Shown in pieces: positions 1 to 64,000 of a DNA stretch of 64,000 nt. The notes beneath the pieces were generated by a model that saw only the letters and a program-made list of their open reading frames with translations, did no database searches and was not told the DNA's origin. The DNA lies in NCBI GenBank assembly GCA_024644745.1, contig JAHEHF010000007.1, positions 1 to 64,000 on the forward strand, in the 5' to 3' direction. Each line of letters opens with the position of its first letter. Within the stretch, counting starts at the first letter, position 1. This DNA is from Flavobacteriaceae bacterium. GTDB taxonomy: Bacteria; Bacteroidota; Bacteroidia; Flavobacteriales; Flavobacteriaceae. Both the position numbers and the translations under genes were made by a program.

Positions 1-2
1 TT

Positions 3-317
3 TTTGGCCCCCTGATCATTAAAAAATATGACTATGCCTCGCATTTCTTTCTTAGGCAGGCGAAACAGGTAAGGCGGGCAGTCGACATGGATCTGGTTTA
101 TCTTGGTGGTGCTGATTCCAAAGATGCCGTAGAAAAGATACTCAATGCCGGGTTTGACTTTATTGCCATGGCCCGTCCTTTAATTCATGATCCTGCCTTT
201 TTAAAAAAGCTGGAATCTGGATTGCTGCAAAGATCATTGTGCAATCATTGCAATGAATGCATTGTTCAAATGGAAAGAGGAGGCATCAGTTGTGTTCTAG
301 AATCTTCTGCCACCTGA
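3..317 (+). CDS. NADH:flavin oxidoreductase (old yellow enzyme family), C-terminal part
   Basis: This is the 3' end of a gene that begins before the window; the frame is open from the first complete codon and no start is visible. The segment GADSKDAVEKILNAGFDF followed by IAMARPLIHDP is the last beta-alpha unit of an FMN-binding TIM barrel of the old-yellow-enzyme type, where the conserved glycine and arginine contact the FMN phosphate. It ends with a cysteine cluster, CNHCNEC, which in related 2,4-dienoyl-CoA-reductase-like proteins lies at the barrel end and can ligate an iron-sulfur cluster. The protein stops soon after, so the second flavin domain of the large enzymes is absent. The substrate cannot be inferred. 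Confidence 0.8.
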   Translation, partial: FGPLIIKKYDYASHFFLRQAKQVRRAVDMDLVYLGGADSKDAVEKILNAGFDFIAMARPLIHDPAFLKKLESGLLQRSLCNHCNECIVQMERGGISCVLESSAT

Positions 318-383
318 TTGCATCACATAAATTTGTAATTTAGTTTCCGTTGATTCGTCGCAATCATTCTTGAAAAACAAAAG

Positions 384-565
384 ATGAAAGGGCATACAGT
401 GAGTTTTTAGCAGAGAGGGTTCGTCAAAGACTGTCCAAATCAGGAATTGTCGTTGAAAAAAAAATGATGGGGGGATTGGTTTTTATGATCAATGACAAAA
501 TGTGCCTTGGAATTGACACTGATAAAAAAAGCCAAAGTGACAGGCTCATGGTGCGGGCGATCTGA
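384..565 (+). pseudogene. Remnant of a TfoX N-terminal-domain protein
   Basis: Reading from base 392 gives AYSEFLAERVRQRLSKSG, then VVEKKMMGGLVFMINDKMC and SDRLMVRAI before a stop at 563-565. This is the typical first half of small TfoX_N proteins (about 110 residues), including the conserved MMGGL-F segment. The ATG at 384 (ATGAAAG) is out of frame with this reading by one base, and the continuing frame has no start codon. The second half of the domain is missing; the stop is followed almost directly by the next gene. I infer an inactivated gene with an early frameshift and a 3' truncation. A sequencing error could explain the frameshift but not the missing half. Confidence 0.7.
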
Positions 566-602
566 AAAAAATATGTTTCGCTCAAACAAAGAGTAAAATT
601 CA

Positions 603-1109
603 ATGAAACTCAGATTCAAACAGGCGGGAAAGGAGGACCTTAATGAAGCTTTGGCTTATTTTAAAGCCGCCAGTCTGGCCCTGAGAGAAAAAAACCTATC
701 ACAGTGGCATTACTGGGATCAGCCTCCCGAGGACAAAATAAGCTGGGTAAAACAGGGATTTGAAAAGGGGGAGTTTTTCTTCGTTTATAATCAAAAGGAT
801 CAAAAAGTAGGTCTGTTCAGGCTTTTGGATACCGATACACTTTACTGGAATGAAAGAGGGCTTGAACACAATACAAGATATGTGCACTCGTTGGTTATTT
901 CCAGAAATGAAACGGGTAAGGGTTTAGGAAAATCCATTCTTCAAAAACTCAGGGATCAGTTGAAAAAGAATGGAATCAGCAAGTTTCGCCTGGATTGTGA
1001 TGCTTCCAACAAACGCTTGTGCAAATATTATGAAGACTTTGGCTTTATTAAAGCGGGAGAGAAGAAAACCCAATATGCGGTCAATAATTTATATGAAATG
1101 TTCCTCTAA
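603..1109 (+). CDS. GNAT family N-acetyltransferase
   Basis: The 168-residue protein has the GNAT fold signature. HSLVISRNETGKGLGKSIL (about residues 95-113) is motif A, with the Q/RxxGxG/A-type pyrophosphate loop (here TGKGLG) that binds acetyl-CoA. FRLDCDASNKRLCKYYEDFGF (about residues 128-148) is motif B, ending in the usual YE-GF strand. The length is normal for the family. The acceptor substrate cannot be predicted. It follows the TfoX remnant and precedes lpxD at a 41-base distance, so co-transcription is possible but nothing suggests a shared pathway. Confidence 0.85.
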   Translation: MKLRFKQAGKEDLNEALAYFKAASLALREKNLSQWHYWDQPPEDKISWVKQGFEKGEFFFVYNQKDQKVGLFRLLDTDTLYWNERGLEHNTRYVHSLVISRNETGKGLGKSILQKLRDQLKKNGISKFRLDCDASNKRLCKYYEDFGFIKAGEKKTQYAVNNLYEMFL

Positions 1110-1150
1110 GAGTTGATGAACAATCCTTTAATTCTCATTATCTTTCAACT

Positions 1151-2158
1151 ATGAAAACACCATCAAAATCTTATTCGGTAGCAGAACTTTGCCAGCTGAT
1201 AGACGGAAAAATGATCGGACATACCAGTCACCGCATCACTGAGCCCGAACAAATAGAAGCTGCAGGATTGCAATCTATCACCTTTATCGGTCATAAAAAA
1301 TACGTCCCACTTTGGGAAAAATCCAGGGCATCGGCTGCCGTTGTCAACCGATCTCTCGGGTTGACCGATCCCGGTGAGAACAGGTCCTTTATTGAAGTTG
1401 ACAATGCCGACCTCGCGATGGCCATATTACTGGATCATTTTACTCCGGATCCGGTGAATCTGAATTCCGGGATCCACCCCACGGCCACTGTTGATGCCTC
1501 TGCAATAATCATGGAGGGAGCAGTCATTGGGGCTCATACCTATATCGGAGCCCGGGCAAGTATTGGTAAAAACGCCATAATATTTCCGAATGTTACAATT
1601 TTGGATGAAGCAGTCATTGGAGAGGGATCAAAAATCAAATCAGGTTCAGTAGTTGCCGAAAGGTGCATCATAGGAAATCACAGTATTCTGCATGCCAATG
1701 TCAGTATCGGATCAGATGGTTTCGGGTACCGTCCGAGCCCTGATGGAAGAGGAATCGTCAAGATAACCCACATAGGAAATGTCGTGATAGGAGATCACGT
1801 TGAGATTGGATCGTCAACCTGCATTGACAGGGGTAAATTCAGTTCAACGACCATTGGAGACGGGACAAAAATAGATAACCTCGTGCAGATCGGACACAAT
1901 TGTAAAATAGGTAGATCGTGCATGATCGCGGGACTGTGCGGAATTTCAGGTTCAGTCACCCTTGGAGATGGAGTGGTGATGGCCGGTCAGGCCGCCATTA
2001 AAGATCACATCACGATTGGAAACGGCGTGACCATAGGAGGCAGATCAGGGGTCATCAACGATATTCCTGACGGACAAACCATTCTGGGCTATCCGGCGGT
2101 TGAAGCCAAAGAAACCTTAAAACAATGGGCTGTTTTAAGAAGGCTTACTAAAAAGTAG
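1151..2158 (+). CDS. lpxD: LpxD-like UDP-3-O-acyl-glucosamine N-acyltransferase
   Basis: The 335-residue protein has an N-terminal uridine-binding-like domain (residues 1-105) and a long left-handed beta-helix of hexapeptide repeats ([LIV]-G-x4; residues 106-290), then a short helical C-terminus. IGHNC at 247-251 contains His249 at the position of the catalytic histidine of LpxD. LpxD transfers a 3-hydroxyacyl chain from acyl-ACP to the 2-amino group of UDP-3-O-acylglucosamine in lipid A synthesis, in the cytoplasm. No lpxA, lpxC or fabZ lies beside it here. Flavobacteria can carry more than one LpxD-like protein, so it may be a paralogue rather than the sole enzyme. Confidence 0.82.
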   Translation: MKTPSKSYSVAELCQLIDGKMIGHTSHRITEPEQIEAAGLQSITFIGHKKYVPLWEKSRASAAVVNRSLGLTDPGENRSFIEVDNADLAMAILLDHFTPDPVNLNSGIHPTATVDASAIIMEGAVIGAHTYIGARASIGKNAIIFPNVTILDEAVIGEGSKIKSGSVVAERCIIGNHSILHANVSIGSDGFGYRPSPDGRGIVKITHIGNVVIGDHVEIGSSTCIDRGKFSSTTIGDGTKIDNLVQIGHNCKIGRSCMIAGLCGISGSVTLGDGVVMAGQAAIKDHITIGNGVTIGGRSGVINDIPDGQTILGYPAVEAKETLKQWAVLRRLTKK

Positions 2159-2181
2159 TGCTGCCATAAACAGCGATCCGG

Positions 2182-2832
2182 ATGAAAAAAAATATAAGAA
2201 CAAAATCTTTCAATATGAGAACAATCACAAGCATTTCCATTTGTTTATTTCTGGTCCTTTTCTCTTGCAATAAAGAGCGGAATAGGTCTGAAAAAATAGA
2301 AGATACCGCGAGCCAAAAAGATACGATGTCAACAAAGGAATCCGTAAAAACAGATGTTGAACCCTTTGCCCCTCAATCAACCGATGAGCAAACCGCCAAC
2401 AACCTTAAAAATTATCTGATCAATGAATTTTTAAAAGATGATATTTCCTTTCTCAAACCTGATGAACGAAAATTCCAGTTTTATAAAATCGACCTGAATG
2501 ATGACGGTAAAGAGGAGATTTTTGTCAGATTGATGAGCTCTTATTTTTGCGGCTCAGGAGGTTGTACTTTTTTACTCCTGGATAAATACGGTGAGCTCAT
2601 TACAAAATTTACGGTGACCAGGGCGCCCATCTTTGTTGAACCCACAAAAGCAAATGGATGGTCCTTGTTACTGGTCAAAGACGCGGGCGTATTTAAAGAA
2701 TTACAGTTTGATGAGGGTACTTATCCTTCAAACCCTTCACTATTGCCAAAAGCGCCTTATGATGCTCCAAGTGGTCATGCTCAGGTCATGTTTGGTGATG
2801 GCCTCTACAAGTGCAAAACCTTTGAATTTTAG
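2182..2832 (+). CDS. Hypothetical lipoprotein
   Basis: The 216-residue protein starts with a lipoprotein signal: a hydrophobic stretch and a lipobox ending LFSC, with Cys29 or so as the lipidated residue, then a polar Ser/Thr/Glu-rich linker. A second Met (base 2215) gives a more compact signal peptide, MRTITSISICLFLV, and may be the real start. The mature part contains YKIDLNDDGKEEIFVRL, an acidic DxNDDGxEE loop resembling calcium-binding FG-GAP/VCBS-like segments. No enzyme motif is recognised. It lies 23 bases after lpxD. Expected location is the periplasmic face of a membrane or the cell surface; function unknown. Confidence 0.75.
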   Translation: MKKNIRTKSFNMRTITSISICLFLVLFSCNKERNRSEKIEDTASQKDTMSTKESVKTDVEPFAPQSTDEQTANNLKNYLINEFLKDDISFLKPDERKFQFYKIDLNDDGKEEIFVRLMSSYFCGSGGCTFLLLDKYGELITKFTVTRAPIFVEPTKANGWSLLLVKDAGVFKELQFDEGTYPSNPSLLPKAPYDAPSGHAQVMFGDGLYKCKTFEF

Positions 2833-2898
2833 TGTCACATGAGCCCGAACTATTTATAAGGTGAATATCAAATGGCATAAAAACTTAAAACATTAGAT

Positions 2899-3375
2899 AT
2901 GTTTGACAGAATTGAAAGAATTCCATCAAAAAAACTACTGGGAAAATCCATGAAAATGTCCTTGAATGAAAATCGTACCTACTCTTTATGGAGTAGCTTC
3001 ATGCCGCATAGAAATAAGATCAAAGACCGGGTTGACGATCTTCTTTATTCCATGCAGGTCTATGATGATTCACTCGATTTCAAAGACTTCAGCCCTGCCA
3101 CCACATTTACCAAATGGGCAGCTGTAGAGGTGAGCAGTTTGGATCGTATTCCTGATTCTCTGTCGCCCTATCATCTTCAAGGAGGATTGTACGCTGTTTT
3201 CATTCACAAAGGAACTCCGGCTTCCTTTCCCAAAACTGCACAATACATCTTCGGACAATGGCTTCCCTCCTCGGATTATGTGCTTGACAAAAGGGAGCAT
3301 TTCGAAGTTTTCACTTCAGACCACAAACCAGATGACCCTGAATCGGAAGAAGAGGTCTGGATACCCATCAAATAA
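2899..3375 (+). CDS. GyrI-like small-molecule-binding domain protein
   Basis: The 158-residue protein matches the AraC effector-binding / GyrI-like fold: an opening strand (RIERIPSKKLLGKSMKMSL), a middle helix with LWSSFMPHRNKI, a central WAAVEVS strand, and the closing LQGGLYAVFIHKGTP segment followed by IFGQWLPSSDY and a FEVF strand. Stand-alone versions bind small molecules or, in the case of SbmC/GyrI, gyrase; the ligand here is unknown. There is no DNA-binding domain. It is 14 bases ahead of the SDR gene at 3390 and probably in the same transcript. Confidence 0.8.
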   Translation: MFDRIERIPSKKLLGKSMKMSLNENRTYSLWSSFMPHRNKIKDRVDDLLYSMQVYDDSLDFKDFSPATTFTKWAAVEVSSLDRIPDSLSPYHLQGGLYAVFIHKGTPASFPKTAQYIFGQWLPSSDYVLDKREHFEVFTSDHKPDDPESEEEVWIPIK

Positions 3376-3389
3376 GCGATTTCATCAGC

Positions 3390-4367
3390 ATGACAGCAAA
3401 GAGGATTATATCAGTTACCGGAGGGACGGGTCACCTGGGGCAGGTCCTGATCCAAAACCTTCTTGATCGGGGAATGTATGTCAAAGCTTTGATCAGAAGT
3501 AAAGACAAGCCCTTTGAGCATCAGGGTTTATCCTGGATCGAAGGTGATCTGAACAATTCAAGTGCACTGGAAACCCTGATAGATCAAAGTGAAGCGGTTG
3601 TTCATTGCGCCAGTGCCATTTCTTTAGGAGAAATTGATCAAAATCTCGTTTTCGATGTAAATGTTACGGGTACTTCAAATCTCATTGACAGCTGTTTGAA
3701 CAAGGCCGTCCGGTTCGTGTTTGTCAGCTCCTCAACAGCTGTAAAAGAAGGATTTCAGGGGGAACTTATAGATGAAACCAGTGACTATCAAACCGATACC
3801 AGATTTTATTATGCCTGGACCAAAGCCATCGCCGAACAGCGGGTATTAGAGGCGGTATCACATAAAAATCTTGATGCATTTGTCATCAGGCCCACCTCAA
3901 TTGTCGGACCGCCTGATCAAAGACCCTCCAGGTTTGGCCGTACCATACTGGATCTCAACAGGGGGCGACTTCCTTTTATTACAGATGGAGGATATGATAT
4001 GGTTGATGTAAGAGACCTAGCCCGGACCATTGTCAATAGTCTTGACAGGGCTAAAAAAGGAAATGTCTATCTTGTAGGCGGTACCTATATCAGCCTTGAG
4101 GCCCTGGCCGAATTAGCCCTGGCTCCGAAAATACCTCGAAAAATTCCTGTCAACCTGCTTCTTACACTCTTGCCTTTGATCAGGATATACGACAAATTAT
4201 TTCCCTTGAAATGGCCCGTCAACAGGCAAAGTCTTCAAACCCTGAAATACGCTTCAGCAAATCTGGATTTTTCAAAAGCCACGCGTGAATTGGGGCACCA
4301 GTCAAGACCCATCAAAGACACCATCAAGGATTTGATATCATGGTTTCATCAAAATAAAATCAAATGA
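3390..4367 (+). CDS. NAD(P)-dependent epimerase/dehydratase, 3-beta-hydroxysteroid dehydrogenase-like
   Basis: The 325-residue extended SDR starts with the Rossmann motif TGGTGHLG (residues 9-16) and has the downstream catalytic Ser (FVFVSSSTAV) and the YxxxK pair (YYAWTKA). The C-terminal half binds the substrate. The gene overlaps the next one by 4 bases (ATGA). That neighbour closely resembles steroid 5-alpha-reductases, which makes a 3-beta-hydroxysteroid dehydrogenase-type role reasonable. On its own sequence it could equally be a dihydroflavonol-4-reductase-like or nucleotide-sugar enzyme. Substrate assignment is inference from context. Confidence 0.8.
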   Translation: MTAKRIISVTGGTGHLGQVLIQNLLDRGMYVKALIRSKDKPFEHQGLSWIEGDLNNSSALETLIDQSEAVVHCASAISLGEIDQNLVFDVNVTGTSNLIDSCLNKAVRFVFVSSSTAVKEGFQGELIDETSDYQTDTRFYYAWTKAIAEQRVLEAVSHKNLDAFVIRPTSIVGPPDQRPSRFGRTILDLNRGRLPFITDGGYDMVDVRDLARTIVNSLDRAKKGNVYLVGGTYISLEALAELALAPKIPRKIPVNLLLTLLPLIRIYDKLFPLKWPVNRQSLQTLKYASANLDFSKATRELGHQSRPIKDTIKDLISWFHQNKIK

Positions 4368-5113
4368 CACTAAATACGCTTAACCTTTTATGTATGATCT
4401 GGGCCGGCATCGGCATTGGATCGTTTATATTGCTTCAATTTGTTACGGCACCTTACGGGAGGCACTTTAAAAGTGGATGGGGGCCAGAATTGCCAAACCG
4501 GGCAGGGTGGATCATCATGGAAGCACCCTCTTTGCTGATCATTCTCTTTTTTTATCTGACTTCTGATCAAAGTGCTTATGCAGGTCTTTTATCAATCCTG
4601 TGGATCATACATTACACCTACAGGACCCTTGTGTATCCTTTCAGGATCAGAACCCGTGGAAAAAAAATGCCCTGGATCATCGTTTTATCTGCCATCTTTT
4701 TTAACTGTATCAATGCCGGTCTGAATGGTTATTTCCTGGCACATTTTGATCCCTATGATATATCGTCTTTTATGAATTGGAATTTTTATGCAGGCATTGC
4801 CCTTTTTATTTCAGGCTTGCTGATCAATCAAATAAGTGATCATATTCTCATTCATTTAAGGAAACCCGGAGAATCGGGATATAAAATTCCCAAAGGCTTT
4901 TTATTCAAATATGTTTCCTGCCCGAATCTCTTCGGGGAATTGATGCAGTGGACCGGATTTGCGATTATGGCCTGGAATTATCCGGCCCTTTCTTTTCTCA
5001 TCTGGACAGGCGCTAACCTCATTCCAAGGGCATTGGGTCACCACAAATGGTACAAAAAGCATTTTGACGACTATCCTGAAAATCGAAAATCACTGATCCC
5101 TGGAGTCTTCTAA
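4364..5113 (+). CDS. Steroid 5-alpha-reductase-like membrane protein (3-oxo-5-alpha-steroid 4-dehydrogenase family)
   Basis: The 249-residue polytopic membrane protein (about six hydrophobic segments) matches the SRD5A family at both ends. Near the N-terminus VTAPYGRHF and IIMEAPSLLI parallel the APYGR and QE-PSL segments of the mammalian enzymes. In the C-terminal domain LRKPGESGYKIPKG, FKYVSCPNLFGELMQW and HHKWYKKHFDDYP are near-diagnostic and form the NADPH-binding part. The family reduces the delta-4 double bond of 3-oxo-steroids or related polyprenoid-type lipids. A generic isoprenylcysteine-methyltransferase-like (DUF1295) protein is the alternative, but the two-ended match favours a 5-alpha-reductase. 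It overlaps the preceding SDR gene by 4 bases, so the two are probably translationally coupled. Confidence 0.82.
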   Translation: MTLNTLNLLCMIWAGIGIGSFILLQFVTAPYGRHFKSGWGPELPNRAGWIIMEAPSLLIILFFYLTSDQSAYAGLLSILWIIHYTYRTLVYPFRIRTRGKKMPWIIVLSAIFFNCINAGLNGYFLAHFDPYDISSFMNWNFYAGIALFISGLLINQISDHILIHLRKPGESGYKIPKGFLFKYVSCPNLFGELMQWTGFAIMAWNYPALSFLIWTGANLIPRALGHHKWYKKHFDDYPENRKSLIPGVF

Positions 5114-5184
5114 AACAAGCTAACTCCCTGTCTTTTAAAGACTGAATTTATTATTTTAATTAATATTTAGTATCTTAGAGAAGT

Positions 5185-5220
5185 AAAAATCCTGTTGGCT
5201 AAACTGAACAGGGTTTTTCG
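5185..5220 (+). terminator. Intrinsic terminator after the 5-alpha-reductase-like gene
   Basis: A 12-base stem, AAAAATCCTGTT paired with AACAGGGTTTTT (one G-U pair), encloses a 10-base loop. The right arm ends in a T run. It lies about 70 bases after the stop codon at 5113. Confidence 0.7.
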
Positions 5221-5387
5221 TCTTTCCTTCCCTGAAATAGTTATTTAAAATTCTGATGCCCTCAAATGAGGGTTGAATGAATTGTTCTATTAATTGATCT
5301 ATTTTTTATATTCCTTGTTGGCGTATCACATTAATTTTAGATCAAACTATTAAAAAAATCCAATAACTAATCTAAATATCAAAAACT

Positions 5388-6755
5388 ATGGAATCTAATT
5401 TTGAAGACTTTAAGGGTCAAATCCGAGGAGAAATAATTCTTCCGGAAAACGAAAACTACAACGAGTCGAGAAAAGTGTATAACGCGATGATCGACAAAAA
5501 GCCCGGCATGATCGTCAAATGCGTAGACGTAGCGGACGTCATCGCCTGTGTGAATTACGGCAGGGAAAACAACATGCTGTTGGCGGTAAGAGGAGGCGGA
5601 CATAACGGCGGTGGTTTGGGCATCTGCGACGGCGGTCTGGTAATAGACCTCTCCGGAATCAAATTTGTACGGGTTGACACATCCGAGAACACCGTTCGCG
5701 TAGGTGGCGGAAACGTATGGGGGGAAGTGGATCACGGCACACATCCTTTCGGCCTGGCTGTTCCTGCCGGCATCATTTCCACAACAGGTGTGGGAGGACT
5801 GACCCTTGGAGGAGGCGTGGGTCACCTGTCAAGAAAATACGGCCTGACCATTGACAATCTTCTCGAAGCTGACATGGTACTTGCCAATGGTTCCTTTGTC
5901 ACGGTCAATGCCAGTCAGAATTCTGACCTGTTTTGGGCCATCAGAGGTGGTGGAGGAAACTTTGGCATCGTCACTTCCTTCAAATTCCAGGCGCACCCCG
6001 TGAAGAACGTTATCGGGGGGCCAACGCTATGGCCAATTGAAAAAACAGAAGAAATCATGGAGTGGTATCATGATTTCATCCATAATGCCGAAGAAGACCT
6101 TAATGGTTTCGTGGCCACGATGGTTATTCCGGGTCCTCCGTTCCCTGAATTCCTGCACATGAACAAATACTGCGGCATCGTATGGTGCTATACCGGAGAC
6201 CCGTCAAGATTTGACGAGCTTTTTCAGGTCGTCAGAGACAAGAACCCGGTCTTCGAACACGTTGGACCAATGCCTTATCCTGCCATTCAGTCTATGTTTG
6301 ACGGACTTTATCCAAAAGGAATGCAATGGTACTGGAGAGCGGATTACTTCACAGATATCGGGCCGGAAGCGAGAAAGCAGCACAAAAAATTCGGATCGGA
6401 GATACCAACACCATTCTCCACTATGCATATGTATCCGATAAGCGGTGCAGCAAGCAAGCCAGGTCCTGCCGACACTCCCTGGGCCTACAGGAGCGCCAAG
6501 TATGCCGGGGTCTTTGTTGGAGTGGACCACGATCCGGCAAATGCCGATAAGCTTACAAGGTGGGCCAAGGGCTATCAGGAAGCCCTGCATCCATACTCCT
6601 CGGGCGGTGCCTATATAAACTTCATGATGGACGAAGGACAGGAGCGTGTAAAAGCGAGTTACGGGCAAAATTATGACCGCCTTGTCGATATCAAAACCAA
6701 GTATGATCCCGGCAACTTATTCAGAGTGAACCAGAATATCAAACCGCGATCATAA
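5388..6755 (+). CDS. FAD-dependent oxidoreductase, berberine-bridge-enzyme family
   Basis: The 455-residue protein has a PCMH-type FAD-binding domain (residues 35-205) and a C-terminal BBE domain ending in YDPGNLFRVNQNI, the family's terminal motif. VRGGGHN places His72 at the site that carries 8-alpha-histidyl FAD. The second attachment site, a cysteine in the AGxCPTxGxGG segment of bicovalent members, is replaced here (AGIISTTGVGG), so a single covalent bond is expected. There is no signal peptide. Substrates in the family are oligosaccharides, alcohols or alkaloid-like compounds; none can be chosen here. The gene stands alone between two terminators and is richer in G+C than both neighbours, which hints at acquisition by transfer. 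Confidence 0.88.
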   Translation: MESNFEDFKGQIRGEIILPENENYNESRKVYNAMIDKKPGMIVKCVDVADVIACVNYGRENNMLLAVRGGGHNGGGLGICDGGLVIDLSGIKFVRVDTSENTVRVGGGNVWGEVDHGTHPFGLAVPAGIISTTGVGGLTLGGGVGHLSRKYGLTIDNLLEADMVLANGSFVTVNASQNSDLFWAIRGGGGNFGIVTSFKFQAHPVKNVIGGPTLWPIEKTEEIMEWYHDFIHNAEEDLNGFVATMVIPGPPFPEFLHMNKYCGIVWCYTGDPSRFDELFQVVRDKNPVFEHVGPMPYPAIQSMFDGLYPKGMQWYWRADYFTDIGPEARKQHKKFGSEIPTPFSTMHMYPISGAASKPGPADTPWAYRSAKYAGVFVGVDHDPANADKLTRWAKGYQEALHPYSSGGAYINFMMDEGQERVKASYGQNYDRLVDIKTKYDPGNLFRVNQNIKPRS

Positions 6756-6787
6756 TCCTCTGAAAGAGGTATCAACAATCAGACCAG

Positions 6788-6828
6788 AGAGGGATTCTTT
6801 ACATGAGGTAATGAATCCCTCTTTTTTA
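6788..6828 (+). terminator. Intrinsic terminator after the BBE-like gene
   Basis: A perfect 10-base stem, AGAGGGATTC with GAATCCCTCT, encloses a 15-base loop and is followed by TTTTTT. It is 33 bases downstream of the stop codon at 6755. Confidence 0.85.
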
Positions 6829-6870
6829 TTTTTCAAATCATTTTTTAATCCATAATCTCGCGAAAAATAA

Positions 6871-6878
6871 TACATTTG
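6871..6878 (+). promoter_or_regulatory. Bacteroidota -7 promoter box
   Basis: TACATTTG is an exact match to TAnnTTTG, 25 bases before the ATG at 6904 and just after a terminator. No clear TTG element is visible at the -33 position, so only the -7 half is supported. Confidence 0.5.
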
Positions 6879-6903
6879 ATTGATCATTCTATATTATTAA
6901 ATC

Positions 6904-8280
6904 ATGAAACTGATAACCTCATTCTTTGTGGTCCTGGTTGTTTTTTTTACATCGTCTTGCAAATCCGAAACAAAGGATCCAGACAAGGAAACCTCTCTAA
7001 AGGACCCTGAGCTCAACTATAAGGAATATGTAAAAAAAGATGCAGATCTCATCATTTCAAGAGCAGAATACCACAACAGGCTTTATGGCTTCTGGCTGGG
7101 CCAGTGTATTGCCAACTGGACCGGTCTGGTAACCGAAATGGATAAGATCGGCAATATTGGAACCCTAAAAACCGGTGATTTTTACACCCGTGACGACTGG
7201 GGCAAGCCCGATCAGCCGAGTATTTGGGGAGAAGGGGTGCCAAGCGACCTGTCACCGACCATTGATTTTGTATTTGAAGGCGTAGATGGTATTTGGGGCG
7301 CAGATGACGATACGGATATTGAGTACATGTACCAATACCTTTTGTATCAAGAGAAAACGAGTATCCTGAGCCCTGAACAAATTCGTAATGGTTGGTTGAC
7401 ACATATCAGAACCGAAGAAGAAAATTATTTATGGGTATCGAATGAAACGGCATTTGAACTGATGCAAAATGGGGTATTGCCGCCAGAAACGGGTCATCCT
7501 GATCAAAATGAGAATTTTATGATGATCGATGCTCAATTGACCACCGAACTATTTGGATTTCTGGCTCCGGCCCGTCCTGATATTGCCCTAAAAATGGCCT
7601 CACTGCCTATAAGAACCACGGCATATGAAGATGCCGCATGGATCTCTGAGTTTTATGTGGTCATGTATGCTCTCGCTTCCTTAGTAGACCAGGACCTCTC
7701 ATTGAAAGACAAAGTTGAATGGATGGCCAATGAATCCAGAAAAACACTACCTGAATCTTCCTATTCGGCTAAAATGTTCGATTATGTCAAAAAGCAATAC
7801 GATGCCGGGATTTCGTGGGAAGAAACCAGAGACAAGGTATACCAAAGGTACCAGGTGGATCAAAAGGATGGATATGACATCACTTCAAAAAATCTTTATT
7901 GCAATGGTTGTTTTGCTTCCGGAATCAATTTTGCCGCAAGCATCATTAGCTTGTTATACGGGGAAGGTGATATCAAGGAAACCATTAAAATTGGTGCTTT
8001 GACAGGTTGGGATTCTGACAACCCAACGGCCACCTGGGGAGGTCTCCTGGGTTTCATGCTGGGGAAAGAAGGCGTTGAACAGGCTTTTGACCAAAAATTT
8101 TCCGATAAGTTCAATATCCACAGAACGAGACAAAACTTTTCAAACGGAGGTATCGATACTTTTGACCATATGGCCACAATAGGAGTATTTGTTATAGACC
8201 GAGTGATACAGGAGGAGATAAATGGCGGTGTTGACCTGGTCAGGAATCAGTGGTATATCCCGTTGCCTGAAGACCTATAG
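6904..8280 (+). CDS. ADP-ribosylglycohydrolase-family lipoprotein
   Basis: The 458-residue protein begins with a signal peptide and lipobox (FTSSC, Cys19), so it is expected to be membrane-anchored and exported. YGFWLGQCIANWTG (about 61-74), GADDDTDIEYMY (132-143) and, near the C-terminus, GALTGWDSDNPTATWGG are the metal-binding blocks of the ADP-ribosylglycohydrolase (DraG) fold, with paired aspartates for two divalent metals. Classical members remove ADP-ribose from proteins in the cytoplasm. Exported Bacteroidota members with the CIANWTGL variant more probably act on sugar or nucleoside-like glycosides, but that is inference. It has its own -7 box and appears monocistronic. Confidence 0.85.
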   Translation: MKLITSFFVVLVVFFTSSCKSETKDPDKETSLKDPELNYKEYVKKDADLIISRAEYHNRLYGFWLGQCIANWTGLVTEMDKIGNIGTLKTGDFYTRDDWGKPDQPSIWGEGVPSDLSPTIDFVFEGVDGIWGADDDTDIEYMYQYLLYQEKTSILSPEQIRNGWLTHIRTEEENYLWVSNETAFELMQNGVLPPETGHPDQNENFMMIDAQLTTELFGFLAPARPDIALKMASLPIRTTAYEDAAWISEFYVVMYALASLVDQDLSLKDKVEWMANESRKTLPESSYSAKMFDYVKKQYDAGISWEETRDKVYQRYQVDQKDGYDITSKNLYCNGCFASGINFAASIISLLYGEGDIKETIKIGALTGWDSDNPTATWGGLLGFMLGKEGVEQAFDQKFSDKFNIHRTRQNFSNGGIDTFDHMATIGVFVIDRVIQEEINGGVDLVRNQWYIPLPEDL

Positions 8281-8458
8281 GTCAATGAATAGCGCATTAA
8301 AAATTGAATTTTTTAAGAATCACTTTTAAAGCAGTTTCGGGATCTTGGATAAAGTTCATTTATCTCAACTTTTATTTATCTTTAAAGAAACAAAACCATA
8401 ATGATCCCTTTGGATCAATGCAAACGACTTTAAAAAAGACCATTCTTAATTATCGCTT

Positions 8459-9061
8459 ATGAAAATTTTAGTTATTGGAGGCATGGGCACCATTGGTAGA
8501 AAAGTTTCCGCACATTTGAATGAAAAGCACGACGTCATCATCGCAGGAAGGAACAGTGGTGACTTTCTTTTGGATATAAAAGATAATGAGTCGATCAGAG
8601 AGGTGCTTGAAAACATACCTTCTCTTGACTCAATTATCTGTGTTGCCGGAGAGGCCAAATGGGATGATTTTAAGGATTTAACCGAAGAAGACCATTATAT
8701 TGGCATCAAAAGTAAATTAATGGGACAGGTCAATTTGGTTCGTATTGCACAGGATTATCTCAAATCCAGGGGTTCAATAACTTTAAGTACCGGCATCCTT
8801 GCTGATGACCCGGTTCTCAGGACCACAAGTGCTGCCCTGGTGAATGGTGCCATACACAGCTTTGTAAAAGCCGTTGCCCTTGAAATAGAAAACGAAATAA
8901 GGGTCAATGTTGTGTCTTTAGGACTCGTTGAAGACGCATACGAAAAGTATAAGGACTTTTTCCCCGGCCATAATCCGATTCCGATGACCAAGGTGGTCAA
9001 TGCTTATGTGAGGAGTGTTGAGGGCAAAGGCAATGGTGAGATCATAAGGGTATACGATTGA
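8459..9061 (+). CDS. Short-chain dehydrogenase-like protein lacking the catalytic Tyr-Lys pair
   Basis: This 200-residue classical SDR has the Rossmann motif GGMGTIG (residues 7-13), an NAD-ribose segment and the catalytic-region serine (ITLSTG). Where YxxxK is expected, the sequence reads TTSAALVNGAIHSF, so both Tyr and Lys are replaced. Members with this ASAALVNGA-type segment are widespread among bacteria, so it is a subfamily trait rather than decay. Whether they are true oxidoreductases is uncertain. It is convergent with the TonB receptor gene (34 bases between stops). Confidence 0.75.
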   Translation: MKILVIGGMGTIGRKVSAHLNEKHDVIIAGRNSGDFLLDIKDNESIREVLENIPSLDSIICVAGEAKWDDFKDLTEEDHYIGIKSKLMGQVNLVRIAQDYLKSRGSITLSTGILADDPVLRTTSAALVNGAIHSFVKAVALEIENEIRVNVVSLGLVEDAYEKYKDFFPGHNPIPMTKVVNAYVRSVEGKGNGEIIRVYD

Positions 9062-9095
9062 ATAAGCGTTAATACCTGTTTGTCTTCTGAGAGAA

Positions 9096-11549
9096 CTAAA
9101 AAGTGCCGATAACTGTAAAAGAAAAGTTTCTTCCCGGTGCACTGATGGCAGATGCAAATTCCTTGTAGTGGTGATCCATGATATTGTCAACATTGATCAA
9201 TAGATCTAAAGATTTTGATGTTTTGATCCTCATGTAGTAATTTAATGTATACCATGAAGGACTTCCGTAATAAGCCTGTTCCTGCAGTAAATACGGCGTT
9301 TCCTCAATATTGTCAATGCCTTCAGAAATGTTGTAGTCTTCGGCTTTTTTCTTTCCGTTAAATGCCATATTAACTCCTGTTTCAATTCTGTTTCTCACAT
9401 AATTGAATGCCACATTTCCGAACAAAGGAGGAATTGATGATAAAGGTTCTCCTGTATCGTAGGCTGCTCCTTTTGTATAAGTGAATGATGCCCTGGTGTT
9501 CCAGTTGTTCGACAGCTGAGCTTTGAAATTGAAAGTTCCTCCATATACATAGGCATTGTCCATATTCACATTTGCGACTACATTGCCCTCTTCTCCGTCA
9601 TAGATAATTGTTGAACTTCCATTGATCTCAAATGGCGCCCTGACAATATAATTATTGAGCAAGGTATAATAGGTTGTTATACCTATATAAGTCCTTTTCT
9701 CATCAAAGTATTTCAAAACCCCTGCCTCAAAATTATAAGCAAATTCTGGCTGGAGGTCTACATTGGGAACTGTTACATCACCTCTCTTTTCTCTTACTTT
9801 TCCTATGTCGTCAATATTTGGAGACCTGAAACCTGAAGATAATACCCCATTGATCTGCCAGAATTGATTTGGCCTGAATATGTAACCAGCCGTTGCAGTA
9901 ACCGCTGTATTCATCGTTTTGATGTCACTGTCAGGCAGGCTTATAAACGTTGTATCAACCCATTTTGCGGTTAAAACCGTGTTTGTCAAACGAATTCCCG
10001 TGTTCAAGGTAGACTTCTTGCCAATATCCTGTCTGTAGCTTCCGTAGATCGCCGAACTCAGATAACTACTCCCTCCGTCGGGATATCTTGTCTGCACCAC
10101 AAAATTATCTTTTACCCCTAAAATGGTATTACCGGCAACGTCCAGTACATCTCCCCTTGACCTTGAATTGACATCATTATAGGCCACTTCAAAACCATAA
10201 CCAAAATTCCTGCGGATCTCAGGGTCAAAATCGACAGTAAAATCACCGTTTAAACTATAAACCTGTACCTTTTCAAATTCTGAAGACCTGTTCAGACTGC
10301 CAAATGCCCGATCGATGCGAGATTCCTTGATGTTTTGATATGCGGCGGTAAAAACGCCTTTGTCTAACCATTTCTTGTCGGCATTCATAATAAATTGAGT
10401 GGAAAATAAAAATCGGTCCTGAGGGCCGTAATACCATTCGGCAAATCTCAGTTCTCCGTCTCTCCTTTCTGTAAGCTTGTCAAATCTGTTGATCCGGGAT
10501 GATGTGCTGTATTGCAGATTGAACAGCAACTCATTCTCCTTTTTAAGTGGTACAAACAATTTTTGCAAAAAATCCGTTTGCTGGTAGCCCACATTTCTCT
10601 GTACACTCGGGTTATCATTAGCCACCGGCTCAGGATTGAAATAGCTGTCTGTATTGTCAGAATATTCATCCTGCAATCCCCAGTTGTCAAAATTATGCGG
10701 ACGGTATTTCCCCATTTTCAGATCTCCGAAACTGCTGTGGGTAATACTCGTAAAGGAGGCTATTTTTTTAAACTGCAGTTCAACAGACCCGTTAATTGTA
10801 TTTTCGCTGTTCACCGTGCTGTACCTTCCCATGAATTCAAGGTTTACATTGGGTCGTTCAGAAACTTCCGGCTTTCGAGTATAATACTGTATCACTCCTC
10901 CAAGGGCGTCAGATCCGTAAATCACAGAGGAGGGCCCAAAAATGACTTCTGTTTTTTCAAGCATACTCGGAGCTACGGTTATCGAGTTTTGTACATGGCC
11001 TTTTCTGTATATGGCATTGTTCATTCGTACTCCATCTACCACGAGTAAAATTCTATTCGATTCCATGCCCCTTAACACAGGGCTACCTCCCCCAAACTGG
11101 GTCTTTTGAACTTTGACACCGGGTATATTGGCAAGCATATCTGCAGAAGTCTGAGGCACTGCATTCTGTATTTCCTTGATAGAATAGACAGCCACTTCCT
11201 CGGCGATTCTCTCTCTTTCTAAATTGCCTTTGTCTGCCGATAAAAAAACCTCGTTGAGCAACTCGGTCTTGAACTGAAGAAAAACGGTGGTGAAATCTTT
11301 TCTGATCTGTTTTTTGAGCAACTCAAACTCGACATAACTGACATGTTTAAAAGTAAGCAGTTCCATTTCATCAAAAATACCCAAATCAAATATTCCGTTG
11401 CGGTCGGAAACAACAGATTTCGTGCCGTCCTCATTAGTTACCTGAACATTTTGAATCGGGAACTCAGAATCCTTATCCACAACAACGCATTTTTGCGCAT
11501 AAGAAAAATGTCCTAAGAGGACAATTAGTACGGCATTAAGAAATTTCAT
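9096..11549 (-). CDS. TonB-dependent outer-membrane receptor, heme/iron type
   Basis: The 817-residue protein has a signal peptide ending SYAQ, a carboxypeptidase-regulatory-like domain (about 20-95), a plug (SADMLANIPGVKVQ, then LRGMESNRILLVVDGVRMN) and a 22-strand barrel ending in an aromatic residue (VIGTF). The plug segment and the barrel pair FRSPN / VPNVDLQPE correspond to the FRAP and NPNL boxes of heme/hemoglobin receptors, although the histidine often found between those boxes is not present. No TonB box neighbour or heme lipoprotein gene is adjacent, so the ligand is uncertain. It overlaps the 3' end of recO by 14 bases. Confidence 0.88.
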   Translation of the reverse strand: MKFLNAVLIVLLGHFSYAQKCVVVDKDSEFPIQNVQVTNEDGTKSVVSDRNGIFDLGIFDEMELLTFKHVSYVEFELLKKQIRKDFTTVFLQFKTELLNEVFLSADKGNLERERIAEEVAVYSIKEIQNAVPQTSADMLANIPGVKVQKTQFGGGSPVLRGMESNRILLVVDGVRMNNAIYRKGHVQNSITVAPSMLEKTEVIFGPSSVIYGSDALGGVIQYYTRKPEVSERPNVNLEFMGRYSTVNSENTINGSVELQFKKIASFTSITHSSFGDLKMGKYRPHNFDNWGLQDEYSDNTDSYFNPEPVANDNPSVQRNVGYQQTDFLQKLFVPLKKENELLFNLQYSTSSRINRFDKLTERRDGELRFAEWYYGPQDRFLFSTQFIMNADKKWLDKGVFTAAYQNIKESRIDRAFGSLNRSSEFEKVQVYSLNGDFTVDFDPEIRRNFGYGFEVAYNDVNSRSRGDVLDVAGNTILGVKDNFVVQTRYPDGGSSYLSSAIYGSYRQDIGKKSTLNTGIRLTNTVLTAKWVDTTFISLPDSDIKTMNTAVTATAGYIFRPNQFWQINGVLSSGFRSPNIDDIGKVREKRGDVTVPNVDLQPEFAYNFEAGVLKYFDEKRTYIGITTYYTLLNNYIVRAPFEINGSSTIIYDGEEGNVVANVNMDNAYVYGGTFNFKAQLSNNWNTRASFTYTKGAAYDTGEPLSSIPPLFGNVAFNYVRNRIETGVNMAFNGKKKAEDYNISEGIDNIEETPYLLQEQAYYGSPSWYTLNYYMRIKTSKSLDLLINVDNIMDHHYKEFASAISAPGRNFSFTVIGTF

Positions 11550-12261
11550 TAAAGACTTCTTTTAACACTTTTAATGATCTGGGACTTTTAAATCCTGGTA
11601 AATGAAATTCGTAGTACAGTAATAATACTTCCAACATTGCCTGACGGTCACCGGAATTCCATTTTAGTCCTACCATATCATCAAATTTTGTGCCGATTAG
11701 CAGTCTGAAAAGAATTAATTCCCTTCCCGCCACATAATTTCTCAATGGCTTGAAATCTGTGAAATATCCTTCTTCCAGATCAAAGTAATTTGAAGTTATG
11801 TTTTTTAGATCAGGTGCGAAGCCAAGATACTTTGTCAAACCCACTAAAAAAACCAAATGGAAATTAGCGAAATCCTTGTTTTCGTCCAGCCATCTAAGCG
11901 ACGATTGAATATAGGAGAACATGGTCGGGTTCCTCTCCTCTTCCCGCAAGGCATAAGCAAGAACCTCAGCAAGAAACAAGGCAATTGACTGCTTGTATAT
12001 ATTCGAAGCAATGGTTTGATACAGATAGGCAGCCCTTACTTCTCTGATACTGTTCAGGTTCCCTTTGTTATTGTGAACTGCTGAAATATCGATCTGGCTC
12101 AATGGCTGAAAATAACCGGGTTTTAACTTTTTGGACTTTGTCTTTAAGATGCTTCTGAGGAGGTAGGATTTCATTCCTTCCTCAGTCAGGCATTTTACGA
12201 TCAGGTCGGCTTCCCCATACTTGAGTGAGGTCAGCACAATCGCTTTGGTTTTGATCTGCAT
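11536..12261 (-). CDS. recO: DNA repair protein RecO
   Basis: The 241-residue protein opens with KTKAIVLTSLKYGEADLIVK, the N-terminal OB-fold of RecO, followed by YFQPLSQIDI and a helical C-terminal domain. RecO loads RecA onto SSB-coated DNA with RecR. The four-cysteine zinc site of many RecO proteins is absent, as is usual in Bacteroidota. It lies 14 bases downstream of porZ on the same strand, an arrangement that recurs in flavobacteria, and its end overlaps the TonB receptor gene. Confidence 0.92.
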   Translation of the reverse strand: MQIKTKAIVLTSLKYGEADLIVKCLTEEGMKSYLLRSILKTKSKKLKPGYFQPLSQIDISAVHNNKGNLNSIREVRAAYLYQTIASNIYKQSIALFLAEVLAYALREEERNPTMFSYIQSSLRWLDENKDFANFHLVFLVGLTKYLGFAPDLKNITSNYFDLEEGYFTDFKPLRNYVAGRELILFRLLIGTKFDDMVGLKWNSGDRQAMLEVLLLYYEFHLPGFKSPRSLKVLKEVFNEIS

Positions 12262-12275
12262 CTCCCTTTACACCT

Positions 12276-14612
12276 TTAATTGATGATGGCAATTTTTGTT
12301 GATGAGGTTTCCGAATTATCCGGGCTTGTCAGCAGCACGATATAAACCCCTGAGGCCACCTTTTTGCCTCTCAGATTGGTTTTGTTCCAGATGACTTTAC
12401 CCCCTTTTAATTCCTGTCCTATTTCAACGTTGGTCTCATGGACCAGTCTTCCTGATATATCGAGGATCTTAACATTGGTACCCCTGGGCAAATGGGTGCC
12501 GTTTCTTCCGTCAATCGTAATAAATTCATGTTCTTTTTTAGCCGGATTCGGAAAGGCGTAGACCTCATCAAGCCCTTCACCAAACGGAGCCACATTGCTG
12601 TTAAATGCAACAATCCCTTTTTCTGTTGCAAAGAATACCTTTCCCCTGCTGTCGTCCACCTTTATTTTTAAAATCCTGTTGGAGGGAAGAGGAGAATTGT
12701 CCTTATTGAAATTATAAAGGGTCTCGCTTCCTGAAGGATTCGTTCCCAAAACACCTCCTGTGTCAGTGCCAAACCATTTGTTTTCGGCACCATCAATGGC
12801 TATAGAATTAACAGGCTGGTCGCCTAAAAGTTTCTTGGGTATGCCATTGTCTTCAACGATAACGGGTTGGGCATCATACAGTTCTTCATCGAACAGCCCT
12901 CCGGCATTGGCATATACCACAAGTCCCTTCTGTGTTCCGATCCATACCCTGTTGTTTCTGTCAACAGCGAGTGTTCTGACATTGAGATCGGGCAAAGACC
13001 CTTTTGTGGCCTCTGTAATAAGTGCCTTTTTACGCTCACCCGATTCATTGAACACAAGGGCACCGTTCCTTCGTGAACCGATCCATATGCTTCCGGTATT
13101 GTCAACCACAAGCTCTGACAATCCCCGGGCCGGGTTCGTTATGACCGAACTCATATCAAATTCCTTCCAGGCCCCGTTGGTGTCATATTTCTTGACTCGC
13201 TTCTGCACCCAGGCATTGGCGATCCATAAATTTCCTCGCGCATCAAAAGCAGAGCCGTTGATCCTGATGCTTTTATCAGGCGACCCCTCCGGATACAGGT
13301 CTTCAAGCCCGCTGTTGGTGTCATCCCACAATACCTTGGCTTCATCATCTTCAACGATCAGGATCCCGCTTCCCCATGAACTGATGTAAACTCTGTTTTC
13401 CACAAAGGGATCCATTGTAACATGCACGAGGTCCACCGCGGGAAATTGAGGATCATAAGTTTTATTGACCCATGGGCTTTTATCTACCACAGAACCATTA
13501 TAATGTGCATAACCCAGTCTTTTGCGCAAGGGGGTATAAGCAAGATCATAACCTCCGTAAACCACCCAAAGATGATTATTCCCGGCAGTAATTGAAAACA
13601 CCTGATTAGATGCGGGTCCTTCAGGGTGGATCTCCTTGTATTCAGCTTCAAAGAAGCGCTGATTCAAAATTCCAAAACGCTCTGTACCCAAAAAAATATT
13701 CTGATCCCTGGCAAATGCAGTGTGCAAAGTAAAATCATAAGCATCAGAAGATATGGCCTCATATTGCTGGGTATTGTTTTTATCAAGAACAATGGCCCTT
13801 TTTTGCAAGGAAACGGTCAACAATGTTTCAGAAGCCCTTAAATTTAAAATAGTGCTGTCAAAATTTCTTACTTGCTGCAAGGCATCGATGGAAACCAATT
13901 CATACAGTGTCCCCTGTTTGGAAGTGTAAATTTTCTCATTAAAAACCTGTACAGATAAAAAATCGCCTTGCAATATTCCCTCGGGCTGAAGCCAGTTTTT
14001 ATAATCGATCAAATTGGGATTGGTCACATCTGCTGAATAAATTCCTTTTTGGGTCACAGCTACAATAGTCTCATTGAAGATGGCCGTTTCATTGACGAAA
14101 ACCGGAGTCGAATTTTCATTGATATAAAAAGTATCTCCAAAGTTCAGTGTCAGAATATCATAGGAAACGATTCCAAAAGGAGTTGAAAGATAAAGCATGT
14201 TCTCATATTCAGAAATATGATTGATTTGCTTCTGACCTGTAATATCGAGCCTTTCTATGTCATTGGCGATGGTTATCTTTCCCTGAGGGTCAATAATTTC
14301 AATCAATCCGGATTGGTATCCGATCACAAATCTGTTCGTGGATTCGCTGTAATGAAGACTTGTGGTCTCTTTGCCCGATAAACCGTGAACAGAGGAGATT
14401 TTTTCGGTATCACCGCTCTCAATATCATATATGAATGCTGCATTGTCTGCAATGGCATAGACCCTGTTTTCTATGACCAGGAAATCCTTTACATTATTAT
14501 AGGAGAAAAAGTCTTCCCAGGAGCCGCTGAAATCTGTTTGTGAAAACAGACTTTGCAAGCCGACACAAAAAAGCAATAATATAATAAAGTCCTTTTTGAG
14601 GAAAAGAGACAT
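12276..14612 (-). CDS. porZ: PorZ-like beta-propeller protein of the type IX secretion system
   Basis: The 778-residue exported protein (signal peptide ending LFSQ) has many propeller-type repeats such as NRVWIGTQKGLVVY and NLWIANAW. Its C-terminal T9SS-type domain begins VYAFPNPAKKEH and ends SGVYIVLLTS...TKIAIIN. Length and architecture (two propellers plus a C-terminal domain) match PorZ, the surface component that supplies anionic LPS to the attachment complex in Porphyromonas; the adjacency to recO supports this. A two-component-regulator-propeller protein of other function is the alternative. A TATCTTTG box lies just upstream. Confidence 0.82.
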   Translation of the reverse strand: MSLFLKKDFIILLLFCVGLQSLFSQTDFSGSWEDFFSYNNVKDFLVIENRVYAIADNAAFIYDIESGDTEKISSVHGLSGKETTSLHYSESTNRFVIGYQSGLIEIIDPQGKITIANDIERLDITGQKQINHISEYENMLYLSTPFGIVSYDILTLNFGDTFYINENSTPVFVNETAIFNETIVAVTQKGIYSADVTNPNLIDYKNWLQPEGILQGDFLSVQVFNEKIYTSKQGTLYELVSIDALQQVRNFDSTILNLRASETLLTVSLQKRAIVLDKNNTQQYEAISSDAYDFTLHTAFARDQNIFLGTERFGILNQRFFEAEYKEIHPEGPASNQVFSITAGNNHLWVVYGGYDLAYTPLRKRLGYAHYNGSVVDKSPWVNKTYDPQFPAVDLVHVTMDPFVENRVYISSWGSGILIVEDDEAKVLWDDTNSGLEDLYPEGSPDKSIRINGSAFDARGNLWIANAWVQKRVKKYDTNGAWKEFDMSSVITNPARGLSELVVDNTGSIWIGSRRNGALVFNESGERKKALITEATKGSLPDLNVRTLAVDRNNRVWIGTQKGLVVYANAGGLFDEELYDAQPVIVEDNGIPKKLLGDQPVNSIAIDGAENKWFGTDTGGVLGTNPSGSETLYNFNKDNSPLPSNRILKIKVDDSRGKVFFATEKGIVAFNSNVAPFGEGLDEVYAFPNPAKKEHEFITIDGRNGTHLPRGTNVKILDISGRLVHETNVEIGQELKGGKVIWNKTNLRGKKVASGVYIVLLTSPDNSETSSTKIAIIN

Positions 14613-14627
14613 CTTTTAGATTTTGTT

Positions 14628-14635
14628 CAAAGATA
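14628..14635 (-). promoter_or_regulatory. Bacteroidota -7 promoter box for porZ-recO
   Basis: On the minus strand the bases read TATCTTTG, an exact TAnnTTTG match, 15 bases before the porZ start. This implies a short leader. No obvious -33 TTG. Confidence 0.5.
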
Positions 14636-14676
14636 TTTATTTCCTTTGAATGTAGGTTTCTTAAATCGATACAGGT

Positions 14677-14684
14677 TATTTTTG
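14677..14684 (+). promoter_or_regulatory. Bacteroidota -7 promoter box for the 14708 gene
   Basis: TATTTTTG matches TAnnTTTG exactly, 23 bases before the ATG at 14708. It forms a divergent pair with the porZ box at 14628-14635. Confidence 0.45.
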
Positions 14685-14707
14685 AATTTCATCAAGACAT
14701 TAATAAA

Positions 14708-15097
14708 ATGAAAAACATGGCAAGCTCCCTGATCATTGTTTACCTGATCATAAGTTTCGGATTTTCTGTAGCTGAAAAATTAACAAGGTGGAACAAGAGT
14801 AAAGCCTATTACAGGGTCCATTTCAAAGGCACCTGGATTGAAAACAAAATTTCCTTATCGCTTTTGATGGTGATCCTGCTTGAAACCATAAGCATGGGAT
14901 TATGCATTTTGGGGCTTTATGATTTGCTTCAAAGCGGAGCGAGATACTGGGCCTCTGTCGGGCTGTTTTCTGTCTCGATTACCCTCATAATGCTCATGGT
15001 AGGACAAAGAATAGCCCAGGATTACTCCGGGGCTATGAATATTACTGTTTATTTTGTGTTAACCGTTCTGGGGCTGTACTTTCTGGAATCTTTTTAA
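14708..15097 (+). CDS. Small integral membrane protein, DoxX-like
   Basis: The 129-residue protein has four hydrophobic segments (about 5-22, 45-68, 80-100, 108-127) with an N-terminal GFSVAEKLTRW segment like that of DoxX-family membrane proteins. Function unknown. Its stop codon overlaps the stop codon of the convergent OmpA-family gene (15094-15097). Confidence 0.7.
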   Translation: MKNMASSLIIVYLIISFGFSVAEKLTRWNKSKAYYRVHFKGTWIENKISLSLLMVILLETISMGLCILGLYDLLQSGARYWASVGLFSVSITLIMLMVGQRIAQDYSGAMNITVYFVLTVLGLYFLESF

Positions 15098-18000
15098 TAA
15101 GAATTCTGTAAATCCAATTTGGTCACGGCCATTAATTCTCCTTCAAGAAATACCTTTACTGGATAAACTCCCTTTTCAAAATTACTTCCCCTTCGCTGAA
15201 TGAACATGGTCACATCTACGTCGTGGTTGTTATAGTTTATGATGGCATGATCGGTATACTTGGTCTCCGTTTCACTGTCTTTCATTTTGAAAATTCCTTT
15301 GGCCTCCTCTACGATTCCTTCAGGGTTTTGCAAAACCAAATGTGCCTCTTTCTGACCCGAATGTACCTTTTCATTGCTGAGCAGTTTAAAACTTACCTTA
15401 ATAAGATCCGTTTTATTCGCATTATTGGTTTTTTGATATTTACCATTGCCATTCATTTTCATGGCTGTTATCCTGACATTGTCAACACTCAGGTTTTCCT
15501 CCATCTCTGCGACCTTTGACTCTATTGGTGTAGCCACCTTCATCTGCTCCGCATCATTATTGGTTCGTGGGGCATGCGCCAGTTGTCTCTCGGCCCTTGA
15601 AGAACTGCTTCCAGCAGTCCTGTTTCTGCCATTCATCACCATCAGGTCTCTAAAACGCTTTTTAAAATGTAAAACGTTATTCTTATACTCAATGATATTA
15701 GACCAGCCCGTTTCTTCTAATTCTTTGGCTTTGGTAATCACCTCTGCAATTTTTCCTTTTTCAACCTGCAGCGAATCCGACAATTTCGGGTATTTTGGAA
15801 TTGCTTCCTCATATTTCTTTTCAAGTGCAGTAAGCTGCTCAATCATTTTGACCTTTTCTGTGCCGATATAATTCAATACCTTATTACTTTCAGGATTGGT
15901 CGCCACGATAGATGAATTATAATTGATAATCACCGCTTCCTTAACTTCCTTTTCAGGCAGCTCTTCGGTTGCAACAGCAAGTTTTGCATATTCCTCCTTC
16001 TCTTCTTCTATCAATGATTTCTCTTCTTGCACTGCTGCTACCTCGGGCTCATTTTCAATTTCATGATCCTCCGAAACTTCTGAAATCTCTTCGTTTTGAG
16101 CAATTTCGCTTGTTTCTTTCAAAGGCGCCTCTATCACTTTTTCAACTATTTCTTCTTGCTCCTCCGCGCTTATTGCCAAGGCTTCAGTTTGCATTTCTTT
16201 TTCAACTACTTCTTCATTCTCCTCTGCACTTATTGCCAAGGCTTCCGTTTGCATTTCTTTTTCGGCTACTTCTTCTTGCTCCTCTGCAACCTTAACCACA
16301 GCTTCCGGTTCTTTTATAACTGCCTTTTTAAGCACAACTGGGGCGGTAATTTCATGATCAACTGCTGCTACTTTTAGTTGCGATGTTTTTGGTTTTTCTA
16401 TGGCAGTCACTTTTTCCATCTCTGCTGGAACTTCAACCACATTTTCAACTGTTTCCTCCTCCGCAACTTCATTTGCTGCGAGGGCTTCCTCAGCCAGATT
16501 TTCGGTTGAATTCACCTCGGTCACTTCTTGCTTCTTTTCTATATGCTCCGTTTCAAAAACTTTCTGAGCTTCTTGTTTATGCTCCTGCAATGCGACTTTG
16601 GTTTTCGGTTTGCTTTGATTTTTCTGTTTACCAACATCAGGAATGTTTACAAAATTAAATTCCGTTCGTCTGTTCATCTGATGTGCTTCATCCATACACT
16701 CTACACCATTCACACACTGGTTGATCAATTTTTCTTCACCATATCCTTGAGACCTTATTCTGCTCTCATCAATACCCTGCGCTTTCAAATATTCAACTGC
16801 AGCTCTTGCACGTCTTTTAGAAAGTTCGATGTTATAGGCATCTGATCCCTGTGAATCTGTAAAAGATGAGGCCTCAATAATAAGGTTGGAATTCGTCTTC
16901 ATGATATCCACGATCCTGTCCATTTCTCTTGCAGCTTCCTGTGTAATGGTCGCAGCGTCAAATTCATAATAGATTGGTGACAAGCTTTCAACCGCGGGTT
17001 TCTTCCTGGCGATTCTGCTCAGGTCCATATTGGTGTGTAAGGCTGTATGATAATTCTCTTCCAGAATTTCGATCCTCTTTTTATCGTCCAGATAATTTGG
17101 GTTTGAGGCGATCAACTGGTATTCTTTTGCACAGGAAACGGTAAATTTATAGGTTCCGTCATTATAGGTAGAAACTGATTCAATTAATTCTCCTTCAAGG
17201 GTATAAAGATCTACGGTTGCTCCCGAAAGCGCCTCATAAGATTCTTTGTCTCTTACTTTTCCGTCTACTGTTATAAAACAATCAACAGGTCTGACATCTT
17301 CTTCAAGTGTAAAAGAATAAAGATCATTAAAACCTTCACCCTGTAAACGATTTGATGTAAAAAATCCCTGATTGTTGTCTTCGTTCACGATATAGGCAAA
17401 ATCATCATTGATACTATTAATAGGTGAAGCCAGCTGGTATACTTCTGAGGTTGAGTTCTCAAATACCTCAACAGCAAAAACATCAAGTTTCCCCTGGCCT
17501 TCATGGCCGTCTGATGAAAAATACAAAATGTTTTCCTTAGTAATATAAGGAGTGGTCTCATTCCCTTCGGTGTTCACATTTAGGCCAAGGTTTCTTGGTT
17601 TACTGTAGTTGCCGTCATCCAAAATATCAACAACAAAAATATCAGTATTTCCTTTGGAGGGCAATCTGTCAGAAACAAAATACAATTTGCTATCATCAGC
17701 ATTTAGCATCGGATAGCCTGTAGAATTTTTATTCTTATTAAATGGAAGCTTTTCAATATTGGACCAATTTCCATCCTCGTCGACATCTGCTTTATATAAG
17801 GTCAGTCTTTTGTTTTTTGGTAAATTTTGTTTCTTTAGTTTCTTCCAGTATTTGTTTCTGCTAAAGTAAACGGTTTTTTTATCCTTGGTATAAGCAACAC
17901 CCGTCTGATTGAAATTTTTATTAATTTCCTTTGAAACGCGTTTCACATTTTTTATTTCACCGTCAAAATCAATATCTCCGACAAAAAGATCTTTTCTCGG

Positions 18001-18198
18001 ATTGTAATTTTTTCGAGCCGATGTAACTTTGTGATCGGCCGATGTAAATATCAATTTATTTTCATCCAGAATAGCAACTCCGTAATCAGAGTTTTTCTTA
18101 TTCACCTCTAAAAACTTAATTTGATACTTGCCCATTGACTGTCCTGCGACTTGCAAAAAGCTGGCTAGAAAAAAAATAAATATGGATCCCCTTTTCAT
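15094..18198 (-). CDS. OmpA-family protein with PD40 repeats and a long acidic repeat tail
   Basis: The 1034-residue protein has a signal peptide (SFLQVAGQ) and then WD40-like PD40 repeats (about 35-300, e.g. KLYFVSDRLPSKGNTDIFVV and LYFSSDGHEGQGKLDVF). A carboxypeptidase-like Ig domain (about 310-395) precedes the OmpA peptidoglycan-binding domain (about 404-520, with FTDSQGSDAYNIELSKRRA). After the OmpA domain, where such proteins normally end, it continues for about 500 residues: a Glu/Ala/Val-rich low-complexity stretch (about 540-750) with tandem 20-residue repeats, a coiled-coil-like part and a C-terminal beta-rich domain. The N-terminal layout resembles OmpA proteins associated with PorP/SprF partners, but no porP-like gene is adjacent. 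Confidence 0.85.
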   Translation of the reverse strand: MKRGSIFIFFLASFLQVAGQSMGKYQIKFLEVNKKNSDYGVAILDENKLIFTSADHKVTSARKNYNPRKDLFVGDIDFDGEIKNVKRVSKEINKNFNQTGVAYTKDKKTVYFSRNKYWKKLKKQNLPKNKRLTLYKADVDEDGNWSNIEKLPFNKNKNSTGYPMLNADDSKLYFVSDRLPSKGNTDIFVVDILDDGNYSKPRNLGLNVNTEGNETTPYITKENILYFSSDGHEGQGKLDVFAVEVFENSTSEVYQLASPINSINDDFAYIVNEDNNQGFFTSNRLQGEGFNDLYSFTLEEDVRPVDCFITVDGKVRDKESYEALSGATVDLYTLEGELIESVSTYNDGTYKFTVSCAKEYQLIASNPNYLDDKKRIEILEENYHTALHTNMDLSRIARKKPAVESLSPIYYEFDAATITQEAAREMDRIVDIMKTNSNLIIEASSFTDSQGSDAYNIELSKRRARAAVEYLKAQGIDESRIRSQGYGEEKLINQCVNGVECMDEAHQMNRRTEFNFVNIPDVGKQKNQSKPKTKVALQEHKQEAQKVFETEHIEKKQEVTEVNSTENLAEEALAANEVAEEETVENVVEVPAEMEKVTAIEKPKTSQLKVAAVDHEITAPVVLKKAVIKEPEAVVKVAEEQEEVAEKEMQTEALAISAEENEEVVEKEMQTEALAISAEEQEEIVEKVIEAPLKETSEIAQNEEISEVSEDHEIENEPEVAAVQEEKSLIEEEKEEYAKLAVATEELPEKEVKEAVIINYNSSIVATNPESNKVLNYIGTEKVKMIEQLTALEKKYEEAIPKYPKLSDSLQVEKGKIAEVITKAKELEETGWSNIIEYKNNVLHFKKRFRDLMVMNGRNRTAGSSSSRAERQLAHAPRTNNDAEQMKVATPIESKVAEMEENLSVDNVRITAMKMNGNGKYQKTNNANKTDLIKVSFKLLSNEKVHSGQKEAHLVLQNPEGIVEEAKGIFKMKDSETETKYTDHAIINYNNHDVDVTMFIQRRGSNFEKGVYPVKVFLEGELMAVTKLDLQNSY
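16141..16320 (-). repeat. 60-base tandem repeat inside the OmpA-family gene
   Basis: Three consecutive 60-base units (16141, 16201, 16261) align. The first two are nearly identical, and the third matches in its first half. They encode the repeated protein segment VEKEMQTEALAISAEE. The exact 60-base period keeps the frame. Confidence 0.85.
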
Positions 18199-18304
18199 AA
18201 TATAATACTTATAATCGTTTGTATTTCAAATATTTGCTTTAGTAATCTACCGTTGATGAACTTTTAAATGAAATCTTTTTTTCCGATATTTCACTCATTT
18301 CAAC

Positions 18305-18325
18305 TTATCAACAGTGTGTTAATAA
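18305..18325. other. Inverted repeat of DnaA-box-like words
   Basis: In the 247-base AT-rich gap between the OmpA-family and OmpH-like genes, TTATCAACA (18305-18313) is followed after three bases by TGTTAATAA (18317-18325), its reverse complement with one mismatch. TTATCAACA differs from the DnaA box TTATCCACA at one base. It could be a DnaA-binding pair or an operator for either neighbour. The rest of the gap shows nothing I recognise. Confidence 0.4.
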
Positions 18326-18393
18326 CGTAGAAAACAAAATAAAATTATGTGTGGGTTTAAAAATAATTGAGGTACAACAAGAGAAGTCTGGGC

Positions 18394-18421
18394 ATAAAAA
18401 AAGCCCGATAAAAATCGGGCT
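18394..18421 (-). terminator. Intrinsic terminator for the OmpH-like gene
   Basis: An 8-base GC-rich stem, AGCCCGAT / ATCGGGCT, with an AAAA loop. On the minus strand it is followed by a run of seven T. It lies 24 bases beyond the stop at 18446. Confidence 0.88.
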
Positions 18422-18445
18422 CTTTCGAATTGTTAAGATTTTATT

Positions 18446-19006
18446 CTAGTTTACAGGAACCGGTTCTTTGACCGATGTAGTATCTGCAGGTTTTTCTATG
18501 CTGTAACTTTCATTTAATGCGTTGATGACTTCTTCGGTAATATCTAAAGAGGCTTCCCCGTACATTACACTTTTGGTTTGTTCAGATGAACCAAGGATAT
18601 ATGTAAATCCTTTTGACATGGCATAGTCAGATAAAAAGTCTTCGATGTCACTATTGATCTTATCCATCTTTTCCTGACCAGCTGCCTGCACCTGCTGCTG
18701 TGCCATTTGCTGCTGCTGCTGAATCATTTGCTGCTGCTGCATCAATTCGTTCTCCTGCTTCTGTCTTTCAGCTGCAGAAAGGTTTTGCTGATTTTGCTGG
18801 TATTCCTGGACCTTCTGTTGAAACGGAACAGCCAATTGATCAAGCTGCCTTGATATTTCTTCAGACTGAGCCTTCATTTCTTCTTCCGCCTTTTTTGATC
18901 CTTCATACTCCTTGAGTATTTCCTCCACGTCCACATAAGCAATCTTAACCTGGGTACAAGAAGCCATTAACATCATCAAGGCAAATACTATTGATAAATT
19001 TTTCAT
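18446..19006 (-). CDS. OmpH/Skp-like periplasmic chaperone lipoprotein
   Basis: The 186-residue protein has a lipobox (LMASC, about Cys17) followed by KIAYVDVEEILKEY, the conserved start of the Skp/OmpH domain. A long Gln/Glu-rich coiled coil (about 40-125) follows, then the C-terminal FLSDYAMSKGFTYILG segment. Skp-type proteins hold unfolded outer-membrane proteins in the periplasm; a lipid anchor is a common variant in Bacteroidota. The coil is unusually rich in glutamine (runs of four or five Q), visible in the DNA as CTG-rich repeats. It is monocistronic, ending in a strong terminator. Confidence 0.85.
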   Translation of the reverse strand: MKNLSIVFALMMLMASCTQVKIAYVDVEEILKEYEGSKKAEEEMKAQSEEISRQLDQLAVPFQQKVQEYQQNQQNLSAAERQKQENELMQQQQMIQQQQQMAQQQVQAAGQEKMDKINSDIEDFLSDYAMSKGFTYILGSSEQTKSVMYGEASLDITEEVINALNESYSIEKPADTTSVKEPVPVN

Positions 19007-19238
19007 TTAGATATAATTTTGAATTCTGCTGGCAAATGTAAAATAATGATTTGATTATTTGTCAAAAAGTTTAGCGAATTACGAGGTCTTAAAAGTTAAT
19101 AGGATATATTTATTCTAAATGGAACTTACATAAAGCTCCTCTATTTAATCCGGCTTTACTGAGCTCGTTTTAAGCGTCTTTTGATAAAATCAAGTGCCAT
19201 CGTGTTTCGAAAGCGCTTAAAAGCTCTTAAACCTTCTA

Positions 19239-19260
19239 AAAATGGCTAAGTGGCCTTTTT
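19239..19260 (-). terminator. Possible weak terminator at the methyltransferase stop
   Basis: On the minus strand, AAAAAGGC and GCCATTTTT form an imperfect stem with a T run at the end; it overlaps the stop codon at 19246-19248. The stem is short and has a bulge. Confidence 0.3.
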
Positions 19261-20163
19261 TATCAAATATATGAGGGAAGAGTATTGTTTTGAGTGCCTG
19301 GCCTTCAAATTTGAAATCAACCCGATCCGAAAAGCCTTTAGCAAATTTGTTTTCCCTGATTTATATTTTTCGGATAAGATGCTAACGTAAAAAGAATCGA
19401 ATACCATGGGAAGAATACGTTTCACCTTAAAGCCAAATCCCTGGAAGATTTGTTTTATCGAGAAATCACTAAAATGCCAAAGATGCCGAGGCACATCATA
19501 GGCCGCCCAAAATTCTCTGTAGTGCTTGGCGTCATAACTATTGAAATTGGGTACGGCAACAATAAGCCATCCATCAGGTTTTAACAAAAGTTTTAACTGC
19601 TCTATATACTGCTCGAGATCTGGAACATGCTCAAGTACGTGCCACATCGTAATCACATCAAAACTTTCTTTATGGGTTTTCAGATAAGCATCTATTGCTT
19701 CGGTAACAGCTCCCTGATTACCAATTTTACCCGAAGCAATTGTCCTGGCCTTTTCATTGGGCTCAATTCCGCTGATACGCCATCCTCCTTTCTGACAAAC
19801 CGCCAAAAAATCTCCAGTGCCGCAACCAATATCCAGAATGCTTCCTTCGCGATCTATCAGCGAGTTGATCAAACGCAGTTTTTTCTTCACGGAATAATTC
19901 TTTACAAACTGGTAGACCCTATCAACCACAGTTCGTGTGGAATCTGTATGAGAAATATAGTCTTCACTCTCATAATAGGAGGGCAGATCATTTAGGTCTG
20001 GTTGTGGAAGAGTTACCAGCATTTGCTTATCCGGATCCAAAAAAAGTTCAAATGTTTCACGTGAAACACCGTGGTCCTGACACTTTAAAAAAAGCTGGAG
20101 TTTTTTTTGATCGGCAATAAGTTGGTTTTCTTTTGAAGTCATCCCTTTCATCCCGTAGTCCAT
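19246..20163 (-). CDS. Class I SAM-dependent methyltransferase
   Basis: In this 305-residue protein GSILDIGCGTGDFLAVC (about residues 107-123) is motif I for S-adenosylmethionine binding, and VITMWHVLEHVPD is the post-motif. The N-terminal LPSYYESEDYISHTDS segment is typical of a flavobacterial family encoded beside mnmG. Substrate unknown. Its first in-frame ATG (20163) lies 8 bases after the mnmG stop; ATG at 20142 is another possible start. The codons for GVSRET contain a perfect parS site. The gene is the last of a ybeY-mnmG group. Confidence 0.82.
   Translation of the reverse strand: MDYGMKGMTSKENQLIADQKKLQLFLKCQDHGVSRETFELFLDPDKQMLVTLPQPDLNDLPSYYESEDYISHTDSTRTVVDRVYQFVKNYSVKKKLRLINSLIDREGSILDIGCGTGDFLAVCQKGGWRISGIEPNEKARTIASGKIGNQGAVTEAIDAYLKTHKESFDVITMWHVLEHVPDLEQYIEQLKLLLKPDGWLIVAVPNFNSYDAKHYREFWAAYDVPRHLWHFSDFSIKQIFQGFGFKVKRILPMVFDSFYVSILSEKYKSGKTNLLKAFRIGLISNLKARHSKQYSSLIYLIKKAT
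20053..20068. promoter_or_regulatory. parS centromere site (ParB binding), inside the methyltransferase gene
   Basis: TGTTTCACGTGAAACA is a perfect 16-base palindrome, identical to the parS consensus recognised by chromosomal ParB (Spo0J) across many phyla. It lies within coding sequence (codons for GVSRET), as parS sites often do. ParB spreading from such sites organises the origin region for segregation. Confidence 0.92.
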
Positions 20164-20171
20164 AAATTATA

Positions 20172-22049
20172 TTACCTGCCCATGTAAACCAACAAAACAG
20201 AAATGTCACTCGGGGATACTCCTGATATTCTGCTTGCCTGAGAAATTGTTGTGGGCTGTATTTTCAAAAGCTTTTCACGCGCCTCATAGGAAATGGATTT
20301 CACTTTTCCATAATCAAAATTTCCAGGAATTGTAATGTTCTCCAGCCGCTGCAATTTATCCGCAGAATTCCTTTCCTTTTCAATATAGCCAGAATACTTT
20401 ACGTGAATTTCAGTTTGTTCAATTACCTCTTCGTCGATACCGTGCTCAGCAATAAAACTTTCAACATGAGGAAACTTTCTGATATCGCTGAAATCCAGTT
20501 GTGGCCTTGCAGCAATCTTAAACATTTTCATGGATTGCTGAATTGGTGCAGAATCTTTTACATTCAATATAGGATTCACCTCTTCCGGCCTGATACTGGT
20601 AGTCTTGAGGAAGTTGATGAACAAATCTGTTTTTTCCTGCTTTGCCAGCACTCTTTCCATCCTTTCTTGTGAGGCAAGCCCTATAGCGTATGACCTGGGT
20701 GTTAATCTCAAATCCGCATTGTCCTGACGCAACAAGGTTCTGTATTCTGCCCTTGAGGTAAACATCCGGTATGGTTCTTCAGTTCCCTTTGTGATCAGGT
20801 CGTCAATCAATACCCCGATATAAGCTTCATCTCTCTGCAAAATAAAAGGATCCTTTCCCTTCACTTTCAAGGCAGCATTAATACCGGCCATCAGGCCCTG
20901 AGCTGCTGCCTCCTCATAACCTGTGGTCCCGTTGATCTGACCCGCAAAATAAAGATTCTCGATTAACTTTGTTTCCAGCGTTTTTTGTAGTTGTGTAGGA
21001 GGAAAATAATCATATTCAATCGCATATCCAAACCTTAAGAATTTAACATTCTCAAAACCCACAACCTTTCTAAGAGCTTTAAACTGGACCTCATGCGGCA
21101 AAGACGTTGAAAAACCGTTGACATAAATTTCTGTTGTGTTCCAGCCCTCGGGTTCAACAAACAACTGGTGCCTGTCTTTGGTTGCAAAACGGTCAATCTT
21201 GTCTTCTATGGAAGGACAATATCTCGGACCTGCGCCCTTTATCCTTCCGGTGTACATAGGAGAATTATGAAAGCCTTCACGCAACAGATCGTGCACCTCC
21301 TGGGAAGTGTAAGCCATATAACAAGACCTTTGTTTCTTCAAGGGCCTGGTGTCTGTATATGAAAACTTTGAAGGAACCTCATCACCGGGCTGTTCAATCA
21401 TCTTGGTGAAATCAAGAGACCGGGCATCCACCCTTGGGGGTGTACCTGTCTTCATCCTCCCTGAAGAAAATCCCTTGGCAACCAGATCTTCTGTAATACC
21501 GGTAGAAGATCCTTCACCTGCCCTGCCACCGCCATAAGTCTTGTCGCCAATGTGAATTCTTCCATTCAAAAAAGTTCCGGCAGTCACAATTACCGTTTTA
21601 GCCTTTATGCAAAGACCCAACTGGGTTTTGATCCCAAGTATACGGTCACCCTCAAATAGCAAACCATTGACAGAATCCTGAAACAGATCGAGATTCTCAG
21701 TTTGCTCCAGCTGCTCTCTCCAGGATTCAGCAAAACGCATTCTGTCGCTCTGTGCCCTTGGACTCCACATGGCAGGCCCTTTTGACTTATTGAGCATTTT
21801 AAATTGAATCGCAGTCTTATCTGTAATGATCCCACTGTATCCTCCCAAGGCATCAATCTCACGAACAATCTGTCCTTTGGCGATGCCGCCCATGGCAGGA
21901 TTGCAACTCATCTGTGCTATATTCTGGAGGCTCATGGTAACCAATAAAGTCCTTGCGCCAAGATTGGCAGCGGCAGCGGCGGCCTCGCTGCCCGCATGGC
22001 CACCCCCGACAACGATTACATCATATGGGGTTTCAAACAAATTCATCAT
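20172..22049 (-). CDS. mnmG: tRNA uridine-5-carboxymethylaminomethyl modification enzyme MnmG (GidA)
   Basis: This full-length 625-residue protein begins with the dinucleotide-binding motif DVIVVGGGHAGSEAA (residues 9-23) that holds FAD. It contains GGIAKGQIVREIDALGG, GTFLNGRIHIGDK and RYCPSIEDKIDRF blocks, the FAGQINGTTGYEEAAAQGL segment, and the C-terminal helical domain (EAREKLLKIQP...ASRISGVSPSDI) that contacts MnmE and tRNA. With MnmE it modifies the wobble uridine of several tRNAs. A parS site sits 4 bases upstream of its start. In many bacteria gidA lies near the origin. Confidence 0.97.
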   Translation of the reverse strand: MMNLFETPYDVIVVGGGHAGSEAAAAAANLGARTLLVTMSLQNIAQMSCNPAMGGIAKGQIVREIDALGGYSGIITDKTAIQFKMLNKSKGPAMWSPRAQSDRMRFAESWREQLEQTENLDLFQDSVNGLLFEGDRILGIKTQLGLCIKAKTVIVTAGTFLNGRIHIGDKTYGGGRAGEGSSTGITEDLVAKGFSSGRMKTGTPPRVDARSLDFTKMIEQPGDEVPSKFSYTDTRPLKKQRSCYMAYTSQEVHDLLREGFHNSPMYTGRIKGAGPRYCPSIEDKIDRFATKDRHQLFVEPEGWNTTEIYVNGFSTSLPHEVQFKALRKVVGFENVKFLRFGYAIEYDYFPPTQLQKTLETKLIENLYFAGQINGTTGYEEAAAQGLMAGINAALKVKGKDPFILQRDEAYIGVLIDDLITKGTEEPYRMFTSRAEYRTLLRQDNADLRLTPRSYAIGLASQERMERVLAKQEKTDLFINFLKTTSIRPEEVNPILNVKDSAPIQQSMKMFKIAARPQLDFSDIRKFPHVESFIAEHGIDEEVIEQTEIHVKYSGYIEKERNSADKLQRLENITIPGNFDYGKVKSISYEAREKLLKIQPTTISQASRISGVSPSDISVLLVYMGR

Positions 22050-22053
22050 TCAT

Positions 22054-22069
22054 TGTTTCACGTGAAACA
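22054..22069. promoter_or_regulatory. parS centromere site (ParB binding), upstream of mnmG
   Basis: A second perfect TGTTTCACGTGAAACA palindrome, in the 33-base gap between ybeY and mnmG, 2001 bases from the first copy. Confidence 0.93.
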
Positions 22070-22082
22070 TTTTATCAGTTGG

Positions 22083-22496
22083 TCAAAAAGTCCGCAAAGA
22101 TAAGTAATAATCTTCTTTAGACCGCATACCTTTCTTGTCTTCCTCAGTTTTATCCTGGTAACCACAATAGTGGAGCACACCGTGAACCATTACTCGGTGC
22201 AGCTCATCAATAAATGAAACACCTAAAGTTTCTGAATTATCAACCACCCGATCATAAGAGATGTAAATATCACCTGACACGACATTACCCAAGGTGTAGT
22301 CAAAACTTATTATGTCTGTTAACGTATTGTGTTTCAATGTTTTAACATTTATTTCTAGCAGATAATCATCATCACAAAAAATATAGTTTATTTCTCCCAG
22401 TTCTTTACCTTCCTGGTCCAGCACAAAAGTGATCCATGAGCTGAGTGAATCCTGATCCTGTAAATCAAACTTTCCAATTATAGAATAGGCTATCAT
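22083..22496 (-). CDS. ybeY: Endoribonuclease / rRNA maturation factor YbeY
   Basis: The 137-residue protein carries HRVMVHGVLHYCGYQDKTEED, the HGxLHxxGYxH-like zinc site of the UPF0054 family with Asp in place of the third His. This replacement (GYQDKT) is common in flavobacteria. YbeY acts in 16S rRNA 3' end maturation and ribosome quality control. It lies between DUF4175 (6 bases upstream) and mnmG on the same strand. Confidence 0.92.
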   Translation of the reverse strand: MIAYSIIGKFDLQDQDSLSSWITFVLDQEGKELGEINYIFCDDDYLLEINVKTLKHNTLTDIISFDYTLGNVVSGDIYISYDRVVDNSETLGVSFIDELHRVMVHGVLHYCGYQDKTEEDKKGMRSKEDYYLSLRTF

Positions 22497-22502
22497 CGTT
22501 TA

Positions 22503-25500
22503 TTACAATTTTTCAGATTCAAAATACATTTTTACTTTTTCACGATACTCCGGAGACATTTCAAGCCTTTTTCTCCTTAGCATCTCATCAGATGGACGAT
22601 ACAAATCATTCAACTCAAGATTCTTTATTCTTTTTCCCGAAGGACTTTGCTCTCCGGTTGTTGACTCTCTCTTTTTATCCTTATCACGCAACATTGCCGC
22701 ATTTTCAAGTTCCAGCAACTCATGCTCCAATTGTTGCATTCTTTGGATGGCTTCAGCACCTATACCCTTTTCCAACAGTATTTTTTCAAGCATTTCCATT
22801 TGCTGCATCACAGATTTTCCCTTTGTTCCCCCACTCCCCTGCTTGTCTATCAATTCCTGCAACTGATCCCTGATCATCTTTTGCTCCTGATACATTTGAT
22901 ATTGTTCCCCGGTCAATTCTTCCTTTCCCTTCTTACCCTGACCCTTCTGCTCGTCAAGGCCTTCCTTCATCTTTTGCATCATGTCCTTCTGTTGCCTAAT
23001 AATATCGGGCAGGCTCAATTCTCCCTCTTTGCCCTTACCCTTGCCTGAACCAGGCCGTTGGTTTTGAAGATTTTGAAGCATATCACTTAACAAATCAGCC
23101 AAATTATTGGCTGCAGTCATCGTATATTGCTGATTAGTCCTCCCCTGTTGAATTCTGTTCTCTGCAATATTCTCAAGTGACTTATCCAAATTATAATGTG
23201 CACTGCTCAGGTCCTCCTGAATCTTTGAGCTTAATTTTACCATGCGTAATGACAAAGTGTACAAACTGTCATCAATATGCTCAAAATAATCCTTCAGTAA
23301 TACTTGTTCCTTAAGTTTCTCAGGAAAGTCCGCATTTCGATCATCTACTTCCTCAAACGAAAGCATGAGTTCCTCCTGATCAATAGAGAATACAAGCAAG
23401 TTCTTCAATATTTGCTGCAGATCCTCAATGTTCTCTTCCATGCCCTGCATCTCCATTTCCATCAATCCGGCCTCCATTTTCTCTCCAAGCTCCTTCATTC
23501 TTTTGGCAGCAGCTCGCTGTTTTTCCTTAGCCTTATCCATTTCTTTCTTTCGCTCTGATCCTTCTTTTTCAGTTCCCATTTCAAGAGATTCTGCAGCTTC
23601 CTTCATATCCATTTCAATCAATTTCTCATCCGGCTTGCTTTCAATTAAATCCATCGGATTTTTCAATTGTTCATTTTGCTCCCTTAATTCCTCGAAATCA
23701 TCTTGAATATCATCAAATTTTTGGTTCATTTTATCCTGTTCCAAAGCATTGTTCTTCTCTTCTGTAGAAAGCTTCAACTGTTCTTCTGACAATTCTTGAA
23801 GTTCCTTGGCTAGTCTGGCCGTCTTTTTCTCTACATAAAATTGCTTGGTCAATTCCAAAATCCTTTCAAGCGAGCGTTGTTCTTGTTTTGATTGTTCCTT
23901 TAGTTTGTCAATTCTTTCGATCAGGTCCTCCTTTTGGAGCTTCTCTGCCAGCTTTTCCAACTCCCTGATCAATTCCTCCTTTTCTTTATAGGCCTTTAGC
24001 TCTTCATAGCGATTTTTTAAATCCTGCCTTTTTTCCTCTAATGAGGGATTGTCCTCGTCATCCAGTTCATTTAGGTTCTCTTGCATTTTATCCACTTGCT
24101 TGTCCATCATTTCCTGGTAACTCCTTTGTCTTTTTAGAAAGTCATCCAATTTCTTCTTATCATTCCAGTCGGTATTTTCCTTATTCTTCAATTTCTCAGA
24201 GAATTCATCAAGTGATTTCTCCATGCGTTCCCTTGTCTGTTTTGAATTCTCCAGGTTCTCTATCCCTTCCTTTTGTTCCTGTAATATCTCATCTTCCAGT
24301 TCATCGGTGGTTTTGTTCTTGTAGAAAAATGACTGGGATATTGATTTTTTTGGACCCCTGATGCCGTCATTATCAAAAATTTCAAAATAAACTTCATAGG
24401 AGTGGCCCTCTTCCAAAAGAAGTCCACCGGGAAATACATAGTAAAATTCTTCAAAATCATCCCGACCTATTTCAATCTGACCGATGCTCTGTACTCCGTT
24501 TTCCAGGCTCTTTGCAACAACCTGAAGCCTTGAAAGACCGTAATCATCGGTGAGTTGCCCTAAAAACTGTATCGGTGCCCTCTTCACAGAATCGATGTCA
24601 GAACGCACAAATATATTTGGATATTCATCCCTGACTACCTCCAGCACATATGATAATTTTTCATAATCCTTCAAGTTCGAATTCGAAGATCGAATTTCGT
24701 ACTGCATGCCCCTGTTTATTTCCTTTGTGATAGAAAAAGTCCCTTCTGCGTCTTGCTTCATTTTTTCGATCGCAGGTTTTACTGATCCATCTTCACCGGA
24801 ACCCGGAACTACAAATTCTATGTTTTCGGTGTTTTGAGACAAAACAACCCAATTGATCTCTGTTCCAACCGGAACCCTTGCATTACCCGTGTTGCTGATG
24901 GCCTCTGGCTCCCTTTTAAGATAGGATGGGAAAGTCAGTTGCATTCCAAAATCTGTAATCTTTGGGGCTGCCACTACTTTAAGCCGATACGGCTGCGACA
25001 GCACATTGTTCCCCTCGAGATGAAAATCGATGTCTTGATCGGGAAATTCAAAAATGTATTGCTTCAGATTATCCTCTCCTGAATTCACAAAATAACTTTG
25101 CCCTTTGTAAACAATTCTTACATCATCGGGCACAACTTCTCCAACCGTTCTGAATTTTAAAACAAAAGATTTGTCTTCAACCGTTTCCAGTTTCTCGTTC
25201 GCGATTTCAAAATAGAAAGGCGCCGGAGGAATAAAAACGGTCTGATGGTGAACCACTCGATTAAAACTTTGGGTCAAGAGGGACTTATTCCCTGTAATCC
25301 AGATCAATACCCAAATCAATGCTGGAATCAGAAGGTACTTCAAATAAGCGGTATTTGCTTTAAAATTAATCGCCCTTTTAAAAGTGAAGTTTTCCAGTTC
25401 TGCAGATTTTTGTTCTATACTTGCGACCAGAAGGTCAGTATCTTCATGGCTCTCCCTGAGCTGCAGCACATTCAGCAATTTATCATCCACTCCTTTAAAA

Positions 25501-25805
25501 TGTGAACCTATGATTCTTGAGGCCTCTTGCTCTGAGAGTGTTTTTCCAAGACCTGCAAGTTTGAGCAGGGGGTGCAGAATGAAAAAAAACAATAAACCTG
25601 CCTCTATCGCAATAAAAATCCAGAATAAAAAGGTTCTTGCGATTGGTTTCAACCACAGAAAATACTCCACAATCAAAGTAAAAATAAGATAGAGCAAGCC
25701 GAAGGAAAGAAACAAAATACTTCCTTTGATGATCTCATTGGTATAGTACTTCCGAATGAAACCTTTTAATTTTTCATGTATGTGATTGTAATGATCCAAT
25801 ATCAA
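22503..25805 (-). CDS. DUF4175 family membrane-anchored coiled-coil protein
   Basis: The 1100-residue protein has two or three N-terminal hydrophobic segments (about 25-80), another around 155-170, an extracytoplasmic Ig-like part (about 190-500), then about 500 residues of Glu/Lys/Gln/Met-rich coiled coil with glycine-rich breaks (GSGKGKGKEG). The RKYYTNEIIKGSILF start is characteristic of Bacteroidota DUF4175 proteins; function unknown. No ATG is available near the N-terminus: a stop codon lies just upstream, and the only in-frame starts are TTG at 25805 or 25799. It is the first gene of the ybeY-mnmG group. Confidence 0.82.
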   Translation of the reverse strand: MILDHYNHIHEKLKGFIRKYYTNEIIKGSILFLSFGLLYLIFTLIVEYFLWLKPIARTFLFWIFIAIEAGLLFFFILHPLLKLAGLGKTLSEQEASRIIGSHFKGVDDKLLNVLQLRESHEDTDLLVASIEQKSAELENFTFKRAINFKANTAYLKYLLIPALIWVLIWITGNKSLLTQSFNRVVHHQTVFIPPAPFYFEIANEKLETVEDKSFVLKFRTVGEVVPDDVRIVYKGQSYFVNSGEDNLKQYIFEFPDQDIDFHLEGNNVLSQPYRLKVVAAPKITDFGMQLTFPSYLKREPEAISNTGNARVPVGTEINWVVLSQNTENIEFVVPGSGEDGSVKPAIEKMKQDAEGTFSITKEINRGMQYEIRSSNSNLKDYEKLSYVLEVVRDEYPNIFVRSDIDSVKRAPIQFLGQLTDDYGLSRLQVVAKSLENGVQSIGQIEIGRDDFEEFYYVFPGGLLLEEGHSYEVYFEIFDNDGIRGPKKSISQSFFYKNKTTDELEDEILQEQKEGIENLENSKQTRERMEKSLDEFSEKLKNKENTDWNDKKKLDDFLKRQRSYQEMMDKQVDKMQENLNELDDEDNPSLEEKRQDLKNRYEELKAYKEKEELIRELEKLAEKLQKEDLIERIDKLKEQSKQEQRSLERILELTKQFYVEKKTARLAKELQELSEEQLKLSTEEKNNALEQDKMNQKFDDIQDDFEELREQNEQLKNPMDLIESKPDEKLIEMDMKEAAESLEMGTEKEGSERKKEMDKAKEKQRAAAKRMKELGEKMEAGLMEMEMQGMEENIEDLQQILKNLLVFSIDQEELMLSFEEVDDRNADFPEKLKEQVLLKDYFEHIDDSLYTLSLRMVKLSSKIQEDLSSAHYNLDKSLENIAENRIQQGRTNQQYTMTAANNLADLLSDMLQNLQNQRPGSGKGKGKEGELSLPDIIRQQKDMMQKMKEGLDEQKGQGKKGKEELTGEQYQMYQEQKMIRDQLQELIDKQGSGGTKGKSVMQQMEMLEKILLEKGIGAEAIQRMQQLEHELLELENAAMLRDKDKKRESTTGEQSPSGKRIKNLELNDLYRPSDEMLRRKRLEMSPEYREKVKMYFESEKL

Positions 25806-26058
25806 AAGCTAAAATTACGATTAATCTTTAAATAGAATTTTAGTAAAATGTTAAAATAAAATAATTGCCTCTGACAGATCTAAATATCACCTCCGGCTCA
25901 AACCTATTATGGCTGTTCAGGAATTCAAATTCTTATGAAAAGGTCGGTCTGCCCGTTATTTTCGCTACTATTTGAATATGAAAAGAGGTTGTTTGTCTAA
26001 AATATTTCAATTCTCTCTCTTTATTAGCGATATTTGATTGCTAATCAAAAAGAACGTT

Positions 26059-28641
26059 ATGCGTAAATTTCAATGTCAAATTCTGGCCATTTTATTGTGT
26101 TTCACTCTTTCCCAATCTATCGTATTCGCCCAGCAGAAAACGGGCAATATTGTGGAATACTTCGGTAAGGAAAAAATTAATGATATTCAGGAAGGAAAGC
26201 TGATCCATGTGTTTCAAAAAGGTCTGGCTTTAAAAATTCCAACATTCAATTTTAACTCGGCCAGTTTTCCGGAAGACCCGGTCTTCAGCAAATTTCTATT
26301 CGATGATGCTTATTTACCTGAAAATAACAGCTCTTTTGACATTGATTTTTTAGGAAATAATATGCAATGGACATCAATTAAAACAGATAGCACAAACAGT
26401 TTTAATGATGGCAACCTCAGATCCAGCTATGTATTTCTTAAATATGATTCCAAATCAGAAAAGACAGTGATATTTGAAGCTTCAGGGCATTCCCTGATCC
26501 TGATCAACGGCTTGCCTCATGAAGGAGACCATTATGATTTTGGCTGGAACCTGATCCCTTTAAAATTAAAGAAGGGAATCAATGTTTTTGTATTAAAAGT
26601 TGGCAGATTCCCAAGGGTAAGGGCCAGACTCATCGAGCCTTCTCAAGAGGTACAGTTTACCAGCCGGGACCTTACCATGCCCGATCTTTTGATTGAAAGC
26701 CCTGAAAAAGAGTATTTAGGTGCCATAAGAGTTGTGAATACCTCAGAAAATTGGTTGACCGATTATACTGTTGAGGCCAGAATTGACGAAAGCAGGATCA
26801 AAACAAGTACACCCGCTGTCCCGCCGATGAGCGTGAGAAAAATACCCATTAAAATCGCCATGGGGTCTCCTTTGGATAAGGAAGGAAAAATCATACTTGA
26901 TCTTCGTCTTTTTGATCAAAAAAATACATTGGTAGATTCTCAGGAAATTGATCTGCAGTTAAAATCAAAAAATCAACATCATAAACGCACTTTACTGAGT
27001 GATATTGACGGAAGTGTTCAATATTACAGCGTAGCCCCTTCTACTGACATTCAATCAGAAAAGCAGGCACTGTTTCTATCGGTACACGGGGCTTCTGTTG
27101 AAGCAGTTAACCAGGCTAATGCCTATAAGAAAAAAGACTGGGGAAACCTGGTAGCCCCAACCAACCGTCGTCCTTTCGGTTTTGCCTGGGAAGACTGGGG
27201 CAGGTTAGATGCCCTGGAGGTTTTGGCCGATGCCAAGAATATCTTTAAACCCGATTTAAAAAAAATATATCTGACGGGGCATTCTATGGGGGGCCATGGC
27301 ACCTGGTATCTCGGCGCTACTTATCCTGATCATTTCGCGGCCATCGCACCTTGTGCCGGATATCCGGACCTCTTATTGTACAGAGACAGTTTTATCAAAA
27401 GGCGTTTAGAAATGCCGGCCGAGGATTTAAATCGATTCGGATTGACGCCAAAAGTTGTGGAACGCTTAAAAACAGAAAGGGCTCCAAGCCCTGTGGAAAG
27501 CCTTATTACAAGAGCCGGAACGCCAAGCAGAACTTTAAAATTGATCAAAAACTACAAACATTTTGGCGTTTATGTTTTACACGGAGAGCTTGATAATGTA
27601 GTGCCAACTTATCTGGCCAGAGACATGAGAGAAAGACTGGGAAGGTTTCACAGCGACTTTACCTATTATGAATATCCCGGCGGAACCCATTGGTACGGGG
27701 ACCACAGTGTGGACTGGAAACCCATCTTTGATTTTTTTGAGCAAAGAACGATCAAGGATCCTTCTGATCTCAGCGAGCTGGAATTTTATACCGGATCGCC
27801 GGGCGTTTCAGCCAAATCAAATTTTATTACGATTCATCAGCAGGAAAAGGCTTTTGATATTAGTTCCTTCCATTTTAAAAAACAAGATGGAATCATTTTG
27901 GAAACAAATAATACTTCACTGCTCGAGATGGATCTCAGCCAAATAAATGACAGCATTAACACAATAACCTTAGATGATACCGAATTGAAAATAACGGAAC
28001 GAAAGAGAAATTATTTTAAAAAATCAGATGGTAAATGGCAACTGTCAGAGGCTCCTTCAGCAATGGAGAAAGGACCTCACCGAAATGGTGGTTTTAAAGA
28101 TGCCTTTAGAAACAGGGTTGTGCTTGTTTACGGGAGCCAAGGAACTGATACAGAAAATGAGTGGTATTATAACAGAGCGAGATTTGATGCTGAGACGTTT
28201 TGGTACAGAGCCAATGGAAACATTGAAATTGTTCGGGATACCGAATTTAATTTGAAAAAATACGGCGATCGCAACGTCATCATTTATGGAAACAAAGACA
28301 ATAATGCAAGCTGGAAACTTTTGTTAAAGAACAGTCCTATTCAGGTTTCCGATAATGAAGTAAACTTTAATGGAAAGAAAATAACCGGAAAACAATGGGG
28401 CATGTATTTCGTAGTGCCCAGAAACGATTCCAACATTGCTAGCATAGGCGTTGTAACAGCAACTGGTATGACAGGAGCAAAAGCCGCCTATATGAATCAT
28501 TATCTGGTCAATGGCACCACCTTTCCAGATGTGCTTCTATTTGACAACCAAGTACTTACAAACGGCTCCTCGGCTGTTAAATGTGCAGGTTTTTTTGGAA
28601 ATGACTGGAGCATTGAGCACGGAGAATTTGAATGGAAATAA
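26059..28641 (+). CDS. Secreted alpha/beta-hydrolase, prolyl-oligopeptidase-like
   Basis: The ATG at 26059 gives 860 residues and a clean signal peptide (LLCFTLSQSIVFAQ); a TTG seven codons earlier is less likely. A beta-sandwich-like N-terminal part (to about 310) precedes the catalytic domain. There GHSMGGHGTWYLG carries the nucleophile serine, HGELDNVVPT the aspartate and GGTHWYGDH the histidine of the triad. A further C-terminal domain follows (about 590-860). The layout fits multi-domain secreted esterases or S9-like peptidases; the substrate could be a peptide or an ester-linked polysaccharide decoration. There is no T9SS sorting domain. Confidence 0.78.
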   Translation: MRKFQCQILAILLCFTLSQSIVFAQQKTGNIVEYFGKEKINDIQEGKLIHVFQKGLALKIPTFNFNSASFPEDPVFSKFLFDDAYLPENNSSFDIDFLGNNMQWTSIKTDSTNSFNDGNLRSSYVFLKYDSKSEKTVIFEASGHSLILINGLPHEGDHYDFGWNLIPLKLKKGINVFVLKVGRFPRVRARLIEPSQEVQFTSRDLTMPDLLIESPEKEYLGAIRVVNTSENWLTDYTVEARIDESRIKTSTPAVPPMSVRKIPIKIAMGSPLDKEGKIILDLRLFDQKNTLVDSQEIDLQLKSKNQHHKRTLLSDIDGSVQYYSVAPSTDIQSEKQALFLSVHGASVEAVNQANAYKKKDWGNLVAPTNRRPFGFAWEDWGRLDALEVLADAKNIFKPDLKKIYLTGHSMGGHGTWYLGATYPDHFAAIAPCAGYPDLLLYRDSFIKRRLEMPAEDLNRFGLTPKVVERLKTERAPSPVESLITRAGTPSRTLKLIKNYKHFGVYVLHGELDNVVPTYLARDMRERLGRFHSDFTYYEYPGGTHWYGDHSVDWKPIFDFFEQRTIKDPSDLSELEFYTGSPGVSAKSNFITIHQQEKAFDISSFHFKKQDGIILETNNTSLLEMDLSQINDSINTITLDDTELKITERKRNYFKKSDGKWQLSEAPSAMEKGPHRNGGFKDAFRNRVVLVYGSQGTDTENEWYYNRARFDAETFWYRANGNIEIVRDTEFNLKKYGDRNVIIYGNKDNNASWKLLLKNSPIQVSDNEVNFNGKKITGKQWGMYFVVPRNDSNIASIGVVTATGMTGAKAAYMNHYLVNGTTFPDVLLFDNQVLTNGSSAVKCAGFFGNDWSIEHGEFEWK

Positions 28642-28653
28642 CTTTAAGACTGT

Positions 28654-29337
28654 TTAATCCAACACTTGCCTGATGGCGTTGAGAACCAGTGGCTTCATCA
28701 CATCATAGCCTTTTTTCGTTGGATGAACCCCGTCTTCGGCATATGCCAAAGGCAGCCCGTTGCGGTCATCCGCCATAGCGGAAAAATAATCCAGATAAAG
28801 AATATTGTTCTTAAAGGCATAGTCCTTCAGTAAAGCATTTAGTTGCGGAATCTTAATATTGGGCTCCATTCCGGGTTTCCAACTATAATCATAGGCCGGA
28901 AGTACAGATGATATAATGACTTTGATTCCATTAGCTTTTGCCAATTCAGCCATGGAAATAATATTATCCCTGGTCTCTTCAAGCGTCATACGACCGGTGT
29001 TGCCCGCTATATCATTGGTCCCTGCAAGGATAACAACAACCTTAGGTTTCAGGTCGATCACATCCGAACGAAAGCGCAACAACATTTGCGGCGTGGTTTG
29101 CCCGCTGATTCCCCTGTTGATTAAAGCAGGGTCATCAAAAAACTCAGGGTCTTTGGCTGTCCAACCTTCGGTAATGGAATTACCCATAAACACAATTCGC
29201 TCTTCTCCTGGCTTTGGTAAACCCAGCTCCATATTTTTCTTTTTAAATCGATTCAAATCAGCCCAGTCTTGTGCGGTAATCATCTGTTGCGTGCCTACCA
29301 GAAAGATCATTAGTATAAACCATTTTATTCCTTTCAT
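28654..29337 (-). CDS. SGNH/GDSL-family hydrolase (acylhydrolase)
   Basis: The 227-residue exported protein (signal peptide ending MITAQ) carries all four SGNH blocks: GNSITEGW (Ser), NRGISGQTT (Gly), AGTNDIAGN (Asn) and EDGVHPTKKGY (Asp-x-x-His). Members deacylate carbohydrates, lipids or peptidoglycan. It is convergent with the preceding hydrolase (12 bases between stops), so the two secreted enzymes are neighbours but not an operon. Confidence 0.88.
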   Translation of the reverse strand: MKGIKWFILMIFLVGTQQMITAQDWADLNRFKKKNMELGLPKPGEERIVFMGNSITEGWTAKDPEFFDDPALINRGISGQTTPQMLLRFRSDVIDLKPKVVVILAGTNDIAGNTGRMTLEETRDNIISMAELAKANGIKVIISSVLPAYDYSWKPGMEPNIKIPQLNALLKDYAFKNNILYLDYFSAMADDRNGLPLAYAEDGVHPTKKGYDVMKPLVLNAIRQVLD

Positions 29338-29413
29338 TTCGTAATCTTATATTTAAACAAAAATACAATTATAAATTTTAAGCCTGAATAGGAATAAAAA
29401 AACTTTAACCAAT

Positions 29414-29421
29414 TATCTTTG
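29414..29421 (+). promoter_or_regulatory. Bacteroidota -7 promoter box for gltX
   Basis: TATCTTTG matches TAnnTTTG exactly, 18 bases before the ATG at 29440. It overlaps an upstream in-frame TTG and thereby argues for the later start. Confidence 0.5.
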
Positions 29422-29439
29422 CCGCATAAAAATACGGGC

Positions 29440-30972
29440 ATGTCAAAAAAAGTAAGAGTAAGATTCGCACCGAGTCCGACAGGACCACTGCACATTGGGG
29501 GGGTAAGAACAGCCCTTTTCAACTATTTGTTTGCCAAAAAACATCAGGGCACATTTATTTTAAGAGTTGAAGATACGGACCAGAACAGGTACGTCGCCAA
29601 TGCTGAACAGTATATTGTAGATGCCTTGAACTGGAGTCACATCCCTTATGATGAAGGGCCGGGAAAAGACGGTGGTTACGGACCTTATCGTCAATCTCAA
29701 AGAAAACACCTCTACGCTCAGTATGCAGATCAGCTTATCGCCACCGGGAGGGCATATTACGCCTTTGATACGGCAGAAGAGCTTGATTATCACAGAACAA
29801 ATCACAAGGAAAAAGGAAAAACCTTTATTTACAACTGGCACAACAGACTGAAATTAAAAAACTCACTTACCCTGTCAAAAGAGGAGGTCGCGCAAAAAAT
29901 CAATGCAGGTGAAAAATATGTTATCAGGTTTAAAACGCCAACCGACGAAATTTTGCAGCTCAAAGACATGGTTCGCGGAGAAATGAAGATCGATACCAAT
30001 GTGCTCGACGATAAAATACTGTTCAAATCAGACGGCATGCCCACCTACCACCTGGCCAATATTGTGGATGATCATTTAATGGAGATCACCCATGTGATCA
30101 GGGGTGAAGAATGGTTGCCCTCTATGGCACTGCACGTGCTCTTGTACAGGGCCTTTGAATGGGATACCCCCGAATTCGCACACTTGCCACTGATCCTCAA
30201 ACCTACCGGAAAAGGTAAATTGAGCAAGAGAGACGGAGACAAACTCGGATTCCCCGTTTTTCCTTTGGAATATACCAGTGAATCTACAGGTGAAGTGTCA
30301 AAAGGTTACCGTGAAGACGGGTATTTTCCTGAAGCATTTGTAAATATGCTGGCCTTTTTGGGATGGAATCCCGGTACCGAACAGGAGTTGTTCACCCTGG
30401 AAGAATTGATCTCGGCATTTGAACTGGAAAAAGTTGGAAAATCAGGATCAAAATTTGATGCAGATAAAACCAAGTGGTTTCAGCATCAGTACCTGATCAG
30501 GAAGAGCAATGAGGAACTGGCTGAATTGTTTGTGCCTTTGCTGAAGAAGCAACTCAAAGCTGCTCCTGAGGCCTCCTTTGATATGGAATATATCGTTAAT
30601 GTTATTTCACTGATCAAAGAAAGGGCGACTTTTGTAGAAGAATTCTGGGACCTTTCTGACTACTTTTTTATATCACCTTCTTCGTACGATCCCAAAGCAG
30701 TAAAAAAGAACTGGAAGGAAGATACACCAAAAATCATGGAAGAATTAAGTTCAATCCTTAGAGGAACAGATGATTTTTCTTCCGAAAACATAGAACAGGT
30801 CATTAAAAGCTGGATCAATACAAGTGAAATTGGTTTTGGTCAAGTGATGCAGCCTTTAAGACTGAGCCTTGTAGGCGCTTTAAAAGGTCCTCATTTGCCA
30901 CAAATAGTATCGATGATAGGTAAGGGGGAAACATTGAAAAGAATCGACACAGCGCTGGAAAATATAGGTTGA
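29440..30972 (+). CDS. gltX: Glutamyl-tRNA synthetase
   Basis: From ATG 29440 the protein has 510 residues. VRFAPSPTGPLHIGGVRTALFN holds the HIGH-type motif and GKLSKRDGDKLGF the KMSKS-type motif of class I synthetases. The Glu-specific Rossmann core and the C-terminal anticodon-binding helical domain are complete. It charges tRNA-Glu. A TTG start seven codons upstream is possible but lies in the promoter box. Confidence 0.97.
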   Translation: MSKKVRVRFAPSPTGPLHIGGVRTALFNYLFAKKHQGTFILRVEDTDQNRYVANAEQYIVDALNWSHIPYDEGPGKDGGYGPYRQSQRKHLYAQYADQLIATGRAYYAFDTAEELDYHRTNHKEKGKTFIYNWHNRLKLKNSLTLSKEEVAQKINAGEKYVIRFKTPTDEILQLKDMVRGEMKIDTNVLDDKILFKSDGMPTYHLANIVDDHLMEITHVIRGEEWLPSMALHVLLYRAFEWDTPEFAHLPLILKPTGKGKLSKRDGDKLGFPVFPLEYTSESTGEVSKGYREDGYFPEAFVNMLAFLGWNPGTEQELFTLEELISAFELEKVGKSGSKFDADKTKWFQHQYLIRKSNEELAELFVPLLKKQLKAAPEASFDMEYIVNVISLIKERATFVEEFWDLSDYFFISPSSYDPKAVKKNWKEDTPKIMEELSSILRGTDDFSSENIEQVIKSWINTSEIGFGQVMQPLRLSLVGALKGPHLPQIVSMIGKGETLKRIDTALENIG

Positions 30973-30988
30973 TTCCCTAAATTTTAGC

Positions 30989-31540
30989 TCACAGCTCCAT
31001 TTTAACATTATAGCCTTTCAGGGCCTCCTTGTAATTCTCAGGATTGAAATTAGCCTGATCATAAACTGCTTTTCTGTTTTTACGGTTATTGATATGCTCA
31101 ATTGATCTTAAAAACCTGCGCAGATCATTTCTGTCTGAGATGATCAATCCCGGAACCGAACAACTCACACCATTTTCGTCTTTGGCCACCATTGAAAAAT
31201 AGGACGAATTGCAATGTTTTTGTTTACCTGTTTGCAGATTTTGAGAAAGCACGCGTATACCAACCACCATGGAGGACCTTCCCACATAATTGATTTTAGC
31301 CTTTAAAGTGACCAACTCCCCGACTTCGATAGGGTTTAAAAAATCCACACGGTTAACAGAAGCAGTTACGCAATAACGCCCGCAAAATTTGGAAGCAGCT
31401 GTAAAAGCCGCCTTGTCCATGAGCGACAAAATGAATCCCCCGTGAATTTTACCGCTAAAATTCGTGTGAGAGGGCAACATTAATTCTGTCAAAACAATTT
31501 CAGAACTTTTGGTTGATTTAAATGAATCATTCATCGTCAT
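30989..31540 (-). CDS. Acyl-CoA thioesterase, hotdog fold
   Basis: The 183-residue protein has the single hotdog domain of the YciA/BFIT-type: LTELMLPSHTNFSGKIHGG, then LSLMDKAAFTAASKFCGRYCVTASVNRVDF. The asparagine/histidine region (HTNFSGKIHGG) and the aspartate of LMDKAA are the usual catalytic positions. It hydrolyses acyl-CoA to free acid and CoA; chain length is not predictable. Its start overlaps the end of the preceding membrane-protein gene by 14 bases, indicating translational coupling. Confidence 0.87.
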   Translation of the reverse strand: MTMNDSFKSTKSSEIVLTELMLPSHTNFSGKIHGGFILSLMDKAAFTAASKFCGRYCVTASVNRVDFLNPIEVGELVTLKAKINYVGRSSMVVGIRVLSQNLQTGKQKHCNSSYFSMVAKDENGVSCSVPGLIISDRNDLRRFLRSIEHINNRKNRKAVYDQANFNPENYKEALKGYNVKMEL

Positions 31541-31901
31541 CTGAGTCTTTATTGTTACTGAGAACTTCTACTTCTTTGACATAATACTTTGTGTCACCAA
31601 GCCAATAAAACGTACCAAAGCGTTCTATGTAGGTAAGTTTTACTCTTTTACCCTGGAATTCTTTCAGTTTCTCCAATACCTCCTTATCCTTTTTCTGAAC
31701 TGAAAAATTGAATTGCTGCTCTTCTGAGACCCCCTGGCTCAGGCGCCCTTCCCAGGTTTTGAACACCAATCCCCTTTTTGAAATTTTAATGAGTTCTCCG
31801 GCTCTGTACCCTTCGCTGAAAGTCACAAAATAAATGAACAAAATATAGATCAAAAAAATGATAAAAATGGAAACAACGGAATAGGTAAGAAATCTTTTCA
31901 T
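31527..31901 (-). CDS. Small membrane-anchored protein of unknown function
   Basis: Starting at the ATG 31901, the 124-residue protein has one N-terminal transmembrane helix (about 5-27). It then has TFSEGYRAGELIKISKRGLVFKTWEGRL, a conserved segment of a small flavobacterial family that databases sometimes mislabel as an enzyme. A Glu/Lys-rich region and an acidic tail (DSDDDE) follow. The longer frame upstream would run through the TATTTTTG promoter box and is rejected. Confidence 0.75.
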   Translation of the reverse strand: MKRFLTYSVVSIFIIFLIYILFIYFVTFSEGYRAGELIKISKRGLVFKTWEGRLSQGVSEEQQFNFSVQKKDKEVLEKLKEFQGKRVKLTYIERFGTFYWLGDTKYYVKEVEVLSNNKDSDDDE

Positions 31902-31925
31902 GAATACTGGATAGTTTTTAAGATT

Positions 31926-31933
31926 CAAAAATA
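31926..31933 (-). promoter_or_regulatory. Bacteroidota -7 promoter box for the membrane protein-thioesterase pair
   Basis: The minus strand reads TATTTTTG, an exact TAnnTTTG match, 24 bases before the ATG at 31901. Confidence 0.45.
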
Positions 31934-32018
31934 GTGATTTAATTTTCCTTTGTGCCTTTACGGTTAAAATGAAATATTTATTCGTAACTTTATTAGTCAC
32001 AATATTAAATTCACTTTT

Positions 32019-32924
32019 ATGATCACAAGTATACCGATTATTGTAATAATATTACTCATTCTCATCTTAGGACTCTTTATTGTAAAACAACAAACAGCCT
32101 TTATCATTGAGCGTTTTGGGAAGTTTCAAAGCATAAGGTCGGCCGGTCTGCACTTCAAGATTCCTCTGATTGACCGCATCGCAGCAAGGCTTAGTTTGAG
32201 AATACAACAGTTGGATGTGGTGGTAGAGACCAAAACCAACGATGATGTGTTTGTACAGCTTAAAATATCAGTACAGTACCAGATATTAAAAGACAAGGTT
32301 TATGATGCATATTACCGCTTACAGAATCCGCATGAACAATTGACGGCCTATATTTTTGACCTGGTCAGGGCAGAAATTCCAAAAATGATCCTGGACGATG
32401 TATTCGAAAAGAAAGACGACATTGCTTTTGCTGTAAAAAGAGACCTGAAAGAGGCAATGCTTGACTATGGTTATGATATCATAAAGGCCCTTGTAACAGA
32501 TATTGATCCCGACTCCTCTGTTAAACAAGCCATGAACAGGATCAATGCAGCTGAAAGAGAAAAAGTGGCCGCACAACACGAAGGAGACGCCCAGCGCATA
32601 TTAATTGTTGAAAGAGCCAAAGCCGAAGCAGAAAGCAAAAGACTGCAGGGAAAAGGAATTGCAGATCAAAGAAGAGAAATTGCAAAAGGTCTTGAAGAAA
32701 GTGTTGATACTTTAAACAAAGCCGGAATCAACTCACAGGAAGCTTCTGCTCTTATTGTGATCACGCAGCATTACGACACCCTTCAGGCAATTGGTTCTGA
32801 AAGCGAAAGCAACTTGATCTTATTACCTAATAACCCCAATGCAGCAAGCAATATGCTCAACGATATGACCGCATCCCTGCTGGCTGCCAATAAGATTAAT
32901 GAAATAAATAAAAAGAAATCATAA
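32019..32924 (+). CDS. SPFH/Band 7 family protein (stomatin-like)
   Basis: The 301-residue protein has an N-terminal membrane helix (about 3-22), then QQTAFIIERFGKFQSIRSAGLHFKIPLIDR, the start of the SPFH domain. A coiled coil rich in AEREKVAAQHEGDAQRIL-type repeats and a C-terminal tail follow. Such proteins form membrane-bound oligomeric scaffolds that often regulate FtsH or organise lipid domains. No NfeD-like partner gene lies beside it. It is divergent from the 31527-31901 gene and ends at a shared terminator. Confidence 0.9.
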   Translation: MITSIPIIVIILLILILGLFIVKQQTAFIIERFGKFQSIRSAGLHFKIPLIDRIAARLSLRIQQLDVVVETKTNDDVFVQLKISVQYQILKDKVYDAYYRLQNPHEQLTAYIFDLVRAEIPKMILDDVFEKKDDIAFAVKRDLKEAMLDYGYDIIKALVTDIDPDSSVKQAMNRINAAEREKVAAQHEGDAQRILIVERAKAEAESKRLQGKGIADQRREIAKGLEESVDTLNKAGINSQEASALIVITQHYDTLQAIGSESESNLILLPNNPNAASNMLNDMTASLLAANKINEINKKKS

Positions 32925-32940
32925 AAAAATATTCGTACAA

Positions 32941-32973
32941 AAAAACCCCAAGCCTTATGGTTTGGGGTTTTTA
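32941..32973. terminator. Bidirectional terminator between the SPFH gene and tatA
   Basis: A 14-base stem with one G-U pair (AAAAACCCCAAGCC / GGTTTGGGGTTTTT) around TTAT. T runs occur on both strands, so it can serve the convergent SPFH and tatA genes. Confidence 0.88.
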
Positions 32974-32991
32974 ATATGCCTTAAATTGGTC

Positions 32992-33186
32992 TTACTTTTT
33001 TTCTTCAGCTTTTTTAGCTTCTTCTTCTTCAGTGGTTGTGGCATTTTTGAATTCTTTGATTCCTGTTCCCAACCCTTTCATTAATTCCGGTAATTTTTTA
33101 CCTCCAAAAAGCAACAGAATCGCCAAACCGATGATAATCCATTGCCATGGACCTACAATACCTAAAAAAATCGTCTGTAACATCAT
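32992..33186 (-). CDS. tatA: Sec-independent protein translocase subunit TatA
   Basis: The 64-residue protein is a short N-terminal segment followed by one membrane helix ([11 protein letters not shown]), the [14 protein letters not shown] hinge and amphipathic helix, and a charged tail rich in Glu and Lys. This is the TatA/E layout. It builds the pore of the twin-arginine pathway with TatC, which is not in the window. A likely Tat substrate is encoded at 55738. Confidence 0.93.
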
Positions 33187-33238
33187 TATTTTATCATTTT
33201 AGAAGACAAAGTTACTAATAAAATTGATATTTCATTCA

Positions 33239-33907
33239 CTATTGTTTCACATATCCTCCTAAGGATTCGCTTTTTTTCAATTCTTTCGGGTCTCCGGTAA
33301 GGGTGATCATTCCGCCGGTACTGGCACTGGCATCAGCAAATTCTGTGGCATTTACGTAAGCTAATCCGCCTGTATGGGCTGAAACATCAACATTATCTGA
33401 TTTTAATTCTTCCCCTTTATAAATTCCACCCGTATTTACTTTAACGCGCTGACGCGCTGAGGCTCCTTCAAGTTTTACCATTCCTCCTGTTGTTGAAACT
33501 ACCTCAATCTCTTCTGTATCCAACCTCAAGGTAATATGCCCTGCTTCCTGAGCATTCGCTTTCAACTTGGTTTGTTTAAATAATTCTTCTGAAAAAATAT
33601 GAGATCCCTCATTGGCATCGATCACATCAATTTCCTTTGAATAATACAAATAAACCATTACGTCCTCGGCCGAAAAAGTATGGGTCAGATTCATTGAAAT
33701 TTTTAAAACTCCATTGTTGTTTTTAACGCTGACCTCTGAAGACTTCGGACCATCAATAACAATTTTGGGAGAATCCCCCTTTTTCAATTCCACCTGCAAA
33801 CCCCTGAAGGTTTTAACCGTGTGAAAATCTCCCAGGTTCATCGTTATTTCCTCCTGAGCCACTGCGATATTCACAACAAATAATAATGCAAAAACAATTC
33901 TTTTCAT
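33239..33907 (-). CDS. Head-GIN domain (DUF2807) exported protein
   Basis: The 222-residue protein has a signal peptide ending VAVAQ and a repetitive right-handed beta-helix-like body with alternating short strands and Gly/Asn/Thr turns (VSTTGGMVKLEGA, VNTGGIYKGEEL, SAHTGGLAYVNA, SASTGGMITLTG). This is the head-GIN putative autotransporter adhesin domain common in Bacteroidota. Probably located in the periplasm or on the surface; function unknown. Confidence 0.85.
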   Translation of the reverse strand: MKRIVFALLFVVNIAVAQEEITMNLGDFHTVKTFRGLQVELKKGDSPKIVIDGPKSSEVSVKNNNGVLKISMNLTHTFSAEDVMVYLYYSKEIDVIDANEGSHIFSEELFKQTKLKANAQEAGHITLRLDTEEIEVVSTTGGMVKLEGASARQRVKVNTGGIYKGEELKSDNVDVSAHTGGLAYVNATEFADASASTGGMITLTGDPKELKKSESLGGYVKQ

Positions 33908-34014
33908 AAAACTAACATTTTCTAATAATCAAACTTTATTTTTTATAATCCATATCCTTTCCCGAGAAAGGAACATTAATGAGACAAAAAAAAATTCCCG
34001 TTGTTACAGTTTTT

Positions 34015-36159
34015 CTAATCTTCTATAAGATTAAAATCCAGGTGTTTCCTTTCAAGGTCCGTATGCTTGACAGTTACCGTGACCTGGTCACCTAGTTGGT
34101 ACATTTTTTTTCTTGCCTGTCCTATCAAGGCGTATTGTTTTTCATCAAAGATAAAATAATCACTTGTAATATCCTTAATTCTAACCATTCCCTCGCATTT
34201 ATTATCAATGATCTCTATATAAAGACCCCATTCTGTAACACCCGAAATTACTCCTAAAAATTCCATATTCTGATGGTCCTGCATATATTTGACCTGCATG
34301 TATTTAATAGAATCGCGCTCTGCTTTGGTAGCCATGTACTCCCTTTCTGAAGAATGCCTGCATTTTTCTTCATATTCATCCACTTTTACCGATTTTCCTC
34401 CATCGAGATAAAATTGCAGTAACCTGTGCACAATCACATCCGGATAACGCCTTATAGGCGAAGTAAAATGGGTGTAATAATCAAATGCCAATCCATAATG
34501 ACCAATATTATCAGTAGTGTAAATGGCTTTACTCATTGATCGTATGGTTAAAGTTTCTATCATATTTGACTCCGCCTTGCCATGAACATCAGCCAGGAGC
34601 CTGTTCAGCGTTTTAACCGTACTATCTCTCGAAGTCGTATCTATTTTATAACCAAACTTATTGATCACACCCTGTAAAAGCACTAATTTATCAATGTTAG
34701 GTTCGTCATGAACACGATAGACAAAGGTCTTTTTTTGCTTACCAATAAACTGCGCCACATGCTTATTTGCAAGTAGCATAAATTCTTCTATAAGTTTATT
34801 GGCATCCTTTGATTCCTTTACATAAACACCTAAAGGATTGGCATTCTCGTCAAGTTCAAATTTAACCTCAGTTTTGTCGAATGATATGGCACCCTGCTGC
34901 ATTCTTCTTTTTCTGATCTTTTTAGCCAGATCATCCATAATCAAAATAGCTTCTCCTATTTCCTTATCATCACTATTGGATACAGATTCAATGATTTCCT
35001 GTGCTCCTTCATAGGTAAATCTTTTGTTCGAATAAATCACTGTGCGGCCAAACCAGGTTTCCAATACATGTCCTTTTCTATCCATTTCAAAAACCACTGA
35101 AAAAGTAAGTTTTTCCTCGTTCGGTCTTAAGGAACAAACATTATTTGAGAGGATCTCAGGCAACATCGGAACAACCCTGTCTACTAAATACACAGAAGTG
35201 GCACGATTATAGGCTTCTTCCTCAAGAACAGTATCTTCCTTCAGATAATGGGATACATCTGCAATATGAATTCCAATCTGATAATTTCCGTTTTTCAGTT
35301 TTTTGAACGATAAAGCATCATCAAAATCTTTAGCATCTTTGGGGTCAATCGTAAAAGTGAGATCATTTCTCATATCCCTCCTTTTAGCAATTTCAGCTTC
35401 AGTTATATCTACAGGTATTTCTGCTGCGTATGTTTCAACGTGCCCCGGAAAAGAATAAGGCAGACCATATTCGAGAAGGATCGAATGAATTTCGGTATCA
35501 TGATCTCCAGGCTTTCCTAATACCTTAAGTATTTTACCAAAAGGATTCTTTGAATTTGATGGCCAGTCAGTGATCTCCGCCAGCACTTTATCACCATCTT
35601 CTGCACCCAGCAAGTCTTTTGGTGAAACAAAAATATCAGCATACATTTTCGGATCATCCGGTACTACAAAACCAAAATTCTTACTTTTTTCCAATACACC
35701 AACAAAATCAATCTTGGCTCTTTTCAAGACTTCAATAACCTCACCTTCCTGTTTTTTATTCACCCTCCTTTTGTATACATACACTTTGACAATGTCATTG
35801 TTGAGCGCATGATTCAGATTTCGCATGGGGATATAAACATCATGTTCCAGATCATCACAAATTACATAAGCATTTCCACGAGATGTAACCTCTACCCTGC
35901 CTTCGTGATAATACCTTTTTTTTGCAATAATATATTTACCTATAGACACTTCCTCAATTCTGTCATCCACCTCAAGTTCCTTTAATTTTTGGATGATCTG
36001 ATTTCGCCCTTGGGTATCGAACACTTCCAGTTTAGAAGCGATCTGTTTATAATTTTGAATTTTATTCGGGTTCAGATTAAAAATTTCCAATATTTTTCTA
36101 TCTAAATCCTTGATTTTATTTTTGTTACGTGATGGTATTCTTTTTTTTCTCTTTGACAT
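34015..36159 (-). CDS. rnr: Ribonuclease R
   Basis: The 714-residue protein has an N-terminal helix-turn-helix, cold-shock domains (e.g. RVEVTSRGNAYVICDD), then the RNB catalytic domain with DPKDAKDFDDALS (magnesium-binding aspartates) and ending FTSPIRRYPDVIVHRLL. A C-terminal S1 domain (GVISGVTEWGLYIEI) follows. It degrades structured RNA 3'-to-5'. The gene faces the lipid-kinase gene divergently with 92 bases between them. Confidence 0.95.
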   Translation of the reverse strand: MSKRKKRIPSRNKNKIKDLDRKILEIFNLNPNKIQNYKQIASKLEVFDTQGRNQIIQKLKELEVDDRIEEVSIGKYIIAKKRYYHEGRVEVTSRGNAYVICDDLEHDVYIPMRNLNHALNNDIVKVYVYKRRVNKKQEGEVIEVLKRAKIDFVGVLEKSKNFGFVVPDDPKMYADIFVSPKDLLGAEDGDKVLAEITDWPSNSKNPFGKILKVLGKPGDHDTEIHSILLEYGLPYSFPGHVETYAAEIPVDITEAEIAKRRDMRNDLTFTIDPKDAKDFDDALSFKKLKNGNYQIGIHIADVSHYLKEDTVLEEEAYNRATSVYLVDRVVPMLPEILSNNVCSLRPNEEKLTFSVVFEMDRKGHVLETWFGRTVIYSNKRFTYEGAQEIIESVSNSDDKEIGEAILIMDDLAKKIRKRRMQQGAISFDKTEVKFELDENANPLGVYVKESKDANKLIEEFMLLANKHVAQFIGKQKKTFVYRVHDEPNIDKLVLLQGVINKFGYKIDTTSRDSTVKTLNRLLADVHGKAESNMIETLTIRSMSKAIYTTDNIGHYGLAFDYYTHFTSPIRRYPDVIVHRLLQFYLDGGKSVKVDEYEEKCRHSSEREYMATKAERDSIKYMQVKYMQDHQNMEFLGVISGVTEWGLYIEIIDNKCEGMVRIKDITSDYFIFDEKQYALIGQARKKMYQLGDQVTVTVKHTDLERKHLDFNLIED

Positions 36160-36251
36160 TAAATCTATTTTTCTAATCCCTAAAAGTACGTATTATAATC
36201 AAAACAAGAATCCTTAAAAAGTGAATAAAAAACAAATTGTATTTTGCATAA

Positions 36252-37175
36252 ATGAAACCACAATCTTTAGACCTTTATTGGTACGTCATTTTTAATCCGA
36301 CTTCCGGAAATGGTAAGGGTAAAAAGAAAATTGGTCATATCGAAGCTTTGATGAAAAAGTACGGTTTGAGTTTCAAAATTGTGAGGACCAATTATCCCCG
36401 TCATGAAATAGATTTAGTGAAAGAGGCTGTTTTAAAAGGTTACTTTCATCTGATCTGTATTGGTGGTGACGGTACATTGCATCATACGGTCAACGGTATC
36501 ATGCAACTTGAAAAAAATGACAGAGAAAAAATAAGGCTGGCCGTGATCCCTACAGGAACAGGGAATGACTGGGTAAAAAACTATAAGATTCCCACTGATC
36601 CTGAAAAAGCCATAAAAATAATTTCGAATTACAAGTGCTTTCGTCAGGATATAGGACAGATCACATTGATAGATGAAGAGAAAAAGATCTATTTTAACAA
36701 TGCAGCAGGAATAGGATTTGACGCCTATGTGGTTAAAAATGTAAATCGATATAAAAAATGGGGGAAACTGGCTTACTTAATCACCGCCTTGTCCTGCTTT
36801 GCCAACTATCCCATTCAAATGTATTCAATTGTCAGTGACGGGCATGAAATAAATACGGAATTATTGATGATCTCGATAGGGCTCTGTCAATACTCCGGAG
36901 CAGGAATGCAACTTACAGACTATAAAAATCATGTGAAGCAACACTTTGACATGACCCTGGTTAAATCTATCAGCCTTAATAAAATCATCCGAAACATTTT
37001 AAAATTATACCAGGGAAGCATCAATCAAATGAAGGAAACCAATTGTTCTCAGGTTCGCTCAATACTTATACGAGGAAATTCAACTGCATATATACAGGCT
37101 GACGGAGAACTGCTGGGTAAAGGAAATGCTGAAATCATTCTGATTCCGGAAGCCATCTCATTTATTATTTCATAA
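36252..37175 (+). CDS. Diacylglycerol/sphingosine kinase-like lipid kinase (YegS-type)
   Basis: The 307-residue protein has FNPTSGNGKG near the N-terminus, CIGGDGTLHHTVNGIM (the nucleotide-binding GGDGT motif) and AVIPTGTGNDWVKNY, all diagnostic of the DAGK catalytic fold. ADGELLGKG near the C-terminus is the closing motif. It probably phosphorylates a lipid with a free hydroxyl; diacylglycerol, sphingoid-type and other lipids are all possible in this phylum. Cytoplasmic, peripheral to the membrane. Confidence 0.88.
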   Translation: MKPQSLDLYWYVIFNPTSGNGKGKKKIGHIEALMKKYGLSFKIVRTNYPRHEIDLVKEAVLKGYFHLICIGGDGTLHHTVNGIMQLEKNDREKIRLAVIPTGTGNDWVKNYKIPTDPEKAIKIISNYKCFRQDIGQITLIDEEKKIYFNNAAGIGFDAYVVKNVNRYKKWGKLAYLITALSCFANYPIQMYSIVSDGHEINTELLMISIGLCQYSGAGMQLTDYKNHVKQHFDMTLVKSISLNKIIRNILKLYQGSINQMKETNCSQVRSILIRGNSTAYIQADGELLGKGNAEIILIPEAISFIIS

Positions 37176-37224
37176 ATTTTAACATTTTTGTAACATTTTA
37201 AAAACATTCTCGTCTTTATTGTAT

Positions 37225-37386
37225 ATGAGAACCAGTATTAAAATAATAATCGTCTGCATCCTTATCTTCGGATTGAGTATTTATGCGACCAAAAAAAGTA
37301 TAGATCATACTTTTAAGCAGACAGAATGCTCTCAGGTCAATACTGATTCACCTCTTGATTATACTACCTTTAGCGAGGAGGTTTGA
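37225..37386 (+). CDS. Small membrane or exported peptide, unknown
   Basis: A 53-residue frame starts ATG at 37225 with MRTSIKIIIVCILIFGLSIY, a single hydrophobic helix or signal peptide, then a polar tail with one cysteine (QTECSQVNTDSP) and an acidic end. It lies 49 bases after the YegS-like stop. Codon use looks normal for the region, whereas the next 550 bases are noncoding. I do not recognise it; it may be a real short gene. Confidence 0.5.
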   Translation: MRTSIKIIIVCILIFGLSIYATKKSIDHTFKQTECSQVNTDSPLDYTTFSEEV

Positions 37387-37943
37387 CAAATATTTTACTT
37401 CCAATCTTACTGAAGATTCAGCCTGTTTAAAAATTACTTTTTATCAACAGTTATATTATATTATAATGTTTTTATTAAAATTTTAAAAGGTATATAATGT
37501 TTATTATAGCTTGTTAATATATCCAATAAATTTTGTGCTGTTTATTTTGAAATATCAGTTCTTAAAAAATATTAACATTCTATAATTTTTTAATGTGTTA
37601 TAAATCAATATTCTGTTTATTTTATTCACAATGATATTAAGTTATTATTAACTGTATTTGTCTGAAAAATAATTTAAAAAATTTGCTGATAAAAGTGTTC
37701 ATTATTGTTTATAAAAAACAATTAAATTCTTATAAATAAATTTGGTTTCCCGGTTGAGTTTGATCAATAAGTAAATTAATTTTTTTTACAAAATTTTCTT
37801 ATCAGAATTAAACCTTTTTTAATTAACATTTTATATAATTTATAAGTAGTTTTAAATGAGTGTGATATAAGCTTCCATTAACAATTCAATAATTTTATGT
37901 TTATTACTCTAATAAATGTAATTTTGTATTAAAATTACACCAA
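37387..37943. other. Very AT-rich noncoding block with DnaA-box-like words; candidate replication-origin or control region
   Basis: 557 bases without a usable reading frame. Hand counts for the lines at 37501 and 37561 give 12 and 8 G+C in 60. It contains TTATCAACA at 37441-37449, TTATTCACA at 37622-37630 (fits TTATnCACA), TGCTGATAA at 37684-37692 and TTATCAGAA at 37799-37807, plus long A/T runs suitable for unwinding. The last 25 bases carry the rpiB promoter box. An origin role is inference. Confidence 0.4.
37919..37926 (+). promoter_or_regulatory. Bacteroidota -7 promoter box for rpiB
   Basis: TAATTTTG matches TAnnTTTG exactly, 17 bases before the rpiB ATG. Confidence 0.5.
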
Positions 37944-38381
37944 ATGAAAATAGCTATTGGCAATGACCACGCAGGAACGAGATATAAGTTTAATATTATA
38001 GATCATTTAAAGAGTACCGGAATAGAAGTGATTAATTTCGGCACTGATGATGAAAACAGTATGGATTATCCTGACACGATCCATCCTGTGGCTGAGGCCG
38101 TAGAAAGCGGAAAGGCAGATCTGGGTATTATTATATGCGGAAGTGGCAATGGTGCTGCAATGACAGCCAATCATCATAAGAAAATCAGGGCTGCCTTATG
38201 CTGGAACAAAGAATTGGCGGCATTGGCCAGACAACATAATAATGCCAATATTTTAAGTATTCCTGCCCGATTCGTTTCCTTGGAGGATAGTTTGGAATTT
38301 GTTGATACTTTTTTAAACACTGAATTTGAAGGAGGCCGCCATCAGAAGCGGATAGATAAAATTCCTACAGACAAATGTTAA
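37944..38381 (+). CDS. rpiB: Ribose 5-phosphate isomerase B
   Basis: The 145-residue protein begins MKIAIGNDHAGTRYKFNI, and contains the YPDTIHPVAEAV and IICGSGNGAAMTANHHKKIRAALCW segments of the LacA/RpiB family. The active-site region has Cys in CGSGNG. It interconverts ribose- and ribulose-5-phosphate. The cation-efflux gene follows 7 bases later, so they are probably co-transcribed. Confidence 0.93.
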   Translation: MKIAIGNDHAGTRYKFNIIDHLKSTGIEVINFGTDDENSMDYPDTIHPVAEAVESGKADLGIIICGSGNGAAMTANHHKKIRAALCWNKELAALARQHNNANILSIPARFVSLEDSLEFVDTFLNTEFEGGRHQKRIDKIPTDKC

Positions 38382-38388
38382 GGTTTCT

Positions 38389-39297
38389 ATGAGTCATCAA
38401 CATACGCATCAGCAAGGAACATTGTCAGGCAACAGGCTCCTGTTTTCCATTATTCTCAATATCATCATTACTGTTTCCCAGATAATAGGTGGTATTATTT
38501 CGGGGAGTTTGGCTTTGATTTCGGATGCCGTTCATAACTTATCGGATGTTATTTCGTTGATCATCAGTTATACTGCCAATTTGTTGAGTCGTAAAAAGAA
38601 GCAAACCCTGCATCAAACCTTTGGATTTAAAAGAGCAGAGATCATTGCGGCATTTATCAACTCGGCCACTTTAATTGTTATTGCTGTATTTTTAGGTATA
38701 GAAGCCATTAAAAGGTTTAAAAACACACAGGAAATCGCATCTGATATTGTTATATGGCTCGCCTTTATAGCTATTTTAGCCAACGGATTGAGTGTGTTGT
38801 TACTCAAACGAGATGCCAATCACAATTTAAACATGCGATCGGCATATTTACACCTGATCACAGATATGCTGACATCAGTTGCTGTTTTAGCCGGGGGTCT
38901 TCTGATGAAATATTACGCGATATTCTGGATTGATGCGCTGTTAACCATTATCATTTCCTTGTATTTATTGTACATGAGTTGGGAAATATTCATTGATGCC
39001 CTTAAGATTTTGATGTTGTTCGCACCAAAACATCTCGAGATCGATGCGATACAAAAAGAAATTTTAACCCTGGAAGAAATCTCCAATATACATCATGTGC
39101 ATATTTGGCAACTCAATGATCACGATATTCATTTTGAGGCCCATATAGAGTTTAAAAATGATATTCAATTATCTGAGTTTGATAAAATATGTGCAAAAGT
39201 TGAAAAAATACTTTTAGATTCATTTCATATCAATCATTCAAATTTACAGCCTGAATTCGACCGGGATGATCACAAGGATTTTATAATTCAGGATTAA
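38389..39297 (+). CDS. Cation diffusion facilitator (zinc-type efflux protein)
   Basis: The 302-residue protein has a short His-rich N-terminus (HQHTHQQ), six transmembrane helices and a cytoplasmic C-terminal domain. The metal-site pairs are visible: SDAVHNLSD in helix 2 and HLITDMLTS in helix 5, the HxxxD arrangement of zinc-transporting members. The C-terminal domain has IHHVHIWQLNDHDIHFEAH, also rich in histidine. It exports Zn or related divalent ions by proton exchange. It probably shares an operon with rpiB and the GNAT gene. Confidence 0.92.
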   Translation: MSHQHTHQQGTLSGNRLLFSIILNIIITVSQIIGGIISGSLALISDAVHNLSDVISLIISYTANLLSRKKKQTLHQTFGFKRAEIIAAFINSATLIVIAVFLGIEAIKRFKNTQEIASDIVIWLAFIAILANGLSVLLLKRDANHNLNMRSAYLHLITDMLTSVAVLAGGLLMKYYAIFWIDALLTIIISLYLLYMSWEIFIDALKILMLFAPKHLEIDAIQKEILTLEEISNIHHVHIWQLNDHDIHFEAHIEFKNDIQLSEFDKICAKVEKILLDSFHINHSNLQPEFDRDDHKDFIIQD

Positions 39298-39315
39298 TCA
39301 AAACTTTCCTTAAAG

Positions 39316-39765
39316 ATGAAATGGATCCTAAAAAAATTTGATGAACTCAGTGTTCACGAGTTACATGATATTCTTCAATTGAGAATTAATGTTTTTGTGG
39401 TGGAACAAGATTGTCCTTACCCCGAACTCGATGGTAAAGATATGATGGCTTATCATTTTTATGCCATTACAGAAGACGGATCTGAGAAAGTTGTGGCTTA
39501 CACAAGAATATTTGCTCCGGGTGATTATTATAAAGAAGCTGCAATTGGCAGGGTAGTGGTGCATCAGAATTACAGAAAGGATGGTCTCGGAAATGAACTT
39601 ATGTCAAGATCTGTTCAACAGATTGAATCGCTTTTCAATGTCAAAACCATTAAAATAGGGGCCCAGACCTATTTACAGAAATTTTATGAGTCCCTGGGTT
39701 TTGAGTCAACAGGGCAGAATTATATAGAGGATGGTATTCCTCACATGTATATGATCAGGAGCTGA
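39316..39765 (+). CDS. GNAT acetyltransferase, ElaA-like
   Basis: The 149-residue protein opens WILKKFDELSVHELHDILQLRINVFVVEQDCPYPELDGKD, the conserved start of ElaA-family GNAT proteins. IGRVVVHQNYRKDGLGNELM is the acetyl-CoA motif A, and AQTYLQKFYESLGFE the motif B. Substrate unknown. It lies 18 bases after the CDF gene. Confidence 0.87.
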   Translation: MKWILKKFDELSVHELHDILQLRINVFVVEQDCPYPELDGKDMMAYHFYAITEDGSEKVVAYTRIFAPGDYYKEAAIGRVVVHQNYRKDGLGNELMSRSVQQIESLFNVKTIKIGAQTYLQKFYESLGFESTGQNYIEDGIPHMYMIRS

Positions 39766-39857
39766 TATTTTTTTAAAAAATCAGGTTTCGTTTACTTTTT
39801 TACCTGATATGCATCAATATGGGAAGGATCATATCAACATCTATGAAATAGTGTTTT

Positions 39858-39870
39858 TTGTTGATAACAA
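39858..39870. promoter_or_regulatory. Short palindrome upstream of recA
   Basis: TTGTTGATAACAA is a 5+3+5 inverted repeat about 95 bases before the recA ATG. It also contains TGTTGATAA, the reverse of TTATCAACA. It may be an operator; no classical LexA box is visible. The rest of the 199-base gap holds a 7-base stem (ATCAGGT / ACCTGAT at 39780-39808) without a clear T tract. Confidence 0.3.
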
Positions 39871-39964
39871 TCTTTAGTTCATTCAGAAAAATTACCCGCA
39901 AAAATTCCTATTTTAGCTTTCTACAATTATTAGCAAAAAAAGTAAAAATACACAAAGTTCGATT

Positions 39965-40969
39965 ATGGCAGAAGACAAAGAAAAAACAGCAAAATTAAAG
40001 GCATTACAATTGACCCTGGATAAACTTGATAAAACCTATGGAAAAGGCTCTGTCATGAAAATGGGTGATGTTGCCATACAGGATATTGACGTGATTCCCT
40101 CAGGATCTTTAGGTCTTGATATCGCCTTGGGCGTAGGAGGTTATCCAAGAGGCAGGGTTATTGAAATATTCGGTCCTGAATCTTCAGGTAAGACAACCCT
40201 GGCCCTGCATGCAATGGCGGAGGCCCAAAAAGCAGGAGGAATTGCTGCATTTATTGATGCAGAACACGCTTTTGACAGGTTTTATGCGGCAAACCTTGGT
40301 GTTGATATAGATAATTTGATTATTTCTCAGCCTGATTATGGAGAACAAGCCCTGGAAATTGCAGATAACCTGATCAGTTCAGGAGCGGTTGATGTGGTTA
40401 TCATTGATTCAGTAGCTGCTTTGACGCCAAAGAGTGAAATTGAAGGTGAAATGGGTGATTCCAAAATGGGACTGCATGCGCGTTTGATGTCTCAGGCTTT
40501 AAGAAAATTGACCGGTACGATCAACAAAACGAATTGTACGGTAATTTTCATTAACCAGCTTCGGGAGAAAATAGGAGTGATGTTCGGTAATCCCGAAACC
40601 ACTACAGGAGGAAATGCCTTAAAATTTTATGCATCCGTCAGGCTTGACATCAGAAAAAGAACGCAGATCAAGGAGGGAGACCGTGTTTTAGGAAACAGGA
40701 CCAAGGTTAAAGTTGTAAAAAATAAGGTGGCCCCACCATTTCAAACTACAGAATTTGATATCATGTATGGCAAGGGAGTATCTAAAGTAGGAGAGATTCT
40801 TGATCTGGGTGTTGAATTGGATATTGTCAAGAAAAGTGGTTCCTGGTTCAGTTATGCAGATACAAAACTAGGTCAGGGGCGTGACGCTGTTAAAAGCCTG
40901 ATTGCAGACAACCCTGAACTTGCAGAGGAGCTGGAACAGAAAATTATAGAAGCCATAAAAGCACAATAA
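39965..40969 (+). CDS. recA: Recombinase RecA
   Basis: The 334-residue protein has the Walker A motif [13 protein letters not shown], the [10 protein letters not shown] / [10 protein letters not shown]-type core (here [35 protein letters not shown]-binding loop 2) and a short acidic C-terminus. It catalyses strand exchange and DNA repair. It is monocistronic with a strong terminator. Confidence 0.98.
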
Positions 40970-40986
40970 TAAAAATGTAACGGCAT

Positions 40987-41016
40987 AAAAAAAGCGCCTG
41001 TATGAGGCGCTTTTTT
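40987..41016. terminator. Bidirectional terminator between recA and hemD
   Basis: AAAAAAGCGCCT and AGGCGCTTTTTT form a perfect 12-base stem around GTATG, 17 bases after the recA stop. T runs are present on both strands, so it serves the convergent hemD cluster too. Confidence 0.92.
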
Positions 41017-41032
41017 ATTTTTTATCAAGGGA

Positions 41033-41776
41033 TTATTTATTTACCTCTTTGATATATTTTTCTAAAGCCATGGTCATTGAGGGCGTTTCTACAGAAGGCG
41101 CCGCAATATCAATTTTTAGACCAGCTTCTTCTGCTGCTTTTACGGTTGAATTTCCGAATACCGCAATTCTCGTGTTATTTTGTTTGAATTGAGGAAAATT
41201 CTCAAATAGTGACTTTATACCACTTGGACTGAAGAACACAAGCACATCGTAAAATACGTTTTCAAGATCAGAAAGATCACTGATCACAGTTCTGAATAAA
41301 ATTGCCCTTTTCCATTCAACATTAAGACTGTCCATGTTATCGATCATGGTCTGTTTGACCTTATCAGAACTCGGCAATAAAAACTTTTCTGATTTGTGTT
41401 TTTTGATCAATGGCATCAGGTCATCAAAAGTACGTGTTCCCACATAAATTTTGCGTTTTCTGTAAACCACATATTTTTGCAAGTAGTAGGCCACAGCTTC
41501 AGACAAACAAAAATATTTCATGTCGTCGGGAATTACGACTCTCATTTCATCGGCCAGTCTGAAATAGTGATCAACAGCATTTCTGCTGGTAAAAATTACG
41601 GCTGAAAAGCTCAGAAAATCAATTTTTTGATTTCTTACGGCTCTCGAAGATTCCCCTTCAACGTGAATAAAAGAGCGAAAATCAATTTTCACTTTTTGCT
41701 TATCCATGAGGTCAAAATAAGGAGATTGTTTTGCCTGTGGAGCAGGCTGTGAAACTAATATAGTTTTTACTTTCAT
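41033..41776 (-). CDS. hemD: Uroporphyrinogen-III synthase
   Basis: From the ATG at 41776 the protein has 247 residues. The alternative TTG seven codons earlier would overlap the end of the DUF4271 gene. The VKTILVSQPAP start, the AVIFTSRNAVDHYF segment and the VFFSPSGIKSLFENFP...RIAVFGNSTVKAAEEAGL segment are the two-domain HemD signature in its flavobacterial form. It cyclises hydroxymethylbilane with ring D inversion in heme synthesis. It follows a DUF4271 gene, a pairing that is common in flavobacteria. Confidence 0.88.
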   Translation of the reverse strand: MKVKTILVSQPAPQAKQSPYFDLMDKQKVKIDFRSFIHVEGESSRAVRNQKIDFLSFSAVIFTSRNAVDHYFRLADEMRVVIPDDMKYFCLSEAVAYYLQKYVVYRKRKIYVGTRTFDDLMPLIKKHKSEKFLLPSSDKVKQTMIDNMDSLNVEWKRAILFRTVISDLSDLENVFYDVLVFFSPSGIKSLFENFPQFKQNNTRIAVFGNSTVKAAEEAGLKIDIAAPSVETPSMTMALEKYIKEVNK

Positions 41777-41786
41777 ATAATTTTGT

Positions 41787-42449
41787 TTAATCAACAAACA
41801 GTTTATAAATAACTATAATGGGCGATAATTCAAGGGCGCAAAGGTACAAAAATAAATAAAACAAATTGTTAAAACTTAATTTTTCATTTTTGATCAGTAC
41901 AAAGTAACGAAATAAAGCAATAGCGGCGCAAGCCACTATACTGAAAGTTATCAAGAACTTATGAATAAGACCAACGCTGTAATTGGCCAGTACCAATAAA
42001 GGAAAAATAAGTAGTGATATTAGAGCTAAGTTACTAAATTTCAGAAAGGTAAAATATTTTTGAGCTTCTTCCAAACTAAAAATATTTGCGAGAAAAATAC
42101 CTATAGAATACCTGATTAGAAAATACGCAGCCGTTAAAAATACAATTTCAAAATAGAAGCTCAACTGCTTGTCTGCCAGGGAAGAATCAAAGGCTTTATA
42201 GCCAAAAAATATGGATAAAGAAATGTTAAAAATGATGATGAAAAAGAAAATCGCATGAAACCAGTTGAAAATTAAAGGGTTGGTTTTTATATAATCGGTA
42301 TAATATTTTTCTGAATAAATTAGTGAGAACAGTTTGCTGAACCTTTCTGAATAATAGAATTGCAGCACAGCGATCAGAACAAGTATGATCATAAAAAATA
42401 TTGTAAGCCAGTCACTTGTGGATGATATTTTTTGCAATCCTTCAAACAT
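41787..42449 (-). CDS. DUF4271 integral membrane protein
   Basis: The 220-residue protein has six or so hydrophobic helices and ends ALELSPIIVIYKLFVD; the LELSPxxxxYK ending is the hallmark of DUF4271 in Bacteroidota. It is encoded directly upstream of hemD and 2 bases after the glycosyltransferase gene. Function unknown. Confidence 0.8.
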   Translation of the reverse strand: MFEGLQKISSTSDWLTIFFMIILVLIAVLQFYYSERFSKLFSLIYSEKYYTDYIKTNPLIFNWFHAIFFFIIIFNISLSIFFGYKAFDSSLADKQLSFYFEIVFLTAAYFLIRYSIGIFLANIFSLEEAQKYFTFLKFSNLALISLLIFPLLVLANYSVGLIHKFLITFSIVACAAIALFRYFVLIKNEKLSFNNLFYLFLYLCALELSPIIVIYKLFVD

Positions 42450-42451
42450 GA

Positions 42452-44140
42452 TCAGTCATTTTTGGTTATCACATCAAACAATACAGGAACCTTGTTTCCC
42501 TGGAAACCCTCTAACATATCGTAAAACTCCAGAGCAACCCTGAAAGTGATTTTATCCTGCTTGTTTAGTTCAGGCGCCTCAAAAGTGGCGTTCAACCAAG
42601 TATCCTGATATGCCTTTAAAGGTTTTAGTGTTTTTATTTCAAGAGGGACCTTTGCAAGTATCTTGTTCTTATAGCCCTGAAAAACGCCAATAAAACGCAC
42701 CCCTTCAAAATTAATATTTTTAGCATAGGTATTGGTCAAATGAAATTCAAATTTGTTTTTTCCATTCTTGAAATTCAGTTGTTCCTTGTCAATGATACAT
42801 TTGACCTTTTCAAAGGTATGGTAGTCATTTATGAGTTTACCATGAATCAACTCATCTCTTTTTTGTGCCAGTACAGGTTGTTCCTTGATCAGTTTTCCCG
42901 CACTATATACATCTTTCCCTTGAATTTGATCTTCAAAATCCATTAAATTATACTGACTTTGACGGCCTTTCAATACGCTGTAGGAATGCGTTTGAATGCC
43001 GGTGTAAAAATTGTAAAGCGAAGCATTGCGATATGAATTTACAAAAACAATGGGTTTTCCCTGGGTATTTTTTTGAAGCTCAGGGATCCATTGCCTGGCA
43101 AGGTGTGGCTCCAGGGTCAGTGGCGAAATTTCGGGAAAAGCCATGAAAACCCTTATAATAAGTAGAACACCCAGTTGAACGGAACCCAGAATCACCAACC
43201 ATTTTCTGGCTTTCTGCTTTTGCACAAAATATGGAAAAGTAATCAGGATCAAAGGGATGGATATGACCACGAGCCATTGCGCCTGAGGCTGAGATTTAAA
43301 AGTAGTGAACAGGAAAAAAACAAAGAAACCATAAACGATGAATTTAAGGGAACGCTGAAACTGATCTGTCGCTTTCTGCCGTATAAAAGCCTTATAAACT
43401 AAGGGAAAAGTAATTCCTACGATGGCTATCATATTCAGGAAATGGCTCAGGGTGTTGGAAATTCTGTAGGGCTTTTTACTTCTTTCCTTTAAGTGGTAGA
43501 TAAAGGAAGGAAAGTCATTATCATATTGCCACAGCAGATGGGGAATATAAAGTAAAAGACCAAAAAGGCCGGCCATCCAGAATTTTTTGTTTTTCAATAA
43601 TTTCCAGTGGGAAAGCACCACAAAACCGATCACGAGTACTCCATGGTATTTACTGTAAAGCATTCCTGCCATAGAGCAACCCAGCAACAGAATGTTGAGC
43701 GGACTTTCCTGATTCAGAAACCTTTTTAAAGACCATAAGAAAAGCGCAGTGAACAAGAGTAGCGGAGTATCCGGAGTGATGATAAAACCGAAGACCTGCA
43801 TCAATGCCAACGATACGATGAGCAGGAAGAATAATGTGACATGCTGCCATTTTTCTTTTAGATCAATGGTATCCCACATGATCCAAACCATCAGGGAAAA
43901 GCCTAAAGTGCTCATGAAACGAAGGCCCAATTCACCGTTAAAAAAAAGTTCTCCTAACTTCACCCAAAGCGCCACCATCGGAGGATGATCGAAGTATCCG
44001 AAAGCCAGGTTTTTTGACCAAACCCAGTAGTAGGCTTCATCCTCAAAGAGCGCTGTAAAACTGCTCTGTAAAACATTGATGACAAAGAACAATAAAAGAA
44101 AGATAACAAACTGATATCTTGAATTTTTTAATATTTTCAT
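42452..44140 (-). CDS. Glycosyltransferase family 39 (ArnT/PMT-like) membrane protein
   Basis: The ATG at 44140 gives 562 residues; a GTG six codons earlier is less likely. The protein has about ten to twelve transmembrane helices. The first periplasmic loop contains FEDEAYYWVWSKNLAFGYFDHPPMVA, the conserved acidic DE-YY and YFDHPP motifs of GT-C enzymes that use polyprenyl-phosphate sugars. The C-terminal part (about 400-562) is a soluble domain. The dolichyl-phosphate-mannose-synthase-like gene lies divergently next to it, so a polyprenyl-linked sugar donor is plausible. Confidence 0.85.
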   Translation of the reverse strand: MKILKNSRYQFVIFLLLFFVINVLQSSFTALFEDEAYYWVWSKNLAFGYFDHPPMVALWVKLGELFFNGELGLRFMSTLGFSLMVWIMWDTIDLKEKWQHVTLFFLLIVSLALMQVFGFIITPDTPLLLFTALFLWSLKRFLNQESPLNILLLGCSMAGMLYSKYHGVLVIGFVVLSHWKLLKNKKFWMAGLFGLLLYIPHLLWQYDNDFPSFIYHLKERSKKPYRISNTLSHFLNMIAIVGITFPLVYKAFIRQKATDQFQRSLKFIVYGFFVFFLFTTFKSQPQAQWLVVISIPLILITFPYFVQKQKARKWLVILGSVQLGVLLIIRVFMAFPEISPLTLEPHLARQWIPELQKNTQGKPIVFVNSYRNASLYNFYTGIQTHSYSVLKGRQSQYNLMDFEDQIQGKDVYSAGKLIKEQPVLAQKRDELIHGKLINDYHTFEKVKCIIDKEQLNFKNGKNKFEFHLTNTYAKNINFEGVRFIGVFQGYKNKILAKVPLEIKTLKPLKAYQDTWLNATFEAPELNKQDKITFRVALEFYDMLEGFQGNKVPVLFDVITKND

Positions 44141-44179
44141 TAAGCAGATTCTTAACACAAAATTAGCAATTATTTATTT

Positions 44180-44187
44180 TACCTTTG
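44180..44187 (+). promoter_or_regulatory. Bacteroidota -7 promoter box for the GT2-pyrC operon
   Basis: TACCTTTG matches TAnnTTTG exactly, 19 bases before the ATG at 44207, in the divergent gap with the GT39 gene. Confidence 0.5.
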
Positions 44188-44206
44188 CCTATTCAAAATA
44201 ACAATT

Positions 44207-44953
44207 ATGCAGGATACCCTGGTTATCATTCCAACCTATAACGAAAAGGAAAATATAGAAAGGATCATAAGGGCCACATTTTCTCAGAAGAAAAAATTTG
44301 ACATCCTGATTGTGGATGACAGTTCACCGGATGGAACTGCGGATATTGTCAGGACCTTGCAAAAAGAATTTCCCGAAAGACTTTTTCTAGAAGTAAGGAA
44401 TAAAAAAGAAGGATTGGGTAGGGCATATATCCATGGATTTCGGTGGGCCATCAAGAGAAAGTACGACTATATCATTGAAATGGATGCTGATTTTTCCCAT
44501 AACCCGAAGGATCTGGAACGCCTTTACGATAAATGTGTTGTAGAAGGTGCAGATTTGTCTATTGGTTCAAGGTATTCACAGGGTGTGAATGTGGTAAACT
44601 GGCCCATGAAAAGGGTCCTGTTATCTTATTTTGCCTCGAAATATGTACAGATTGTGACCGGAATGCCTTTTCATGACACTACGGCTGGATTTGTTTGTTA
44701 CAGCCGTAAAGTGTTGGAGAAGATACAACTGGATAAAATAAAATTTGTTGGTTATGCCTTTCAGATTGAGATGAAATTCAAAGCCTGGAAACATGGATTC
44801 AACATAAAAGAAGTTTCTGTGATATTTACAGACAGAACGATGGGTGAGTCCAAAATGAGCAAGACGATCATTACTGAAGCCATATTCGGAATAATTAAAA
44901 TGCGCTTTTCAGGCCTCCCTAAACCAGACAAAAATTTAGCTCAAGCATCATGA
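44207..44953 (+). CDS. Polyprenol-phosphate mannosyltransferase-like glycosyltransferase (GT2)
   Basis: The 248-residue protein has VIIPTYNEKENIERII, DDSSPDGTADIV, EMDADFSHNPKDL (the DxD metal site) and the FHDTTAGFVCYSRKVLEKI segment specific to the DPM1-like group. No membrane helix is present, like the short DPM1 forms. It would make a polyprenyl-phosphate-linked sugar for GT-C enzymes such as the neighbour at 42452. It overlaps the dihydroorotase gene by 4 bases. Confidence 0.9.
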   Translation: MQDTLVIIPTYNEKENIERIIRATFSQKKKFDILIVDDSSPDGTADIVRTLQKEFPERLFLEVRNKKEGLGRAYIHGFRWAIKRKYDYIIEMDADFSHNPKDLERLYDKCVVEGADLSIGSRYSQGVNVVNWPMKRVLLSYFASKYVQIVTGMPFHDTTAGFVCYSRKVLEKIQLDKIKFVGYAFQIEMKFKAWKHGFNIKEVSVIFTDRTMGESKMSKTIITEAIFGIIKMRFSGLPKPDKNLAQAS

Positions 44954-46290
44954 AGTCAATATTAATAAGAAATGCAAGCGTAGTTAATGAAGGCTCAACA
45001 TCCCAACAGGATGTTTTGATCGAAGGTGATTTTATCAAGGAAATCAGTGACGAGATTGTTGATTTTCCGTTCAACACAACCATAATTGAGGCGAAGAACA
45101 AGCTTTTGATCCCAGGTATTATTGATGATCAGGTTCATTTTCGTGAACCAGGGTTGACTCATAAAGCAGATATTGCATCAGAATCAAGAGCCGCAGTGGC
45201 TGGTGGGATCACCTCCTTTATAGAAATGCCAAATACAATACCCCAGGCCACGACCCAGAAATTGCTGGAAGATAAATTCAAAATAGCGGCAAAAGTTTCG
45301 TTTGCAAACTATTCATTTATGATGGGTGGAACCAATGACAATCTGGAGGAACTTTTAAAGACCGATCCTAAAAAAGTAGCAGCCATAAAACTCTTTTTGG
45401 GGTCATCTACGGGAAATATGCTGGTAGATGATGACGAAGTTCTTGAAAAAATATTTTCATCAACAAAGCTTCTAATCGCAGTCCACTGTGAGGACGAGAC
45501 AACCATAAAAAATAATTTAGACAAGCAAAAAAAGATTTATGGTGACGATATTCCCATAGAATTACATCCCGTGATCAGAAGTGCTGAAGCTTGTTATTTA
45601 TCTTCTTCAAAAGCCATCAATCTTGCTAAAAAAACAGGGGCAAGGTTACATGTTTTTCATTTGTCTACTGCTAGAGAAACAGCACTTTTTACTAATGAAA
45701 TACCGCTGGAAGAAAAACAAATTACTTCAGAGGTTTGTATTCACCATCTTTGGTTTGATGACAGCGATTACGAAAATAAAGGAACCCTGATCAAATGGAA
45801 CCCGGCTGTGAAATCCAAAAGGGACAAAATAGGCTTGTGGAAGGCCTTGCTGGATGACCGTATCGATGTGATTGCCACCGACCATGCACCCCACACCTTC
45901 GAAGAGAAGCAACAGGTGTATACCAAAGCCCCAAGTGGAGGCCCCCTTGTACAGCATGCCCTTTTAGCGATGCTGGAGGCTGTTAAGGAAGAAAAGATAG
46001 GGCTTGAAAAAATGGTTGAAAAAATGAGCCACAATCCGGCAAAACTCTTTAAAATTCATAAAAGAGGTTTTATCAGAAAGGGCTATTATGCTGATTTAGT
46101 GTTGATTGATACAAATCAGTCGCAAACTGTGAACAAGGAAAATATTTTGTACAAATGTGGATGGTCCCCTTTTGAAGGCACCGAATTTAGTTCAACGGTT
46201 ACCCACACCTTCGTCAATGGACAGCTGATATTCAACAAAGGAATGTTTAACGATAAAGTAAAAGGGAAAAGATTAAAATTTGATCGATGA
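44950..46290 (+). CDS. pyrC: Dihydroorotase
   Basis: This 446-residue amidohydrolase has the NPxxxFR-like segment IDDQVHFREPGLTHKADI, a carbamylatable-lysine region (AAIKLFLGSSTGN), the metal histidines in VHCEDE and HVFHLST, and the catalytic DHAPHT. The first His of the usual HxHxR is Gln (DQVHFR), a substitution I recognise as general among flavobacterial members rather than a defect. It catalyses the third step of pyrimidine synthesis. It is flanked by 4-base overlaps on both sides, so the three-gene operon is coupled. Confidence 0.88.
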   Translation: MKSILIRNASVVNEGSTSQQDVLIEGDFIKEISDEIVDFPFNTTIIEAKNKLLIPGIIDDQVHFREPGLTHKADIASESRAAVAGGITSFIEMPNTIPQATTQKLLEDKFKIAAKVSFANYSFMMGGTNDNLEELLKTDPKKVAAIKLFLGSSTGNMLVDDDEVLEKIFSSTKLLIAVHCEDETTIKNNLDKQKKIYGDDIPIELHPVIRSAEACYLSSSKAINLAKKTGARLHVFHLSTARETALFTNEIPLEEKQITSEVCIHHLWFDDSDYENKGTLIKWNPAVKSKRDKIGLWKALLDDRIDVIATDHAPHTFEEKQQVYTKAPSGGPLVQHALLAMLEAVKEEKIGLEKMVEKMSHNPAKLFKIHKRGFIRKGYYADLVLIDTNQSQTVNKENILYKCGWSPFEGTEFSSTVTHTFVNGQLIFNKGMFNDKVKGKRLKFDR

Positions 46291-46694
46291 GAAAGCTAAT
46301 GACATTTTTTTTGATCCTCATGGCATTTTTGGGATGTGATAGTAAGGTAAATTATGAAAAACCTGAAAATCTGATTTCTAAAAAACAAATGACCGACCTG
46401 CTTTATGATATGCACCTGGCCATTGGAACTTCAAATGTTCAGAATGTGAAGTATGAGAAAAACCGGAATTACATGGCTTTTGTCTATGAAAAATACGGTA
46501 TTGACAGTGTTCAGTTCGCGATGAGCAATATTTATTATACCTCCAATATCAATGAATATGAAGAGATTTTTGAAGCCGTGCAGGAAAGATTGAAAAAACT
46601 TCAGGATTCTTTGGTTCAGGAAGCTGATTCATTGGTTCGTGCCAAAAGGGCACCCAATTTAGTAGACAAGCCCAAGGATAGCATTCCACAATAA
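46287..46694 (+). CDS. DUF4296 lipoprotein
   Basis: The 135-residue protein has a lipobox (LMAFLGC, Cys17) and the PENLISKKQMTDLLYDMHLA segment that defines DUF4296, then YEKYGIDSVQFAMSNIYYTSN and a Lys/Asp/Ser tail. The family is restricted to Bacteroidota and is commonly encoded after dihydroorotase, as here. Function unknown. Confidence 0.85.
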   Translation: MRKLMTFFLILMAFLGCDSKVNYEKPENLISKKQMTDLLYDMHLAIGTSNVQNVKYEKNRNYMAFVYEKYGIDSVQFAMSNIYYTSNINEYEEIFEAVQERLKKLQDSLVQEADSLVRAKRAPNLVDKPKDSIPQ

Positions 46695-46703
46695 AGGTAT
46701 CAA

Positions 46704-47705
46704 TCAGTTTTTAAAATGTTTGGCTGTTCTTTGAACAGAAGTGGCAATATCTTCAAATTCAAAACCCAGTTCCTTTTTAATTTTTGATGCATCATATCGA
46801 TGATCCGATACAGATGATTTGGCGGAATATTTAGTCAACAGGGGTGTTGAGAGGGTAATTTTGCTTCTTACATACTCGAGCCGCCAGATAATTTCACCCA
46901 TCCACTTTGTGACCCTGATCCTTGGTTTTTCCTTGTCCAGGGCCTCAGCAATCATTTTCAACACAGCTTTAAAAGAAAGGTTTTGTGCTACCAGTATATA
47001 ACGCTCATTTGAAATATTTGATTCCATCAGCTGCGACATCACACATACAACGTCCTGGACACTTACAAAACCCGTGACGCCCTCAGTATAGAATTTTAGT
47101 CCCTTGTTTACTTTACTGAACATTTTGCCGGTTCCTTTATGCCAAAATCCCGATCCCAATATCACACCGGGATTCACAATAACAACCGGAATGCCCTCCT
47201 GGGAGGCTCGCCAAACCTCCATTTCAGCGCCATATTTTGTTATGGCATATCCACTTTTGAAGCTTTCGCTGTTCCAGTTGTCAGATTCATCAACGAGAAC
47301 TCCTGCCTGACCTTTTTCTATGGCGGCAACAGAACTTGCATAACAAAGTTTTTCGACCTTGTTGGTGATGCATAAATTAACAATGTTGGTGGTTCCTTCT
47401 ATATTTACCCGCCTCATGTGATGATAATCTGAGGCTACAAAAGAAACCAAAGCCGCACAGTGATAAACATGGGTGACACCATCAAAGGCCAATTCAAGTT
47501 CCGGAATATTGTTCAGATCAGCCTCCACCCATCGAATCTTGTTGAATAGGACCTCGGCATCCGGAGTATAATGCCCAAAAACTTTTTTAACAGCGTTGAG
47601 ATCACTGGTTTGGGTATGGGTAGCCCTGACCTTATCATGCTTCAATGTAAGATGGTATAGGAGGTGGGAGCCCACCAATCCGGTGCCGCCGGTGACTAAA
47701 ATCAT
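46704..47705 (-). CDS. NAD-dependent epimerase/dehydratase (extended SDR)
   Basis: The 333-residue protein starts MILVTGGTGLVGSHLLYHL (Rossmann motif TGGTGLVG). YASSVAAI provides the catalytic serine and GYAITKYGAE the YxxxK pair. The rest resembles dihydroflavonol-4-reductase-like or 3-beta-HSD-like bacterial proteins. It is convergent with the DUF4296 gene (9 bases between stops) and divergent from tyrS. Substrate unknown. Confidence 0.85.
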   Translation of the reverse strand: MILVTGGTGLVGSHLLYHLTLKHDKVRATHTQTSDLNAVKKVFGHYTPDAEVLFNKIRWVEADLNNIPELELAFDGVTHVYHCAALVSFVASDYHHMRRVNIEGTTNIVNLCITNKVEKLCYASSVAAIEKGQAGVLVDESDNWNSESFKSGYAITKYGAEMEVWRASQEGIPVVIVNPGVILGSGFWHKGTGKMFSKVNKGLKFYTEGVTGFVSVQDVVCVMSQLMESNISNERYILVAQNLSFKAVLKMIAEALDKEKPRIRVTKWMGEIIWRLEYVRSKITLSTPLLTKYSAKSSVSDHRYDASKIKKELGFEFEDIATSVQRTAKHFKN

Positions 47706-47805
47706 GTTGCGAAAATAAACAATTGATATGTAAAAGATACCCTGGTCCGACTATAAATTCGAAGGAATTATGTGTGATATATGATTTCTGTAAACCCTAA
47801 ATTTT

Positions 47806-47813
47806 TATATTTG
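47806..47813 (+). promoter_or_regulatory. Bacteroidota -7 promoter box for tyrS
   Basis: TATATTTG matches TAnnTTTG exactly, 15 bases before the likely tyrS start at 47829. It lies inside the longest possible reading frame and so argues against an earlier start at 47781. Confidence 0.5.
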
Positions 47814-47828
47814 CTGAAATTTTTTATG

Positions 47829-49124
47829 ATGACAAAGAACTTTGTTGAAGAGCTGAGATGGCGCGGGCTTTTGCACAATATCATGCCGGGTACGGAAGAG
47901 CAGTTACAAAAGGAAATTACAACGGCTTATATTGGTTTTGATCCTACTGCAGATTCACTGCACATAGGCAGTCTGGTGCAGATTATTTTATTGATGCATT
48001 TCCAGAAATCCGGGCATAAGCCTATTGCCCTTGTAGGAGGCGCCACGGGTATGATTGGTGATCCGTCGGGAAAGTCGAATGAACGAAACCTTTTGGACGA
48101 GGCGACGCTTAAAAAAAATATTGAAGGGGTCAAAAAAACCCTGGAGCGATTCATCAGCTTTTCGGGAGACGTCGAGAATGCAGCAGAGATGGTCAACAAT
48201 TATGACTGGATGAAAAAACTTACTTTTTTGGAATTTGCCAGAGATATCGGAAAGCACATCACAGTAAATTACATGATGGCCAAAGATTCTGTCAAAAACC
48301 GGATCAATGCCGATTCAAAAGAGGGAATGAGTTTTACCGAATTCACCTATCAGCTCGTTCAGGGGTATGATTTTCTGCATTTATACACCCATAAGAATTG
48401 TAAACTTCAAATAGGAGGAAGTGACCAATGGGGTAATATTACCACAGGTACCGAACTGATACGCAGAAAAGTACAAGGCAAAGCCTATGCCCTGACCAGC
48501 CCTTTGGTGACCAAAGCCGACGGCACCAAATTCGGAAAGACCGAAGGAGGTAACATCTGGCTCGACGCCAAGAGGACATCTCCATATAAATTTTACCAGT
48601 ACTGGCTGAATGCCTCAGATATTGATGCAGAGAATTATATCAGGATCTTTACATTTTTAGACCGAAAAACAGTTGAAAATCTGATCGAGGAGCACCAGCA
48701 GGCACCACACCTCAGGCTATTGCAAAAGAAAGTAGGAGAGGAGGTCACGGTAATGACACATGGAACCGAGGCCTATGAAAATGCAGTAAAGGCTTCTCGG
48801 ATATTATTCGGAAAATCTACCGCAAAAGAACTGAAACTCCTTGATGAGCAGACTTTTCTTGATGTTTTCGAGGGTGTTCCCCAGTCTGAGATCTCCTTAT
48901 CTCACCTGCAGGAAGGGTTTGGGATTGTAGAGGCACTCCATGAAAAATCAGGGTTTTTAAAGTCGAACGGTGAAGCCAGAAGGGCCTTAAAGGAAAATTC
49001 AATTTCTGTTAACAAGGAAAAGGTTCGGGATGATTTTGTACTGGGTATCGAAGACCTGATTGCCGATAAATTTGTCTTGCTTCAACGCGGAAAACGCAAT
49101 TACTTTTTATTGAGAGCGCTATAA
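47829..49124 (+). CDS. tyrS: Tyrosyl-tRNA synthetase
   Basis: The start [24 protein letters not shown] at 47829 (or one codon earlier) is the usual one for the family and gives 431 residues. [15 protein letters not shown] is the HIGH motif, YDWM-type and QGYDFLHLY segments bind tyrosine, and [11 protein letters not shown] is the KMSKS-type loop. The C-terminal S4-like RNA-binding domain ([14 protein letters not shown]) is present. Charges tRNA-Tyr. Confidence 0.97.
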
Positions 49125-49126
49125 TT

Positions 49127-49164
49127 AAGAAACCTGCCGGATTTTAAATCCAGGCAGGTTTCTT
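49127..49164. terminator. Bidirectional terminator between tyrS and the peptide cluster
   Basis: AAGAAACCTGCC and GGCAGGTTTCTT form a perfect 12-base stem around a 14-base loop, three bases after the tyrS stop. It also lies 13 bases beyond the end of the last precursor peptide gene on the minus strand. Confidence 0.8.
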
Positions 49165-49176
49165 TGTTAGCCCAAG

Positions 49177-49353
49177 CTAACGATCCGTGAGATGTGTCAG
49201 GCCATAGGCCCAGATGTTGTACATTTCTCTGAACCAGGATCCTATGGCATATCCGGCACCGTAGGACCCTTCAGCCGGATCAACACCGCCCGAAATACTC
49301 AATAACTCATGTTGCGTTAAAACAATGAGATTTTTTTGATTGAATTTTTTCAT
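49177..49353 (-). CDS. Double-glycine-leader precursor peptide C
   Basis: A 58-residue peptide starts at ATG 49353; a longer upstream frame is an artefact crossing the previous gene. The leader LTQHELLSISGG is a textbook double-glycine leader, with Leu at -12, Glu at -8, Leu at -7, Ile at -4 and GG at -2/-1 (residues 22-23). The predicted mature peptide is 35 residues, begins VDPAEGSYGAGYAIGSWF and contains a GxxxG motif (GYAIG). It is rich in aromatic residues and has no cysteine, so a class II-like or signalling peptide is more likely than a lanthipeptide. It is last in the minus-strand cluster. Confidence 0.85.
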   Translation of the reverse strand: MKKFNQKNLIVLTQHELLSISGGVDPAEGSYGAGYAIGSWFREMYNIWAYGLTHLTDR

Positions 49354-49360
49354 GATAATT

Positions 49361-49579
49361 TTAATTTTTTTGTTTAATTCTTTTGTACTGGTCAACAGCA
49401 GCGTAAAAAAGCACAATGCTAAGTATGGCATAAAATAAAATATTGACGCTCTTGCTCGTATGGATTGAAAACAAACTAAATGATTGATTTCCATCGGTAA
49501 GTATGGTATCCAAGAGGGAAACCGAATTCAATAGCCCGGCAGCTACAAATAAGGGAACTAAATATTTTTTGGTTTTCAT
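49361..49579 (-). CDS. Small two-helix membrane protein, candidate immunity or accessory protein
   Basis: The 72-residue protein starts at ATG 49579 (MKTKKYLVPLF). Two hydrophobic helices (about 6-25 and 46-64) flank a polar loop, and the tail is basic (YKRIKQKN). It has no double-glycine leader. It is placed between peptides B and C, 7 bases before C. Small basic membrane proteins in this position often give self-protection in bacteriocin loci, but there is no direct evidence here. Confidence 0.7.
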   Translation of the reverse strand: MKTKKYLVPLFVAAGLLNSVSLLDTILTDGNQSFSLFSIHTSKSVNILFYAILSIVLFYAAVDQYKRIKQKN

Positions 49580-49590
49580 TTTATACAATT

Positions 49591-49761
49591 TTAAACGACA
49601 GGATCTACTCCGGTCAACCCATCCCAAATTCCTCGATAGAAACTTCCCACGCTTTTGTAATACCATTCTATTGCGTCGATAATGGGACCTCCACCCTTAA
49701 CTGCGATCAATTCATCTTGTTTGAGTTCGGTACAACTTGTAATACATTTTTCTTTCATCAT
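49591..49761 (-). CDS. Double-glycine-leader precursor peptide B
   Basis: A 56-residue peptide with two adjacent start codons (49761 and 49758), too short to appear in ordinary gene lists. Leader CTELKQDELIAVKGG has Leu at -12, Glu at -8, Leu at -7, Val at -4 and GG at residues 23-24. The predicted mature part is 32 residues, GPIIDAIEWYYKSVGSFY then RGIWDGLTGVDPVV. Two cysteines occur only in the leader. It begins 4 bases after peptide A ends and is followed by the small membrane protein. Confidence 0.83.
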   Translation of the reverse strand: MMKEKCITSCTELKQDELIAVKGGGPIIDAIEWYYKSVGSFYRGIWDGLTGVDPVV

Positions 49762-49765
49762 AAGA

Positions 49766-49942
49766 TCAGTTAGGGTTGTTCCATCCTTCTAAAAACCATT
49801 CTGTGGCCTGGTCCATGGCCTTTCCGGTGCTGATAATTGTCCCGATGACGGCTAAAACCGGGACAATGGGGTTTCCACCCTGTATCTCTGTTTTTTGGAA
49901 CTGGTCCAAACTTTCTACGCGATAATAATTTATTTGTTTCAT
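49766..49942 (-). CDS. Double-glycine-leader precursor peptide A
   Basis: A 58-residue peptide starting at ATG 49942. The leader LDQFQKTEIQGG has Leu at -12, Ile at -4 and GG at residues 22-23; the -8/-7 positions (Gln, Lys) are less typical than in B and C. The predicted mature part is 35 residues, opening NPIVPVLAVIGTIISTGKAM, a hydrophobic helix, and ending with an AxEWF-type aromatic motif (ATEWFLEGW) shared with B. No cysteine. First of the peptide genes, 67 bases after the helix-turn-helix gene. Confidence 0.82.
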   Translation of the reverse strand: MKQINYYRVESLDQFQKTEIQGGNPIVPVLAVIGTIISTGKAMDQATEWFLEGWNNPN

Positions 49943-50009
49943 CTTTTCTGTTTTTATGGGTATCGATCTACAATATCCGGTTAAACTTTTTTCAAATGCC
50001 AGGTTACGT

Positions 50010-50375
50010 CTAACCCACTACGTCTAGTTTCGCTTTGATATAGCGAAGATAACTGGGCCTGCTGCATGAACCTTGCAGTGAATCAATATAATTTGAAATT
50101 TGTCGCCCCGCATAAATATTCATAAGCTTTTCATCGGCCATGACCTGAATGGAAATATGAATTGTCAACTCATAATCATATTTGTAGTAATAAGTTGCCG
50201 TTCTCCGGTTAAACACTAGAGGCGCTTCCAGTTCCTTAAGTTGCTCCAAAACCAGATAGGTCTGCCTCACACTTATGTTCAACTTTTCAGCAAGCTCTTT
50301 GGGTGTACCTGTATTTTCGAGTTTTATAAGTTTATGGGTTTTGCGAAGTCTTTCCAGTTGTTTCAGGTTATTCAT
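50010..50375 (-). CDS. Helix-turn-helix DNA-binding protein, putative regulator of the peptide cluster
   Basis: The 121-residue protein has an N-terminal winged helix: ERLRKTHKLIKLENTGTPKELAEKLNISVRQTYLVLEQLKELEAP, with the recognition helix around SVRQTYLVLEQL, then a beta hairpin (FNRRTATYYYKYDYELTI). A short C-terminal part has no known effector domain. It lies between the ABC transporter gene (37 bases) and the first peptide gene (67 bases), which suggests cluster-specific regulation; this is inferred from position. Confidence 0.78.
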   Translation of the reverse strand: MNNLKQLERLRKTHKLIKLENTGTPKELAEKLNISVRQTYLVLEQLKELEAPLVFNRRTATYYYKYDYELTIHISIQVMADEKLMNIYAGRQISNYIDSLQGSCSRPSYLRYIKAKLDVVG

Positions 50376-50412
50376 GTATTAACGTTTTATAAATTGTTAT
50401 TTATATTTAACT

Positions 50413-52581
50413 TTAGTCAAAGTAAGCTTTGGGAAATTGCTTTTCCCAGAGTTTTTGATAGGGTCCTTTTTGGTTTATAAGGTGCCTGTGTTGGCCTTTT
50501 TCAATCACCTTTCCCCTGTACAGGTAAAATATGCGATCTGCCTGAACCAGGCTGCTCAGCCGATGCGAGATCAGAATAACGGTATGACCTCTATCTCTGA
50601 AACGGGCGATTGCGCTAAGGACAAATTTTTCGGCCGTGGAATCAAGAGAAGAGGTGGCTTCATCCAGGATAAGGATGGCGGGATCTTTGTACAGTGCCCT
50701 TGCTATCGCAATTCTTTGTTTTTGACCTCCTGACAGGGAAGCTCCATCTTCGCCCAGGCATGTATTAAAACCATGCGGTAAATTTTCTATAAAATGTAAC
50801 ATACCCAACATTTTGCAGATATCCAGCAGCTTTTCCATATCGACCCTTGAACACCCTACGGCAATATTTTCTGTAACGGTACCGACAAAAAGGTGAATCT
50901 TTTGAGACACAACACCTATCAAATCTTTCAAGCTCCTTTTTTCGATATATGCCAGGTCGTGTTTTCCGATAAAAATACTGCCCTGCTTTAAAGCGTATAA
51001 ATGCTGAAGCAAATGGATCAAAGTTGATTTTCCGGAGCCGCTTTCCCCGATAATAGCTGATATTTCTCCTTGTTTCAAAGACAGATTGAAATTCTTGAAA
51101 ATAGATTCCCGTGCGCCATACCCGAAAGTGATATTTTTAAAACAGATATCACCCAGGTCTACTTTGGGTAAGGGGTACTGATTTATTGAACTTTCCCTTT
51201 CAATATCCATGATTTCGAATAACCTGTCTGCAGCGATAAGGGCATTTTGAATGGATTTGTTTGAAGAAATCAATCCCGAAACTGGTGAGGTGAAATACCC
51301 GGCGATTACATAAAAGGATAGTAATTCTCCCGGTGTCAGTTCTTTTGCCAACACATAATAGGAACCAGCCCATAGCAGAAGTATTGTAAAAAGGTTTGAA
51401 ACACTTTGGGTGGAAGCCTGGCTGAACACATGATTGATGGAGGATTGGTAACCGGCCTTCAGTAGTTTTATAAATCTGATTTCTGTTTTTTCATGGGCCA
51501 GGTCCTCAAGACCGAACTGTTTGACGGTGCTCATTGAATTGAGTGATTCAACCAGCTGACTTTCGAGGTCAGCAGATGACTGCATGATTTTTCGCTCTGT
51601 TTTTTTGTTGAAATAATTGGTAATAAAATAGACAACGGCGTATATCGGTATAAGGCACAGCATGAGCAAGCCCAGTTTCCAGTAATAGGCAAACATGATC
51701 GAAAATGAGAAAAGGACAATGAAAATATTTACCATGAAAGACAGGGAGGTATTGTTGATGAACATTCTGATTTTAACGGCATCATTTATTCTGGAAATGA
51801 TTTCTCCCACGCGCATGGAGTCAAAAAATTGCTGGGGTAATTTCAACAGGTGCCTGTAATAACCCAAAATGAGCCTGGCGTCAATTTCCTGCCCTGTTCG
51901 AATCAGAAATACATCCTTGAAAACACTCAGGCACACTTGTAGCATGAGCAATAAAATCATGAAAACACTCATGGTATTCAGTAATTTTAAATTTCCATTG
52001 ACCAGAACATGATCCGTTATTTTTTGAATATAAATGGAAGTCGTAAAACCCAGAAGGGTATAAAAAAAGGATCCGAACAAGGACTGGATCAAGGTATATT
52101 TGTGTGGCTTCAGCAAATACCAAAACCTCCTGTAGAGTGAAGTTTTTTTGTTTCCAGGAAAAAAATTCTCACCTGGCATGAGAATTACCAAAACCCCGGT
52201 CCATTCTTTGATGAAATCATCAAGGGTCATGGTCATGATTTCTCCCCTTCCGGGATCCATGATTTTAACCTTGCCTCTGCCTATTTTATATAAAACAACA
52301 TAATGTTGTAATGTGTCATTAATGATCAGATGAACAATGGAAGGTTTGGGAATTTGGAACAAACTTTCTCTGTTGCCTCTTACACCTTTTGCATCAAACC
52401 CCAGTTTCTGAGCGGCCTCCAAAAGCCCGGCAATATTTGTGCCTGTTCGATCTGTATGTGCAAATTGCCTGATTCTAGATAGCGGAAGATGAAGCCTGTA
52501 AAATGCGGAAACAGAAGCCAGACAAGCCGCTCCGCAATCTGTAATGTCATGTTGTTTGATTCTTATTCCAGCCCTTTTCAT
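50413..52581 (-). CDS. Peptidase-containing ABC transporter (C39 PCAT) for double-glycine peptides
   Basis: The 722-residue protein has three parts. The C39 protease domain (1-140) shows Gln10, Cys16 (DCGAAC), His93 (QHYVVL) and Asp109 (MDPGRG), the full catalytic set. The membrane domain (about 155-440) has six helices. The ATPase has GESGSGKST (512-520), LSGGQ (616-620), ILILDE (636-641) and SHRL. Such transporters cut the leader after GG and export the mature peptide. It lies 9 bases after the HlyD gene and upstream of three matching precursor peptides. Confidence 0.95.
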   Translation of the reverse strand: MKRAGIRIKQHDITDCGAACLASVSAFYRLHLPLSRIRQFAHTDRTGTNIAGLLEAAQKLGFDAKGVRGNRESLFQIPKPSIVHLIINDTLQHYVVLYKIGRGKVKIMDPGRGEIMTMTLDDFIKEWTGVLVILMPGENFFPGNKKTSLYRRFWYLLKPHKYTLIQSLFGSFFYTLLGFTTSIYIQKITDHVLVNGNLKLLNTMSVFMILLLMLQVCLSVFKDVFLIRTGQEIDARLILGYYRHLLKLPQQFFDSMRVGEIISRINDAVKIRMFINNTSLSFMVNIFIVLFSFSIMFAYYWKLGLLMLCLIPIYAVVYFITNYFNKKTERKIMQSSADLESQLVESLNSMSTVKQFGLEDLAHEKTEIRFIKLLKAGYQSSINHVFSQASTQSVSNLFTILLLWAGSYYVLAKELTPGELLSFYVIAGYFTSPVSGLISSNKSIQNALIAADRLFEIMDIERESSINQYPLPKVDLGDICFKNITFGYGARESIFKNFNLSLKQGEISAIIGESGSGKSTLIHLLQHLYALKQGSIFIGKHDLAYIEKRSLKDLIGVVSQKIHLFVGTVTENIAVGCSRVDMEKLLDICKMLGMLHFIENLPHGFNTCLGEDGASLSGGQKQRIAIARALYKDPAILILDEATSSLDSTAEKFVLSAIARFRDRGHTVILISHRLSSLVQADRIFYLYRGKVIEKGQHRHLINQKGPYQKLWEKQFPKAYFD

Positions 52582-52590
52582 ATCATTGTT

Positions 52591-53727
52591 TTAATTATAC
52601 CAATCGGTAATTTTATCTGATAATAGTTGTAATAAGGATCTTTTCGCGATCAAAAACCTGGCAGAAAGCGTCATGCCCTTGCGCAGCTTGCCCAGGGTAT
52701 TTTTATTTAAGAAAAGACCTGTTTCGTTTAAAGAACAGGTCACCCGGAACGCGGGTGTTTTGTCAATGACCGAAACATCCCCGTTGATCTCCAGGACCCT
52801 ACCATTGGCCACGCCCCACTGATGATGGGGAAAGGCATCAATTTGAAATTTAACGATGTCATCTCTTTTGATCAGGCCAATATCTGATGGAGGCATATAG
52901 CATTCGACAACAAGTTTGGTTTGAGGAGAAATTTCGGCAATTCTTGTACCTGCATGAATAAAATTACCTACCTCAATTCCTTGAAAATGCTGGATGCTCC
53001 CTGTGATATTTGCCTTGATGAGGTATTTCGATTTTTCTTCGCTTCTCTTTAGATACAGGATATTCAGTTCATTTAAAAGCTCGTGCAGCTGCTTTATTTC
53101 CTTTTGCCAGATATTTTTTTGCAGGTCTCTGAAAAAAGATAGATTGTTCTGGGACAATTCAAGCTCATAAGCACTTTTATCCAGCGTAATTTTTGCAATA
53201 ACGTCTTTATGAAACAATACCAGTTGAGTATTGTAGTGAGATACATTTTCTGCTATCCGGCGCTGAAGATCCTTGATTTTCTGACTGTAGCGCCTGTATT
53301 CACTTTTATAAAGATCAGAACGGATCGAGTCGTATTGGAAATGTGAATTTCGCGATAAATAATCCAGATCTCTGATAAAAACCCTCGTCGTATCAATTTT
53401 CTCTTGTATTGAAACAATTTCCTTTGAGATAAAAGAATCATCAAGAAGGATGATTGAATCCCCTGTTTTTACTTGACTGTTTTCCGAAACGAGAACTGAA
53501 ACCACTTTCGCATCGATAGGACTCGTCACAATGTTTCTTTCTTTATTGGGTCTGATCATGCCTGGGGTGCTGGTATAAAGATCAATTTGTATAAACGGTG
53601 TGAGCAAAAGCACTAAGGCAAATCCAATAAGCAAAATAAGGTAGATCGCTTTGCTTTTTCTCAGGTTTTTAAACCGATGTATCTCATAGCTGTATTCCAG
53701 CATGTCTTTGGGGAATATTTTACTCAT
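52591..53727 (-). CDS. HlyD-type membrane-fusion/adaptor protein of the peptide exporter
   Basis: The ATG at 53727 gives 378 residues starting MSKIFPKDMLEYSYEIHRF; an upstream ATG at 53763 is possible. One N-terminal transmembrane helix (about 30-48), a first half-lipoyl segment (IVTSPIDAKVVSVLVSENSQVKTGDSI), a long coiled coil (about 100-235) and the second half (IKANITGSIQHFQGIEVGNFIHAGT), then a beta-barrel domain. This is the layout of adaptors partnering C39-type exporters. First gene of the minus-strand locus. Confidence 0.92.
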   Translation of the reverse strand: MSKIFPKDMLEYSYEIHRFKNLRKSKAIYLILLIGFALVLLLTPFIQIDLYTSTPGMIRPNKERNIVTSPIDAKVVSVLVSENSQVKTGDSIILLDDSFISKEIVSIQEKIDTTRVFIRDLDYLSRNSHFQYDSIRSDLYKSEYRRYSQKIKDLQRRIAENVSHYNTQLVLFHKDVIAKITLDKSAYELELSQNNLSFFRDLQKNIWQKEIKQLHELLNELNILYLKRSEEKSKYLIKANITGSIQHFQGIEVGNFIHAGTRIAEISPQTKLVVECYMPPSDIGLIKRDDIVKFQIDAFPHHQWGVANGRVLEINGDVSVIDKTPAFRVTCSLNETGLFLNKNTLGKLRKGMTLSARFLIAKRSLLQLLSDKITDWYN

Positions 53728-53934
53728 AAGGCGATGAATATATGGACTCAGGCAAGTCGTCAATGGTCATACAATATTCTTTAAAAAAGCTGGATTATGT
53801 CCTTTAAACCCCTCCCATATAGTAGGGAGAGCCCTTACCATTCTCGCAAGGATCCGAAAAGCCAAAAGCCTTAATTCCTGTATTTTTTTTATTTCTAATA
53901 TTCACCCTACCTTAGGTCTTCAAACCAATAGCTT

Positions 53935-54303
53935 ATGGGTTCGCATCCGATCAACCTCCTTTTTAGATTTTTGCTGGAGCTTCTTGCCCTTGGCATCACG
54001 GGGCTCTGGGGCTTTCACCAGGGCAGTGGAATCATTGGGTTTTTTCTTGCCGTGTTTTTACCGCTGATTATGGCCCTGATCTGGGGGGTGTTTTCAGTAC
54101 CCGATGACCCCAGCCGTTCAGGAAAGGCCCCGGTGGCCACACCGGGAACCCTTCGCCTTCTTTTAGAGTTAGTGATTTTTGCATTTGCCACATGGGCGCT
54201 TTATGACCTGGGCTTTTCAGGCTTGTGTTTGACTTTCGGATTGCTGGTAGTTGTGCATTATGGTTTGTCTTATGATCGGATCAAATGGCTTTTGCAACGC
54301 TGA
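53935..54303 (+). CDS. YrdB-family (DUF2568) membrane protein
   Basis: The 122-residue protein has four hydrophobic helices. It contains FRFLLELLALGITGLWGFHQG and LPLIMALIWGVFSVPDDPSRSGKAPVATPG, the conserved YrdB/DUF2568 segments, then LRLLLELVIFAFATWALYDLG. Function unknown. It is divergent from the peptide exporter locus; the 207 bases after it hold nothing recognisable. Confidence 0.85.
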   Translation: MGSHPINLLFRFLLELLALGITGLWGFHQGSGIIGFFLAVFLPLIMALIWGVFSVPDDPSRSGKAPVATPGTLRLLLELVIFAFATWALYDLGFSGLCLTFGLLVVVHYGLSYDRIKWLLQR

Positions 54304-54510
54304 ATCCTTACATCCGTGTTTTGTTCTCTTCTTCGCAGGAATTTTTATAAAAATCCGGTCAGCATGTTGAACCGGGGCACAAGGCAGATCTATGACCACA
54401 ATCATTTTTAATCAGGCGATTTTTTTTTAAATTGCTGTAGTTTGAAAAGGGCCAGGGACTTGCTCATGACACGATCCCGAACCGAATAAAATTCAATTTA
54501 AAGGAATAAA

Positions 54511-55401
54511 ATGGCATTCATTGACTATTACAAAATACTGGGGATCAATAAAAATGCATCTGAAAATGAAATTAAAAAAGCATACCGGAAGCTGGCGCGC
54601 AAATACCATCCCGACCTGAACCCCAACGACAAAGAAGCCGAAAAGAAGTTCAAAGAGATCAACGAGGCAAATGAGGTACTGAGTAACCCCGAAAACAGGA
54701 AGAAATACGATAAGTACGGTAAAGACTGGAAGCATGGGGAAGAATTTGAAAGGGCGCAAAAGGAGCAGCAACAGTACAGAAGCAGTCATACCACAGGCGG
54801 AGGGTTTGGAGAAGGCGATTTTTCTGATTTTTTTGAATCCATGTTCGGAGGCAGGGCATCCAGAAGCAGTGACAGACGGGTCAAATTTAAAGGCCAGGAT
54901 TTTAATGCAGATTTACACCTCGATATCACTGATATTTATGAAACGCATAAAAGAACACTCACGGTTAACGGGAAAAACATCAGGCTGACCATTCCTGCAG
55001 GGGTTAAAAATGAACAGGTCATCAAAATAAGGGGACAGGGCGGAGAAGGTATCGGTGGCGGGCCCAGGGGCGACCTGCTGATCCGGTTTGTGATCACCAA
55101 CAACACGAATTTCAAAAGAGATGGCAACAACCTTTACACAACACTGCCCATTGACTTGTATACCGCTGTGCTCGGCGGAGAAATTACCGCAGAAACTTTC
55201 ACAAGCAAGGTAAAGCTCAAGGTGAAGCCCGAAACTCAGAATGGAACAAAGGTCAAGCTGAAAGGAAAAGGTTTTCCGGTCTATAAAAAGGAAGGAGTTT
55301 ATGGAGACCTTTTTATCACCTATCAGGTAAAGATCCCCAGAAATCTCAGTGCAAAAGAAAAGGAGTTATTTGAAGAACTAGCTAAATTGAGCAACAGATG
55401 A
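54511..55401 (+). CDS. cbpA: DnaJ-class co-chaperone, CbpA-like
   Basis: The 296-residue protein has an N-terminal J domain ([34 protein letters not shown], with the HPD motif), a Gly/Ser/Arg-rich linker (about 85-115) and the C-terminal beta-sandwich substrate-binding domains ([23 protein letters not shown]...PRGDLLI). There is no zinc-finger domain, so it is the CbpA/DjlA-type class II form. It stimulates DnaK. It overlaps the cbpM-like gene by 4 bases. Confidence 0.93.
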
Positions 55402-55691
55402 GTACAAAACAGTTTATACCACTTGAGCAGCTATGCGTCCATTATGAGATCGAAATGTCTTTTTTCCAGGGCCTGATGGAACATGACCTGCTTCAAATCA
55501 CCACAATTGAACAAACCCATTATTTGCATGTCGACAGTCTGCATGAACTAGAGAGAATACTTCGTTTGCACCAGGATTTGTATATCAACCTCGAAGGAAT
55601 TGATTCTGTTTTGCACCTTTTGAATAAAATTGATGTTTTGCAAAGAGAGTTGGTTGAGATAAAAAAAAGGCTTGGGCTATATGAAAACTAA
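55398..55691 (+). CDS. cbpM: CbpM-like chaperone modulator
   Basis: The 97-residue protein has a MerR-like start ([29 protein letters not shown]) and a C-terminal helical region ([31 protein letters not shown]). It matches the small partner that binds the J domain of CbpA. The 4-base overlap with cbpA supports a coupled pair. Confidence 0.85.
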
Positions 55692-55737
55692 GTTTTGAAT
55701 CTTTTTCTATCTTTATATAGACTTCATAGATGGTTAT

Positions 55738-56880
55738 ATGCAAAAAACAAGAAGGAAATTCCTAAAAAACGGACTCAAAATTGCTTTGGCCAGTCCGCTG
55801 ATCAGTTCAAGCCTGTTATCTTTTAAAACCCGGAAAAAAGCGCCTACCCTAAGAATTCTGATTCTGGGAGGAACCAGCTTTCTGGGTCCTCATCAAATTG
55901 CTTATGCCCTTGACAGGGGCCATTCGATATCAACATTTACACGGGGAAAAACCAAACCCAGCGTACATCAGGATAAGTTTGACAGGGTTAACATGCTGAT
56001 CGGAGACAGGGAGAATGATCTGAGTGCTTTGGAAAAAGGAGAATGGGACGTCGTCATTGACAACTCAGGAGGAAAAACGGACTGGACCAGAAAAACAGCA
56101 ACTTTGTTGAAAGAAAGGACGGGAATGTATATGTATACTTCATCCACAGGGGTCTATTATCCTTATTTAGGAGGCCAGATTGATGAAAATACTGAAGTTT
56201 TAATGAAAGAACCCCTTGATGTTGTTGATGAAGAAATGAAGTTGGAATATTGGTACGGTGTCATGAAATCTACATCAGAAGCTGAAACCATTAAGGCTTT
56301 TGGTAAGGACAGATCAATGATTGTTCGTCCCACATATATGATGGGTCCGGCCGATAAAACTGACCGATTTATTCATTGGCCTGTCAGGTTGGCCCGGGGA
56401 GGCCAAATCATGGTCCCGGGACCTGATGACCCTGTTCAGTATATTGACGTAAGAGATGTTGCAGAATGGATGATACGGATGGCAGAAGAAAAAACAACCG
56501 GAATTTTTAATGTCGCAGGTCCTGAAAAGGAACAAAATATGATGAAATTTGTTCAGGAGGCCAGTGGGGCTTTTGATGTTTCATGCAGCTTTACTGCGAT
56601 TGATGATGATAACTTCCTGAAAAAGAATGGTGTTCCGTATTTGATTCCCTGGATCATGCCCGAGGGAAATAATTATGGGACTGCCAGAATCTCCAACAGG
56701 AAAGGCATCAAGGCAGGATTGACTTTCAGAGATTTGAAAGTATCTGTAAAAGACACGCATCAGTGGTGGTATTCAGATGCTTTGACCGATGAAAGGCGCA
56801 ACAAGTTCGAGCAAAAGCCGGACGCTGTGCTCTCGCGGGAAGCCTCTATTTTAAAAAATTGGAAAGCCCGTCAAAAATAG
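55738..56880 (+). CDS. Tat-exported NAD-dependent epimerase-like protein
   Basis: The 380-residue protein begins MQKTRRKFLKNGLKIALASP, a twin-arginine signal (TRRKFLK) with a hydrophobic h-region. After this LRILILGGTSFLGPHQIAYALDRGH is a Rossmann motif (GGTSFLG) of the extended SDR/epimerase type. MYTSSTGVYYPY holds a serine/tyrosine region, but YWYGVMKSTSE provides the YxxxK pair. A cofactor-bound enzyme exported folded by Tat is consistent. The substrate is unknown. Related proteins in this phylum are often annotated as epimerases or twin-arginine signal proteins. Confidence 0.82.
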   Translation: MQKTRRKFLKNGLKIALASPLISSSLLSFKTRKKAPTLRILILGGTSFLGPHQIAYALDRGHSISTFTRGKTKPSVHQDKFDRVNMLIGDRENDLSALEKGEWDVVIDNSGGKTDWTRKTATLLKERTGMYMYTSSTGVYYPYLGGQIDENTEVLMKEPLDVVDEEMKLEYWYGVMKSTSEAETIKAFGKDRSMIVRPTYMMGPADKTDRFIHWPVRLARGGQIMVPGPDDPVQYIDVRDVAEWMIRMAEEKTTGIFNVAGPEKEQNMMKFVQEASGAFDVSCSFTAIDDDNFLKKNGVPYLIPWIMPEGNNYGTARISNRKGIKAGLTFRDLKVSVKDTHQWWYSDALTDERRNKFEQKPDAVLSREASILKNWKARQK

Positions 56881-56932
56881 CATGGACCATTCAGCCTTTT
56901 AAAAAATCAAATATTTAAAGGATCTGGAATGG

Positions 56933-57574
56933 CTATTTTACCCTGCTGATCGTGAGCCCGTCGCGAATTGGCAACAAGACCGTTTCCAGTCTGGGATCTT
57001 CATTGATCAATTTGTTGTATTCGATAAGTGCTTTGGTGTCTTCATCTTTTGCATCAGGTTTTTGAGTCACTTTTCCGCTCCAGAGCACATTGTCGGATAA
57101 AATGACCCCACCTGAATTCATCTGATCGATGATGGCATGAAAATAATTGCTGTAATTGGCCTTATCAGCATCGATGAATACAAGGTCAAAAGGGCCTTCG
57201 ATCTGCTTGATGACCTCCAGGGCCTCACCTGTATGTTGTTTGATACTGCCCTTGAAAGGGGAGCGGTCAAAATATTTTTTTTGAAGATCGAAAAGTTCTT
57301 CATTGTGGTCTATGGTGTGCAAAATGCCGTTTTTTTGCAGGCCTTCTGCCAGGCAAAGGGCCGAATACCCGGTATAGGTGCCAATTTCCAGAATTGTTAG
57401 AGGGTTGACGAGTTTTGAGATCATTGACAGGACCCTGCCCTGAAAATGACCGCTGATCATTCTGGGCACCAGTGCCTTTTGCCAGGTTTCTTTGTACAAT
57501 TCAGTTAGAAGGGCAGGTTCTTTTTGTGAATGCGACGAGGCATAGTCATCAATATTTTCAGGTAAGAAATTCAT
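56933..57574 (-). CDS. O-methyltransferase (class I SAM, family 3)
   Basis: The 213-residue protein has PLTILEIGTYTGYSALCLAEGL (motif I), GILHTIDHNEELF, and FDLVFIDADKANYSNYF, the metal-coordinating DADK block of catechol-type O-methyltransferases, then SDNVLWSGKV. Such enzymes need a divalent metal and methylate hydroxyl groups, e.g. of catechols or caffeoyl derivatives. It overlaps none and lies 14 bases downstream of cls. Confidence 0.9.
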   Translation of the reverse strand: MNFLPENIDDYASSHSQKEPALLTELYKETWQKALVPRMISGHFQGRVLSMISKLVNPLTILEIGTYTGYSALCLAEGLQKNGILHTIDHNEELFDLQKKYFDRSPFKGSIKQHTGEALEVIKQIEGPFDLVFIDADKANYSNYFHAIIDQMNSGGVILSDNVLWSGKVTQKPDAKDEDTKALIEYNKLINEDPRLETVLLPIRDGLTISRVK

Positions 57575-57588
57575 ATGATTAAGAGGAG

Positions 57589-59025
57589 TTACAGTATGGG
57601 TGCGAGTAATCTTGAAAGAGAGCAGACCACTTTGATATACCAGGGTTTTCCGATTAATTCTTCAAGCTGCAATTTATAACAATCTTTGAGATCTTCTTCA
57701 AAATGAAATTTTAGTTTTTTAGCAATGGCCTCGTCAATGATAAACGCATTGACCTCGGCATTGAGACTAAAGCTTCTCTGGTCCATGTTCGTGCTGCCCA
57801 CTGTGCTGAGCGATGCATCAATGACCATGGTTTTGGAATGCATCATCCCTTTGGTATAATAATAGATCTCCACCCCGCTCTGCAGCAACTCCTTTAAATA
57901 GGTTTGAGAAGCAAAATAAGCCGTTTTGATGTCAGGTTTTTCCGGAATGATAATCTTGATCCTGACCCCGCTTTTAGAAGTGATTTTTAAGGCGTTCAGG
58001 ATAGATTCATCAGGAATAAAATAAGGAGTGGTGATCAATATTTCTTTGCGGGCATTGGTGATCATTCCAAAATAGGCTTCCATGATGGTCTGGTTGTTCT
58101 TGCCGTAGTCGCTTCCCAGGATGCTCGTCGGGGTCTGTGTGCTTATATTGTTCCGATTGGTATAAACAATGTCACTCAAGTCTATTTTTTGTCTGCTGGT
58201 AAAATACCAGTCACTGATAAAAATATATTGAAGATCTATCACGGCTTCTCCTTTGATCAAAATATGGGTATCTCTCCAGTAAAGGTTTGCTTTGTTAGGG
58301 TTGATGTACTTGTCATTGATATTGATGCCGCCTACAAAACCTGTTTCATTGTCAATTACCGCTATTTTTCGATGGTTTCTGTAATTGGCCTTATGTGCCA
58401 GCCTTGAGAACCATACGGGCATGTAGGGATAGGCCTCAACCCCATTTGTTTTTAATTTACTGAGACTTTTTCGGCTGATGGAACTTCCAACGTCATCATA
58501 TATTATTTTGACCTTGATGCCTTTATTTGATTTTTCGCATAAAAGATCAATGATTTTGGTACCGATATCGTCGTCTTCAATGATATAATAATCAAGATGG
58601 ATGCTCAGTTGTGCCTTTGAAAGTTCTTCGAGCAGAACAGGAAATTTCTCTTCCCCGTTGATGAGTATATCTATCTGATTGTTCAGACTAAAACTGACCT
58701 GTTCTATATTGTAGAATAACGTTGGTAATTTTGAATAGGGCTTCAATGCAATATGATCAGGGGATTGCTTGCTGAGCTGGGTAATCTGGTTGAGGTAAAC
58801 TTTGTCAAAGTATCTCTTTTTGGTGAATAGTTTTTTCTTTTGATACTGGGCACCAAAAAGGAGATAAATGATCACCCCGGCTACCGGAATCAGCAGGATC
58901 AAAAAAATAAATGCAAATGATTTCTCCGGCTTTTTATTGTCCAGAATGATGGTTAGGATAATGAAACTGATAAAAACATAATACGCGATTAAAAAAAAAG
59001 GCCTAATGGTTTCTATATAGTCCAT
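57589..59025 (-). CDS. cls: Cardiolipin synthase
   Basis: The 478-residue protein has two N-terminal transmembrane helices (about 8-28 and 37-57), then two phospholipase-D domains: NHRKIAVIDNETGFVGG (first HKD) and MHSKTMVIDASLSTVGSTN (second). It condenses two phosphatidylglycerol molecules into cardiolipin at the inner membrane. Its promoter box directly abuts the terminator of the preceding gene. Confidence 0.93.
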   Translation of the reverse strand: MDYIETIRPFFLIAYYVFISFIILTIILDNKKPEKSFAFIFLILLIPVAGVIIYLLFGAQYQKKKLFTKKRYFDKVYLNQITQLSKQSPDHIALKPYSKLPTLFYNIEQVSFSLNNQIDILINGEEKFPVLLEELSKAQLSIHLDYYIIEDDDIGTKIIDLLCEKSNKGIKVKIIYDDVGSSISRKSLSKLKTNGVEAYPYMPVWFSRLAHKANYRNHRKIAVIDNETGFVGGININDKYINPNKANLYWRDTHILIKGEAVIDLQYIFISDWYFTSRQKIDLSDIVYTNRNNISTQTPTSILGSDYGKNNQTIMEAYFGMITNARKEILITTPYFIPDESILNALKITSKSGVRIKIIIPEKPDIKTAYFASQTYLKELLQSGVEIYYYTKGMMHSKTMVIDASLSTVGSTNMDQRSFSLNAEVNAFIIDEAIAKKLKFHFEEDLKDCYKLQLEELIGKPWYIKVVCSLSRLLAPIL

Positions 59026-59084
59026 ACAAATATCTTTTTCCCGTTTTTCATTTGATCAAAACTGATCGTGGGGGTCACTTGAAT

Positions 59085-59092
59085 CAAAGATA
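59085..59092 (-). promoter_or_regulatory. Bacteroidota -7 promoter box for cls
   Basis: The minus strand reads TATCTTTG, an exact TAnnTTTG match, 59 bases before the cls start. Its T-side end touches the poly-T tract of the upstream terminator. Confidence 0.45.
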
Positions 59093-59122
59093 AAAAAAAA
59101 CGGTATTGAAGTTTCAATACCG
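59092..59122 (-). terminator. Intrinsic terminator after the sigma/anti-sigma pair
   Basis: CGGTATTGAA and TTCAATACCG form a perfect 10-base stem with a two-base loop, followed on the minus strand by nine T. It ends the sigma/anti-sigma transcript 22 bases after the stop at 59145. Confidence 0.9.
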
Positions 59123-59144
59123 CTAATATATAAGGGCTCCTGTC

Positions 59145-59405
59145 TTATTTTTTTTTCAGTTCCTCTTTTAGTTTTATTTCAAGCTCCTTCTTTTCTGCTT
59201 CAGTGAGCTGTTCTGAACCATCACAAGGAGTCAGATAGTTCCCGAAGAGTTTTGACAATATATTATTCTGTTTGGTATAAGCCTTACAGTATTTACAGAA
59301 GATCAAATGAAAAGTAAGTCTTATTTTCTCGATAAAAGAAGCCTCTCCATATTGATTTTTGTCGCAAATGGTGGTTGCTTCATCACAGTTCATGTTAAAT
59401 TTCAT
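59145..59405 (-). CDS. Putative zinc-binding anti-sigma factor
   Basis: The 86-residue protein contains HLIFCKYCKAY, an H-x3-C-x2-C arrangement, with an upstream cysteine (NMNCDEATTIC) as possible fourth ligand. This is the ZAS (zinc-associated anti-sigma) motif. No membrane helix is present, so it would be cytosolic. It starts 10 bases after the ECF sigma gene, the usual order for a cognate pair. Sensing function unknown. Confidence 0.75.
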   Translation of the reverse strand: MKFNMNCDEATTICDKNQYGEASFIEKIRLTFHLIFCKYCKAYTKQNNILSKLFGNYLTPCDGSEQLTEAEKKELEIKLKEELKKK

Positions 59406-59415
59406 ACACGAATAT

Positions 59416-59985
59416 TTAATTTTTAAACCATTTCTTTTCCATACAGTCTCTCAGCTGATGTCTGGCCCTGTGAATAATGACCCACAAGTTTGACGGGGTG
59501 ATACCCAATTCATTACAAATTTCCTCTGTTTCGTATTTCTGTACCGTCTTGAGCACAAAGACCATCCGGTATTTTTCAGGCAAGTTCTCTATACAGGCTT
59601 CCAGGGCCTTTTTCAGTTCCTCATTTTCGATGTTCTTTTCTGCTTCATTGCCCCAGTTTTGAGGAACACGCTCCTCGATCCAGTCTCCCTTCTTTTTCCC
59701 TTCTTCATAAAAAGTCATGCGGATCTCCTTCTTCCCTTTGGCAGAATTTATTTTACGGTAGTGGTCAATGATTTTTCTTTTTAAAATGGATACGAGCCAG
59801 GTGCGTTCAGAGGCCTGGCCCCTGAAGTTATCCTTTCCTTTGATTCCTGAGAAGAAAGTTTCCTGTACCAGGTCCTTGGCCAGCTCCTGCCTGTCAACCC
59901 TCGTGATGGCATAATTGTATAAATAATCAGCATAATTTTTGACCCATTGATCGGGATTCAGCTCATGCACCGGCGTATCTGCCAT
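59416..59985 (-). CDS. ECF-type RNA polymerase sigma factor
   Basis: The start MADTPVHELNPDQWVKNYADYLYNYA at 59985 gives 189 residues; a longer frame would run into the sdhC start region and is rejected. Region 2 includes AKDLVQETFFSGIKGKDNFRGQASERTWLVSILKRKIIDHYRK. Region 4 is LPEKYRMVFVLKTVQKYETEEICNELGITPSNLWVIIHRARHQLRD. It directs polymerase to a set of promoters controlled by the downstream anti-sigma protein. Confidence 0.92.
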   Translation of the reverse strand: MADTPVHELNPDQWVKNYADYLYNYAITRVDRQELAKDLVQETFFSGIKGKDNFRGQASERTWLVSILKRKIIDHYRKINSAKGKKEIRMTFYEEGKKKGDWIEERVPQNWGNEAEKNIENEELKKALEACIENLPEKYRMVFVLKTVQKYETEEICNELGITPSNLWVIIHRARHQLRDCMEKKWFKN

Positions 59986-60077
59986 CCTTTTTAAATTTTT
60001 AAGCTTTGTAAATATAACAATGTTGATGTACATAAAATAATCATTGAATTTAGACATGAAAAAATTTATGGAATTGG

Positions 60078-60085
60078 TATATTTG
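60078..60085 (+). promoter_or_regulatory. Bacteroidota -7 promoter box for sdhCAB
   Basis: TATATTTG matches TAnnTTTG exactly, 25 bases before the sdhC ATG, in the divergent gap with the sigma gene. Confidence 0.5.
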
Positions 60086-60110
60086 CTCTCTACTTTATAA
60101 ACCAAGCAAA

Positions 60111-60770
60111 ATGAGCGGATTTTTATCTTCATCTATCGCTAGAAAGGTGGCTATGGCACTGTCGGCACTTTTCTTAATTATTTTTCTGATTATTCATTTG
60201 ACCGTCAACTTAACCTCTCTTTTCAGTGCGAGGGTATTTAATGAATTGTCCCATTTTATGGGAACGAACCCTTTAATTCAATTTGCCATGCAACCCATTC
60301 TTATTTTTGGGGTTGTTTTTCATTTTGTGATGGGCTTTGTTTTAGAACTGAAGAACAAACGGGCCAGGCAAGTAAAATATGTCAAATACAACGGCGGGGC
60401 AAACGCCAGCTGGACGTCCAGAAACATGCCGCTCACCGGAATGGTGATCCTTGCTTTTCTGATCCTGCACTTTATCGATTTCTGGGTTCCGGAAATGAAA
60501 TATAAATACATAGAGTTCCTGCCGGAAGATCCAAACAGGTATTTTGAAGAATTACAGCATAAATTTGTGAGTCCTTTGAGAGTAGGGGCTTATGTTATTG
60601 CTTTTGTGCTGCTTGCACTGCATTTGCTCCACGGCTTTCAATCGGCTTTTCAATCTGTCGGTTTCAACAATAAATACACCGGTGCGGTAAAATCTTTTGG
60701 GAAATTTTATTCTTTTGTCGTTCCTCTGGGGTTCATTATTATCGCTTTATACCACCATTTTAATCATTAA
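60111..60770 (+). CDS. sdhC: Succinate dehydrogenase cytochrome b subunit
   Basis: The 219-residue protein has five transmembrane helices typical of the single-subunit B-type anchor. [40 protein letters not shown] and [18 protein letters not shown] supply the histidines that ligand heme b. It anchors SdhA-SdhB to the inner membrane and passes electrons to menaquinone. First gene of sdhCAB. Confidence 0.94.
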
Positions 60771-60781
60771 TCTATTCATTT

Positions 60782-62785
60782 ATGACTAAGTTAAACTCGA
60801 AAGTACCGAAGGGTCCAATAAAAGATAAATGGACAACATACAAGGATAAGATCAATCTGGTAAACCCGGCTAATAAAAGAAATATTGATGTGATTGTCGT
60901 AGGAACCGGATTAGCAGGAGGTTCTGCTTCGGCCACGCTTGCTGAACTGGGCTATAACGTAAAGGCCTTTGCTTATCAGGATTCTCCAAGAAGGGCACAT
61001 TCGATTGCCGCTCAGGGAGGAATCAATGCCTCTAAAAATTACATGGGCGACGGTGATTCCAATTACCGTTTGTTCTATGATACCGTAAAAGGAGGTGATT
61101 ACAGGTCAAGAGAAGCGAACGTTCACCGTCTGGCAGAAGTATCAGGAAATATCATTGATCAGTGTGTTGCACAGGGCGTGCCTTTTGCAAGAGATTATGG
61201 CGGCTTGCTTGACAACCGTTCTTTCGGGGGCGTGTTGGTTTCCAGAACATTTTATGCAAAGGGTCAGACAGGACAGCAGTTGTTGCTCGGTGCTTACTCA
61301 GCCATGAACAGGCAAATAGCCCGCGGTAAGATCGAAATGTTCAACAGACATGAAATGCTCGACGTGGTGATTGTTGGCGGTAAAGCCAGAGGGATCATTG
61401 CCAGAAACCTGATTACTGGGGAAATAGAGCGACACAGTGCACATGCGGTTGTCATTGCCACCGGAGGATATGGAAATGTTTATTTTCTGTCTACCAACGC
61501 CATGGGATCCAATGCAACTGCCGCCTGGAAGATACATAAAAAGGGAGCATATTTTGCCAACCCTTGTTTTACGCAAATTCACCCTACCTGTATTCCGAGA
61601 TCGGGTGATTATCAGTCTAAACTGACCCTGATGTCTGAATCTTTAAGAAATGACGGCAGGATCTGGGTTCCTGCAAAATTAGAGGATGCAAAGGCTATTC
61701 AGGAGGGTAAATTGAAACCGACTGAACTGGCAGAAGAAGACCGGGATTACTTTTTGGAAAGAAGGTATCCGGCATTCGGAAATTTAGTGCCAAGGGACGT
61801 TGCGTCACGAGCGGCCAAAGAAAGATGCGATGCGGGCTTCGGTGTCAATGCCACTGGAGAGGCCGTATATCTTGATTTCGCTTCAGCAATTGAAAGATAT
61901 GGAAGCGAACAGGCAAAGATCAAACACATCGCCAATCCTTCTAAAGAGAAAATTAAAGAATTGGGAGAGGCCATCATAGAAGCCAAGTATGGCAACCTGT
62001 TCCAGATGTATGAAAAGATCATCGACGAGAATCCATATGTAACACCTATGATGATTTATCCTGCGACGCATTATACCATGGGCGGTGTTTGGGTTGACTA
62101 TAATCTGATGACTACCGTACCCGGATTGTATTGTATCGGGGAAGCCAATTTTTCAGATCACGGAGCCAACAGGCTTGGTGCTTCAGCTTTGATGCAGGGT
62201 CTGGCAGATGGATATTTTGTTTTGCCATATACAATTGGCGATTATCTGGCTGACGATATTCAGACAGGTAAAATTCCAACAGACAGTCCTGAATTTGACT
62301 CAGTTGAAAAAGAGGTAAAGGACAGGCTGGAATTCTTTGTGAACAACAAAGGAACACATACTGTAGATTATTACCACAAAAGGCTTGGAAAAGTGATGTG
62401 GGACAAAGTAGGCATGGCGAGGAACGAGAAAGGACTGAAAGAGGCGATCAAAGAAATTCAGGAAATCAGGGAAGATTTCTGGAAAAACGTAAAAGTTACC
62501 GGAAAGCTTGACGAATTAAATCCGGAACTGGAAAAGGCAGGCAGGGTAGCGGACTTCCTCGAGCTGGGAGAATTGTTTGCCAAGGATGCTTTGGAACGCG
62601 AAGAGTCTTGCGGGGGTCATTTTAGGGAAGAACACGTCACAGAAGACGGTGAAGCCAAAAGGGATGACAAAAACTTCGCCTACGTTGCCGCCTGGGAATA
62701 TACAGGCAAACCAAGTGAAGCCATACTGCACAAAGAGCAGCTGGAGTTTAAAGACATTGAATTGAAAACACGTTCGTATAAATAA
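60782..62785 (+). CDS. sdhA: Succinate dehydrogenase / fumarate reductase flavoprotein subunit
   Basis: In this 667-residue protein [23 protein letters not shown] is the FAD Rossmann motif. [18 protein letters not shown] carries the histidine that covalently binds [56 protein letters not shown] and [21 protein letters not shown]-type segments complete the active site. Oxidises succinate to fumarate. Twelve bases after sdhC. Confidence 0.97.
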
Positions 62786-62794
62786 AAAGACATT

Positions 62795-63535
62795 ATGAAT
62801 TTAACGTTAAAAATTTGGAGACAAAGCGGACCGAATGATAAGGGCCGCATGGTTGAATACAAAGTAACCGATATTTCAGAGCATATGTCATTTCTTGAAA
62901 TGATGGACGTGTTGAATGAAAGCCTGGTGGCCAAGAACGATGATCCTATCGCTTTTGATCACGATTGCAGGGAGGGCATATGCGGTACCTGTTCCTTGCA
63001 CATCAACGGAGAGCCTCATGGTCCTGACCGTGGTGTTACCACCTGCCAGTTGCACATGAGAATGTTCAACGACGGAGACACCATTTATATTGAGCCATGG
63101 AGAGCCAAGGCTTTCCCTGTGATCAAGGACCTTGTGGTTGACAGAACCGCTTTTGAAAGGATACAACAGGCCGGAGCTTATATTTCAGTAAATACCTCAG
63201 GGAATACCCAGGACGCCAACGCGATACCAATTCCAAAATATGATGCGGATCTTTCCATGGACGCTGCGGCTTGCATAGGATGCGGGGCCTGCGTAGCCTC
63301 CTGTAAGAATTCTTCCGCCATGTTGTTCGTTGGTGCCAAAGTCTCACAATTTGCCTTGTTGCCCCAGGGACGTATCGAAGCCAGGGAACGGGTTTTGAAT
63401 ATGGTGAAACAAATGGATGAAGAAGGTTTTGGTAACTGTACCAATACCGGGGCCTGTGAAATAGAATGTCCCAAAAATATTTCACTTGAGAACATCGCAA
63501 GAATGAACAGAGAGTTCCTGAAAGCGAGCATTTGA
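62795..63535 (+). CDS. sdhB: Succinate dehydrogenase iron-sulfur subunit
   Basis: The 246-residue protein has the [2Fe-2S] cysteines in [15 protein letters not shown] and VTTC, then [14 protein letters not shown] and [15 protein letters not shown] for the other clusters. This is the longer N-terminal-linked form of Bacteroidota/Epsilonproteobacteria type (starting [16 protein letters not shown]). It passes electrons from SdhA to SdhC. Confidence 0.96.
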
Positions 63536-63546
63536 TAAACAAAAGG

Positions 63547-63570
63547 CCCTGACAACAGTCAGGGTTTTTT
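63547..63570 (+). terminator. Intrinsic terminator after sdhCAB
   Basis: CCCTGAC and GTCAGGG pair around AACA, followed by TTTTTT, 12 bases after the sdhB stop. The 188 bases from there to the next gene show nothing else recognisable. Confidence 0.9.
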
Positions 63571-63758
63571 ATTTCGAGGCATGAGCACCTTCTGCAAACG
63601 GATTAGATCATTCTTGCATTTTCTGATCGGGTACCCGGTTTTGTGCAAGCATGATCAAAACAGCCATCTTTCGAATCAAAAGTGAACAGAAAATGATCCT
63701 GAAACAAAAAGGATCTCCTAAAAAACTGTATTTTAGTAGGTCTAAAATTCAAGGGACC

Positions 63759-64000
63759 ATGCCAACTTTCCAAGGGAATACCACCTCTAAATTACCAGAG
63801 GCCCCAACCAGTATTTTTGCAGTGATGAGTCATCTGGCTCAAAAGGAAAAGGCTATCAATTTATCGCAGGGCTATCCTGACTTTCCCACTTCACCCGAAT
63901 TGATTGAATTGGTCAGCAAAGCCATGCGTGAAGGCTTCAATCAATATGCACCCATGCCCGGGATCTTGCCTTTAAGAGAGGTCATTGCAGAGAAAATAGA
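63759..64000 (+). CDS. PLP-dependent aminotransferase, methionine aminotransferase-like, 5' part
   Basis: The gene runs off the window; 80 residues are visible. SIFAVMSHLAQKEKAINLSQGYPDFPTSPELIELVSKAM and NQYAPMPGILPLREVIAEKI are the typical start of the class I/II aminotransferase group that includes methionine and kynurenine aminotransferases (YbdL-like). The first Met used here matches the normal family start. An in-frame ATG at 63693 is possible but adds a poorly conserved basic segment. The PLP lysine is outside the window. Confidence 0.82.
   Translation, partial: MPTFQGNTTSKLPEAPTSIFAVMSHLAQKEKAINLSQGYPDFPTSPELIELVSKAMREGFNQYAPMPGILPLREVIAEKI

Follow-up and report, generated by a model that had tools for sequence, protein, structure and literature searches.

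Two overlapping genes in a genome of the marine genus Lutimonas encode an extended SDR and an SRD5A-type reductase, and the pairing of these genes is more than chance, because the two are adjacent in all ten SRD5A-bearing Lutimonas genomes and at four further loci. With a probability of roughly 55%, the pair forms a steroid A-ring module that would act on exogenous steroids and would be an environmental relative of the A-ring system of gut bacteria. The window, that is, the whole 64,000-nucleotide stretch of DNA that was analysed, starts at base 1 of its contig, the genome being 3.14 Mb in size, and it contains the following features.

3 to 317, plus strand: C-terminal part of an Old Yellow Enzyme (OYE)-family ene-reductase, cut by the contig start.
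2899 to 3375, plus strand: protein with a GyrI-like small-molecule-binding domain, separated by 14 nt from the SDR gene downstream.
3390 to 4367, plus strand: extended SDR of 325 residues with TGGTGHLG, YxxxK and Arg36, its gene overlapping that of the reductase.
4364 to 4367, plus strand: ATGA shared by the SDR stop and the SRD5A start, an overlap conserved in 12 of 14 loci.
4364 to 5113, plus strand: SRD5A-type integral-membrane 3-oxo-delta-4-steroid 5-alpha-reductase homologue of 249 residues, recognised by profile, predicted structure and residues.
5388 to 6755, plus strand: berberine-bridge-type FAD-linked oxidoreductase, beyond a 274-nt gap downstream of the pair.

Its profile match, predicted structure and catalytic residues mark the second gene product of the pair as an SRD5A-type reductase, as the preliminary description had proposed, and not an isoprenylcysteine methyltransferase (ICMT), the family named there as the competing placement. 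Its product matches Pfam PF02544 (Steroid_dh) at 170.1 bits against a cut-off of 22.6, over profile positions 1-150 of 150, and its residues 14-248 and 16-249 match the structures of bacterial PbSRD5A (7c83, E 1.5e-60) and human SRD5A2 (7bw1, E 2.7e-43), respectively. An AlphaFold2 model built on a 22-sequence alignment, with a mean pLDDT of 91.1, gave Foldseek TM values of 0.94/0.93 to 7c83 and 0.90/0.91 to 7bw1, and VIA Z scores of 33.1 for PbSRD5A (1.8 A, 248 residues aligned) and 30.5 for SRD5A2 (2.0 A, 241 residues aligned). The corresponding Z score was 13.1 for delta-14 sterol reductase and 9.7-11.3, over 172-194 residues, for ICMT chains. As the ICMT family is also absent from the Pfam matches of the protein, a methyltransferase identity was ruled out.

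At the level of individual residues, E53, Y84, R87, N155, D159, R166, N188, E192, R222, H226 and Y230 align with human SRD5A2 E57, Y91, R94, N160, D164, R171, N193, E197, R227, H231 and Y235, and M52 stands where the human enzyme has Q56 of the Q-E-Y motif. Of the 11 catalytic and NADPH residues named in the available part of the PbSRD5A report (PMC7815742), ten are conserved in the window protein, comprising the catalytic E53 and Y84 and all eight NADPH residues, and the exception is the replacement of Q56 by Met. The same part of that report describes loss of activity in human SRD5A2 on substitution of this glutamine (Q56A/L). Met occupies the position in 33/33 prokaryotic aligned rows other than PbSRD5A, those of gut-type loci included, which suggests that M52 is a trait of the branch and no defect of the window gene. 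It is doubtful from this alignment that Gln is a defining SRD5A feature, because Met is also found in the gut-type rows, which are equated with published active Bacteroidetes enzymes by gene content only. PbSRD5A itself, which reduces progesterone (PMC7815742, available part), shares the fold, the catalytic Glu and Tyr and the NADPH residues of the window protein and is 41% identical to it over 239 aligned columns; the two differ in the Gln of the Q-E-Y motif of PbSRD5A.

A reductase of this family could instead saturate some other enone or enoyl lipid, such as a very-long-chain enoyl thioester, a terpenoid or carotenoid ketone, or a pigment or quinone precursor, with the SDR reducing a neighbouring carbonyl. 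The match to ART-1, a probable very-long-chain enoyl-CoA reductase, at E 1.7e-16 fits such an activity, as does the closeness of the SDR fold to cinnamoyl-CoA and kavalactone reductases. However, the family profile gives ART-1 only 91 bits, against 222 for SRD5A2 and 285 for PbSRD5A, and the glutamate of the C3-carbonyl site (SRD5A2 E57) is kept in the window protein; the aligned ART-1 segment does not include that position. We regard a non-steroid enone substrate as a real but minority possibility.

The product of the first gene is an extended SDR, in which the glycine motif (TGGTGHLG, at residue 10) is intact and the motif Y141xxxK145 is present. Its earlier description as 3-beta-HSD-like applies only loosely, at the level of the superfamily. 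The protein scores 107 bits on PF01370 (Epimerase) and 94 bits on PF01073 (3Beta_HSD), and the latter model fails to single it out because a true HpnA of the same genus, used as a control, scores 93 bits; the PF01073 match was therefore dropped as proof of a 3-beta-HSD. For the SDR homologue at locus L024 the two models rank in the other order, with PF01073 first at 87 versus 79 bits. The nearest named SDR families are HpnA (TIGR03466, 166.7 bits, cut-off 367.65) and SdmB (NF052578, 161.5 bits, cut-off 600), and the genuine HpnA of Lutimonas genome G007, encoded near a squalene cyclase, reaches 478.7 bits on TIGR03466. An SdmB identity was rejected on the score, and an HpnA identity on the score, on this control and on the failure to find a cyclase in the genome. 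The predicted structure of the SDR is closest to Gox2253 and cinnamoyl-CoA reductases. Arg36 sits at the end of the second strand, and among 14 SDR homologues this position is Arg in 11, Tyr in two, His in one and acidic in none, which, given general knowledge of SDRs, points to NADP(H) as the probable cofactor and hence to a reductive role.

The similarity to HpnA and SdmB raises the question of whether the pair belongs to endogenous hopanoid or sterol synthesis, a substrate source that the preliminary description had considered equally possible. Besides these top NCBIfam matches, an MMPL/HAE3-type RND protein gene follows the pair in L024 and L026, with a sterol-sensing-domain match in L024, and would suit such a role. 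The SDR scores nevertheless lie far under both cut-offs, and no squalene/oxidosqualene cyclase was found in the 13 pair genomes (ten Lutimonas and those of L024, L026 and L025) searched with the single model PF13249, which we take to cover both cyclase types; genome G438, which carries L080, lay outside this search. The sole Lutimonas genome with a cyclase is G007, in which a genuine HpnA is present and the pair is absent. The cyclase search disfavours endogenous sterols and hopanoids and suggests a substrate that probably comes from outside the cell; the parity claimed earlier did not hold, and the hopanoid/sterol-synthesis reading is largely refuted. KshA was likewise searched for and gave no match in any of the 22 Lutimonas genomes, with a weak control in which one of 14 control genomes, that of Corynebacterium glutamicum, matched, under the cut-off. 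Aerobic ring degradation through KshA was set aside on this basis, and the failure to find KshA suggests that the usual aerobic route is probably not operating and that the steroid ring system is probably not degraded by it.

Both reading frames and the four-base overlap between them, as first described, were recovered, with the ATGA shared at 4364-4367. Because the genes overlap, the SDR and SRD5A are probably translationally coupled. Across the 14 loci in which an SDR adjoins an SRD5A, the 4-nt overlap is found in 12, the exceptions being L033 (1-nt gap) and L025 (34-nt gap); this conserved arrangement supports the idea, already present in the preliminary description, that the dehydrogenase is a functional partner of the reductase. 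Within the genus, SRD5A occurs in 10 of 22 genomes, that of the window included, each with an SDR match of E 1.0e-99 or stronger adjacent to it, and in the other 12 neither gene was found, the best SDR match being E 1.3e-36 or weaker. Completeness is 72-100% for the pair-bearing genomes and 61-97% for the 12 without the pair. These 12 may constitute one sub-lineage and the co-occurrence within the genus a single event, in which case the 22 genomes would not be 22 independent observations.

Outside the 22 Lutimonas genomes we considered 23 further SRD5A loci, whose neighbours were judged from ORF lists and tblastn. An extended SDR lies directly upstream of SRD5A in four of them, namely L024 and L026 from uncultured Flavobacteriales, L025 from Lentimicrobiaceae, and L080, where the SDR is of a very divergent extended type. 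An OYE-family gene lies directly downstream in six (L029, L030, L043, L082, L085 and L090), with classical SDRs downstream of the OYE in L029, L082 and L090; a classical SDR stands beside SRD5A in one (L028), and in 12 of the 23 the same ORF lists and tblastn searches showed no SDR and no OYE next to SRD5A. The SRD5A tree places the proteins of L024 and L026 inside the Lutimonas group, so these two loci may come from close kin and not be independent. The SDRs of the pairs cluster apart from HpnA and from the genus paralogues with a support of 93/91, which is under the tool's 95/80 mark, in a tree with long branches for L080 and L025.

Four-nucleotide gene overlaps are common in bacterial operons, and the arrangement could be incidental packing of an SDR and a reductase with unrelated jobs, all the more so as 19 of the 23 non-Lutimonas loci are without an extended SDR directly upstream. 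Against this, the overlap is conserved in most loci of the pair, the pairing persists in Lentimicrobiaceae and also at L080, where the extended SDR is very different, and the 12 Lutimonas genomes in which no SRD5A was found yielded no SDR of the pair either. We consider incidental packing very improbable.

Several searches concerned the wider setting of the pair. SRD5A is found in 8 of 395 genomes in a phylum-level and 7 of 395 in an order-level sample of Bacteroidota, and in a plasmid collection matches were found only in a gut Phocaeicola record and a Nocardia record, the matching stretch being unannotated in both. No clean empty site of the pair could be shown in the pair-less genomes, because the upstream LpxD-like gene was not found or was divergent there. 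Scans of the DNA for consensus promoters and terminators gave counts about as in shuffled sequence. A GyrI-like homologue is located upstream in 4 of the 10 Lutimonas pair loci (the window, L033, L034 and L038), with other ORFs standing between it and the SDR gene in L034 and L038. The berberine-bridge-type gene is found downstream in 9 of the 10 (partial in L032 and L033, missing in L035), with an ORF of ~140 aa between it and the pair in L034, L037 and L038, and it is probably a separate unit.

The OYE gene at the start of the window, whose remaining part closes contig C133 (38737-39747), is ~3 kb upstream of the pair with at least four genes between, and so is not adjacent to it. An OYE is present upstream in 7 of the 10 Lutimonas pair loci; in G001, G012 and G020 the contig ends before the OYE position, and the remainder of these three genomes gave no match to a Lutimonas-type OYE. 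OYEs were counted at E<=1e-60 in the phylum and order samples, which we took to be the same 395 genomes each as for SRD5A since the listed handles agree. The phylum sample held nine genomes with OYE, eight with SRD5A and three with both (hypergeometric 4e-4, or 0.007 without the window's own genome), and the order sample three, seven and three, respectively (3e-6, or 2e-4), figures that ignore phylogeny and come from samples sharing at least one genome (G000). The association is partial: in the phylum sample SRD5A is missing from 6 of 9 genomes with the OYE, the OYE is missing from 5 of 8 genomes with SRD5A (4 of 7 in the order sample), and G007 has a Lutimonas-type OYE without SRD5A. The OYEs that adjoin SRD5A at the six non-Lutimonas loci belong to the same subfamily as that of the window. 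Lutimonas and gut-type OYEs join with a support of 97/93, apart from other members of the phylum, in a tree whose rows were picked by similarity to the query and for which the tool warned of long branches. In the Lutimonas genome G001, away from SRD5A, there is a gut-type OYE that shares 57-60% identity with the four gut-type proteins used for comparison. G066 has an OYE with 48% identity to the L082 OYE; its gene overlaps an SDR-like ORF, and SRD5A is on another contig.

We infer the steroid nature of the substrate, its exogenous source, the direction and stereochemistry of the SDR and the role of the OYE; the SRD5A step is proposed because of family and residues, and the SDR and OYE steps because of neighbourhood and analogy. 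Steroids, whether algal, animal or faecal sterols or their 3-oxo-delta-4 derivatives, would be taken up from other organisms. In the inner membrane, SRD5A would bind the C3 carbonyl through E53 and Y84 and move the hydride of NADPH to C5 on the alpha face, yielding a 3-oxo-5-alpha (A/B-trans) steroid. The co-translated SDR would interconvert the C3 ketone and hydroxyl, most likely converting the 3-oxo-5-alpha product to a 3-hydroxy-5-alpha-stanol, and its reverse reaction could possibly also supply the 3-oxo substrate. The upstream OYE would handle the same delta-4 or 5-beta compounds, as does the 5-beta-reductase of gut Bacteroidetes, or other ring double bonds. More specifically, the SDR, SRD5A and OYE might together oxidise, isomerise and saturate ring A of environmental sterols to 5-alpha-stanols, with the ring system kept, in Lutimonas and related environmental bacteria; we put this fuller scheme forward tentatively, as a proposal that is appreciably less secure than the module itself.

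In the DHRSX/SRD5A3 logic of eukaryotic dolichol synthesis, a polyprenol is oxidised, its alpha bond saturated and the resulting aldehyde reduced. The pair could by this logic act on an endogenous polyprenoid, the SDR converting polyprenol to polyprenal and reducing the aldehyde after an SRD5A3-type alpha saturation; an SDR and an SRD5A-family reductase in one unit formally fit this sequence, and human SRD5A3 acts on polyprenols according to the available part of PMC7591894. The rarity of SRD5A in both samples is nevertheless unlike an essential carrier-lipid function, SRD5A2 and PbSRD5A, which both reduce steroids, were the best matches in a PDB comparison set that did not contain SRD5A3, and the co-occurrence with the OYE subfamily suits steroids better. 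An endogenous polyprenoid substrate is unlikely.

The steroid A-ring reading has its closest counterpart in gut Bacteroidetes, for which clusters of a 5-beta-reductase, a 5-alpha-reductase and a 3-beta-HSDH are described in the available parts of PMC12697870, PMC9645264 and PMC10672800. The Bacteroidales loci in our set, which we equate with these published enzymes by gene content, share with Lutimonas an SRD5A-type 5-alpha-reductase, an OYE-type ene-reductase of the same subfamily and an SDR. They differ in having a classical SDR downstream, as far as the published clusters are described, whereas Lutimonas has an extended SDR directly upstream with the 4-nt overlap, and in having the OYE beside SRD5A instead of 3 kb away. 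Their SRD5As are 33-38% identical to that of the window, and H226, kept in the latter, is replaced by Ile or Leu in the seven rows of the Bacteroidales-type clade. A gut 3-beta-HSDH/delta-5-4 isomerase and 5-beta-reductase, fused in several species (PMC12238238, available part), similarly couple a 3-hydroxysteroid dehydrogenase to a delta-4 ene-reductase, but that ene-reductase is of the OYE family and gives 5-beta products, whereas the window encodes an SRD5A-type membrane enzyme. SpiR (PMC13079761) is an SDR described, in the available part of its report, as converting cholesterol to cholestenone and reducing 3-keto steroids, as proposed for the window SDR; it is ~520 aa long with an extra C-terminal domain, and the likeness is one of described reactions.

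What is new here is the different SDR type, the gene order and the habitat. Since both enzyme class and gut cluster had been described before, the pair represents a new variant and not a new class. Knowledge of bacterial SRD5A enzymes has so far come from a solved structure and the bile-acid clusters of gut bacteria, and among open-licence literature we found no paper on a 5-alpha-reductase with stanol or sterol transformation in flavobacteria or marine bacteria. Environmental 5-alpha-stanols have been attributed to microbial sterol transformation (PMC5217961, available part), and should an environmental sterol be the substrate, 5-alpha-stanol formation, a geochemical biomarker process, would have a candidate genetic basis in the pair. 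Through the named strain Lutimonas saemankumensis DP2N0-7, the pair can be put to a concrete test. If the proposed reading is true, the steroid A-ring system would reach into the environment as well, through a conserved variant of different build carried by a marine genus.

At the start of the window, the assembly break at its first base divides a gene for an Old Yellow Enzyme (OYE)-family ene-reductase. This OYE subfamily and SRD5A co-occur in two samples of Bacteroidota genomes. A gene for an LpxD-like acyltransferase lies 5' of the SDR-SRD5A pair; since its product is 36% identical to the copy in genome G009, which adjoins a gene judged LpxC-like by eye, it is probably a second, lineage-restricted paralogue.

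Window 3-317 and G000:C133:38737-39747: OYE ene-reductase gene, two pieces
Window 1151-2158: LpxD-like acyltransferase gene

In two loci of uncultured Flavobacteriales, an RND protein gene immediately follows the pair; the L024 product is of the MMPL/HAE3 type and matches the sterol-sensing domain. Close by, the opposite strand carries a START-domain gene. The products of both genes are possible steroid or lipid transport partners.

L024 6799-9045 and L026 6800-9046: RND protein gene, immediately 3' of the pair

A second extended SDR in the window, positionally unrelated to the pair, is HpnA-like at 156 bits, below the 367.65-bit threshold; further genomes within the genus encode related proteins. 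In Lutimonas G007, one locus encodes a cyclase and a true HpnA by profile matches, and a squalene-synthase-like and a radical-SAM-like gene were recognized there by eye. The remaining 21 Lutimonas genomes yielded no cyclase.

Window 46704-47705: second extended SDR gene
L091 (G007:C6) 2898-9547: hopanoid-type locus

An SRD5A 44% identical to that of the window is encoded on L027, a contig filed as Heimdallarchaeota that is possibly bacterial and misbinned. At L080, the extended SDR is very divergent (26% identical) and its gene has the same 4-base overlap with SRD5A; the SDR-SRD5A coupling may therefore have two separate origins or be very old.

L080 6724-8498: very divergent extended SDR and SRD5A genes
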